Below, piece by piece: positions 1-39,525 of a DNA stretch of 39,525 bases (positions within the stretch are counted from its first letter, which is position 1; the number at the start of each line of letters is the position of its first letter). The translations under genes and the position numbers were made by a program. Source of the stretch: Methylophaga sp. (GTDB taxonomy: Bacteria; Pseudomonadota; Gammaproteobacteria; Nitrosococcales; Methylophagaceae); the NCBI GenBank assembly GCA_011053005.1, contig DRHW01000017.1, positions 1 through 39,525 of the forward strand, in the 5' to 3' direction. Under the pieces are notes generated by a model. That model made no database searches, was not told the DNA's origin, and was given only the letters and a program-made list of their open reading frames with translations.

Positions 1-126
1 ATGATCACTGACAAATACTTAGTCAGCAGTGATGCATTTAGGTTGTACTTGAGTGACGTACTATGTTTAGAGGTCGCAGGCTGGATAAAAGAACAAGAAC
101 AAATAAAAGTACCTGCTACCGCTTAA
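1..126 (+). CDS. Short open frame at the window edge, possibly the 3' end of a gene
   Basis: The frame is open from the first base, which happens to be an ATG, to a TAA at 124-126, giving 41 residues that end in KVPATA. No ribosome binding site can be judged because the window starts here, so this may be the tail of a longer gene on the left. I recognise no family. The following 100 bases up to the convergent HTH-PAS gene hold no clear terminator. Confidence 0.25.
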   Translation: MITDKYLVSSDAFRLYLSDVLCLEVAGWIKEQEQIKVPATA

Positions 127-229
127 ATAGCCGTCATATGCTTATTATTCATTGATGCAAGGGTAATATGTACTCATTGGACAACTATAATAGGCGTTTG
201 TCTTTATGTAACGGAGTTAATTATCTCGG

Positions 230-1624
230 TTAGTTGGAAAGAAAAATGAAACCAACAGTAGCTGTCTCATTTTGCTGGTGATGGTTATGCACAAAATACA
301 TATTAAATATTTCTGCTGATTTTTTATCATTTATATTTTTAAGTGCACCAAATAGTTGAAAAGCGGCAACCTGAGTATCTTTAGTAGCCTCGACCTGCTC
401 ATTAATGGCCAAGGTAGTTGCAGCATCAAATAAATTATTAATAGAAAACCCCATGAGATCTGTTGGCGTTTTCTGTAAATATTCTGCCAGTCGATTATTT
501 ATCTTAAGAATAGTATTGTCTTGGCTAAAAGAAACGATACCGAACAGTGATTGAACGAAAATCGCATCCCATTGACTGAGACTTTGTTGAAGTGATTTCT
601 CTGTTTTCTTGAAATCAGTTATGTCTTGATTAACCTCGATAGCCCCAATAATTCGGTTATCGTTATCAAATAGGGGTGTTGCGTGCATCAGTATCGTACG
701 TTTTTCACCATCGAATGCTTCAATGTTAACAACTTCAGGCGAACTAGTTTCACCATGACTCACAGCACGTGCTAAGGTCCAACCTTCGGCGCCGACTTCT
801 TCGCCTGTATTTTCCCACCGACCCTTGTATTGACCATAATCTTTCAATTGAACATATTTAGCGCCACCCCAAATACGCTCTACTTCTGGGTTTGCAAGGC
901 ATATTTTGCTTGTTTCATCTGCTGCCCATAAACCTACGGGGACTGTCTCGATGATTTTACGCATCATGTATTCACTACGTTCTAAAGCATTTTCAATCTT
1001 TTTACGATTGGTGATCTCTGCTGATACAGCAATAATTTTTACTGGACGGTGTAATAGATCAAATATTAACTTTCCTCTAGATTCAAACCAACGTGTTTCA
1101 TTACCATCTTGTTTGTATACAAAATCCCATTGATAAGGTTCATGTTTAGAGAAAAGATCTACTAGTTCTTCTATCGATAATTCACTAAAAGGAAGAAAGG
1201 TTAAGCGAAATTGATCGGGTGTTTGATTAAATACGGTTTGTGCATTGTCTGAATAGTCTAATTTGTCTGTTAAAACATTCCATTCCCAATGAACAACGCC
1301 AGCTATTTCTAACGCCGTCTTCATTCGTATTTCACTATCCATAATCTGGCTGAGATATTCACGTCTGGTATCGCTGACAGCATTATTGTCAGACATCGAC
1401 TCTTGCAAGCTTGAAATAGCTTCATTGCCATAGCGTAGCCATACCCAATTCACATCTAAATAATCAGCGAGTGTTCTTAGATTGTCATATTCAATTTCGC
1501 CACCTCGTGTCCATCGATTTACAGATGGCACTGATGTTCCTGCAGCAGTTGCCACTTGAGATTGTGTTAGACCTTTTTGTTTTAATAAGTCTTTTAACCG
1601 ATCACCGAAACCATTTTTGAGCAT
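230..1624 (-). CDS. XRE-type HTH transcriptional regulator with three PAS-like sensor domains
   Basis: A 464-aa one-component regulator is predicted. Residues about 6-62 form a Cro/CI (XRE) helix-turn-helix, with the turn around TQSQVATAAGTSVPSVNRW. The rest is sensory: PAS-like segments at about 100-205 (ending in a PAC-like EITNRKK), 218-335 (ending in VNQDITDFKKTEK) and 345-464. No histidine kinase, GGDEF, EAL or AAA module is present, so the HTH is the only visible output. There is no signal peptide or membrane span, which suggests a cytoplasmic sensor of a small ligand, redox state or light. The gene diverges from the cupin/secreted protein/porin cassette across a 270-bp gap, the usual layout for a dedicated local regulator. 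An AAAAGG ribosome site precedes the ATG. The ligand is unknown, and control of the cassette is inferred from position only. Confidence 0.85.
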   Translation of the reverse strand: MLKNGFGDRLKDLLKQKGLTQSQVATAAGTSVPSVNRWTRGGEIEYDNLRTLADYLDVNWVWLRYGNEAISSLQESMSDNNAVSDTRREYLSQIMDSEIRMKTALEIAGVVHWEWNVLTDKLDYSDNAQTVFNQTPDQFRLTFLPFSELSIEELVDLFSKHEPYQWDFVYKQDGNETRWFESRGKLIFDLLHRPVKIIAVSAEITNRKKIENALERSEYMMRKIIETVPVGLWAADETSKICLANPEVERIWGGAKYVQLKDYGQYKGRWENTGEEVGAEGWTLARAVSHGETSSPEVVNIEAFDGEKRTILMHATPLFDNDNRIIGAIEVNQDITDFKKTEKSLQQSLSQWDAIFVQSLFGIVSFSQDNTILKINNRLAEYLQKTPTDLMGFSINNLFDAATTLAINEQVEATKDTQVAAFQLFGALKNINDKKSAEIFNMYFVHNHHQQNETATVGFIFLSN

Positions 1625-1811
1625 AAATTTGACCTTTTAAGTGCGCAAAGCACGACTTTAATACAAGACTCACTATTTAATATTGTTAGTCATATTAGCA
1701 CAGAAGCTAGGTATTCCATTGAGATGAGATTTCAAACATACTTAACAGGTAATAAATTACTTGACGGTTAATTTTCGTGAGGATATAACTGTTGTTGAAT
1801 TCTAATGAACT

Positions 1812-1850
1812 AATGTTTCCCTTGAGTAAACATTCATAAAGATCATAAGT
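1812..1850 (+). promoter_or_regulatory. Candidate promoter and operator of the cupin-porin cassette
   Basis: In the 270-bp divergent gap, AATGTTT (1812-1818) and AAACATT (1828-1834) form a perfect 7-bp inverted repeat with a 9-nt centre. The centre contains TTGAGT (1822-1827), a fair -35 box, followed after 17 nt by a weak -10, ATAAGT (1845-1850). A repressor on the inverted repeat would cover the -35. A second small inverted repeat, GTGC-gcaaa-GCAC, at 1641-1653 lies close to the regulator's own start. The cupin ribosome site GGAG (1883-1886) is 8 nt from its ATG. The promoter call is weak; the inverted repeat is directly visible. Confidence 0.4.
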
Positions 1851-1894
1851 CTTCTATAGAGCAAGATTAATTATTTATATTTGGAGTATTTATT

Positions 1895-2335
1895 ATGAAA
1901 AAAACGCATTTTATTGGTGGCTTACTTATAGCTGCAACAATAATTTTTGCTACGACAGTTTTTGCCCATGGTGTTGAAGTACCTGTTGGAAGTAAAAATT
2001 TAAAAATCTTTAAACATGCACAAGAAATGCCAATTGCATCTATGAATGAACCTGGTGTTAATGCATATTTCCAAGATATTGTTGGTTCAGGTGACCCTAA
2101 AGCACCAATTTCATGTGGCCTATTCAAAATAGAAAAAGGTAACCCGCTTGTTTATACCTACGATTATGACGATACAAAAATTATTCTAGATGGCCATATT
2201 TATTTTTCTGATGGTACACAGAAAGTTAAAGGTGAAAAAGGTGATGTGATGTATTTCCCTAAAGGTTCAACAATCACTTTTTCTACCGATGATTCAGGAC
2301 TTGCTTACGCCTGTGGTCAACGTAAATTGTTCTGA
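1895..2335 (+). CDS. Exported single-domain cupin protein
   Basis: This 146-aa protein has a Sec signal peptide (KK, hydrophobic core, likely cut after VFA near residue 24). The mature part is one small beta-barrel of the RmlC-like cupin type: GHIYFSDG (first cupin motif), GEKGDVMYFPKGSTITF (second motif, G-D-x-x-x-x-P-x-G). The layout resembles EutQ/cupin_3 proteins. The first motif keeps one histidine but lacks the usual HxH plus glutamate, so an ordinary metal-enzyme site is doubtful and a ligand-binding role is equally possible. It is the first gene of a cassette with a secreted protein and an outer-membrane protein. The GGAG ribosome site supports the start. The biochemical role is unknown. 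Confidence 0.8.
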   Translation: MKKTHFIGGLLIAATIIFATTVFAHGVEVPVGSKNLKIFKHAQEMPIASMNEPGVNAYFQDIVGSGDPKAPISCGLFKIEKGNPLVYTYDYDDTKIILDGHIYFSDGTQKVKGEKGDVMYFPKGSTITFSTDDSGLAYACGQRKLF

Positions 2336-2356
2336 TACTGAGAGTTAACTTAGTGA

Positions 2357-2388
2357 AATAGACGCCAGGATAGGTATTGGCGTCTATT
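2357..2388 (+). repeat. Strong 11-bp intercistronic hairpin without a U-tract
   Basis: AATAGACGCCA (2357-2367) and TGGCGTCTATT (2378-2388) are perfect reverse complements separated by 10 nt. The hairpin sits between the cupin stop and the AAGGAG ribosome site of the 514-aa gene. No T-run follows, so it does not look like an intrinsic terminator. It could be an mRNA stability or processing element that sets different levels for the cupin and the downstream genes. Confidence 0.7.
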
Positions 2389-2411
2389 CATAAGAAGGAG
2401 AGATAGAGAAA

Positions 2412-3956
2412 ATGAAAATAAAATCATTAGCTCATTTAATTACATTAAGTATTCCATTAGCTTTTTCTGCATCTATTCAAGCAGATCAAAACTTAACTGA
2501 TCTTACACAAGGCGATCCATTTTTTTATACTAGTGATCAATACATCAAAGCAGATAGTCCGCAAAGAGAGTTACTCGGAATAGGTCGACCAAATAAAACG
2601 CATTCGCAAATTCCACATTTGCCCGTTTATTTCGGATATATGAATACGAATTCAACTTATCGGTTTGTAAATATAGTTGAACAAGTATTTACAATGATTG
2701 GTGAAGGCAAGCATGGTCTATGGCGTGTGCAAGAAAATGGGACTGTTCGTGAGTATTTAAAAGCAGGAGCAAAAGGCTTAGCTCCAGGTGCTGATTTAAC
2801 AGCTAAAGCATCACAAAATATTATTGCAGAAAATTATAGTTCTTTTTTGCCGAATGAAAGTTGGTCAGGTTATAAATATCCTGATCAGAAGCTTAATGAA
2901 GCAGGAAAACTTAATTTTATTGACTTACCGATCACTCATCAGAAATACAAAGGTAAATACACCAAACATCAACCTGTTGATTTGCCTAGTTGGTATTGCA
3001 CAATGTCTGGTAATGATTACCCTTACGCACAGCAATCGATCAATTTCGCATTTGCCCAAAAAGCGAGTAACCAAGTTGGTCCGTTAGGTCAACGGGCAGG
3101 ATTAGACATTAAAGAAAATTACCGTAATGTCCTTCGTATAAATCCAATGGAAGATGCACGTACTTGGGTTAATGTTGCCAACAAACAGGGTGACAAGATC
3201 AATGTGAAATGGGAAGCCGTAGATACCCAACAAACAAATGCTGAATATTATCTTGTAGAACGACCATTCTTTAATAAACCTTATTTATTTGTTATGGCTG
3301 TTTATGACAATAAGGATAATAACGATCAGCATTATATTCGTCCTTATGGTGCATATTACGATGCAATTAAGAATCAAGGTTATGATCTAAAAACTACGGT
3401 AACGACGCAACCCCGCTTTCACTTAGAAAAGGGCGGCGAAGCTAAAGCAGTCGGTTTGCCAGTTTATGGCGTACATCATCCTAATCGAGCGATATATGGC
3501 GGCGGCGGCGCTTGTCCATTAAAAGGTGGAGATTGGGGAAGATATCCAGATACTAGTGGTGGATCTGGTTGGCCAACTCAGTATGAAGAAGTAACGCCAC
3601 TATGCGACTCAGTTTTGCTTGATATTAAATTTACCACCAACTTAGATGGTCGTGATTGGAATGATCCCAATAAATACCTAGCAAATGCTGGTGTTGGCAC
3701 GAAAGAAGTGACCTATAAGGTACAACCAGGCACCTATGGTGAATTTACTGATCCGTACAATACGGAACGTGGTGTTAAAAATGAACAAAGCGAATATGTA
3801 CCGAAAGAATTAACGATAAGTTTTCCTACGGTCAATGAACCGGTTTCGTATGAAACACCACCCAATCTAGATTTAACAGGAATGATGATTCCTTCAGAAT
3901 CAACTTCATGCCGTCCTATTATCGAAGCATCACTTAAGAAGGGAATCACAAAATGA
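2412..3956 (+). CDS. Secreted protein of unknown family
   Basis: A 514-aa protein with a clear Sec signal peptide (MKIKS start, hydrophobic core, likely cut after IQA at residue 24) and no later membrane span, so it is periplasmic, outer-membrane associated or secreted. I do not recognise a domain. Visible features are four cysteines (about 196, 368, 398 and 500), enough for two disulfides; a glycine-rich stretch GGGGACPLKGGDWG at 363-376; and many aromatic and Asp/Asn residues, as in beta-rich exported proteins. There is no lipobox. An excellent AAGGAG site (2395-2400) supports the start. It overlaps the porin gene by 4 bp (ATGA), so the two are probably translationally coupled and may work at the outer membrane together. 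No function is assigned. Confidence 0.8.
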   Translation: MKIKSLAHLITLSIPLAFSASIQADQNLTDLTQGDPFFYTSDQYIKADSPQRELLGIGRPNKTHSQIPHLPVYFGYMNTNSTYRFVNIVEQVFTMIGEGKHGLWRVQENGTVREYLKAGAKGLAPGADLTAKASQNIIAENYSSFLPNESWSGYKYPDQKLNEAGKLNFIDLPITHQKYKGKYTKHQPVDLPSWYCTMSGNDYPYAQQSINFAFAQKASNQVGPLGQRAGLDIKENYRNVLRINPMEDARTWVNVANKQGDKINVKWEAVDTQQTNAEYYLVERPFFNKPYLFVMAVYDNKDNNDQHYIRPYGAYYDAIKNQGYDLKTTVTTQPRFHLEKGGEAKAVGLPVYGVHHPNRAIYGGGGACPLKGGDWGRYPDTSGGSGWPTQYEEVTPLCDSVLLDIKFTTNLDGRDWNDPNKYLANAGVGTKEVTYKVQPGTYGEFTDPYNTERGVKNEQSEYVPKELTISFPTVNEPVSYETPPNLDLTGMMIPSESTSCRPIIEASLKKGITK

Positions 3957-4810
3957 ATTTAAAAATAACACTATTAAAATCTTTGCCCGTTGCCTTAGCA
4001 ATGACTATGGTTAACCCAGTTTTGGCTGATGTCGAAGTAGAAACCGGTCCAGCAGAAACTGGCCCAGCTAAAGCTGCAAAAGAATCTATGCAATTTACTG
4101 AATACTTAGATCGAGACGAGGTCTTAGGTGGTAAATTCAGCACTTGGGTAGAGTTTGCTTCTGATTACGTGTTTCGTGGTGAATCAGAAACCAATGATGG
4201 CAAAATACCATCTCTTAAAGCCGCTATAACTTGGACACATTCTAGCGGTATTTATTTAGGTTATTATGCTGCTAATAACCTGTTCCCTGGTGATGATTCT
4301 GAGGGTAACAATCCTAAGATCAACGCTATTTATGGCCCATATGTAGGTTATGCTACAAAAGATATTGCCGGCACGGGCATTAATTACAACGGGATGCTTT
4401 TCCAGTACATTTATCCTGGGGATAGTGATTCCAACTACTTGGAAATGTTTAACTACGCTGATAAACAATTTGGTGCAGTCAATATTAAACTAGAATATTC
4501 ACCGACTATCACTGATTGGTTTGGCGTCGAAGGTGTTCAATCACATAATTTTGCCATTCACCCAAGTATTGCGTTGCCTTATGATTTTGTCTTGTCGGGT
4601 AGCATTGGTCGTCAAATGTTTGAAAGTCAATATGATGCTGATTGGACACATTGGAATGTAGGTGTTAGTCGTAATGTATTTGGTTTTAATGTCGATGTGC
4701 GTTACCACGACACAAATATCAAAGTTGGTAAAAATGATTTCTACGGTTTTGAATCTAACAATCAAATCGTTGATAGTCGTGTAGTATTTGGCGTTTCTAA
4801 ATCTTTTTAA
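3953..4810 (+). CDS. TorF-family putative porin (Gcw_chp type)
   Basis: A 285-aa outer-membrane protein. It has a signal peptide cut near VLA/D (residue 25), then a short polar linker rich in E, T and A. From FSTWVEFASDYVFRGESET the pattern is that of the Gcw_chp/TorF family: alternating beta-strands, a YVFRG motif near the first strand, and a C-terminal aromatic residue (VSKSF) as expected for Bam-assembled barrels. In the family these are presumed channels for small solutes, with no general substrate known. It overlaps the preceding secreted-protein gene by 4 bp and is the last gene of the cassette, followed at once by a terminator. A role in moving the substrate or product of the cassette across the outer membrane is inferred. 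Confidence 0.85.
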   Translation: MNLKITLLKSLPVALAMTMVNPVLADVEVETGPAETGPAKAAKESMQFTEYLDRDEVLGGKFSTWVEFASDYVFRGESETNDGKIPSLKAAITWTHSSGIYLGYYAANNLFPGDDSEGNNPKINAIYGPYVGYATKDIAGTGINYNGMLFQYIYPGDSDSNYLEMFNYADKQFGAVNIKLEYSPTITDWFGVEGVQSHNFAIHPSIALPYDFVLSGSIGRQMFESQYDADWTHWNVGVSRNVFGFNVDVRYHDTNIKVGKNDFYGFESNNQIVDSRVVFGVSKSF

Positions 4811-4820
4811 AATTGTGTGC

Positions 4821-4857
4821 CCTCAGTCATTTTTAACGTGGCGACTGAGGTTTTTTT
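4821..4857 (+). terminator. Intrinsic terminator after the porin gene
   Basis: CCTCAGTC (4821-4828) pairs with GACTGAGG (4843-4850) around a 14-nt loop, followed by seven T (4851-4857). It lies 10 nt after the porin stop and closes the cassette. Confidence 0.85.
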
Positions 4858-4879
4858 CAACGTAAAATCCTCTTTTCTC

Positions 4880-4919
4880 CCTTAAGTTGCTCGATTTTGA
4901 GCCTTAAGGCGAGTTTTTT
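4880..4919 (-). terminator. Hairpin at the convergent end of hpnC, probably a bidirectional terminator
   Basis: CCTTAAG (4880-4886) plus GCTC (4889-4892) pair with GAGC (4899-4902) plus CTTAAGG (4903-4909), with a 2-nt bulge and a 6-nt loop. On the + strand six T follow (4914-4919). On the - strand it directly follows the hpnC stop, but only a weak T-run lies beyond it. It probably backs up termination from both sides. Confidence 0.6.
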
Positions 4920-5811
4920 AACGTAACATTAAGTTCGCTTTTTTGCGATAACGCATACAACTGGCACTATTGAGCACAATAAATAAAAGTTGTTTTTTCT
5001 GTAATCGTGGTCGTGTTAATAAATTACTGTCATCTTGCTCAATCAACATCTGGAGTGTTGAAATTCCCCCCAAGCTCATTGCACGAATTTCCCAGCCTAA
5101 ACGACCTTTTACTGACGTACCTAGTAAATAACCGACTTTCATTAAATCTTTAGCGCGTTGATATAACGACTTAAGTAATGGGGCAATATGTTGCGTATCT
5201 GCTTGTAATAAATCCGCTTCTTGTATGTTTTCGCTCACCATCTCATCTTGAGGAATATAAATACGGTCTTGCTCAGTATAATCTTGAATAATGTCTTGGT
5301 AAAAATTGATCAATTGCAATGCAGTGCATATTGCATCAGATTGTTCGAGTTGTTGTTGGTTTGGTTCACCGTTTAAGTGGAGCAACAATCGACCCACAGG
5401 ATTGGCAGAGCGTGTACAGTAATCTAACACTTCTTCAAAATTATAATAGCGGTTTTGAACGACATCTTGTTTGAATGCTGATAATAGATCGTTAAATAAT
5501 GCGATCGGTAAATCGTGCTTATCGATAACATCCGCTAAAGCAATAAATATTGGATCTTTACCAGAGTAACTTTGGTTTTTAATGTCAGTTAATGCTTTGC
5601 TGTAGATCTCTAATTCTTCAAGTCTAGTTTCTTGTGGTGCATCGCCTTCATCGGCAATATCATCTGCAGTACGGGCAAACGCATAAATAACACTGATCGG
5701 AAGTCGTAATTTGGAAGGAAGTAATTTGGACGCTACAGGAAAGTTTTCATAATGATTTTGTGCCATGTTTTGACAAAATTGATAGGCTTTTTGTAACTTA
5801 GTTTGTTTCAT
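4918..5811 (-). CDS. hpnC: Squalene synthase HpnC-like (trans-isoprenyl diphosphate synthase)
   Basis: A 297-aa squalene/phytoene synthase family enzyme. The two Asp-rich motifs that bind the Mg-diphosphate are present: DDIADE at about 50-55 and YQDIIQD at about 171-177, followed by RIYIPQDE. The sequence fits HpnC, which with HpnD and HpnE makes squalene from two farnesyl diphosphates for hopanoids, better than eukaryote-type squalene synthase. HpnD and HpnE are not in this window. The gene is last in an overlapping operon and shares 14 bp with rmuC, so expression is coupled to housekeeping genes. A role in C30 carotenoid synthesis is an alternative, since HpnC/D/E products can feed that route. 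Confidence 0.85.
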   Translation of the reverse strand: MKQTKLQKAYQFCQNMAQNHYENFPVASKLLPSKLRLPISVIYAFARTADDIADEGDAPQETRLEELEIYSKALTDIKNQSYSGKDPIFIALADVIDKHDLPIALFNDLLSAFKQDVVQNRYYNFEEVLDYCTRSANPVGRLLLHLNGEPNQQQLEQSDAICTALQLINFYQDIIQDYTEQDRIYIPQDEMVSENIQEADLLQADTQHIAPLLKSLYQRAKDLMKVGYLLGTSVKGRLGWEIRAMSLGGISTLQMLIEQDDSNLLTRPRLQKKQLLFIVLNSASCMRYRKKANLMLR

Positions 5812-7102
5812 CTTCTTCGCTTTCTTTTAACTTGCGGGTTGGCGTGTTAATGCTTGAAACGGGCGATATTTCTTCTTTAGTGCGAATGCCCATATCGAGA
5901 AATCGTTTTCCACTAGGTAAAACTTGGCGTTCTAGAGAGCCAACGGTTTTATTAAAATGATCGACGCTGCTATTCAGGCTGGCACCTAATTTACTAAGAT
6001 GACCGGTAAATACACTCAAGCGTTTATATAAGGTTTCACCCAATTCACGAATTTCAATGGCATTTTCAGCTAAAGATTGTTGTTTCCAACCATAAGATAC
6101 GGCTCTGAGAAGGGCGATAAAATTAGTCGGACTAGCCAAAATAATATTGTTTTTAATCGTATCTTCTAACAATGAAGGATCTATTTCTAATGCTGCCGAT
6201 AAGAAGTGTTCGCCCGGAATAAACAAAATAACAAATTCTGGTGATTGTGAATATTCAACCCAATAATTTTTGGCGGCTAACTCTTTTGCCCGTTGGCGAA
6301 TGATCTGAGCATGGCGCTTAAGTTCTTTTTTACGCACATCATCATCAGTCGTCTGAATGGCAGATAAATAAGCATCTAACGGTGTTTTGGCATCAACAAT
6401 AATTTCACGATTTTCAGGCAATCGAACAATCATGTCAGGGCGAATACTGCCCGATTCTGTGACGGTATGAGTTTGTTCAAAAAAGTCACAATGAGCGACC
6501 ATGCCACTTAATTCAGCAAGACGACGCAATGTCATTTCGCCCCATTGTCCACGCACCTCTGGTCGACGCAAGGCTTGTACTAAGTTTTGAGTTTCTGACT
6601 GTAAAGCTTGTTGGCCTAATGCCATTTGTGAAATGGTGCTGCTTAAATTACCGTAAGATTCTTTACGTTCTTTTTCAATATCGTGGATTTGTTTGGCTGT
6701 CTGTAACAAGGCATCGTTGATCGGTTTAACCAATTGCTCGATTGCTTGCTCTTTACTGTGTAACTCGGCTTTGGCTTCGCTTTGGTAACGTTTAAGATTT
6801 TCTTCTGCTAACTTAAGAAAGTGTTCATTATTTCTGGTTAAGGCTTCATTGGAAAGTTGGTGAAACGTATTGGCTAGCTGATCGTGTGTTTGATCTAAAA
6901 TGGCATCGAATTGATCATGTGCTTGTTTTTCTAGGCTAAGTCTCATCGTCAATTCAGCATTTTCAGTAGCAAGCTGTTTTATTTTACGAGCACGAAATTG
7001 GTAGGCAATAAAGGCTCCTGCAAAGGCGCTGCTTATCAATAATATGGCGAGGCCATTGTCCTGTTGGGAAAACTGTTGAATAAAATTCAAATTTACAGCC
7101 AT
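5798..7102 (-). CDS. rmuC: DNA recombination protein RmuC homologue
   Basis: A 434-aa RmuC-family protein. An N-terminal membrane segment at about 17-36 is followed by a long coiled coil at about 38-170. The RmuC domain contains RRPEVRGQWGEMTLRRL (near 180-196), RPDMIVRLP and IIVDAKTPLDAYL, the last matching the D-x-K nuclease-like core of the family. In E. coli rmuC mutations affect inversion of short inverted repeats; the biochemistry is not settled. The start overlaps the phosphatase gene by 10 bp and no strong ribosome site is visible, so coupling is likely. Length and motifs are normal. Confidence 0.92.
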   Translation of the reverse strand: MAVNLNFIQQFSQQDNGLAILLISSAFAGAFIAYQFRARKIKQLATENAELTMRLSLEKQAHDQFDAILDQTHDQLANTFHQLSNEALTRNNEHFLKLAEENLKRYQSEAKAELHSKEQAIEQLVKPINDALLQTAKQIHDIEKERKESYGNLSSTISQMALGQQALQSETQNLVQALRRPEVRGQWGEMTLRRLAELSGMVAHCDFFEQTHTVTESGSIRPDMIVRLPENREIIVDAKTPLDAYLSAIQTTDDDVRKKELKRHAQIIRQRAKELAAKNYWVEYSQSPEFVILFIPGEHFLSAALEIDPSLLEDTIKNNIILASPTNFIALLRAVSYGWKQQSLAENAIEIRELGETLYKRLSVFTGHLSKLGASLNSSVDHFNKTVGSLERQVLPSGKRFLDMGIRTKEEISPVSSINTPTRKLKESEEDETN

Positions 7103-7773
7103 TGCAAAATGTCGCGGGGATGATTAATGCTGGTATCTGCCTGCCAATTATCAGGATTATCGTCGCTTGTTATATAACCATAAAGCGCGGCGATGGTTTG
7201 CATATTGGCATTTTTACCGGCTTCAATATCACGTGCCGCATCGCCAATATAAAGGCATTGTTCAGGCTGTTGTTGAATGATTTGACAAGCATGAAACATA
7301 GGAGCGGGGTGAGGCTTGCTGAACGGCGTGGTATCAGCACTTACAATACAACCTGCTCGATGTGTTAAATTTAATTGTGCTAATAAAGGCTCAGTTAAAA
7401 AGGCGGGTTTATTCGTCACCACTCCCCAGGGGATTTTTGCTTTTTCTAACGCAGATAATACTTCTTCCATACCGTCGAATAATGCACTTTCACGGGTAAT
7501 ATTATCTTGATACAGTTTGATGAAGCGTTGTTGCAGAGAAAAGTAATTTTTATGATCTGGCGAAATACCAAACCCTAAAAATAATAAGCCTGGGCTACCG
7601 TTACTGGCGACAGGGCGAATCTCATTATAATCAAGCGGATCTAGACCTTCTTGTGCCAATAATGTATTGAGTGCAAAAGCTAGATCGGGCGCGGTATCAA
7701 CTAAAGTGCCATCAAGATCAAACAAAATAGCAGAAAAAGGTTTGAGCAAAACTGATGCTTGATTGGCTGCCAC
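7093..7773 (-). CDS. mupP: HAD-family phosphatase, probably MupP (N-acetylmuramic acid 6-phosphate phosphatase) or phosphoglycolate phosphatase
   Basis: A haloacid-dehalogenase phosphatase of about 226 aa with FDLDGTLVDT (nucleophile Asp), the VVTNKP motif and GDAARDIEAGKNA. Sequence alone fits Gph or MupP. Gene order (mtnA, mtaD, ubiG, HAD phosphatase) is that of Pseudomonas, where the HAD gene is mupP, acting in muropeptide recycling; I therefore favour MupP without excluding Gph. The frame opens with a TTG at 7797, but this has no ribosome site and overlaps ubiG by 22 bp. A GGAG inside the ubiG end serves a TTG at 7779 or the GTG at 7773 just after the ubiG stop; I give the GTG. The exact start is uncertain. 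Confidence 0.8.
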   Translation of the reverse strand: MAANQASVLLKPFSAILFDLDGTLVDTAPDLAFALNTLLAQEGLDPLDYNEIRPVASNGSPGLLFLGFGISPDHKNYFSLQQRFIKLYQDNITRESALFDGMEEVLSALEKAKIPWGVVTNKPAFLTEPLLAQLNLTHRAGCIVSADTTPFSKPHPAPMFHACQIIQQQPEQCLYIGDAARDIEAGKNANMQTIAALYGYITSDDNPDNWQADTSINHPRDILQWL

Positions 7774-7775
7774 TA

Positions 7776-8489
7776 TCAATCGTTCAATCTCCGACAATGC
7801 AGTAAATAATTCACTTTAACGTCATCACCCAAAGCATAATTTTTTGTCAGCGGGTTATAACTTAAACCACGAATATCAGTGACTTCTAAGCCTGCTTGTC
7901 GACACCAACTTGCCATTTCTGACGGGCGAATAAACCGTTTATAGTCATGGGTGCCTTTTGGCAGCATTTTTAATAGATATTCCGCGCCGACTACGGCAAA
8001 TAAATACGCTTTTGGGTGACGATTTAATGTTGAAAAAAACACATCGCCACCGGGTTTAACTAATTGCGCGCAGGCGCGAATGACTGAAACCGGATCAGGC
8101 ACATGTTCTAACATTTCCATGCACGTCACCACATCAAATTCATCAGCTGATTGTTGTGCTTTTTGTTCAGCAGTAATTTGTTGATAATGAATATTTAAGC
8201 CTGCATCAAGCGCATGTAATCGTGCAACATTAAGCGGCATTTCGCCCATATCAATCCCTGTTACATTGGCTTTATTTTTAGCCAACGCTTCAGATAAAAT
8301 CCCGCCGCCGCAGCCCACATCAATAACGTGTTTATTTTCAAGAGAGCATTTCGTTTTTATAAAATCTAAACGTAAAGGATTAATTTCATGCAAAGGTTTA
8401 GATTCGCCTTCGGTATCCCACCAACCGCTGGCTAACGCTTCGAATTTCGCCACTTCATTTGGATCAACATTGCTATGCGTCGTTGTCAT
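7776..8489 (-). CDS. ubiG: Ubiquinone biosynthesis O-methyltransferase UbiG
   Basis: A 237-aa class I SAM methyltransferase that carries out both O-methylation steps of ubiquinone synthesis at the inner membrane. Family signatures are present: the N-terminal [14 protein letters not shown], the SAM motif VIDVGCGGG (55-63), EMLEHVPDP, and the C-terminal [19 protein letters not shown]. Length is normal. It overlaps mtaD by 4 bp (ATGA), showing translational coupling. UbiG releases S-adenosylhomocysteine, and the upstream deaminase family can act on S-adenosylhomocysteine as well as methylthioadenosine, which gives a metabolic reason for the pairing. Confidence 0.97.
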
Positions 8490-9808
8490 TTTTTTGATTG
8501 CCTAATTTTGTTTGCCCAGTCGTGCGTATTTTGGATTATTTTTGCTTTATTTAAGGTGGTCAGTTGACGATCTTTTAATAATTGCACACCATCAACCCAC
8601 ACATCACTTACTTTATCACGCCCTGTGGCGTAAACAAGTTGCGACACAACATCATAACAAGGTTGTGATTCTAAACTGCTTAAATCAACGGCAATGATGT
8701 CCGCGGCTTTGCCGACTTCAAGAGAACCGGTAATAGCATCAATGCCTAACGCTTTTGCCGCATTAATCGTCGCCATTTCTAAGGCTGTATAAGCGGGAAT
8801 TGCGCTTGCATCTTGTGCCACGGCTTTAGCAAGTAATGCGGCTTGACGCATTTCGGCAAACATGTCCAAATCATTATTCGAAGCCGCGCCATCAGTGCCA
8901 ATCGTCACGTTAATGCCTTGCTCGGATAACTTAGCAATTGGGCAAAAACCACTCGCTAACTTGAGATTTGATTCTGGACAATGAGCAATATGAACGCCAG
9001 ATTCTGCACACCAACTTATTTCCTGTTCATTTAACTGTGTCATATGAACGGCGATTAAGCGTGGCGATAATAAGCCTAATTTTTTTAATCTTTCTAAGGG
9101 CCGCATGCCATATTGTTCAATACTTTGTGCAACTTCATCGGCTGTTTCGTGAATATGCATATGAATCGGTAAATCTAATTCTTCTGCATTCATCATGATT
9201 GATTCTAAGGTGCGATCAGATACGGTGTAAGGCGCATGCGGTGCGTAAGCAGTTGAAATACGTTGATGATGACGATAGCGATCGTGTAATTGCTGACCTT
9301 TATAAAGATATTCTTCAACCGTATTCGCCCAAGCAGAAGGGAACTCAATCACCAACATGCCTAATGTTGCGCGAATGCCGCTTTGGTCAACAACCCGTGC
9401 AGTCGCTTCAGGGAAAAAATACATATCATTAAAACAAGTCGTGCCACCGCGAATCATTTCGGCAATAGCAAGTTCAGAGCCAGCTTCAACAAACGCATCA
9501 CTTACCCAGCGTTTTTCGGCAGGCCAAATATGATCATTTAACCATGTCATCAACGGTAAATCATCTGCCAAACCACGTAATAAAGACATCGCAGAATGGG
9601 CATGATTATTAATCAATCCCGGCATAACGCAATGACCATTCATCTCGTGAATCGAGGTGGCGGTGTATTTCTGCTTTGCCTGTTCTTGTGGAATTAGCGC
9701 TACAATACGGCCATCATTAATCACCACCGCATGATGTTCTAACACTTGCTGCGAACGATTGACCGGCACAAGCCAACGAGCATTTATAATAAGATCGACA
9801 TTTTTCAT
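8486..9808 (-). CDS. mtaD: 5'-methylthioadenosine/S-adenosylhomocysteine deaminase (TRZ/ATZ amidohydrolase)
   Basis: A 440-aa metal-dependent amidohydrolase. Metal-site motifs are visible: [18 protein letters not shown], the third histidine in VHMTQL, and [14 protein letters not shown]. The family deaminates MTA or SAH to the inosine derivative; synteny with mtnA supports MTA salvage through deamination, as in Pseudomonas. The frame is open further upstream to 9862, but that extension crosses into mtnA. The ATG at 9808 starts the conserved [23 protein letters not shown] box lies only 7 nt before that ATG, so the mRNA may be nearly leaderless. First gene of the mtaD-ubiG-mupP-rmuC-hpnC operon. 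Confidence 0.9.
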
Positions 9809-9815
9809 AGCCCAG

Positions 9816-9821
9816 ATTATA
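9816..9821 (-). promoter_or_regulatory. Consensus -10 box just before mtaD
   Basis: The - strand reads TATAAT at 9821-9816, 7 nt upstream of the mtaD ATG. No good -35 is seen at 16-18 nt. Transcription would begin close to or at the start codon. The gap to divergent mtnA is only 29 bp, so the mtnA promoter must lie inside the mtaD coding region. Confidence 0.4.
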
Positions 9822-9837
9822 CCGTCATAGACAGGAG

Positions 9838-10893
9838 ATGACATTGGATAAAAACAAGACATCGATTCAGCCGATTATTTGGCGTAATGATGCACTCTTT
9901 TTACTAGATCAGCGACGATTACCTGCCGAGCAAGTTTGGTTGCAATATGTGGATTCTAATGAGGTGGCTCTAGCCATTAAAGATATGGTGGTGCGAGGCG
10001 CACCAGCAATTGGAATTACTGCTGCTTTTGGTGTTGTGTTAGCCGCGCGACAAGCTTGGAAGTTAGCAGCAGAAAATTGGCAACAATCGATGAATGCACC
10101 ATTAGCAACATTGGTCGCATCACGTCCCACCGCGGTTAATTTGCATTGGGCAATTCAGCGAATGACGGCGTTATATCAAAGCTTGCCGAATAATGAATCT
10201 GCCGAACAGGCTTTATTAAAAGAAGCACAAAAAATTCATGCAGAAGATATTGCCGCCAATCATTTGATGGGCCAACTCGGCGCCGATCTTATTTCGCCAA
10301 ATAGTATTGTTTTAACGCATTGTAATGCGGGCGCATTAGCCACTGGCGGTTTTGGTACGGCATTGGGCGTGATTCGTCAGGCTCATGCTGATGGGAAAAT
10401 TGCACAGGTTTATGCTGATGAAACGCGACCTTGGTTGCAAGGTTCAAGACTCACCGCGTGGGAGTTGCAACAAGATAATATCCCCGTTACCCTGCAAGCA
10501 GATGGCGCAGCTGCGGCATTAATGGCAACAGGCAAACTAGATTGGGTTATTGTTGGTGCAGATCGAATTACCGCTAACGGTGATGTTGCCAATAAAATTG
10601 GCACGTATATGCTGGCAATATTAGCCAAATATCATGGCGTGAAAATGATGGTAGTGGCACCGACATCGACGATTGATTGGCAATTGCTTTCGGGCGATGA
10701 CATTCCCATCGAACAACGACCCGAATACGAAGTGACAACTATTCATGGTCAACAGATTGCACCTGACGGTGTGCCGGCATTGAATCCGGCATTTGATGTT
10801 ACACCAGCCAGTTTGATTGATGCCATAGTAACCGAAGTGGGCGTAATTCTCTCGCCATCGATAGAAAAAATGTTAACAATTAGGAGTAAATAA
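9838..10893 (+). CDS. mtnA: S-methyl-5-thioribose-1-phosphate isomerase
   Basis: A 351-aa MtnA, converting methylthioribose-1-phosphate to methylthioribulose-1-phosphate in methionine salvage. Signatures: VVRGAPAIGI (51-60), the catalytic cysteine in THCNAGALATGG (C162), DETRPWLQGSRLTAWE, and the catalytic Asp in VGADRITANGDVANKIG (D242). The AGGAG site (9833-9837) touches the ATG at 9838 with no spacing, while a TTG at 9844 is 6 nt away. The true start may therefore be that TTG, removing two residues. It heads an operon with a dehydrogenase and a phosphotransferase-like gene. Later salvage genes (mtnB, C, D) are not in this window. Confidence 0.95.
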   Translation: MTLDKNKTSIQPIIWRNDALFLLDQRRLPAEQVWLQYVDSNEVALAIKDMVVRGAPAIGITAAFGVVLAARQAWKLAAENWQQSMNAPLATLVASRPTAVNLHWAIQRMTALYQSLPNNESAEQALLKEAQKIHAEDIAANHLMGQLGADLISPNSIVLTHCNAGALATGGFGTALGVIRQAHADGKIAQVYADETRPWLQGSRLTAWELQQDNIPVTLQADGAAAALMATGKLDWVIVGADRITANGDVANKIGTYMLAILAKYHGVKMMVVAPTSTIDWQLLSGDDIPIEQRPEYEVTTIHGQQIAPDGVPALNPAFDVTPASLIDAIVTEVGVILSPSIEKMLTIRSK

Positions 10894-11567
10894 TGACTAA
10901 AACAGCACTGGTAACAGGCAGCAATCGCGGCATTGGATTGGAGTTAGTAACGCAGTTAAAACAACATGGTTTTGATGTGATTGCAACATGCCGCAAAACT
11001 ACACCAGAACTCGATGCGCTAGGCGTAGACGTTATTGAAAATGTTGAAGTAAGCGACCTTAAAAGTCTGAGTAATTTGGCAACTCAATTAAAAGGTAGAC
11101 ACATTGATTGGCTGATTAATAACGCAGGTATTGCCAATGGCATTGCGATGGATGAGCTTGATGACGATGCTATCGAAAGCTGCAAACGTATGTTTGAAGT
11201 AAATAGTTTAGGACCATTATTAACCACGCAAGCCTTAGTTAATAATCTAGGAAAGGGCAGTAAGGTTGCCATTATTACTAGCCGAATGGGTTCAGTTGCT
11301 GATAATGATTCCGGTGGTAGTTATGGTTATCGTATGTCGAAATCTGCGGTGAATGCGGTGGGTAAATCATTATCTATTGATTTAAAACCGCGCGGTGTTG
11401 CGGTGGCGATTTTACATCCAGGTTATGTGCGTACTGATATGACATCACATAATGGTTTAATCGATACTGATGAATCTGCATCAGGTTTATTGGCGCGAAT
11501 GGATGAATTAAATCTCGATAATACCGGTTCATTTTGGCATACCAATGGTGATTTATTACCTTGGTAA
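10893..11567 (+). CDS. Short-chain dehydrogenase/reductase (SDR)
   Basis: A 224-aa classical SDR: the NAD(P)-binding TGSNRGIG (8-15), NNAG (76-79), a serine near 130 and the catalytic Y146-x3-K150 in GYRMSKSAVNAVG. It resembles the C-factor/CsgA-like short SDR group; the substrate cannot be told. The ATG overlaps the mtnA stop (TAATG), with AGGAG at 10882-10886, so it is cotranscribed and coupled with mtnA. A link to methylthio-sugar metabolism is possible from position only. The 3' end overlaps the next gene by 7 bp. Confidence 0.88.
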   Translation: MTKTALVTGSNRGIGLELVTQLKQHGFDVIATCRKTTPELDALGVDVIENVEVSDLKSLSNLATQLKGRHIDWLINNAGIANGIAMDELDDDAIESCKRMFEVNSLGPLLTTQALVNNLGKGSKVAIITSRMGSVADNDSGGSYGYRMSKSAVNAVGKSLSIDLKPRGVAVAILHPGYVRTDMTSHNGLIDTDESASGLLARMDELNLDNTGSFWHTNGDLLPW

Positions 11568-12448
11568 ATTACCCAAATTTAACGCCATCACAGCAACAAA
11601 ACTTGCCTGCACTGATTAAGCCGGCAAGTCTGATGGTGGCCAAATTTGAAGATAGCTCGCATCAGCTTTGGCATTGTGAAACGGTCGATGGGCCGATGGT
11701 GCTTAAACTATGCAATCATCAAACGGTTGAAACCTCAACGTTTTGGCGAGGCATGAATCAGCTCTTTGCTATCAATTTCCCGGCATCATTAGCCTACATT
11801 GATAAAACGCATGATTTTGTCAGTGAACACGGCGAACTTCAGATCCCTGAGTTTATTGCTTCCGAAGCATCAGTTTTTGTTTTAGCGCGATATGTTGATG
11901 GCGAAGATGTCGATGTTGAACATGTTTCTGATGATATGGTCATTCAACTCGCTAATCATTTAGCCAAGCTCCATCAGAGTAAACGCTCACACTGGGGCGC
12001 ATTTCATAATGCTGAATTTCTAAGCGAGCAATGGCCAATAAAGCTGCAACAGCCTATAAAGACATTGGCAAAAAATTATTCAAGTTCCATTGCTGAACCT
12101 ATTCTCCAACAAGCGTTACAACAAGCGGCACAATTAAAACTCGATACTTTTTCGCCGATTATGCTCGATTTGCGTTGGGATCAAATGTTACATCAACAAG
12201 GTAAGTTATCAGCCATTGTTGATATGGATGCCTTTGTAATTGGCCCGAGAGAATTAGAGTTAGTGTTGTTGGAGTATCAGCTGAGCCAACATCAAGCAGA
12301 TATTTTTAAGCAAAGCTATCAAGCAAAAACGGATTGGCCTGATTTAACTCAACAACGATATTGTTATCGCGTGTTGTTATTTCTGATGAATAGTTTGGGT
12401 GAAACAAACATTGAAAAATGGATGAACGCTGAGATTAGATGGCGGTAA
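11561..12448 (+). CDS. Phosphotransferase-fold (APH/choline-kinase-like) protein with atypical catalytic loop
   Basis: Up to 295 aa, resembling the aminoglycoside phosphotransferase/SrkA fold. MVLKL (near 46-50) looks like the ATP-lysine strand, LANHLAKLHQ (130-139) is the helix typical of the fold, and LDLRWDQML (202-210) sits where HGDxxxxN is expected, followed by VDMDAFVIGPRELEL (220-234) in place of the DFD-type metal motif. The catalytic Asp (D203) is kept, but the HG before it and the metal-binding Asn are replaced. It may be a divergent kinase or a pseudokinase. The start is a TTG inside the SDR stop region without a clear ribosome site; an ATG at residue 25 is the alternative. Nothing terminator-like follows. 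Confidence 0.65.
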   Translation: MVNYPNLTPSQQQNLPALIKPASLMVAKFEDSSHQLWHCETVDGPMVLKLCNHQTVETSTFWRGMNQLFAINFPASLAYIDKTHDFVSEHGELQIPEFIASEASVFVLARYVDGEDVDVEHVSDDMVIQLANHLAKLHQSKRSHWGAFHNAEFLSEQWPIKLQQPIKTLAKNYSSSIAEPILQQALQQAAQLKLDTFSPIMLDLRWDQMLHQQGKLSAIVDMDAFVIGPRELELVLLEYQLSQHQADIFKQSYQAKTDWPDLTQQRYCYRVLLFLMNSLGETNIEKWMNAEIRWR

Positions 12449-12601
12449 AAAAAACATGACATTACGGTATCTTTAATGGGTTTTTATCGGCGAAAATAAC
12501 AATTAAGGTATTCATCATTCAGATTAGTCATTATTCCCAAAAGTAAGTCCGGCAGATTTTAGTTAGAATAACGACTTAATCTTTCCCGAGACGGACACAA
12601 C

Positions 12602-13009
12602 ATGCTTTTAAATATTACTGATCCCGCCATTATGTTTTCAGGTATTTCGCTATTATTTTTGGCCTATACCAATCGATATTTAGCCTTGTCTAGCGTCATT
12701 CGAACACTCAATAATGAGCTTAAAAAAGATGATGGCAAGAACCGAATCGATCAGATCCGAAATCTGCATTTTCGAATAATCTTGATTAAATATATGCAGG
12801 TCTTCGGCGTGTTGTCTTTTATGTTTTGTGTTATTGCGATGCTGACGTTGTTTTGGGAAAAACAGCTCATCGGCGAAGTGCTTTTTATTGTGAGCTTAGT
12901 GGCGATGGTGCTCTCGCTGATTCTATCCCTAATAGAAATTCTCATGTCGGGACAATCATTAAAGATAGAATTAGACAGAACAAACGTACGCGATATGTGG
13001 GATAAATAA
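12602..13009 (+). CDS. DUF2721 family membrane protein
   Basis: A 135-aa inner-membrane protein matching the DUF2721 layout: a hydrophobic N-terminal segment (about 8-24) with YTNRYLALS, a charged middle region (NNELKKDDGKNRIDQIRNL), then two hydrophobic helices at about 63-85 and 90-113 and a short polar tail. Function is unknown in the family. It stands alone, 153 bp after the phosphotransferase-like gene, and converges on the DUF2237 gene. The 153-bp gap holds an A-rich run and no clear promoter. Confidence 0.8.
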   Translation: MLLNITDPAIMFSGISLLFLAYTNRYLALSSVIRTLNNELKKDDGKNRIDQIRNLHFRIILIKYMQVFGVLSFMFCVIAMLTLFWEKQLIGEVLFIVSLVAMVLSLILSLIEILMSGQSLKIELDRTNVRDMWDK

Positions 13010-13034
13010 TCGAGGCCAATCCAAGTCAGTGAGA

Positions 13035-13412
13035 TTAGTTTAAGTCAGCCGCGTATTGTTTTAATAACGCCAACGGCACTATTTCTAAGGCTTTGATATG
13101 CGTTTTTTTCAGGAACACACGCGGCGCCATTTTATTTTGTTCGGCTTCTAACCAGCGAGCAGCACATAAACACCACATATCGCCTGGTCGTAATCCCGGA
13201 AAATTAAAGTCCGATATTGGTGTCGATAAATCATTACCGCGAAATCGCGAGTATTCTAAAAACTCTTTCGATGCCTCGATACAAACAGTATGCGAACCGA
13301 CATCATCTTTGCTGGTATTGCAGCAATTATCCCGAAAAAATCCCGTAACAGGATTGCCATGACTTTCTTCTAATTTTTCACCAAATACGTTTAGTGATTC
13401 ATCCATTTCCAT
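13035..13412 (-). CDS. DUF2237 family protein
   Basis: A 125-aa protein with the complete DUF2237 signature: NVFGEKLEESHGNPVTGFF, RDNCCNTSKDDVGSHTVC, RGNDLSTP, FPGLRPGDMWCLCAARW. The conserved cysteines (CC, HTVC, WCLC) suggest metal or redox chemistry, but no function is established. There is no signal peptide, so it is probably cytoplasmic. It lies 60 bp downstream of the SRA-HNH gene on the same strand; the two may share a transcript but need not be related. Confidence 0.9.
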   Translation of the reverse strand: MEMDESLNVFGEKLEESHGNPVTGFFRDNCCNTSKDDVGSHTVCIEASKEFLEYSRFRGNDLSTPISDFNFPGLRPGDMWCLCAARWLEAEQNKMAPRVFLKKTHIKALEIVPLALLKQYAADLN

Positions 13413-13472
13413 GATTTTTTGCCTTTGATTTTATGAACTACATTTATTTTTAAGGGAACCAATATTCTTGTT

Positions 13473-14324
13473 TTAAGTGATCTGTATGTTTTGTTGTATA
13501 GCAACTTTTTCAACTTTAATTGCTACATCTTTCAGGTGATTATTAAAAGTTTCCGAATCTTGAGAAAAATGAGCTCTTCTATGGCAATTAGGACATAAGG
13601 CAACGACATTTTGGGGATGATCTGGACCACCATCTGCGAGCCTATGCACATGGTGACACTCAAGATAAGGTCCTTTATTAGTCTTGAATGGTGCATTTGA
13701 ACCGCAGCCTTCACAAATACCATTAGAGCGACAAATCACATATAGCTTTAATGCTTGAGAACGGTAGCAGGCTGATTCTCGTTTTTCTTTAGGACTAGAA
13801 CTCTTGGGACTTGAAGTTAGTGCTGCTTCACGAAGCTCCTTGATAGATTTCTTTTTTAGTCCTTTCAGATCATTTGAGTTATAAATTGGTTTAGGTTCAG
13901 AAATATGATCTTTAATTTCTATTGAATCAATATCTAAGTGAAAGACAAAAACTGTTCGATCATTGCCTTCTCTATCAGGGCGAGTTTCTTCATGATAGCC
14001 TAAACACTCAGCCGAACCTATGTAACGGACAAATGCTGTTCTGATATATTCAAAGACATAGATCCTTTTTCTATTTTGAGCATGTTCTAATATGGCTTTG
14101 TTACCTGATGCCATATTCATATTGCCGATTTGGCCTTCGCCGGTATACCAGAAAATGCCATCATCCCGATATTCATCATTATATCCAAGTTGCTCACCTG
14201 TATCAGAGGTGAATAGGAATATAACAGCATGATTCTTAGGTGTAGATATTCCACCTTGTTCCTGGCCGCCATATTGGCCATGAATATCTTTCTTTCGTTT
14301 GTATTCTTTACCTATTTGAAACAT
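13473..14324 (-). CDS. Probable modification-dependent (type IV, McrA-like) endonuclease: SRA-like domain plus HNH
   Basis: A 283-aa two-domain protein. Residues about 1-135 resemble the SRA/YDG-like domain of ScoMcrA-type enzymes: IHGQYGGQEQGGISTPKNH, FWYTGEGQIGNMNM, a GNKAI motif and FVRYIGSAECLGYHEE. Such domains read modified DNA bases. A variable Ser/Lys-rich linker (about 150-190) leads to a C-terminal HNH nuclease with zinc cysteines C204/C207 and C244/C247, catalytic HH at 224-225, Asn 239 and a terminal H248/H252. It is a single-gene system: no methyltransferase or helicase is next to it. AAGGA precedes the start. Which modification it reads (5-methylcytosine, hydroxymethyl or phosphorothioate) cannot be told. 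Confidence 0.82.
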   Translation of the reverse strand: MFQIGKEYKRKKDIHGQYGGQEQGGISTPKNHAVIFLFTSDTGEQLGYNDEYRDDGIFWYTGEGQIGNMNMASGNKAILEHAQNRKRIYVFEYIRTAFVRYIGSAECLGYHEETRPDREGNDRTVFVFHLDIDSIEIKDHISEPKPIYNSNDLKGLKKKSIKELREAALTSSPKSSSPKEKRESACYRSQALKLYVICRSNGICEGCGSNAPFKTNKGPYLECHHVHRLADGGPDHPQNVVALCPNCHRRAHFSQDSETFNNHLKDVAIKVEKVAIQQNIQIT

Positions 14325-14492
14325 TGGATTTCCTTATGCCGACTAACTCAATATTCAGAACAATTTATCACCTTTTAATTCTATAGTTAAAGACAGTGAC
14401 AGGTTTTATCTCATCATTTAACGTCATGAAAATTAACAATCGGATAGAGTTTAGAAAGTTGGAAATAAGGTGGAGTATTCAAGACCAATTAA

Positions 14493-16361
14493 TCACTCAG
14501 CAAACGACTTCTCATTCTCACGATGAATCATCATGATCGAAGAACGTGGTTTGCTGTTGCCGCCTGCTGGAAAGTGGGAAGGGGCTTTATCTTCACCGGG
14601 ATGTTGGATGCCGACAAATAAGGTTTTGTTGTCTTCACTGAAACATAATCCCGTAATTTCACAACCAATCGGGCCAGTCATAAAACGGCGAATTTCACCC
14701 GTATTTGGATCGCTGCATAACATTTGGTTATTACCCATACCGGCAAATTTACCTTTATTGCTATCTTTACCATCGGTTAATATCCACAGGCGACCAGCGG
14801 CATCAAAGCCTATTCCATCGGGACTATTGAACATATTATCTGGCGTAACATTAGACGTGCCCGCACGAGCATCGTGATAAACACTTGGGTTTCCAGCTAA
14901 CAAATACAAATCCCATTCAAACTCATTATTAGTGTGGTCGCCTAATAATGGATGCCAACGGACAATTTGACCGTAGCTATTATCTTGTCGTGGATTAGGA
15001 CCATTCACAGGTTGATCTGCGGAACCGCGATCACTGTTATTAGTTAAGGTGCAATAAACAGTAGATTGATCGGGATGAACGGCAATCCATTCAGGGCGAT
15101 CCATCTTGGTCGCGCCAACAATGCTGGCGGCTTTTCGAGCATAAATTAGTACTTCAGCTTGATCGGCAAAACCTGCTTCTGTGGTCAGGCCATTTTTGCC
15201 ATGCGTTAATTCTAACCATTCGCCACGACCACGTAATGCATCAAATTCGCCATTAAATCTTGCGACATAAAGCGTGCCTTCTTCCAGTAAATCACGATTT
15301 TGTTGTGGCTTGTTTTCGTCAAATTTATTTTTAGAAACAAAGCGATAGATATGTTCGCCTTTTTGGTCATCGCCCATGTAAACAACGACATGACCATCTT
15401 TATTAACGGTAATCGCTGCATTTTCATGTTTAAAACGACCTAATGCTGAACGTTTTTGTGGAATGGAATCAGGGTTCATCGGGTCGATTTCGACTATCCA
15501 ACCAAAGCGATTGGGTTCATTAGGATTTTTGACGATATCAAATCGGGGATCATGTTGTTCCCATTGGTAATATGATTTATCACCTTTAATGTCATAACGT
15601 TTTTGTTCGGCACTTTGCTGATGTGGCGCGATGCTGCCAAAATTGAAATTGACGTTTTCTTCACAGGTTAAATAGGTTCCCCACGGCGTTTTGCCATTTG
15701 AGCAATTATTAAACGTACCTAAAATTTGAGTGCCTGTTGGATCGGCTTGTGTTTTTAATAATCGATGACCCGCCGCTGGACCAGTCATGTGCATCAGTGT
15801 ATTGGCAGTAATCCGTCGATTGAGTTTGCCGTTTTGGTCTAAAGCCCATGCTGAATCTTTACGAATAATTTCAAAGATTGAAATGCCATGAGCTGCCTGA
15901 CTTTTAGCTACATCATCGGCAGTCAATGAACTGCCATCATGATCAAATAAATATTTTTGGTTGGTGTATTCGTTGTTGACCACCATCAAAGCACGATCGG
16001 CGCTGAGTGGAAAACACGACATGCCGTCATTATTATCGCCAAATTGGAGTGCTTGTGATGCGGCATTACCTTTACCTGAAGGATCAAATGGTGGTGCATT
16101 GGGAAAGAGCGGATCGCCCCAAGAAATAAGCACTTCCGCTCGATAATTTTTCGGCACGATCACTGTATCACTTGTGCTGGCGGGTATTGATTGAAAATCG
16201 AACAGTGTTGATGGCGCGGCAGAAAATGCTTGTTTAATCGGCATGCCCGCTAAAAAAGTGCCTGCGCCAACGAGACCGGCCGATTGTAAGAAGGTACGTC
16301 GACTTAGAACATTAGCAATCAAAGATTCAAGTTCAGGTGATTTTGTAAGGTGATCTTTCAT
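14493..16361 (-). CDS. phoX: PhoX-type alkaline phosphatase (DUF839), Tat-exported
   Basis: A 622-aa PhoX-family protein. The N-terminus carries a twin-arginine signal, SRRTFLQSAGLVGAG (RR at 21-22), likely cut near AFSA (48). The mature part shows family landmarks: TYLTCEENVNFNFG, GWIVEIDP, RFKHENAAI, VVYMGDDQKGEHIYRFVSK, SPDGIGFDAAGRLWILTDG and TGLCFSEDNKTLFVGIQHPG. Known PhoX enzymes are Ca/Fe-dependent phosphomonoesterases used under phosphate limitation, and Tat export fits cytoplasmic cofactor loading. Some DUF839 proteins are not proven phosphatases. The 142-bp upstream region contains a perfect 11-bp inverted repeat; I found no clean PhoB box. Confidence 0.88.
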   Translation of the reverse strand: MKDHLTKSPELESLIANVLSRRTFLQSAGLVGAGTFLAGMPIKQAFSAAPSTLFDFQSIPASTSDTVIVPKNYRAEVLISWGDPLFPNAPPFDPSGKGNAASQALQFGDNNDGMSCFPLSADRALMVVNNEYTNQKYLFDHDGSSLTADDVAKSQAAHGISIFEIIRKDSAWALDQNGKLNRRITANTLMHMTGPAAGHRLLKTQADPTGTQILGTFNNCSNGKTPWGTYLTCEENVNFNFGSIAPHQQSAEQKRYDIKGDKSYYQWEQHDPRFDIVKNPNEPNRFGWIVEIDPMNPDSIPQKRSALGRFKHENAAITVNKDGHVVVYMGDDQKGEHIYRFVSKNKFDENKPQQNRDLLEEGTLYVARFNGEFDALRGRGEWLELTHGKNGLTTEAGFADQAEVLIYARKAASIVGATKMDRPEWIAVHPDQSTVYCTLTNNSDRGSADQPVNGPNPRQDNSYGQIVRWHPLLGDHTNNEFEWDLYLLAGNPSVYHDARAGTSNVTPDNMFNSPDGIGFDAAGRLWILTDGKDSNKGKFAGMGNNQMLCSDPNTGEIRRFMTGPIGCEITGLCFSEDNKTLFVGIQHPGEDKAPSHFPAGGNSKPRSSIMMIHRENEKSFAE

Positions 16362-16412
16362 AAGGTCTCGTATTAAAAGTGAGATAAAAACATGCCGTTT
16401 TAACGGTCACTA

Positions 16413-16445
16413 AGCTGATTGACAGGTATAAATCGTCAATCAGCT
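16413..16445. repeat. Perfect 11-bp inverted repeat upstream of phoX
   Basis: AGCTGATTGAC (16413-16423) and GTCAATCAGCT (16435-16445) flank an 11-nt centre, between the DUF1993 stop and the phoX start. Neither side is followed by a T-run, so it is not an intrinsic terminator. A smaller CCGTT-tt-AACGG repeat (16395-16406) lies between it and phoX. It could be an operator or an RNA hairpin in the phoX leader. Confidence 0.7.
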
Positions 16446-16503
16446 ACAGTTTAAAGACCTTATGTGACATTTAATGAAGCGTGTTTTTGCTCCTTAAACC
16501 GAA

Positions 16504-17016
16504 TTAAGATTTGTAAGGCATTGCGCCTAAATAATCTTTTTTACCAACTTCTACGCCGTTGTGACGCAAGATGGCATAAGCGGTTGTTATGTGAAAATAA
16601 AGATTTGGAATGGCATGTTGAATGGCAAACTCTTCACCATTTACATATTTTCCTTCCCAGCGAGCTTGAGACACTTTTTGTGTCGCAGAATTGGCAAAAT
16701 CTTCAGCTTTAAAGCCAGCTAAATAGCTTAATACTGATTGGATACGAGCTCGTAGTTCGGCCAGTGTTGTTTCGGTATCGTCATGTTTAGGTGCAGAATC
16801 GACCGTGCCAGTTAAACGCGCTACGCCTAATTTTGCGGTGTCGCAGGCAATTTGTACTTGACGGATTAAGTTAAATTGATCAGCAGCTAAACGTGAATTG
16901 AGCAACACTTCGACATCAAACTTTTTAGATTCGGCAAACTGCTCACCTTTTTCAAGAATGGCGCTTAAATTGTTGAGCATTTTGCTAAATTGTACGACGG
17001 TTAATTCATAAAACAT
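16504..17016 (-). CDS. DUF1993 family protein
   Basis: A 170-aa helical protein of the DUF1993 family, recognised by an N-terminal FYELTVVQFSKMLNNLSAIL, the ARLTG region and a C-terminal NLYFHITTAYAILRHNGV followed by G-KKDYLG. The family resembles the DinB-like four-helix bundle and its function is unknown. The frame is open to a GTG at 17025, but the AGG at 17027-17025 is 8 nt from the ATG at 17016, so I chose the ATG. It precedes phoX on the same strand by 142 bp; a shared transcript is uncertain. The 115 bases upstream, up to the carbonic-anhydrase gene, show no clear signal. Confidence 0.85.
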   Translation of the reverse strand: MFYELTVVQFSKMLNNLSAILEKGEQFAESKKFDVEVLLNSRLAADQFNLIRQVQIACDTAKLGVARLTGTVDSAPKHDDTETTLAELRARIQSVLSYLAGFKAEDFANSATQKVSQARWEGKYVNGEEFAIQHAIPNLYFHITTAYAILRHNGVEVGKKDYLGAMPYKS

Positions 17017-17131
17017 GACATGCACCTATTAGTTAAGGATTGTGGGTTTGAATAGATTGACATGGGGGTGAAGCTGACGATTTTCAATTGATGCGGTTGA
17101 TATTTTATTGAAGCGATGAATACAATTTGGC

Positions 17132-17662
17132 TTATGTCAGATAGTGATTTTTTAACTTAATATAATGATTCGCTGAATACATAAAATGGACGATTTCATC
17201 TTCGGTTAACGGACGAATCCGTTTAGCCGGGCGACCTAAATATAAATAACCACTTTCTAATACTTTGCCTTCAGGTACTAAACTACCGGCGGCGAGCATG
17301 ACGTGTTTTTGCACCACAACATTGTCCATCACAATGCTGCCCATCCCAATTAAACATTCATCTTCTATCGTGCAACCATGTAATAACACTTGATGACCAA
17401 TGGTGACGTTATTGCCGATAATCAGTGGGGAACCTTCAGGCTGCCAGCTCGATTTGTGGCTGACATGAAGCATACTGAGATCTTGAATATTAGTGCCTTG
17501 GCCAATGCGAATAAAATTCACATCACCGCGAATCACTGTGCCGGGCCAAATAGAACTGTTTTTGCCAATTTCAACCTCACCAATTACGCTGGCGGCAGAG
17601 TGAATATAAACCGATTCTGCAATCTGTGGATGTTGGTTTTGAAATGGCTGTATGTTTTGCAT
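17132..17662 (-). CDS. Gamma-carbonic anhydrase family protein (YrdA-like hexapeptide repeat)
   Basis: A 176-aa left-handed beta-helix protein. Hexapeptide repeats run from IHSAASVIGEVEIGKNSSIWPG onward. The gamma-class zinc ligands appear in LHVSH (about 67-70) and IGHQVLLHG (H91, H96), with RGD and QD (N-I-Q-D) around the usual catalytic Arg/Asp. The C-terminal helix includes NHYIKLKNHYL. Homologues (YrdA, CamH-like) bind zinc; activity is often not shown. Two ATGs are adjacent; AAGGAG is 5 nt from the second (17662), which I chose. Not obviously tied to its neighbours, though it follows pnuT by 28 bp and may be read through from the thiamine operon. Confidence 0.9.
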   Translation of the reverse strand: MQNIQPFQNQHPQIAESVYIHSAASVIGEVEIGKNSSIWPGTVIRGDVNFIRIGQGTNIQDLSMLHVSHKSSWQPEGSPLIIGNNVTIGHQVLLHGCTIEDECLIGMGSIVMDNVVVQKHVMLAAGSLVPEGKVLESGYLYLGRPAKRIRPLTEDEIVHFMYSANHYIKLKNHYLT

Positions 17663-17690
17663 CATTACTCCTTGCTACAACGCCTTTGCG

Positions 17691-18299
17691 TTAGCTACTT
17701 TGTAGTCGATAAAGTTTTTGCCAGTTGATGAAGCCGACAGTTGCAAGGATAGTGTAAACAGAAAATAAGATGACCGTAGCGTAAAAACCAGATTGAGCAT
17801 ACAACGCGATAGCAGCGCCATCAATGACCACCCAATACAGCCAGTTTTGTAACACTTTTTTCGCCATTAACCAGGTATTCATAACAGAGAAAATCGTTAT
17901 GCCAGCATCAAGATATGGATGCTGTGATGTCTGGGTTGTGGCTAGGTAATAGGCGGTGATTGCACTGAGCAATGTACCTATGCCTAGAAAGGTCAGTTGT
18001 TTCGTCCACGACCAACTGGTGATGGCTAGCTTATCTTCAGTGGCACCATGTTTTCGCCATAAGGTATAACCATATATCGCCATACCCATGTAGTAGAAAT
18101 GGAGGAAGGATTGCATGGGAAGCTGGCCTTCCCAAAATAAGATGGTGTAAATAAGTGTGCTGGTAAAGGCGATTGGCCAACACCATTGTGATTCTCTCGA
18201 AGCAAAGATAATGTAAGCCATGCCAAGTAGGGCGGCGAAAATTTCCCAGCCCGACATGACGGCAAAGGCATCAACAATGAACGTTAGCCAATCAGACAT
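17691..18299 (-). CDS. pnuT: PnuC-family transporter, probably thiamine-specific PnuT
   Basis: A 202-aa inner-membrane protein with about seven hydrophobic segments and PnuC-family features: YYMGMAIYGYTLWRKHG, the NTWLMAKK stretch and NWLYWVVIDGAAIALY. PnuC members move nicotinamide riboside, PnuT thiamine, PnuX riboflavin, by facilitated diffusion. The genomic setting (TPP riboswitch, TonB receptor, YkoF-like thiamine-binding protein) points to thiamine. The ATG is 2 nt after the preceding stop, so translation is coupled. Transport itself does not need ATP; trapping would need a thiamine pyrophosphokinase, which is not in this window. Confidence 0.85.
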   Translation of the reverse strand: MSDWLTFIVDAFAVMSGWEIFAALLGMAYIIFASRESQWCWPIAFTSTLIYTILFWEGQLPMQSFLHFYYMGMAIYGYTLWRKHGATEDKLAITSWSWTKQLTFLGIGTLLSAITAYYLATTQTSQHPYLDAGITIFSVMNTWLMAKKVLQNWLYWVVIDGAAIALYAQSGFYATVILFSVYTILATVGFINWQKLYRLQSS

Positions 18300-18301
18300 A
18301 T

Positions 18302-18562
18302 CTATTTATCAACCACATCAGCGCGGTCTGTGCCGACCATTTTTAAGACAAAGGCACTGTGTGGCATGACCTTGAATACTTGTTCAATTTCCGCATCCAT
18401 CATATCCATGACATCACGATATTCACCAAATACTTGAGTGCTTAAGCTATTACGTTTCACGATAAGTTTTGGGTTAGTTTCTAGTTTATCGATGAAGGCT
18501 AAGATCGGTTCAACAAAACCTTCGGTCAGAGGATAAAGACTAATATCGATTGAAATACGCAT
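18302..18562 (-). CDS. YkoF-like (MTH1187/YkoF fold) probable thiamine-binding protein
   Basis: An 86-aa single ferredoxin-like domain: IDISLYPLTEGFVEPILAFI, then LIVKRNSLSTQVFGEYRDVM and a C-terminal strand FVLKMVG. YkoF of Bacillus binds hydroxymethylpyrimidine and thiamine with two such domains; single-domain versions occur in thiamine uptake operons with PnuT. There is no signal peptide, so it is cytoplasmic. An AAGGA site precedes the ATG, and a hairpin terminator separates it from the receptor gene upstream, so it may be expressed at a lower level. The binding role is inferred from family and context. Confidence 0.82.
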   Translation of the reverse strand: MRISIDISLYPLTEGFVEPILAFIDKLETNPKLIVKRNSLSTQVFGEYRDVMDMMDAEIEQVFKVMPHSAFVLKMVGTDRADVVDK

Positions 18563-18580
18563 AAGTTTTCCTTATTTTGA

Positions 18581-18609
18581 AAGAAAAAAGGGCTCGTGAA
18601 GAACCCTTT
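18581..18609 (-). terminator. Intraoperon terminator or attenuator after the TonB receptor gene
   Basis: On the - strand AAAGGGTTC pairs with GAGCCCTTT (one mismatch, 5-nt loop; arms 18601-18609 and 18587-18595), followed by a T-rich tract (18581-18589 complement). It starts 16 nt after the receptor stop and ends close to the ribosome site of the YkoF-like gene. Confidence 0.7.
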
Positions 18610-18624
18610 AAAAAGTGATCTGAC

Positions 18625-20673
18625 TTAGTAATCCCAAGTTAGGTTTACACCGACTACGCGAGGTTGGGCAGTTTGTGTGTAAGTATTGGTATTTGAACCA
18701 TCATATAATGGTGGAGTGTTGTCGAATTCAAACCCCCGAGTGTAATAGTCTTTATCAAACAAATTACGAGCCCATAAAGAGACTTTCCAGTCGCCTTGTT
18801 TGTAATCTAAATTTGAGTTGACGATGGCATAAGAGCTTGATTTTGAAGCATGGCTATTGGAGTAATAAAATTCATCCTTACCTTCAATATTGGCCCTAAA
18901 TGTCCAGTTTGACGTTAAGTATATTTCACTGCCCAAGCTAAATTGATAAGCCGGTGCATGCGCTTGGCGTCGACCATTAGCATTGTAAGCATCGGGATCG
19001 GGATTATCGTATTCTTCAAAAGTCGCGTTCAGTAAACCTAAAGAAGCAAAAATACGTAATTTGTCAGATGCCGACCAATCAGCTTCTGCTTCGATACCAT
19101 AATTGGTGCCTTTAGCTGCATTGGTTAAATAGTCTTTAAACTTGCCGGCAACCGCAACGGAGGTTTTTACTTGTGCATCACGTCGTAGTGAATAGAAAGC
19201 ATTAATGCTTGTCATTAAGTCGCCATCAAGCCAAAGTGACTTCAGACCTGTCTCTAAATTCCACATATATTCATTATCAAATTTTAGTTGTGTTGGGAGT
19301 AGCTTTGTACTGTTATTTATACCTCCTGATTTGTAGCCACGTGATAACGAGGTATAGATAAGTTGGTTTTCTTCTAATTGATAATTTAAGCCTAATTTCC
19401 CACCAAATAAGACTTCATCTATCTCTTTATCGATTGCATTTGAGTCGGAATAATCAGCTGTGAAATATTCGACGCGCAAGCCCGAAATGAGCGTTAATTT
19501 ATCAGTTAGGTGGCTATCAAGTTGACCGAAGATAGAGATGTTTTCAGTTTTATAATCATTATCCAAATTGCTATAAGTATAGTTCCTATCTAATTTTTCA
19601 TCTTGGGCTAAGTGATAAAACCCAACTGCCCATTCAGTGCTGTTATTGAATATCCAACCATCTTCATTCGATAAGGCTTTGATCTCTACAGAGCGATTAA
19701 TTCTGCTTCGATTATATTCGTCAAATGCATCATAAATTGGATTATTAACCCAATCATCGTCATAACTATAAACACTGTCGGAGTTTAAGTAGGTTAAAGC
19801 CGTTTGGAGCTGGACTGAACTACTTGCACGCCAATCTGTTTTTAGTGCGATAGCATCTGTTTTTTGGCTATCTTCACCGGGTTGATCTGCTTGACTACGA
19901 CGTGAGTTATCAAATGCAAAGGCATCGTAACCATTATCAATATTAAGGTGTATTAAATTCAAATCGACGGTTAAGCGATCGCTAGCCAACCATTTTAAAT
20001 GGCCTTTTGCTGTGACTTCATCTTGATCTTGAGTGTCATCACGATTCAAAAAGTCATTTTTTATATAACCATCAGATTGATGGCTGTTGATTGAAAACCG
20101 ACCTAGTAATTTGTCTTCAACTAAAGCGCCGCCGACTGCGACACCAAAATCTTGCGTTCCATATTGAGCAATGCCTGTTTCAACATGAATATCAAGATCA
20201 TTCGTAGGTTGCTTGCTTTGCATATTGATAACGCCAGCAAGTGCATTGGTGCCGAAAAGCGTACCTTGAGGACCACGTAAAACTTCAACTTGTTCAACAT
20301 CGAATAAGGTTGCGGCACCACCAATACGGCTAAAATCGATACCATCAATCATCAAACCAACAGAAGGATTAAGCGGTGCTTTAAATTCGCTACGTTCGCC
20401 GATGCCACGAATTTGGAAATATTGGCCACGTGAGGCACCACTTGAAACATTGACGTTAGGCGCGAGGTTTAAGACATCTTCAAGATGCTGAGCACCACGA
20501 GATTCGATAGTATCGCTATTAATGGTGGTTAAACTGATGGGAGTTTCTTGGGCTGTATTGGGACGAAAATCAGCATTGATCACCATGGCTGGAAGTTCGA
20601 CTTCAGCAGTGTCAGCAAGGGTATAGCTGGGAAGTAATGCTGCGATGGCGGCGGGTAAAAACTTAAACTTCAT
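18625..20673 (-). CDS. TonB-dependent outer-membrane receptor, probably for thiamine
   Basis: A 682-aa receptor with a signal peptide (cut near TLA/D, residue 20), a likely TonB box around VELPAMVI, a plug domain (QHLEDVLNLAPNVNV, YFQIRGIGER, VEVLRGPQGTLFGTNALAGVINM) and a 22-strand-type barrel with TYTQTAQPRVVGVNLTWDY at the end and a final aromatic residue. The TPP riboswitch in its leader and the downstream YkoF-like and pnuT genes indicate thiamine or a thiamine phosphate as substrate. The ATG follows AAGG, which can be hidden in a hairpin (20680-20700). Complete, with no frameshift. Confidence 0.92.
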   Translation of the reverse strand: MKFKFLPAAIAALLPSYTLADTAEVELPAMVINADFRPNTAQETPISLTTINSDTIESRGAQHLEDVLNLAPNVNVSSGASRGQYFQIRGIGERSEFKAPLNPSVGLMIDGIDFSRIGGAATLFDVEQVEVLRGPQGTLFGTNALAGVINMQSKQPTNDLDIHVETGIAQYGTQDFGVAVGGALVEDKLLGRFSINSHQSDGYIKNDFLNRDDTQDQDEVTAKGHLKWLASDRLTVDLNLIHLNIDNGYDAFAFDNSRRSQADQPGEDSQKTDAIALKTDWRASSSVQLQTALTYLNSDSVYSYDDDWVNNPIYDAFDEYNRSRINRSVEIKALSNEDGWIFNNSTEWAVGFYHLAQDEKLDRNYTYSNLDNDYKTENISIFGQLDSHLTDKLTLISGLRVEYFTADYSDSNAIDKEIDEVLFGGKLGLNYQLEENQLIYTSLSRGYKSGGINNSTKLLPTQLKFDNEYMWNLETGLKSLWLDGDLMTSINAFYSLRRDAQVKTSVAVAGKFKDYLTNAAKGTNYGIEAEADWSASDKLRIFASLGLLNATFEEYDNPDPDAYNANGRRQAHAPAYQFSLGSEIYLTSNWTFRANIEGKDEFYYSNSHASKSSSYAIVNSNLDYKQGDWKVSLWARNLFDKDYYTRGFEFDNTPPLYDGSNTNTYTQTAQPRVVGVNLTWDY

Positions 20674-20679
20674 TGTTGG

Positions 20680-20763
20680 CCTTTTTAAGATATAAAAAGG
20701 ACAGGGGATAATTCATTGAATACACGTCATGACAAAGTGCGAATGCAGTATCTCGGCCTGTCC
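20680..20763 (-). promoter_or_regulatory. Riboswitch expression platform: RBS sequestor with competing anti-sequestor
   Basis: In the - strand leader, CCTTTTTA (20700-20693) is perfectly complementary to TAAAAAGG (20687-20680) with a 5-nt loop; the second arm contains the AAGG ribosome site of the receptor gene. An alternative helix pairs GGACAGG (20763-20757), which overlaps the 3' side of riboswitch helix P1, with CCTGTCC (20705-20699), sharing the CC of the sequestor. TPP binding should stabilise P1, free the sequestor and block translation. The pairings are visible; the mechanism is inferred. Confidence 0.65.
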
Positions 20764-20847
20764 CTACGCCAGTATTAACTGGATCAGGTTCATAGGGTTC
20801 ATTCTTTTAATAAGAAAATCTCAGGCACAATGGCCGCCCCTAGGCTT
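20754..20847 (-). promoter_or_regulatory. TPP riboswitch (THI element)
   Basis: The - strand shows the conserved THI-box blocks in order: GGGGC, a P2 stem closing on TGCC, CTGAGA, a short variable P3 (TTCTT/AAGAA), ACCCTA-TGAACCTGATC, the P5 stem CCAG-TTAATA-CTGG, and CGTAGGGA. P4 pairs CCCTA with TAGGG, and P1 pairs GCCT with AGGC. It lies 81 nt before the TonB receptor start and regulates thiamine uptake, turning it off when thiamine diphosphate is plentiful. Confidence 0.95.
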
Positions 20848-20888
20848 ACATTTCAGAATGGCTTAGTTAGCCATCAAATGTGTGTCGA

Positions 20889-20894
20889 ATTATA
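20889..20894 (-). promoter_or_regulatory. -10 box for the thiamine uptake operon
   Basis: The - strand reads TATAAT at 20894-20889, about 40 nt before the first riboswitch block, so the transcript would start a little upstream of P1. A weak -35 (TGGCTA) lies 18 nt upstream. The rest of the gap to 21007 shows nothing else. Confidence 0.6.
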
Positions 20895-21007
20895 CGCCAA
20901 GCTACTGTTTTTAGCCATGATTTGTTTGTGTTTTTAACCGCGTCGTTAGTAATGGATTGATTTTGAAGATGACTTGTTTTGACTACATCGATTCTAAAAT
21001 GCTGAAC

Positions 21008-21032
21008 AAAAAACGTTGAATAACGCTTTTTT
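21008..21032 (-). terminator. Intrinsic terminator after the zinc-ribbon gene
   Basis: On the - strand AAAAAGCGTT pairs with AACGTTTTTT around a 4-nt loop, with one G-U pair, and ends in a T-run. The wobble would be an A-C mismatch in a + strand transcript, so it is oriented for the cysB/zinc-ribbon unit. Confidence 0.8.
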
Positions 21033-21041
21033 AGAATGGGG

Positions 21042-21413
21042 TTATTTCAGGCTCGTTCTACAGACGGGGCAAATTCGTTGTTTGCTATTTAGCCGAGTGG
21101 TGGCGACTTTATTGCCGTGATTGTCATAACATCTTGGGCAGAAAAAGCCTTTTTCACCAGAAAAAATATAACAGCCTGACTTTAGTTCTGGCTTAGCAAT
21201 AATGGACGAGGTTTGTTTCAAAGCACCGTTTTGATTTTTACTGAGCTGGGTTAGTTGCTGTTGTAAAAAAGATGTATTGGTTTTTATTTGTTCTAAATGC
21301 AAGCCAAGTGCGTGAATATTTGCCGTTATTTCTAACTCATTATTACGACTAATCGCATCTGCAAGTATGATTAATAACGCTTGTGAGTCATTAATCGGCT
21401 CAAAAATATCCAC
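21042..21413 (-). CDS. Small protein with C-terminal zinc ribbon, unknown function
   Basis: A 123-aa protein. The N-terminal half is helical, with a likely short coiled coil (about 35-62, QIKTNTSFLQQQLTQLSKN). The C-terminal third has a rubredoxin-like zinc ribbon: FFCPRCYD (C-x2-C) and ICPVCRTSLK (C-x2-C), plus one extra cysteine in SGCYIFSGEKG. I do not recognise a named family. The start is GTG at 21413 with AGGA 7 nt upstream. It follows cysB by 23 bp on the same strand and is closed by its own terminator, so the two are probably one transcript. A helper or sensing role in sulfur control is only a suggestion. Confidence 0.7.
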   Translation of the reverse strand: MDIFEPINDSQALLIILADAISRNNELEITANIHALGLHLEQIKTNTSFLQQQLTQLSKNQNGALKQTSSIIAKPELKSGCYIFSGEKGFFCPRCYDNHGNKVATTRLNSKQRICPVCRTSLK

Positions 21414-21436
21414 GTAACTATCCTGATTTATTAGTG

Positions 21437-22354
21437 TTAAATAATGGCTTTTTCGACCAGTTTTTGGGTCAGATGCGGTGCCAGATGTTCGATAAAAGCA
21501 TAGCTGAAACCACGTAAATAGCTACCGCGACGGATCCCCATATAAGTGGTGCTTGGTTTAAATAGATGGCTTACATCTAATGATTGTAGCGGGGCATCTT
21601 TTGCTGCATCAAATGCCATACTGGCGATGATGCCAATCCCCAATTCTAATTCGACATAGGTTTTTATAACATCGGCATCGGTTGCAGTGAACACCACGTT
21701 AGGTGTTAAACCTTGCTCGATAAAAGCTTGATCTTGTTGTGCTCGACCCGTTACGCCCATTGCGTAAGTCAAAAGTGGATAGTCAGCAATGGCTTTTAGT
21801 GTGAGTTTTTTCTCTGATAATAAAGGGTGTCCAGGCGGTACAACCAGCGAACGGTTCCACTCATAACACGGCAAAATAACCAGCGCATCAAATTGGGTTA
21901 AACCTTCTGTTGCAATCGCAATATCAACGCGTCCGGTCGCCGCCATTTCAGCAATTTCAGTCGGTGTGCCTTGCACCATATTTAAATGCACTTTGGGATA
22001 ATGTTGCGAGAATGCTTTAATCGCTTTGGGCAAAGCATAGCGAGCTTGAGTGTGAGTTGTACCTATAGATAACGTGCCAAGTTGATCATTTTTACTATCG
22101 GCGGCGAGCTGGCGGATATTTTCAACATCAAGTAATACACGATCAGCCATTTTAATAACTAATTGACCAAATGGCGTTAAGCCAGTTAACCGTTTGCCAT
22201 GGCGCTCAAAAATTTGCAGACCTAATTCATCTTCAAGCAGCTGCACTTGGTTGCTGACGCCGGGTTGTGAAGTGTGCATAGCATTTGAAGCCGCGGAGAT
22301 GCTTAGACCACGACGGGCAATTTCACGCACATACTTTAATTGTTGAAGCTTCAT
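21437..22354 (-). CDS. cysB: LysR-type regulator CysB (sulfur assimilation)
   Basis: A 305-aa CysB-type LysR regulator. The winged HTH (1-60) contains LQQLKYVREIARRGLSISAA and SQPGVSNQVQLLEDELG, and the ligand domain has TTHTQARYALP, a TATDADVIKTYVELELGIGI stretch and RRGSYLRGF, all typical of CysB/Cbl. In enterics CysB activates cys genes with N-acetylserine. It diverges from the TSUP-cysHDN operon, which is its most obvious target. Length is a little shorter than E. coli CysB, with no truncation visible in the motifs. Confidence 0.92.
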   Translation of the reverse strand: MKLQQLKYVREIARRGLSISAASNAMHTSQPGVSNQVQLLEDELGLQIFERHGKRLTGLTPFGQLVIKMADRVLLDVENIRQLAADSKNDQLGTLSIGTTHTQARYALPKAIKAFSQHYPKVHLNMVQGTPTEIAEMAATGRVDIAIATEGLTQFDALVILPCYEWNRSLVVPPGHPLLSEKKLTLKAIADYPLLTYAMGVTGRAQQDQAFIEQGLTPNVVFTATDADVIKTYVELELGIGIIASMAFDAAKDAPLQSLDVSHLFKPSTTYMGIRRGSYLRGFSYAFIEHLAPHLTQKLVEKAII

Positions 22355-22461
22355 GGCTATATTCTTTTTAGTTATAACAATAGTTAATAATATTCATTCG
22401 ATAGCATATGGTGTGATGGTAAACTTGTCACCTTTTTATATGTCGCAGGCACTAACATAAG
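22355..22461. promoter_or_regulatory. cysB/TSUP divergent regulatory gap
   Basis: This 107-bp AT-rich gap separates cysB from the sulfur operon. Direct repeats TAGTTA at 22369-22374 and 22381-22386 are 12 bp apart, compatible with the AT-rich half-sites that LysR/CysB proteins bind. TATATG (22437-22442) is a possible -10 for the + strand, with no good -35, as expected for an activator-dependent promoter. Assignment is tentative. Confidence 0.35.
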
Positions 22462-23262
22462 ATGGAATGGGGATATACATTAGCTGGATTGGCTGTAGGC
22501 ATAATGATCGGTATGACAGGCGTCGGCGGTGGTTCATTGATGACGCCGATTCTTATTTTTGGTTTTGCAGTGCAACCTGCTGTTGCGGTCGGTACAGATT
22601 TATTATTTGCAGCGATAACGAAGGCTGGCGGCGTGTGGTCTTATTGGCGACATGGGGTTGTACATTGGCAAGTCGTTAAGCGCTTAGCAATGGGCAGCGT
22701 CACGACAACATTAATAACCTTATGGTTTTTAAGTAACGCCGGCGTTGGCAAAGGCGAACATAGTGGTTTAATTACGACCGTGTTAGGTCTTGCTCTTATT
22801 TTAACGTCCAGCGCTTTATTATTAAAAGGTTGGTTGGGCCGCGTTATGAGAGCACAAGCGGGTCATCCTGTGGTCAATGCTCTATATAGCATGCGCCAAG
22901 ATGAAAAACATAAAGCAATCGCAACGGTATTAACCGGTGGTTTTTTGGGCGTGATGGTGACGTTGTCATCGGTTGGTGCAGGTGCATTAGGCGCGGTGAT
23001 TTTGTTGTTTTTATATCCAAAAATGAAAGGGGTAGAAATTGTTGCCACTGACATTGCTCATGCGGTTCCGTTGACTGCGATTGCAGGTTTAGGTCATTCG
23101 GCAGTAGGAACGGTAGACTGGTCATTATTATCATTTTTAGTGATGGGATCATTACCGGGTATTTATATTGGTAGTCACATCGGGGTTAAAATACCTGATC
23201 AAGTAATGAGACGTTTGTTAGCAGTAATATTATTAGGAGTCGGAATTAAATGTCTAATGTAA
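22462..23262 (+). CDS. TSUP (TauE/SafE) family transporter, probably for sulfate or sulfite
   Basis: A 266-aa inner-membrane protein with about eight hydrophobic segments. The TSUP signature GMTGVGGGSLMTPILI and FAVQPAVAVGTDL is at the N-terminus and is echoed in the second half by GVMVTLSSVGAGALGAVIL and ATDIAHAVPLTAIAGLGH, the usual internal duplication. It is the first gene of the TSUP-tusA-cysHDN operon, so uptake of sulfate is the likely role; export of sulfite or another organosulfur anion is the alternative. No ATPase or binding-protein genes are near, so it may be the operon's only sulfate carrier. Confidence 0.88.
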   Translation: MEWGYTLAGLAVGIMIGMTGVGGGSLMTPILIFGFAVQPAVAVGTDLLFAAITKAGGVWSYWRHGVVHWQVVKRLAMGSVTTTLITLWFLSNAGVGKGEHSGLITTVLGLALILTSSALLLKGWLGRVMRAQAGHPVVNALYSMRQDEKHKAIATVLTGGFLGVMVTLSSVGAGALGAVILLFLYPKMKGVEIVATDIAHAVPLTAIAGLGHSAVGTVDWSLLSFLVMGSLPGIYIGSHIGVKIPDQVMRRLLAVILLGVGIKCLM

Positions 23263-23483
23263 TTGAAAGCGTCGATTTGACTCTATATGGCTGCCCAATG
23301 CATTACATTAAAGCGCGAGAAATACTCAGTAAAATGGCGCAAGATCAAGCCATCATCTTTAAGATTAATAATGGTGATGCAGTGGAAGATGTAATGAAAA
23401 GTTTGCGTCAAGATGGACAAGATTGTGAGATAGAGTCGACACAATCATTGACCACAACGGTTAAGGTAATAAAAAGAATATGA
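23250..23483 (+). CDS. TusA-like sulfurtransferase family protein
   Basis: A 77-aa SirA/TusA-fold protein: strand, YGCPMHYIKAREIL helix, KINNGDAVEDVMKSL and a C-terminal strand. The active cysteine (C15) is kept, but the usual CPxP is CPMH. TusA proteins carry persulfide sulfur between enzymes. The gene overlaps the TSUP gene by 13 bp and cysH by 4 bp and has AGGAG at 23235-23239. Its place between transporter and APS reductase suggests a role in assimilation rather than tRNA thiolation, which is inference. Confidence 0.85.
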   Translation: MSNVIESVDLTLYGCPMHYIKAREILSKMAQDQAIIFKINNGDAVEDVMKSLRQDGQDCEIESTQSLTTTVKVIKRI

Positions 23484-24178
23484 GTAATATTAGTGAAAAA
23501 TTAGCGGCTAAGATTGAAGACGTCAAACAAGTATTAGCAGAAATTGCAGCGGATTATGAGCCAGCGACACTCGCATCCAGTTATGGTGCAGAAGACATGG
23601 TGTTAATGGATCTTATTTGTAAATTTGCACCAGAGATTGAGGTTTTCACGCTCGATACTGGGCGCTTGCCAAAAGAAACTTATGAAGTAATGCAACTGGC
23701 TAAGGCGCGTTACAATCGTGAGGTCAAAGTATATTTTCCTGATGCGTCAGATATTGAAAGCTTTGTAACGCAACAAGGTCCGAATGCGTTTTATGACAGT
23801 GTTGAATTACGAAAACAGTGTTGTGGCATTCGAAAAGTTAAGCCTTTACAACGTGCTCTGGCTGGAAAAAAAGCATGGTTAACAGGTATGCGTCGTTCAC
23901 AAGCGGTAACACGCAGTGAATTACCTGTATCAGAACGCGACGAAGATCATGGTCTGCAAAAATTCAGTCCATTAACGGCATGGTCAAATGGTGATGTATG
24001 GGCTTATCTTCGTGCTTTTGATGTGCCTTATAACAAATTACATGACCAAGGCTATGCCAGTATTGGTTGTGAACCTTGTACCCGCGCGATTACAGCAGGA
24101 GAAGATATTCGCGCTGGCCGTTGGTGGTGGGAAAATCCGGAATCTAAAGAATGTGGTTTACACGTTAAAGCGAAATAA
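23480..24178 (+). CDS. cysH: Assimilatory APS reductase (CysH family, Fe-S type)
   Basis: A 232-aa phosphoadenylyl/adenylyl sulfate reductase. The PP-loop-like motif SSYGAEDMV is at 33-41. Four cysteines that hold a [4Fe-4S] cluster in APS reductases are present: C114-C115 in KQCCGIRKV and C197-x2-C200 in GCEPCTRA. The catalytic cysteine is in the C-terminal ECGLH (C225). PAPS-specific enzymes of the E. coli type lack the four cluster cysteines, so APS is the expected substrate; reduction gives sulfite with thioredoxin as donor. It overlaps the TusA-like gene (ATGA) and is followed by cysD after 12 bp. Confidence 0.95.
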   Translation: MSNISEKLAAKIEDVKQVLAEIAADYEPATLASSYGAEDMVLMDLICKFAPEIEVFTLDTGRLPKETYEVMQLAKARYNREVKVYFPDASDIESFVTQQGPNAFYDSVELRKQCCGIRKVKPLQRALAGKKAWLTGMRRSQAVTRSELPVSERDEDHGLQKFSPLTAWSNGDVWAYLRAFDVPYNKLHDQGYASIGCEPCTRAITAGEDIRAGRWWWENPESKECGLHVKAK

Positions 24179-24190
24179 TTAGAGAATTTT

Positions 24191-25093
24191 ATGACTAAAA
24201 AACAGTTAACACATCTACAACAGCTAGAAGCTGAAAGCATCCATATTATGCGAGAAGTAGCCGCGGAGTTTGATAATCCGGTGATGCTTTATTCTGTGGG
24301 TAAAGACTCAGCGGTGATGCTGCATTTAGCGATGAAAGCCTTTGCGCCAGGCAAACCGCCTTTTCCTTTACTTCATGTTGATACCACATGGAAGTTTAAG
24401 GAAATGATTCAGTTTCGGGACAATTTGGTGAAAGAGCTGGGCATAGATTTGATTGTCCATAGCAACCAGCAAGGTATTGATGATGGCATCAACCCATTTG
24501 ATCATGCTCGTTATACCGATATCATGAAAACGGATGGCTTGAAACAAGCCTTAGATAAACATGGTTTTGATGCGGCATTTGGTGGCGCGCGTCGTGATGA
24601 AGAAAAGTCACGTGCTAAAGAACGCGTTTATTCATTTCGTGATAAAAATCATCGCTGGGATCCTAAACAACAACGTCCTGAATTATGGAATACCTACAAC
24701 AGCAAGGTGAATAAAGGCGAAAGCATTCGTGTTTTCCCATTATCAAACTGGACTGAGCTTGATATTTGGCAATATATCCATTTGGAAGGCATTCCTATCG
24801 TGCCGTTATATTACGCAGCAGAACGTCCTGTGGTTGAACGTAATGGTATGAAGATCATGGTCGATGATGATCGCATGCGATTAAAAGAAGGCGAAGTGCC
24901 TAAAATGGAAAAAGTGCGTTTTAGAACGTTAGGTTGTTACCCATTAACGGGCGCAGTGTCATCTAACGCCTCAACCTTGCCTGAAATTATTCAAGAAATG
25001 TTATTAACCACGACGTCAGAACGACAAGGTCGCGCTATTGATCATGATGAATCAGGATCGATGGAGAAGAAAAAACAAGAGGGTTACTTCTAA
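24191..25093 (+). CDS. cysD: Sulfate adenylyltransferase subunit 2 (CysD)
   Basis: A 300-aa ATP-pyrophosphatase-fold subunit with [12 protein letters not shown] (35-46), [29 protein letters not shown] and the C-terminal [19 protein letters not shown]. With CysN it makes adenylyl sulfate from ATP and sulfate, driven by GTP. The AGAGA before the ATG is modest; coupling with cysH is likely. Its stop overlaps the cysN ATG by one base (TAATG), matching a 1:1 complex. Standard length. Confidence 0.97.
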
Positions 25094-26535
25094 TGAGCAG
25101 TACGGATAATAATTACCAATCGGACAGCCTAATCGCAACCGATATCGATGCTTATTTAAAGCAACATGAAAATAAAGAAATGTTACGTTTTCTAACCTGT
25201 GGCAACGTGGATGATGGCAAAAGTACCTTAATTGGTCGTTTGTTATACGATTCAAAAATGATCTACGAAGATCAGTTAGAAGCCGTAACGAAAGATAGCG
25301 TGAAGTCAGGCACAACAGGCGAAGCTGTCGATTTAGCGTTGCTGGTGGATGGTTTGCAAGCAGAACGTGAACAAGGTATTACTATTGACGTTGCGTATCG
25401 TTATTTCTCAACGACTAAACGTAAATTTATCATTGCTGACACACCGGGCCATGAACAATACACTCGTAATATGGCAACAGGCGCATCGAATTGCCAGCTT
25501 GCAGTAATCTTGATTGATGCTAGATACGGCGTGCAAACACAAACGCGTCGCCATAGTTATATCGCTAATTTATTAGGCATTAAACATATCGTTGTTGCCA
25601 TCAATAAAATGGATATTAAAGACTATAGCGAACAGGTTTATAACGATATTCGTAAAGAATACAGTGAGTTTGCCCGTGAACTAGAAATGGAAGATGTGCA
25701 TTACGTGCCACTGTCAGCATTGGTGGGCGATAACGTTGTGAACAAAAGCGAAAATATGCCTTGGTATGACGGCGAAACCTTAATGCAATTGTTAGAAAAT
25801 GTTGAAATTGCTGGCGATGCTAATGTGCAAGATGTTCGTTTTCCTGTGCAATATGTGAATCGTCCTAATCTTGATTTCAGAGGTTATTGCGGAACTTTAG
25901 CTTCTGGTATTTTGAAACCGGGTGATGAAGTGACTATTTTGCCATCAGGTGTTGAAACAACGGTTAAAGCATTAGTGACTTACGATGGTAACTTAGAGCA
26001 AGCTATTCCCGGTCAAGCCATTACGGTTACGCTTAATGATGAAGTGGATGTAAGCCGTGGTGATATGATTGTGCAACGTGATCATCAGCCACATGTAACA
26101 AGTCAGTTTAAAGCCACCGTGGTTTGGATGACTGAAAAACCATTAGTCAGTGGCAAACAATATAACTTCAAAGTCGGCGTAAGTGATAGCGCTGGCGTAT
26201 TGACGAGGATTGATAGTCAAATTGACGTAAACACCTTGGCTGAAAATACGGCCAGTGAATTACGTCTTAATGAAATTGGTGTCTGTGAATTTTCATTAAA
26301 TAAACCTGTGGTATTTGATGCTTATAAACGTAATCGAAGCACGGGGTCATTTATTATTATTGATCGTTTAACCAACGTCACGATTGGTGCGGGTATGATT
26401 ACTGAAGCGGTTAATGTTTCATCATCGCATGCTTTATCGGCTGATCAGTTCTCGGCATTTGAGCTTGAATTTAATGCCTTGGTTAGAAAGCATTTCCCAC
26501 ATTGGGATGCCAAAGATTTAAGTGACTTAATTTAA
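25093..26535 (+). CDS. cysN: Sulfate adenylyltransferase subunit 1, GTPase (CysN)
   Basis: A 480-aa translation-factor-like GTPase: P-loop GNVDDGKST (37-45), DTPGHEQ (116-122), NKMD (171-174) and SAL as G5, then two beta-barrel domains. It stops where CysN ends and has no fused APS kinase (CysC). That fits the Fe-S type CysH here, which uses APS directly. Ribosome site GAGGG (25079-25083). The last gene of the operon, followed by a strong terminator. Confidence 0.97.
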
Positions 26536-26558
26536 CTTCAATCTTTAATCTTAAAAAT

Positions 26559-26588
26559 AAAAAAGCCGGATTGATATCCGGCTTTTTT
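26559..26588. terminator. Strong bidirectional-type intrinsic terminator after cysN
   Basis: GCCGGAT (26565-26571) and ATCCGGC (26576-26582) pair around a 4-nt loop, with A-rich bases before and six T after (26583-26588). It ends the TSUP-cysN operon. The next gene has its own ribosome site AAGGA shortly afterwards. Confidence 0.92.
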
Positions 26589-26607
26589 ATATCAACAAGG
26601 AAAATAT

Positions 26608-27054
26608 ATGGATTTGGAACAAGACCTTATTTATATACAAAAGCATATCCCAATCACCGCTCATCTGGGCGTGAAAATCCTGTCTTTTGATGGCCAACAA
26701 GTCATTATCTCTGCGCCATTAGCATCAAACAAAAACCTGCATGGTACGGCTTTTGGCGGCAGTCAGGCGGCGATTGGTATTTTGACTGGATGGGCGTTGA
26801 TTTTTCTTAAGCTTAAACAGCTTGGCATTAACAATGATTTAGTTATTCAAAAAAGCAGTTATGATTTTACAAAGCCTGTAACGTCTGATTTCACGGCAAC
26901 ATGCCAATTACCAAGCATCGCTGAATTCGACTTATTCCTTAAGACGTTAAAAGAAAAAAGCAAAGCACGGTTAACGTTAACGGCGGAAATTGAAACAGAA
27001 GAGGGCTTGTGTGGTGTGCATGAAGGTTTGTACGTGGTGTTTTTAAAATCTTAG
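26608..27054 (+). CDS. YiiD C-terminal-type thioesterase (hot-dog fold)
   Basis: A 148-aa protein like the thioesterase domain at the C-terminus of YiiD: NKNLHGTAFGGSQAAIGILTGW (a hot-dog HGT-x-FGG motif), then VIQKSSYDFTKPVTSDFTA and a final strand GVHEGLYVVFL. Only the thioesterase part is present; the GNAT acetyltransferase domain found in E. coli YiiD is absent. Substrate unknown. The stop nests with the stop of the convergent glycosylase gene (4-bp overlap). Confidence 0.85.
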   Translation: MDLEQDLIYIQKHIPITAHLGVKILSFDGQQVIISAPLASNKNLHGTAFGGSQAAIGILTGWALIFLKLKQLGINNDLVIQKSSYDFTKPVTSDFTATCQLPSIAEFDLFLKTLKEKSKARLTLTAEIETEEGLCGVHEGLYVVFLKS

Positions 27055-27569
27055 TCGATCAGTGCTTGTCGCCAAACAGCTAATTTATCATCAAATGAAC
27101 GACTGGCATGAGCAGGACTGGTTGAAGGAAGAAGCAAGCGAGCAATGGTTTTTTGTGACGCTGTTAATGTTGGTAATACCAGCCGTTTAAACACCTGTTC
27201 AGCTTTTGCGCCATTAAACACAATCTTAGTTATGGCAGGATGATGTTGTAAAAATAAATTAAAATCGTTGGCGACCATGCTGGCGGTATTTATCGCTTGA
27301 TCTAAACTACCTTGACGTTGGCAAGCTTGTAAGACATCCCAAATGGCGACCTGATTATCGACTAATAATTGGCAGCGTTTGCCGTAATCTAGTGTTCGAT
27401 CTATCCCAAATACTGCCGACATAATCGGCCAAAAGGCATTACGTGGGTGTGCGTAATATTGCTGTTGTTCTAATGATTTTACACCCGGCATCGAACCAAG
27501 GATTAGAATCTTCGCTCGATGATCAGCGATAGGTGGAAAACTTCGGTTTAATGGCAGAAAATTGGTCAT
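27051..27569 (-). CDS. DNA-deoxyinosine glycosylase (uracil-DNA glycosylase superfamily)
   Basis: A 172-aa protein of the hypoxanthine-DNA glycosylase branch: ILILGSMPGVKSLEQQQYYAHPRN (motif 1 region, with GSMPG), AFWPIM, IVFNGAKA and LLPSTSPAHA (motif 2 region). These enzymes remove hypoxanthine made by adenine deamination; some members act on uracil. Its ATG directly follows the DUF3465 stop (TAAATG), so the two genes form one unit. Assignment to the branch is by motif resemblance. Confidence 0.85.
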   Translation of the reverse strand: MTNFLPLNRSFPPIADHRAKILILGSMPGVKSLEQQQYYAHPRNAFWPIMSAVFGIDRTLDYGKRCQLLVDNQVAIWDVLQACQRQGSLDQAINTASMVANDFNLFLQHHPAITKIVFNGAKAEQVFKRLVLPTLTASQKTIARLLLPSTSPAHASRSFDDKLAVWRQALID

Positions 27570-28022
27570 TTATTGGTAGGTTTTACCTTGATGTTTAATC
27601 CAGCCATTTGGATGACGATGAGTAGGATCATTATGAGTCCAGTGGATGACGCCACCTTTGTTATTCCATTCATATTCGCCATAAATAATGACTTCATCGC
27701 CCGTTTTTAACGTATCAATTCTAGGGGCGAGATCAATATTATGAGCGACTAATATCGTCTTACCATCACTTAATTTAATGATGAACTTTTGATGACGACT
27801 GCCGCTTAAATCATCAGTCAATAATTTAATAACCTTACCGGTTATTTCTAATTGAACATTGCTTTGCTGCTGGTCGGTAAGCTGTTCAATATTGTTTATT
27901 GACGTTAAAGCTATCGAATTGGTAGCGTGCTGTTCTGGAGAATATTTACTGGCAGCATAACCAACAATAATAAAGGCGATGATAAGCCAAATACGATGTT
28001 TTTGACGCGATCTTTTAGACAT
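27570..28022 (-). CDS. DUF3465 family protein, membrane-anchored
   Basis: A 150-aa protein with one N-terminal membrane segment after a basic stretch ([20 protein letters not shown]), acting as an uncleaved anchor or signal, then an OB-like beta domain: [52 protein letters not shown] and the family end motif [20 protein letters not shown]3465 proteins have no defined function; the fold suggests nucleic-acid or small-ligand binding outside the cytoplasm. It is upstream of the glycosylase in the same unit. Confidence 0.85.
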
Positions 28023-28411
28023 AAATTAATGATGCCTCGAATTAAGAAAATAGATAATTAAGCTTACCTTGGCAACTCAATATCTACAAAGTTATTACAA
28101 ACTTTTTTAAAAGGAGTGATCGATATTTTTATATTGAAAATATCTTAGTTCACGAGTGAACACGTTGCTATTAGTAAATTTCCGCTAACAGTTCACTTTA
28201 AAGTTGAATGAATAGATTGTCGCAGAGCCGTATTCTAAATTTAAGTTGAAGCATATTGGTCAATCGGTTTAAGCAGCGGGATCGTTCGATTTACCTTAGT
28301 TTTAGATCGGTTATTCGTTAATAATTAAATATTAAAATAGTAGTTTATGTTTCTGTTATTGGCATGGGGAGCTATAATAGCCTACTAATTTATATAGTTT
28401 AGAGAGCTTAG
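28023..28411. promoter_or_regulatory. 389-bp palindrome-rich gap upstream of cysI
   Basis: No gene is seen here. It contains three inverted repeats: GATATTTT/AAAATATC with a 7-nt loop (28122-28144), GTTCAC-ga-GTGAAC (28148-28161) and the near-palindrome TTCACTTTAAAGTTGAA (28192-28208), which repeats the TTCAC half-site. A good -10, TATAAT (28373-28378), lies 34 nt before the cysI ATG with a poor -35, as for an activated promoter. The distance of the repeats from the -10 fits upstream activator sites. CysB is a candidate, not shown. Confidence 0.5.
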
Positions 28412-30064
28412 ATGTATCAGTACGATAACTACGATCAGGCGATGATTGATCAGCGCGTAGCGCAGTACCGCGACCAAACACGTCGTTTTTTAGCCGGCGA
28501 ATTGACTGAAGATCAGTTCCGTCCATTACGTTTAGCAAATGGATTGTATGTTCAAATTCATGCGCCGATGTACCGCGTTGCGGTTCCTTATGGGCTAATG
28601 TCATCAAAGCAAGTGCGTAAAATTGCCGATGTGTCACGCCGTTTTGACAAAGGTTATGTGCACTTTACGACACGTACAAATTTTCAAATGAACTGGCCTA
28701 AACTGGAAGATGTACCTGATATTATGGCTGAATTGGCCACGGTACAAATGCATTCTATTCAAACCAGTGGTAACGATATTCGTAATACAACGACAGATGA
28801 ATTGGCAGGCGTCTGTGCTGATGAAATTGAAGATCCACGTCCTTGGTGTGAGTTAATCCGTCAATGGTCGACCTTTCATCCTGAGTTTGCCTATCTTCCA
28901 CGTAAATTCAAGATTGCTGTTATTGGTACTAAAGCAGATCGCGCTGCGACACGATTACACGATATTGGATTGCATCTGGTCAAAAATCACGAAGGTGAAA
29001 TTGGCTTCGAAGTACTTGTGGGCGGTGGCTTAGGTCGTACACCAATATTGGGTGAAGTGATTCGTCCATTCCTCGAGAAGAAAGATTTATTATCGTACCT
29101 TGAAGCTATTTTACGTGTGTATAACCGTTTAGGCCGACGTGATAATAAATACAAAGCACGTATTAAAATTACGGTTCGGGAGCATGGTTTAAGTCATATT
29201 CGTGAATTAGTCGATGCAGAATGGGTGCATATTCGCAAGCAATTAGAGTTAGATGAAAAAGAAATAGAGCGTGTTAAGAAGCATTTCACTGTGCCTGACT
29301 ATGATACTAGTGCTATGGATGATGCCAGTTTTGCTCAAATGCAAGCCAAAGATGCTGACTTTGCTCGTTGGGTCAAACAAAACGTGCGTGACCATAAAAT
29401 TCCGGGCTATAAAATTGCTTATATCTCACTTAAAGCACCGTTAATTCCACCTGGCGATGTAACATCTGATCAGTTAGATATTATTGCCGATTTAGCCGAT
29501 GAATTTAGCATGGGTGAAATTCGTGCTAGCCACAATCAAAATTTATTATTGGGCGATGTTAAGCAAGGTGATTTGCATGCCTTGTGGTTACGTCTGAAAG
29601 CTGACAATTTAGCTGCGGCTAATATGAATACAATGGCGGATATGATTTGTTGCCCAGGCTTAGATTTCTGTGGTTTGGCAAATGCGACATCTATTCCGTT
29701 AGCCAAAGAAATCAACGAACGTTTCGATAATTTAGATTATTTGTACGACTTGGGTGATATCAAAATTAAGATATCTGGTTGCATGAACGGTTGTGCTCAT
29801 CAAAGTGTGGGTCATATTGGTATTCTTGGTGTCGATAAAAAAGGCGAAGAGTGGTATCAATTTACGCTTGGCGGTAGTTCAGAAGCAGATGCTTCATTGG
29901 GCGAGCGTTTAGGACGTGCAATTCCTAAAGACGAAGTAGTTGATACGGTTGCTACGTTATTAGAAGTATTTAAAGAACTTCGCCATGAAGATGAATTATT
30001 CCTAGCCACGGTTCGTCGTGTTGGGGTCGACCCGTTTAAGGAGCGCGTTTATGCAGATAATTAA
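28412..30064 (+). CDS. cysI: Nitrite/sulfite reductase hemoprotein, assimilatory sulfite reductase (CysI type)
   Basis: A 550-aa siroheme/[4Fe-4S] reductase. Two ferredoxin-like half domains are present, one with YVHFTTRTNFQMNW and TSGNDIRNTTTDE. The cluster cysteines are in CCPGLDFCGLA (near 413-420, C-x5-C) and SGCMNGCAHQ (near 457-463, C-x3-C). It belongs to the form found with DUF934 in many Proteobacteria lacking CysJ, reducing sulfite to sulfide, probably with ferredoxin or another donor. The downstream overlap with DUF934 and the cys genes 2 kb away support sulfite rather than nitrite. AGAGAG precedes the ATG. Confidence 0.93.
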   Translation: MYQYDNYDQAMIDQRVAQYRDQTRRFLAGELTEDQFRPLRLANGLYVQIHAPMYRVAVPYGLMSSKQVRKIADVSRRFDKGYVHFTTRTNFQMNWPKLEDVPDIMAELATVQMHSIQTSGNDIRNTTTDELAGVCADEIEDPRPWCELIRQWSTFHPEFAYLPRKFKIAVIGTKADRAATRLHDIGLHLVKNHEGEIGFEVLVGGGLGRTPILGEVIRPFLEKKDLLSYLEAILRVYNRLGRRDNKYKARIKITVREHGLSHIRELVDAEWVHIRKQLELDEKEIERVKKHFTVPDYDTSAMDDASFAQMQAKDADFARWVKQNVRDHKIPGYKIAYISLKAPLIPPGDVTSDQLDIIADLADEFSMGEIRASHNQNLLLGDVKQGDLHALWLRLKADNLAAANMNTMADMICCPGLDFCGLANATSIPLAKEINERFDNLDYLYDLGDIKIKISGCMNGCAHQSVGHIGILGVDKKGEEWYQFTLGGSSEADASLGERLGRAIPKDEVVDTVATLLEVFKELRHEDELFLATVRRVGVDPFKERVYADN

Positions 30065-30530
30065 AGACCGAGCAATTGTTGAAGACAATTGGCTGCATTT
30101 AGATGATGAAGCGGCGTTGGTCGCTGGTGATATCACTGTTTCAATCACGCGTTGGCAGGAACAACATGAAACGTTAGCAAAGCATCAAGGTGGTTTAGGT
30201 ATACGTTTAACGGGGGAAGATCCTTTAGAAGAAATTGTGCCAGATTTGGCGGAATTTTCTTTAATTGTGCTTATTTTCCCTGCTTTTACTGATGGTCGTT
30301 GTTATTCATTTGCACGTTTATTACGCGACCGTTATAAATTCACTGGTGAAATACGCGCCCAAGGCGATGTGTTATACGATCAGCTGCATTACATGTCATT
30401 ATCAGGCATTAATAGTTTTGAACTAGCTGAACCAGAGAAAATTGAGCAGGCTCTTGCTGCATTTGATTACTTTAGTGAAAGTTACCAAACAACAGCATTA
30501 ACACCAGAACCGCTATATCGACGTCGTTAA
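30051..30530 (+). CDS. DUF934 family protein associated with sulfite reductase
   Basis: A 159-aa protein of the DUF934 family, recognised by FPAFTDGRCYSFARLLRDR and the following YKFTGEIRAQGDVLYDQ, which lie in a domain that nearly always follows cysI in this arrangement. A role in electron delivery to sulfite reductase has been proposed; no cofactor motif is visible. The frame is open to 30018, but AAGGAG at 30038-30043 places the start at the ATG 30051, overlapping cysI by 14 bp. Confidence 0.92.
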   Translation: MQIIKDRAIVEDNWLHLDDEAALVAGDITVSITRWQEQHETLAKHQGGLGIRLTGEDPLEEIVPDLAEFSLIVLIFPAFTDGRCYSFARLLRDRYKFTGEIRAQGDVLYDQLHYMSLSGINSFELAEPEKIEQALAAFDYFSESYQTTALTPEPLYRRR

Positions 30531-30535
30531 AATAA

Positions 30536-31399
30536 ATGGCTGTTTATGCTATTGGCGATCTGCAAGGCTGTTTTGATGAATTACTAAAACTACTAGATCA
30601 CATTAATTTCGATCCAGTAGTTGATCAAATTTGGCTAGCGGGTGATTTGGTTAATCGAGGTCCTAAATCAGCTGATGTTATTCGCTTTGCAATGGATCTT
30701 GGTAATGAAACCGTTAAAGTTGTTCTTGGAAATCATGATCTCCATTTATTAGCGAATGCCGCAGGTATTACCGAACATCAACATCGTATGGATACGATGG
30801 ATTCTGTCTTATGCGCTGATGATCGAGAACAGCTAGTGACATGGCTTCGTCATCAATCTTTGTTTCACCATGATAGTCAGTTAAATTTCAGTATGTTACA
30901 TGCTGGCTTACCGCCAGAATGGTCTGTAGCTGATGCCTGTGAACGGGCAAGAGAAATTGAGACTGTCTTGCAAGGCGATAATTGGCGTGATTTTTTTAGC
31001 CATATGTATGGCAATAAACCTAAAGTATGGTCAAACAAATTAGAAGGTTGGGATAGATTGCGATTTATCACGAATTGTTTCACGCGTCTGCGTTACTGTT
31101 ACGATGATGGTCGATTAGCACTTAAGTTTAAAGGTGCCCCAAAAGATAGACCGGCAGATCAAAAACCTTGGTTTGACATGCCTAATCGAGCCTCTAAAAA
31201 TGATCGTATTGTATTTGGTCATTGGTCTACATTAGGAACTGGCCAATATGGGAATGTTTTCTCGCTGGATAGTGGGGCAGTGTGGGGAGAGAAGTTGACG
31301 GCTGTTCGCATCGATATCGAACCTTATCAATGGTTTAGCATTGATGCCGATCCGGCAGGTTTACCGCATGCAAAAAATAAAACAACTATTTATCCTTAG
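30536..31399 (+). CDS. apaH: Symmetrical bis(5'-nucleosyl)-tetraphosphatase ApaH
   Basis: A 287-aa metallophosphatase that hydrolyses Ap4A to two ADP. Metal motifs: YAIGDLQGC (4-12), WLAGDLVNRGP, VLGNHDLHLL and the histidine in VFGHWSTLG near the C-terminus. It starts 5 bp after the DUF934 stop and is probably cotranscribed with cysI. Ap4A is a by-product of enzymes that form adenylates, and the sulfur pathway makes APS, so the pairing may have a metabolic reason, which is inference. Complete and of normal length. Confidence 0.96.
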   Translation: MAVYAIGDLQGCFDELLKLLDHINFDPVVDQIWLAGDLVNRGPKSADVIRFAMDLGNETVKVVLGNHDLHLLANAAGITEHQHRMDTMDSVLCADDREQLVTWLRHQSLFHHDSQLNFSMLHAGLPPEWSVADACERAREIETVLQGDNWRDFFSHMYGNKPKVWSNKLEGWDRLRFITNCFTRLRYCYDDGRLALKFKGAPKDRPADQKPWFDMPNRASKNDRIVFGHWSTLGTGQYGNVFSLDSGAVWGEKLTAVRIDIEPYQWFSIDADPAGLPHAKNKTTIYP

Positions 31400-31422
31400 C
31401 TTTAGTCATCGCGTTCTGTTAG

Positions 31423-31448
31423 GTTTAATTTATTAAACAAAGTACAAT
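31423..31448 (+). promoter_or_regulatory. Palindrome overlapping the probable ribH promoter
   Basis: GTTTAAT-tt-ATTAAAC (31423-31438) is a 16-nt palindrome ending 4 nt before a -10 candidate, TACAAT (31443-31448). The ATG of ribH is 33 nt further on. A protein bound here would cover the -35 region. The 82-bp gap is too short for an FMN riboswitch and shows none of its blocks. Confidence 0.4.
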
Positions 31449-31481
31449 ATCTTTTTTACGTAAATCGGGTCTTTAATAATC

Positions 31482-31964
31482 ATGACAAATATCACAACAT
31501 TTTCAGGTGATTTCTCAGCCAAAGGGCTAAAAGTAGGCATCGTAGCAGGTCGTTTTAATGATTTTATCGTTGATAATTTGATTTCGGGTGCGATTGATTG
31601 TTTAGTCCGTCACGGGGCGAGTGAAAGTGATATTCATCTAGCTCGCGTACCTGGCGCAGTTGAAATTCCATTAGCAGTACAACGTATGGGCCGCACTGGA
31701 AATTATGATGCGATTATTGCACTTGGCGCGGTGATTCGCGGTGGTACACCTCACTTTGAATATGTGGCGGGCGAATGTTCTAAAGGCCTTGGTCAATTAA
31801 CATTACAACTTGATATCCCTGTTGCATTTGGCGTATTGACTGTAGATAGCATCGAGCAAGCCATTGAACGTGCAGGCACGAAAGCAGGTAACAAAGGGGC
31901 AGAAGCGGCAATGGGCACCATTGAAATGGTTAATGTGCTTCGTCAAATTGGGACTGGGAAATAA
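31482..31964 (+). CDS. ribH: 6,7-dimethyl-8-ribityllumazine synthase
   Basis: A 160-aa lumazine synthase, the penultimate step of riboflavin synthesis, forming an icosahedral or smaller assembly. Signatures: [46 protein letters not shown] (phosphate and substrate site with the catalytic His) and [20 protein letters not shown]. It is followed by nusB in the widespread ribH-nusB order, one base apart. Confidence 0.97.
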
Positions 31965-31965
31965 T

Positions 31966-32424
31966 ATGGCAGGTGGAATACCTCGATCTCATGCTCGCCG
32001 TGCCGCAGTGCAGGCCTTGTATCAAGCTTTAGTGAATGGACAAGAACCAACCACAAAAGATGCTTTAGACTTTGTCAGTGCAGAGAACTCTGACAAAATG
32101 GATCAGAAATATTTCATCATATTAGTGGAAGGTGTGTCGAAAGAACTTACTACATTAGATAGTGAATTAGCCTATGCAGTCGACCGGAATCTTTCAGAAA
32201 TTGATCCTGTTGAAAGTTCAGTATTAAGATTGGCGGTGTACGAGTTTATCCACCGTCCTGAAGTACCTTACCGTGTTGTATTAAATGAAGCCGTTGAGTT
32301 AGCTAAGGCATTTGGTGGTGAAAAAGGCCATCGCTATGTCAATGGTGTTTTAGATAAGATGGGTTCTAAATTACGCGTGGTTGAATATCAAGCAGCCAAA
32401 GCACGTCGCAACACTAAACCATAA
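31966..32424 (+). CDS. nusB: Transcription antitermination factor NusB
   Basis: A 152-aa all-helical protein that with NusE/S10 binds boxA in rRNA leaders. Signatures: SHARRAAVQALYQAL, LSEIDPVESSVLRLAVYEF, VPYRVVLNEAVELAKAFGGEKGHRYVNGVLDK. The frame is open to 31864 within ribH, but MAGGIPRSHARR begins at the ATG 31966 directly after the ribH stop, with GGGA upstream. A terminator follows before thiL. Confidence 0.97.
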   Translation: MAGGIPRSHARRAAVQALYQALVNGQEPTTKDALDFVSAENSDKMDQKYFIILVEGVSKELTTLDSELAYAVDRNLSEIDPVESSVLRLAVYEFIHRPEVPYRVVLNEAVELAKAFGGEKGHRYVNGVLDKMGSKLRVVEYQAAKARRNTKP

Positions 32425-32438
32425 ATTTTATAGTTATA

Positions 32439-32478
32439 ATCCGGCTGCAGTCACAATATGATCTGTAGTCGGATTTTT
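32439..32478 (+). terminator. Intrinsic terminator or attenuator between nusB and thiL
   Basis: ATCCGGCTGCAG (32439-32450) pairs over its whole length with CTGTAGTCGGAT (32463-32474), with two G-U pairs and a 12-nt loop, followed by a T-run (32474-32478). thiL begins 26 nt later with no obvious separate promoter, so some readthrough is likely. Confidence 0.8.
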
Positions 32479-32503
32479 CTGTCAATTTAAAGAGGTTAAT
32501 TAA

Positions 32504-33475
32504 GTGTCCGCACTCTCCGAATTTTCTTTAATCCAACAGTATTTTCAGCAACTAACCGCGTCACGAGACGATGTTTTGTTAGGTATCGGTGATGATTGCG
32601 CCTTATTACAGTGCCCCCCTGACCATGTGATTGCAGTGTCTATTGATACTCTTGTTGAAAATATTCATTTTTTTGCCGATGTTGATCCCGAGCATCTAGG
32701 TTATAAATGTCTAGCTGTAGGCCTGAGTGATTTAGCGGCAATGGGTGCCCAAGCTGCATGGTTTACCTTAGCTTTAACGCTCCCTGAATTAAATGAAGAC
32801 TGGCTCAAACGCTTTTCTCAAGGTTTAGCTAAACTAGCAAAAAAATATAGTGTTCAATTGGTGGGGGGCGATACAACACGTGGCCCGCTCACCATTAGTA
32901 TTCAAGTACATGGTTTTGTCGAACCTACGAAGGCATTACGACGAAATACAGCCAAAGTAGGCGATATGCTCTACGTTACTGGCACGCTGGGTGATGCAGG
33001 CGCAGCCCTACAATTGCAATTACAAGAATGGGATGATGAGGCATTGAATACAGACGATAAGCTTTATCTTCGTCAGCGTTTAGAACAACCCACACCAAGA
33101 CTTGAAATTGGACAGAATTTAGCTGGACTTGCATCGTCAGCCATTGATATCTCAGATGGTTTATTAGCTGATTTAGGGCATATTCTGGATAAAAGTCGAG
33201 TAGGGGCTAGATTGGACTTAACAAAACTGCCATTATCATCAACTATGTCAAAGGTCGATAGAACAATGGCAGAGCGTTTTGCTTTACAATCTGGTGATGA
33301 TTACGAATTATGTTTTACGGTACCAGCAGAATATTCATTACATATTGAACAACGTTTGGAAGGACTCTGCACTCATATTGGTACTATTACCGATGATGAT
33401 GGCATATATTTTATTGATGATGATAATGCACTGATTGCATTAAAAGGCACTGGTTATGATCACTTCCCGGTCTAA
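32504..33475 (+). CDS. thiL: Thiamine-monophosphate kinase
   Basis: A 323-aa ThiL, making thiamine diphosphate from thiamine monophosphate in the last step of de novo synthesis. Signatures: LGIGDDCALL, VSIDTLVENIHFF, GLSDLAAMGAQ, LVGGDTTRGPL, AIDISDGLLADLGHIL and SGDDYELCFT. The start codon is GTG with AGAGG upstream. Its presence shows that the cell can use TMP, so thiamine uptake through the riboswitch operon is probably additional to synthesis or salvage of precursors. Confidence 0.97.
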   Translation: MSALSEFSLIQQYFQQLTASRDDVLLGIGDDCALLQCPPDHVIAVSIDTLVENIHFFADVDPEHLGYKCLAVGLSDLAAMGAQAAWFTLALTLPELNEDWLKRFSQGLAKLAKKYSVQLVGGDTTRGPLTISIQVHGFVEPTKALRRNTAKVGDMLYVTGTLGDAGAALQLQLQEWDDEALNTDDKLYLRQRLEQPTPRLEIGQNLAGLASSAIDISDGLLADLGHILDKSRVGARLDLTKLPLSSTMSKVDRTMAERFALQSGDDYELCFTVPAEYSLHIEQRLEGLCTHIGTITDDDGIYFIDDDNALIALKGTGYDHFPV

Positions 33476-33959
33476 AATTACATTTCGAGAATTAACCAAA
33501 CGGCCAGCATGTTTTCTTGGGTTGGGTTTTGGTTCTGGCTTAGCGCCAAAAGCACCCGGTACATTTGGTACATTGGCCGCCGTACCTATTTATTGGCTGA
33601 TGCAAGATTTACCAATAACGATATATCTAGCAATTGTTATCATCGCTTTTATAGCGGGTATCTGGATTTGCCAAAAATCAGCAGATTGGCTAAGACAAAA
33701 TGATCCTTCAGCAGTTGTGTGGGATGAAATTGTCGGTTATTTGATTACCATGATCGCTGCACCGGCTGGCTGGCAATGGATGTTACTTGGATTTGTGCTA
33801 TTTCGTTTCTTCGATATATTAAAACCATGGCCTATTAATCTAGCTGATAAAGCCATTCATGGTGGTTTAGGAATTATGGTTGATGACGTAATTGCCGGTA
33901 TTTTTGCATTAGTGTGTGTGCAATGGTTATATCGTGTGTTGCCGACAATTAGTTTTTAG
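33456..33959 (+). CDS. pgpA: Phosphatidylglycerophosphatase A
   Basis: A 167-aa inner-membrane phosphatase of phospholipid synthesis, removing phosphate from phosphatidylglycerophosphate. PgpA features: FGSGLAPKAPGTFGTLAA, VVWDEIVGYLITM, FRFFDILKPWPI and GLGIMVDDVIAGI, with several hydrophobic helices. It overlaps thiL by 20 bp with AAGG upstream of the ATG, the usual thiL-pgpA coupling. It converges on pilE; the 26-bp gap has only a weak 5-bp hairpin. Confidence 0.95.
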   Translation: MITSRSKITFRELTKRPACFLGLGFGSGLAPKAPGTFGTLAAVPIYWLMQDLPITIYLAIVIIAFIAGIWICQKSADWLRQNDPSAVVWDEIVGYLITMIAAPAGWQWMLLGFVLFRFFDILKPWPINLADKAIHGGLGIMVDDVIAGIFALVCVQWLYRVLPTISF

Positions 33960-33985
33960 TAAACAACGCTAAGTTGTGATATTAA

Positions 33986-34363
33986 TTACCAACAACTAGC
34001 AGTGTCCCCACCTTTAACACCCGTTTGGGTAAGGGTTAATGTGCCACAACTATCATCAGCCTGTGCTCCTTTAGGCACCGCAGTTAAGGTATAAGTCGTT
34101 GCTGTTAAATCTGGAATTGGACTTGTAAAGGTATAGTCGTCGCTAGTTACACCTGTTGCCGCGATAGTTGTACCAACATAGGTATTATTTTCAGTAAATT
34201 TTCGCTCCATAAAACTAGCAACCTCCATTAAATCTGCTTGGGCTGTTGTTCGTTTAGTCTTACGAACACTATCTTGATAAGATGGATAAGCAATCGCTGC
34301 AAGAATTGCAACGATTGCTACTGTTATCATTAATTCAATTAACGTAAAACCATTTTTTTTCAT
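33986..34363 (-). CDS. pilE: Type IV pilin-like protein PilE (minor pilin)
   Basis: A 125-aa prepilin. Short leader MKKNG cut before F ([33 protein letters not shown]), with Glu at +5, a hydrophobic N-terminal helix and a small globular head. Two cysteines near the C-terminus (DDSCGTL and ASCW) form the usual D-loop disulfide. As the gene after pilY1 it matches the PilE of minor-pilin operons rather than the major pilin. AAAGG precedes the ATG; only 17 bp separate it from pilY1. Confidence 0.93.
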
Positions 34364-34380
34364 TTATAAAAACCTTTAAG

Positions 34381-37300
34381 TTAGCGTAATTGGCGCCATG
34401 ATTGACGGCCAGTAGGATCACCGCTAGATTCTTTAATATTATCTAAATTACCACTCGAACCGCTCACATACTTCATTTCGGTTCCATCTTCAGTGGTAAC
34501 AATTCCTGGTGTTTTGATAATGCCAATGTCATGTTTTCTAATGCCACTTACTTCAACATTGTCATTAGAGTCGATAACGCCATCTTTATTAGTATCATAA
34601 GATTGTATCAAATCCGCAGTATCAAATTTACCATCTCCATTAATATCAAATGGCGATGTCGAAAGTCTTCGACCATTAACAGCATCGAGCTCCATCAACC
34701 AGCTTGTTCCACCCCATCCACAAGGATCGCTTTCAGGAATTAAAGTAGCAAAAATAACGCGTCCTCCTCGTAATATCGGGGATGACACTACTCGTTCGCC
34801 TTCGGCGTTGTTGACTGGTGATATAAGATCCATATACCAACCTTTCTGCGTCGAATAGTCAATGGCTGTATCCGATGTGACGCGGAGATCTATTGCTAAT
34901 GAAGCAATGGTTGTTTCAAATAGAATCTTCTGTTCCTGTAAGCTCGTTTTAGAAGTTATGACTGCATTTTGATCTCGGATTGCATAAAAACTATTTACTT
35001 GTGGTGAAGCATTAACAACTTGGTCATTTACTTCAAAGTATTTACCTGTACCAAAATAGACCATAAGTCCACCATCAGGATGCTTACCAACCTGAGGTTT
35101 AGCACTAATTGCTTGAGTTACATTATTAGCGTCTTTAGCAATAAATAGGGGAGCAGGTTTACTATCAGCGCCTATGAATGCAACTTTCCAACCTGAGGCA
35201 GTTGTTGAGCCCATATCAAATTTCCAAAGATTACCAAGCAAATCTCCAGCAAAAATAGAGTCAACGGTTCCATCATTATTTTCATCTACAGCAATAGGCG
35301 TGGATAAACCGTTAGGACTTCCTGAGCCGCCTTTGCCCGTATCTATCATTGTAATGATGTCACCCGTTTCAATATCAATAACAAATAACACGGCACGTTG
35401 ATTAGTGCTTTCATAACCATTAGCAACAATTGCAGCCCATTTACCGTTATTCATTCTAACGATAGAACCTTGGGATATTGTATAACCAATGTTGTTCGTA
35501 ATTTGATTAAATGTAGCTGGATTCGCAATGGGATCCACATTAGGAATATTAGTTGTCGAAAACTCCCACATTACATTGCTATTAGTGAAAGCATTTGGCG
35601 CCCCAGTTGTCGAGGCATTAGTAGGCTTAGTAATGTCTAATGCGAAAAATCCTTTACCACCACCACCTAGAGTACCTAGTAATATAGAATACCAAGACTT
35701 GCCAGAACCCAAATTAATATAAGCATCTCCTGCCTTTGGGGCTCCATCTACGAAGTATTCATGTGGTATGCAACTTGTTCCTGTACAACCATAAAGCGGT
35801 GAAGCCAGTAGATTTAACTTAGGTATTAAACTTTCAGGAATATAAGCAAATTTTTCAATACCTGTATTGGCATCAATTGCATGGAGCATTCCATCATTAG
35901 CACCGAAATATAACATTGCTGTTTTAGTTTTTTTGCTGGTTAAATATGCGGGATAGCTTGTTCCTTCTGTACCGTTTAAAACGCTATAACCTAAGTTATC
36001 TGATTGACCTACAAACCAAGGATCAGAATTGACAACGTCACCTAATATTGATGTACGAGGGCGAAATAAACCGTCAGGAATTTCATTACTATGATCTCCT
36101 CTAATATAATTAGTCCGAAGAAGCCCTTTCGTATCAACAGTGCCTGTAGCATCTTTACTTAATGCGGCTTTTTGCTTTGTATTAAGGTTTGCATATTCGA
36201 ATTCGATGCCTTTACTACTACCAGTAGCCAATGGATTATATGAAAAGATATTGCGGCTATTCTCTGCAGGGATGAGATCTGCTGCATCCCATACCTGATT
36301 TCCAATTTCGCCAGTAGTATCATCTAAATCATAGGCTAATAATTGGCCACTCCACTCACGGCTATTGAAGCGAGCTTGATATATTTTGGTATTGGTATCA
36401 AGCCTCGTGGAGTTAGTTGCAACAGCCGCAGATGAACTCGTTCTTGCAATAATTTCTGCAAATGCTTTGTTCAGTTGCGTTTCTAACTTACCTGCATTGG
36501 TCACCAAGAAATAACCATCGGGACTGCCGTCATTATCCGTATCCCATTCGTCTGTTTCTAAAGTGCCATTCTCATTTGTATCTGTCATTGACCATTTTGC
36601 AGCATACCAGAGAGGATCATGTTTTATAAAGCTAGCAGATGCTGACGTACCAACAGTAAAAGTTCGTTTGCTATATAGGGGTAATGGAATGTTGTCATTC
36701 CAAATGCCGCTTGGCGTAGTATCCAGAAAGTAATCTTCATCGCCGTCTGAAGCATTATCAGGTACATCCCTCACATCTAAGTATGTACCATCCTGAGTGG
36801 TACCTGAAATTACATAACCAATATGTTGGTCTATGCCGCCAGCCGCATAAGTAGAGTTTAGTTCTACCTCTAACTGATTACTGCCATTTACTGTAAAAAT
36901 ATACTCAACGATAGCATCCATATCATGATCAGCGGCTTGTTCCACATCTTCATAATTGATGCGAAACAAACCATAAGGGCGACCGCCATTAACACTGGCA
37001 TCCATATTCCCTGCATTAGTATTAACTATCTTCTCTATATAAAAATCGACAATTTGGTTGGTTGGTTGAAAATCGCCTTTTTTATTTGAAATACTATTGC
37101 CACCAACGGATTTGGCAAAAGGGACAAGCGTTACGGTTTTACCTGCAATAGGGATTGTAATGCGCGGTAATGGCGAGGCAAGTGCTACGGATAAGGTATC
37201 TACATTCTGCTCACCTTTTACGGTATTTAAGTCATTTTTTTTGCCATACAAAGCTACGCTGCCGGAGTAATAACTTCCTAGTTTGGTTGGCTCTTCGGGT

Positions 37301-39285
37301 GCAAGTCCTCGAATATTAGAAAAACTATTGACTGTTTTTGCTGAAGGCGTGCCGTCACTATTTGTGCCAGATTGGCCAATAAATATATTGGTTGCTTCAG
37401 ATTCGCCAGCCCAGATATTATCCGCTAAGGCTGAGACATTCATTCCAGTTAAGTCCCCGGTGAAACTACTAAAATAACTGCCAGGGACTTGGTCACTATC
37501 ATAAGATGAGTTTATGTCACTGATAACTAGCTGTAATGGTTTAGCGCAATGTGCATAACCGCCATCGGTTGTCCTATAGGGATCCACCCATTTTGGAAGC
37601 GGAAGACCGAGTGTTTTATCCGTTCCATCCTTGACACCATCGTTAAACGCTGAAGTTGGGGAGGCTTTGCCTGCAAAATAACGTAATCCTTCGTACATCA
37701 TTTCTGCAATAGGATTTCCCCATTCTTGTGCTTCACCATTCTTGATTGATCGAGTTGTAATAAAGCCCGACTTATATAGGTGATTAGAGTAGCTGAAACT
37801 TTCTACGCGAAGCTTATTCAATGTATCGACAATACCGCTCATTGAAGTGAAAATTCCTGTTTCGAGATTAACTTCATCTGTAAATGAGGCGATATTTTTC
37901 CTAATAACGCCACCGGCTGTATTATTAGTATAAGAACCTGTCAGCAAACCAAATGCCATCAAATCATCTTCGCCATAGCGCTGTAAAATCCCTGTTGGTT
38001 TGTAAGTCGTCGTCGTGTCATCGCTATATGCCTTACAATTAGACTCTAATAAATCAGTGACGCATGCTTTAACGTTGACGCTGTAATCTGTAATTTTAGA
38101 TGTAGGAATCGTTTTCACCCAGCGTAAAACAAAACCGTCACCCCCCGTTCTTTCTTCGTGACGAAATTTAATAGTATGAGTGCCTGCTGCCAGAGATATT
38201 GAGCCTGTTGTATGAGTATCACAGTTACAAAAGCCATGTCCTCCGTAGTATCCAGCAACATAAAGATCATCAATAATGACATCAACTGCATCATCACCAT
38301 CGACAGTGAATTCATAATTTCCTGAGGATGGAATATTAAGCTCAGCAGTCACAACCGTCATATAATTGTCATCAGCGCCATATGGATTATCATTTCCTTC
38401 GATCGTTGTCATTGAGCCGCTGCCATCTAATTTTGCTGGAATAGCATAATTAATTTCCCAAGTATTAAAGTCATTACGGTTATTAGGATGATTACTTCCA
38501 GTTCCTGATATATTGTAAATTTTACGTACGACGTTACTTAATACTGTGCTTGGTACTGTTACGCCTGATGTTCCACCTGCTTTAGCACAATTAGGTCCGG
38601 AACCACCATCCAAGCACTTAGTACCTGCAACAGGACGTTCAATAGATACCCATTCCCAAATACGGTACGTACTGTCGTTAAGAACACGCATAAGAGGCTG
38701 ACCTGAGTAGCTCAAAGATGTATTAGCAAATAAGTGGCGAGTGCCAATAGTGGGTTGGCTAAGAGGTGTGTATTTACTTATATCGTAACCATTTACTACT
38801 GTACTGGTATATTCTTTACCCCAGCTGTGTGCGTCTTGTGGAATAAAAGCGCGTTTAAGTACTGTTTGTGATGTGGTGTCTACCGAACGAAAACCACCAT
38901 AAAGTACTTTACGTAAAGCATCCATGCGGCTGGTTGTAACATAGTTAAGAAAGTCACCGCTCCAATTTCCTGAACATTGTTTATTACTCGTTTTAGATAC
39001 CGGTGAAAAAAGATCAGAGCTGTAGGTGTAGCATTTGTATGAATCAAAATAGCCAAAATAATCGATTTCAGGATCGTAACCAATATCTAGTTGACCATCG
39101 TCGTTTAAATCAGAGGCATCATTGTATGCTTCATAGTAAAGTTTATGGTCGCGTCCCATTGTTAACATCACTATGGGCGGGACACCGTTGGTTAGAAACA
39201 GAGGATACTGAGCTATTGATGTAACTGCGCCAGCATTGCTAATAGATAGAAACAGTATTAATATGGGCAAATAAATTTTTCTCAT
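34381..39285 (-). CDS. pilY1: Type IV pilus tip adhesin/biogenesis protein PilY1 with an inserted PA14-like domain
   Basis: A 1634-aa exported PilY1/PilC-type protein. Signal peptide at residues 1-20. The N-terminal part begins VPPIVMLTMGRDHKLYYEAYND and has an EF-hand-like DLNDDGQLDIG (59-69). Residues about 303-393 look like a PA14/GLEYA beta-barrel (IPSSGNYEFTVDGDDAVDV, GTHTIKFRHEERTGGDGF). A Ca-type loop near 897-919 (DTNENGTLETDEWDTDNDG) follows. The C-terminal 650 residues are the PilC beta-propeller (YQARFNSREWSGQLLAYDL, LYFGANDGMLHAID), with more Asp-rich loops (DINGDGKFD, DTNKDGVID) near the end. AGGA touches the ATG at 39291 but is 6 nt from the one at 39285, which I chose. It controls pilus extension and adhesion. 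Confidence 0.94.
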   Translation of the reverse strand: MRKIYLPILILFLSISNAGAVTSIAQYPLFLTNGVPPIVMLTMGRDHKLYYEAYNDASDLNDDGQLDIGYDPEIDYFGYFDSYKCYTYSSDLFSPVSKTSNKQCSGNWSGDFLNYVTTSRMDALRKVLYGGFRSVDTTSQTVLKRAFIPQDAHSWGKEYTSTVVNGYDISKYTPLSQPTIGTRHLFANTSLSYSGQPLMRVLNDSTYRIWEWVSIERPVAGTKCLDGGSGPNCAKAGGTSGVTVPSTVLSNVVRKIYNISGTGSNHPNNRNDFNTWEINYAIPAKLDGSGSMTTIEGNDNPYGADDNYMTVVTAELNIPSSGNYEFTVDGDDAVDVIIDDLYVAGYYGGHGFCNCDTHTTGSISLAAGTHTIKFRHEERTGGDGFVLRWVKTIPTSKITDYSVNVKACVTDLLESNCKAYSDDTTTTYKPTGILQRYGEDDLMAFGLLTGSYTNNTAGGVIRKNIASFTDEVNLETGIFTSMSGIVDTLNKLRVESFSYSNHLYKSGFITTRSIKNGEAQEWGNPIAEMMYEGLRYFAGKASPTSAFNDGVKDGTDKTLGLPLPKWVDPYRTTDGGYAHCAKPLQLVISDINSSYDSDQVPGSYFSSFTGDLTGMNVSALADNIWAGESEATNIFIGQSGTNSDGTPSAKTVNSFSNIRGLAPEEPTKLGSYYSGSVALYGKKNDLNTVKGEQNVDTLSVALASPLPRITIPIAGKTVTLVPFAKSVGGNSISNKKGDFQPTNQIVDFYIEKIVNTNAGNMDASVNGGRPYGLFRINYEDVEQAADHDMDAIVEYIFTVNGSNQLEVELNSTYAAGGIDQHIGYVISGTTQDGTYLDVRDVPDNASDGDEDYFLDTTPSGIWNDNIPLPLYSKRTFTVGTSASASFIKHDPLWYAAKWSMTDTNENGTLETDEWDTDNDGSPDGYFLVTNAGKLETQLNKAFAEIIARTSSSAAVATNSTRLDTNTKIYQARFNSREWSGQLLAYDLDDTTGEIGNQVWDAADLIPAENSRNIFSYNPLATGSSKGIEFEYANLNTKQKAALSKDATGTVDTKGLLRTNYIRGDHSNEIPDGLFRPRTSILGDVVNSDPWFVGQSDNLGYSVLNGTEGTSYPAYLTSKKTKTAMLYFGANDGMLHAIDANTGIEKFAYIPESLIPKLNLLASPLYGCTGTSCIPHEYFVDGAPKAGDAYINLGSGKSWYSILLGTLGGGGKGFFALDITKPTNASTTGAPNAFTNSNVMWEFSTTNIPNVDPIANPATFNQITNNIGYTISQGSIVRMNNGKWAAIVANGYESTNQRAVLFVIDIETGDIITMIDTGKGGSGSPNGLSTPIAVDENNDGTVDSIFAGDLLGNLWKFDMGSTTASGWKVAFIGADSKPAPLFIAKDANNVTQAISAKPQVGKHPDGGLMVYFGTGKYFEVNDQVVNASPQVNSFYAIRDQNAVITSKTSLQEQKILFETTIASLAIDLRVTSDTAIDYSTQKGWYMDLISPVNNAEGERVVSSPILRGGRVIFATLIPESDPCGWGGTSWLMELDAVNGRRLSTSPFDINGDGKFDTADLIQSYDTNKDGVIDSNDNVEVSGIRKHDIGIIKTPGIVTTEDGTEMKYVSGSSGNLDNIKESSGDPTGRQSWRQLR

Positions 39286-39314
39286 TATCATTCCTCTATG
39301 TCGGACATAGTGTT

Positions 39315-39525
39315 TTATCGTTTATATGTCGTTTGTAACATGACAAATGAACTTTCGGTTCCGCCGAACGCTTTTGACGTTATTCTGTAATATCGGCTTT
39401 CAGCTGCAACGCCTGCTTCGAGACTACCGCCTGGCTCGTTAACAGGAAGTAGTTCTTCTATAATATAACGCGGGGCAGTAGTAACACCGGATAGGGTGCA
39501 TATGTATTCTCGGGAGTTTATACTC
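39315..39525 (-). CDS. pilX: PilX-type minor pilin assembly protein, 3' end only
   Basis: The last 69 residues of a protein, cut by the window edge, in the frame whose stop is at 39315-39317. The tail reads RYYRITSKAFGGTESSFVMLQ then TTYKR, the conserved C-terminus of PilX family proteins (YYRIT...G...S...LQ..Y). An upstream stretch, EELLPVNEPGG, is typical of this protein's head. It is 29 bp upstream of pilY1, as in the fimT-pilV-pilW-pilX-pilY1-pilE order. The N-terminus is outside the window. Confidence 0.85.
   Translation of the reverse strand, partial: SINSREYICTLSGVTTAPRYIIEELLPVNEPGGSLEAGVAAESRYYRITSKAFGGTESSFVMLQTTYKR

Follow-up and report, generated by a model that had tools for sequence, protein, structure and literature searches.

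A portable cassette of a EutQ-like cupin, an orphan 514-residue protein and an optional TorF-family porin in Methylophaga and other Proteobacteria

We analyzed a 39,525-nt stretch of DNA from Methylophaga sp., referred to here as the window, and confirmed the four genes that the initial annotation had placed between positions 230 and 4857 (Table 1). The gene for a regulator (REG) faces those for a cupin (CUP), a 514-aa protein (P514) and a porin across an intergenic gap of 270 bp (1625-1894), which also contains, as had been proposed, a candidate operator that is now backed by conservation. Two of the genes had been described as translationally coupled, and an overlap of P514 and the porin gene by ATGA is indeed seen; this 4-bp arrangement is retained in 9 of the 15 porin-bearing loci discussed below. 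On the basis of N-termini read in homologues, CUP, P514 and the porin are all predicted to be exported.

Table 1. Features of the cassette, with positions in the 39,525-nt window
Feature	Position	Strand	Basis
REG, one-component regulator with XRE/Cro-type HTH and PAS	230..1624	-	HTH_3 and PAS models
Candidate REG operator, consensus AGTAATAAATTACTTGACANGTAAT	1748..1772	+	Conservation across REG loci
Sigma-70-type promoter	1761..1789	+	TTGACG 1761-1766, 17 bp, TATAAC 1784-1789
CUP, EutQ-like cupin, predicted exported (N-terminus reading)	1895..2335	+	PF06249; PDB EutQ 2pyt
Intercistronic hairpin with 12-bp stem, CUP/P514 gap	2357..2388	+	Folding of 2336-2411
P514, 514-aa orphan protein, predicted exported (N-terminus reading), cassette core	2412..3956	+	No family match
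TorF-family (Gcw_chp) outer-membrane porin, overlapping P514	3953..4810	+	TIGR02001
Terminator-like stem and T7	4821..4857	+	Folding, z -1.5

Neither the promoter nor the terminator is on the list produced by the pattern scanner. With a folding energy of -13.0 kcal/mol, the stem at 4821-4850 and the T7 after it make a plausible rather than a strong terminator, and the earlier claim that the exported genes have one terminator in common stands in this weakened form. The hairpin between CUP and P514 had been missed by the initial annotation; the stretch containing it folds at -23.2 kcal/mol (z -5.75). The same gap in six relatives gives z values of -3.0 (L046), -2.2 (L006), -2.0 (L005), -1.3 (L010), -0.7 (L007) and +0.6 (L013), a spread that rules out the hairpin as a conserved element.

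Three of the four proteins can be assigned to families. REG carries an HTH_3 domain (residues 10-63; 42.9 bits versus a cut-off of 23), PAS models above their cut-offs and three sensory-box stretches, and FixL is the closest solved structure (E 1e-6, residues 103-256). CUP exceeds the Pfam gathering scores for PF06249 (EutQ; 41.2 versus 21 bits) and PF05899 (25.1 versus 23.5 bits), and a 12-row CUP profile matches EutQ in the PDB with an E value of 1.4e-10. Although this cupin domain corresponds to that of the EutQ of ethanolamine utilization, CUP is predicted to be exported, has 146 aa as compared with the 233 positions of the EutQ model, and fails the NCBIfam EutQ equivalog cut-off (31.8 versus 193 bits). 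No eut genes were recognized near the cassette when the ORFs of cassette loci were read without a per-gene family search. The porin lies above both curated cut-offs for TorF putative porins, with 139.6 versus 47.15 bits for TIGR02001 (residues 57-285) and 80 versus 24 bits for PF09694, and nothing sets it apart from this family, which Pfam lists as being of unknown function. Matches of the porin to coronavirus protease in phmmer (0.026 and above) were dismissed as chance.

P514 has no significant match in Pfam, NCBIfam, PHROGs or the PDB, which leaves it outside the well-known families to which the initial annotation had allowed that it might prove to belong. Pfam gives no match for the window copy and a best E value of 0.33 over 13 members, the best NCBIfam match is at 0.051, PHROGs returns none, and the best PDB match obtained with the P514 profile is at 0.55. 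Matches to the IniB N-terminus (0.051) and leucyl aminopeptidase (0.075), each seen for one of 13 members, were attributed to chance, as were weak ones to aromatic dioxygenase beta (0.55) and phosphatase 2C (1.5). No homologues were found among viral contigs or phage records. Homologues that are 55-80% identical to the window copy are present in gamma-, beta- and alphaproteobacteria, mostly in methylotrophs as judged by genus name; a 79-residue match in G906 (E 0.0028) that contains a stop was excluded from the Methylophilaceae count. There are 23 known copies; 13 of them were aligned, giving a mean column identity of 73%, and in this alignment His-64, His-69, His-101, His-176, His-186, His-355, His-356, Cys-196, Cys-368, Cys-398, Cys-500, Trp-104, Trp-252, Trp-267 and Trp-416 are invariant. 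The dN/dS ratio could be computed for two of five pairs, giving 0.045 and 0.059, which are rough values with dS above 1. An enzyme is the most likely identity for P514, given its 55-80% identity to the window copy across three classes and the seven His and four Cys that never vary among the 13 aligned copies. Structure prediction of P514 alone, which the initial annotation had recommended, yielded low-confidence models and no fold: AlphaFold gave a mean pLDDT of 42.5 for the full-length protein with 12 alignment rows, and of 40.9 for the mature part of the Methylotenera homologue with 13 rows. Models as poor as these would give meaningless matches in a fold search.

In the recommended comparison of distant genomes, CUP and P514 stay together throughout: the cupin gene precedes that for P514 in all 22 assessable loci, and the neighborhood is kept across alpha-, beta- and gammaproteobacteria rather than its homologues being scattered. 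Secreted-type cupin and P514 also mark an identical set of genomes in the order (9 of 63). Of 21 assessable loci, 15 have the porin gene after that for P514 and six lack it there, so that the porin is an optional member of the unit, and the outer-membrane passage envisaged by the initial annotation becomes an add-on rather than part of the core. A regulator adjoins the unit in 21 of 22 assessable loci. In 12 of these it is an orthologue of REG facing the cassette, and in the other nine an unrelated LuxR-type protein takes its place; the PAS-rich regulator is therefore a role in the unit and not a fixed protein. Flanking genes mostly differ between loci, and one copy is carried on a 653-kb Paracoccus plasmid. 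A tree built from 21 copies of P514 suggests both regulator exchange during the history of the unit and its transfer into Enterovibrio. The four genes are a conserved, portable unit, in keeping with the earlier view of a linked, regulated, exported system that lacks a described counterpart.

REG has the features of an XRE-type regulator, namely HTH_3 with PAS and a dyad operator in the divergent promoter, the latter identified by conservation only. The operator scores 20-25 of 25 in all 11 REG loci tested, on a consensus derived from these same loci, while the highest score among 300 first-order random sequences per locus is 19; in contrast, none of the nine LuxR-type loci scores above 17. The LuxR-type loci have a putative operator of their own, TAGGGGTTTTTTGTCATG, which shows the reverse pattern and scores above all random sequences in eight of nine such loci. 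Two regulator types are thereby shown, each with its own conserved candidate operator, in what appears to be a clean case of joint replacement of regulator and operator by an unrelated pair, with the target genes left in place. Moreover, the XRE-PAS operator is found at a single genomic site, at the cassette promoter, in eight of nine genomes (a reversed control pattern gave 0), and the regulator would thus govern a one-target regulon. The -35 hexamer of the window promoter sits within the REG operator; a promoter pattern could be parsed in 5 of 11 REG loci, with 17-bp spacing in every case.

Genes surrounding the unit were clustered for 17 loci, and further loci were compared by BLAST with the cassette proteins and otherwise read by eye. 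Near relatives alone share particular neighbors (the hpnC side in the window and L006; two genes in L014 and L015), and the other recurrent ones, in two or three of the 17 loci, are EAL/PAS proteins, P-type ATPases, solute symporters and response regulators. As only these broad families recur beyond near relatives, neighboring genes were rejected as a guide to function, and those confined to single genomes (sarcosine oxidase in G812, formamidase in Paracoccus, transport genes and a MauG-like protein) were left out of our main claim. The neighbors nevertheless bear on two alternatives. The first, which is close to the idea in the initial annotation and which we consider unlikely, is a module for taking up and binding a scavenged nutrient in which P514 and the cupin act as periplasmic binding proteins, TorF admits the ligand and the regulator senses it after import. 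Three exported proteins including a porin, the linkage of that porin in 15 of 21 loci, the ABC-transporter set adjoining the unit in Enterovibrio and the sodium/solute-symporter-like genes near it in L010 and L011 would all be consistent with this proposal. No inner-membrane transporter, however, is common to more than two of the 17 clustered loci (others being read by eye), six of 21 loci have no porin beside P514, and P514 has no match among binding-protein families; sequence conservation that extends, as in P514, over 500 residues is probably also greater than is usual for such proteins.

The second alternative, that P514 is a metalloprotein or modified-tryptophan protein serviced by redox partners, takes its support from the seven His, four Cys and four Trp that are invariant in 13 copies. 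In addition, the gene 3' of P514 in G180, on the same strand and in the usual place of the porin, encodes a protein that has two CxxCH motifs and weakly resembles MauG/MbnH, and reading of sequences near the unit gave P-type ATPase genes (L011, L008) and, in L048, an azurin-like gene. Yet the metal genes vary between loci and G180 is the only one of 21 loci with a readable downstream side to have a MauG-like neighbor, and we regard this explanation as very unlikely.

The initial annotation gave the locus no biological theme, noting that no known-pathway enzyme is included; cupin paralogues in dimethylamine (DMA) and trimethylamine-N-oxide (TMAO) demethylation clusters, the best clue to function, supply one. 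Signal-less cupins account for 13 matches in the order, and nine of these 13 loci were fetched. DmmA, reductase and HODM-alpha genes lie beside the cupin in eight of these nine, the exception (L092) being without the three monooxygenase genes, and a TorF porin is also present in five; family names come from scanned copies, with the remaining copies assigned by BLAST clustering. Clusters elsewhere combine the cupin with TMAO demethylase and Dmm genes (G241) or with trimethylamine (TMA) monooxygenase and TMAO demethylase (G145), and a Ca. Mycobacterium methanotrophicum plasmid has a paralogue in an amine demethylation cluster. Methylated-amine genes are seen close to P514 itself in only two cases: in G790, trimethylamine dehydrogenase (PDB match of 1121.6 bits) is 2 kb from the cassette, and in G812 there is a looser association with adjoining sarcosine oxidase. 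Upstream of the G812 unit there is also a NarXL-like pair that resembles the one in dmm clusters. Searching 24 cassette sequences with Dmm proteins (tblastn, E 1e-10) found no Dmm subunits; the matches were to a GcvT domain within sarcosine-oxidase alpha in L016 and to NarX/NarL-type proteins in L052, L048, L034 and L046. We infer, by association, that the unit is linked to methylated-amine metabolism.

This link could instead be an accident of paralogy, the unit having an unrelated role in which the EutQ-like cupin fold is re-used, as cupins widely are. Consistent with this possibility, Dmm-type cupins occur in 4 of the 9 genomes of the order with P514 and in 9 of the 54 others, a difference that is not significant (p 0.078), and three cupin relatives have surroundings other than amine clusters: those of G044 and G185 pair with a LuxR-type regulator and that on a Jannaschia plasmid sits among other genes, with no amine enzyme seen in any of them. 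The cupin profile, however, matches only 7 of 369 genomes of the class (1e-6), and four of its six places without P514 are amine clusters, the other two being LuxR-type pairs, which leads us to view coincidence as somewhat unlikely.

The same clusters bear on a role in aldehyde metabolism, in which the cupin and P514 would capture or convert formaldehyde, or an amine-aldehyde adduct, and the regulator would sense aldehyde; a periplasmic methanol dehydrogenase or the demethylases would be the source of the formaldehyde. TMAO demethylase and dimethylamine monooxygenase, which adjoin cytosolic cupin paralogues, release formaldehyde, and EutQ, the named relative of CUP, comes from a pathway that yields aldehyde and ammonia. 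PQQ alcohol dehydrogenases are over the cut-off in 9 of 11 hosts tested, but G180 and G812 have no such match. Furthermore, the unit contains no formaldehyde enzyme, and although most members of this largely methylotrophic order should face formaldehyde, only 9 of its 63 genomes have the unit. We think that a periplasmic aldehyde module is improbable.

Comparison with the dmm clusters of Methylophagaceae and other bacteria delimits the unit further. Their cupin shares its family with the window CUP, to which it is 36-46% identical over nine loci, a TorF-family porin occurs in five of nine, and a PAS protein is close by. In contrast to the cassette, however, their cupin lacks a signal peptide, their enzymes belong to known families that read as cytoplasmic, P514 is absent, and their regulators look NarXL-like. 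The best scores for the two cassette operators in three dmm loci are 19 of 25 and 14 of 18, which are not outstanding, in a comparison made without a random control. Cupins of the same broad kind are described near trimethylamine and methylamine oxidation genes of Arthrobacter and Mycobacterium, which are Gram-positive hosts, in passages of a 2015 report (PMC5023230) that do not mention P514, a porin or a dedicated operator. These passages note EutQ-like cupins near amine oxidation genes as being of unknown function and hypothesize that they matter for methylated-amine oxidation.

Our preferred reading, which we hold tentatively as possible rather than probable, is that the unit is a self-contained, horizontally mobile one-operon regulon, inducible, periplasmic and tied to N-methylated amines. 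The adjacent regulator, XRE-PAS in the window, would hold the cupin-P514-porin promoter through the dyad site over the -35 hexamer and, because the operator covers this hexamer, would most simply repress the promoter in the absence of a signal, presumably a cytoplasmic molecule, that its PAS domains bind or sense. P514 and the EutQ-like cupin would then enter the periplasm, the former as an enzyme and the latter as its accessory, and the TorF porin would provide an optional entry or exit route in the outer membrane. The substrates would most likely be N-methylated amines or relate to their demethylation, given that signal-less cupin paralogues, often with a TorF porin, sit in DMA and TMAO demethylation clusters. 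A bolder proposal, which we judge quite improbable, would make P514 the founder of a new periplasmic enzyme class whose members demethylate or oxidize N-methylated compounds outside the cytoplasm, perhaps by means of a metal or a protein-derived cofactor, and have the exported EutQ-like cupin as partner. Were this true, the Tdm/Dmm route of the cytoplasm would have a periplasmic equivalent that travels as a one-operon regulon. The question about EutQ cupins raised in those passages of the 2015 report (PMC5023230) becomes testable through an exported cupin that has its own partner and promoter. More broadly, P514, being conserved yet without a recognizable relative, marks an unstudied function in methylotrophs, and it carries weight because these organisms control methylamine and methanol fluxes.

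The window forms the beginning of contig C17 in a 2.9 Mb genome that carries a single copy of P514, the 514-aa orphan protein. The initial annotation had placed four genes here, and gene reading together with family searches bears out all four positions; they encode REG (an XRE-PAS one-component regulator), CUP (an EutQ-like cupin), P514 and a TorF porin.

Coordinates of the cassette genes and of other features observed in the window and in fetched loci (L numbers)
Feature	Sequence	Position	Strand	Remark
REG	window	230-1624	-	XRE-PAS regulator
CUP	window	1895-2335		cupin
Hairpin	window	2357-2388		in the CUP-P514 gap; the fold of 2336-2411 has z -5.75; not kept in all relatives
P514	window	2412-3956		orphan protein
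TorF	window	3953-4810		porin
PhoX-family alkaline phosphatase	window	14493-16361		612 bits
TonB-dependent receptor-like protein	window	18625-20673		682 aa; assigned by reading the sequence
PilY1-like protein	window	34381-39291		1636 aa; PA14 domain
Cupin of dmm-type cluster	L088	7945-8292		contig C15, window's own genome
REG of close relative G768	L005	110-1512		reads as two ORFs; may be interrupted in this metagenome-assembled genome
Protein directly 3' of P514 in G180	L035	4169-5851		560 aa; two CxxCH motifs; weak MauG/MbnH similarity
Tandem cupins of G812	L052	5869-6697		signal-like N-terminus in second copy only
LuxR-type (REG3-like) regulator and cupin	L105	8633-9862		MOSC/YiiM gene adjoins
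LuxR-type (REG3-like) regulator and cupin	L106	7533-8767		regulator read as two overlapping ORFs
Small Cupin_3 protein	L027	6359-6802
Small Cupin_3 protein	L029	9664-10047		close to trimethylamine-dehydrogenase-like genes
Small Cupin_3 protein	L031	1091-1474
Small Cupin_3 protein	L092	14230-14598		close to trimethylamine-dehydrogenase-like genes

P514 falls into no family: the window protein has no match in Pfam (best value over 13 members, 0.33), PHROGs gives none, the best NCBIfam match stands at 0.051, and the best PDB match, obtained with a profile, at 0.55. Within the order 9 of 63 genomes have a homologue, and within the class 3 of 369; homologues also come from 7 of 150 genomes of the family of Methylotenera oryzisoli (leaving out one weak match), 12 loci in genome_contigs and one of 72,556 plasmids, with none in phage records; the single positives among 398 genomes of the phylum and 248 of the family of a Paracoccaceae MAG are the window and that MAG themselves. 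Merging records of one genome gives 23 genomes or records, with hosts that include Methylophaga and relatives, Methylotenera, Methylophilus, Enterovibrio, Microvirga and a Paracoccus plasmid of 653 kb. Identity to the window copy is 60-80% (55% for the 5' part in G812), and because these searches returned no more remote relatives, the family appears narrow and isolated.

CUP lies directly 5' of P514 in all 22 genomes in which that side is readable (in G209 a contig end cuts it), and the nine genomes of the order that have a secreted-type cupin (E below 1e-60) are exactly those that have P514. TorF follows 3' in 15 of 21, G947 and G209 being unreadable there; it was not found beside P514 in the Enterovibrio, Microvirga, Paracoccaceae, Paracoccus, G180 and G812 loci (L013, L009, L012, L017, L035 and L016, respectively). 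The P514/TorF overlap is ATGA in 9 of 15 loci. A regulator adjoins the unit in 21 of 22 genomes, with G180 as the one exception in which none was recognised: 12 carry REG and nine carry REG3, which has a C-terminal LuxR-type HTH and an N-terminal part that appears GAF-like by reading alone, no GAF model having matched. REG3 is located on the far side of P514 in the three alphaproteobacterial loci. In G812 the tandem cupins adjoin a P514 truncated where the contig ends, and a 3' part of P514 is on another contig (L016). Flanking genes are mostly unlike between loci, the exceptions being an hpnC-side position common to the window, L006 and L031, genes that L014 shares with L015, and an additional small cupin close to the L027, L029 and L031 cassettes.

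Each regulator class has its own candidate operator. Of the REG loci, 11 were tested (all but L053), and each has a site like AGTAATAAATTACTTGACANGTAAT that begins 118-159 bp before the cupin. It scores 20-25 of 25 there, no more than 17 in the nine REG3 loci and no more than 19 among the 300 first-order random sequences generated for each locus; these scores are partly circular since the consensus was built from the loci scored, although the contrast between classes is less so. The site overlaps a promoter -35 (TTGAC in 10 of 11, TTTAC in L047), with a TATA-type -10 at 17 bp, a spacing that a script recovered in 5 of 11. With up to three mismatches allowed, 8 of 9 genomes contain a single site, the one at the cassette, compared with no matches for the reversed control pattern, and the ninth genome (G823) has it with four mismatches. 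From this single occurrence REG looks like a one-target regulator, and the position of the predicted operator suggests that REG represses the unit.

All nine REG3 loci have a TAGGGG...TCATG/TCAAG-type site (TCATA in G812) located 79-107 bp before the cupin, or before the first cupin of the G812 tandem pair. This site beats every random sequence in eight loci and ties the random maximum in Microvirga L009. Among the eight genomes searched, the cassette gives the best match in G806, G807, G747, G757, G821, G812 and G810, and the Microvirga (G808) site has more than three mismatches; the remaining matches, at 2-3 mismatches, number 16 versus 22 for a control pattern.

In a midpoint-rooted tree of 21 of the 23 P514 copies, REG3 cassettes fall outside a mostly-REG clade (support 83/92). 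Methylotenera and G821 form a REG3 subclade (99/98) that sits inside the REG cassettes with moderate support (82/87 and 86/89), and the Enterovibrio copy clusters with two Methylophaga-type rows (96/95). This tree supports, as its simplest interpretation, that regulator and operator were swapped together within the unit, and that the unit was transferred between classes. Loci L105 and L106 have a P514-less regulator and cupin with the REG3 operator motif, and this REG3-like regulator and cupin pair may be the unit's ancestral core.

Cupin paralogues offer a clue to function. Searching the 63 genomes of the order with a cupin profile detects a further paralogue without a signal peptide in 13, including the window's own. 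Nine of these 13 loci were fetched (L088-L096, dmm-type clusters of Methylophagaceae), and in every one the EutQ-like cupin has both a PAS protein and a NarXL-like pair nearby. Eight also contain DmmA, ferredoxin reductase and HODM alpha, identified by PF22290 and PF11927 in the window genome's copy and by BLAST clustering elsewhere; L092 is without them. TorF lies inside the dmm-type cluster in five of nine (the one scanned gave 159.6 bits versus a cut-off of 47.15). Across the class the profile finds eight places in seven of 369 genomes: two dmm loci (G160 and one place in the window's genome), two P514 loci (G180 and the window genome's other place), a G241 row that starts with a TMAO demethylase truncated at the contig end (1026 bits against a cut-off of 1100) and continues with the cupin, DmmA, reductase and HODM alpha, a G145 cupin with TMA monooxygenase (837.5 versus 675 bits) and TMAO demethylase (1068, just under 1100), and P514-less REG3-cupin pairs in G044, accompanied by a MOSC gene, and G185, which keep the REG3 motif (16 and 15 of 18, respectively). 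The cupin precedes dmmA on a plasmid of Ca. Mycobacterium methanotrophicum and is accompanied by other genes on a Jannaschia plasmid. Next to the G790 cassette are another small cupin and a trimethylamine dehydrogenase, the latter matching PDB 1djn at 1121.6 bits, and in G812 REG3 has a NarXL-like pair upstream. The small Cupin_3 protein is close to the cassette in three genomes.

PMC5023230 notes that EutQ cupins lie close to genes for the oxidation of trimethylamine and methylamine, and proposes that they take part in methylated-amine oxidation; the literature consulted gives the cupin no established role in dimethylamine oxidation. These associations suggest a methylated-amine theme for the unit. 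Against it, co-occurrence of P514 with the Dmm-type cupin in the order is not significant (p 0.078), and amine enzymes were not recognised beside P514 in most genomes.

At the level of sequence, these comparisons establish the operon, the P514/TorF overlap, two conserved regulator-operator pairs and a single genomic site for the REG operator. N-termini read by eye suggest that the products of the unit are exported; P514 may be an enzyme with the cupin as its partner. Porin, cupin and regulator belong to known families, and P514 and the gene combination appear undescribed, as we found no description of either the unit or P514 in the openly licensed literature. As the findings so far demonstrate no new principle, we read the unit as a putative inducible periplasmic module of a known kind.
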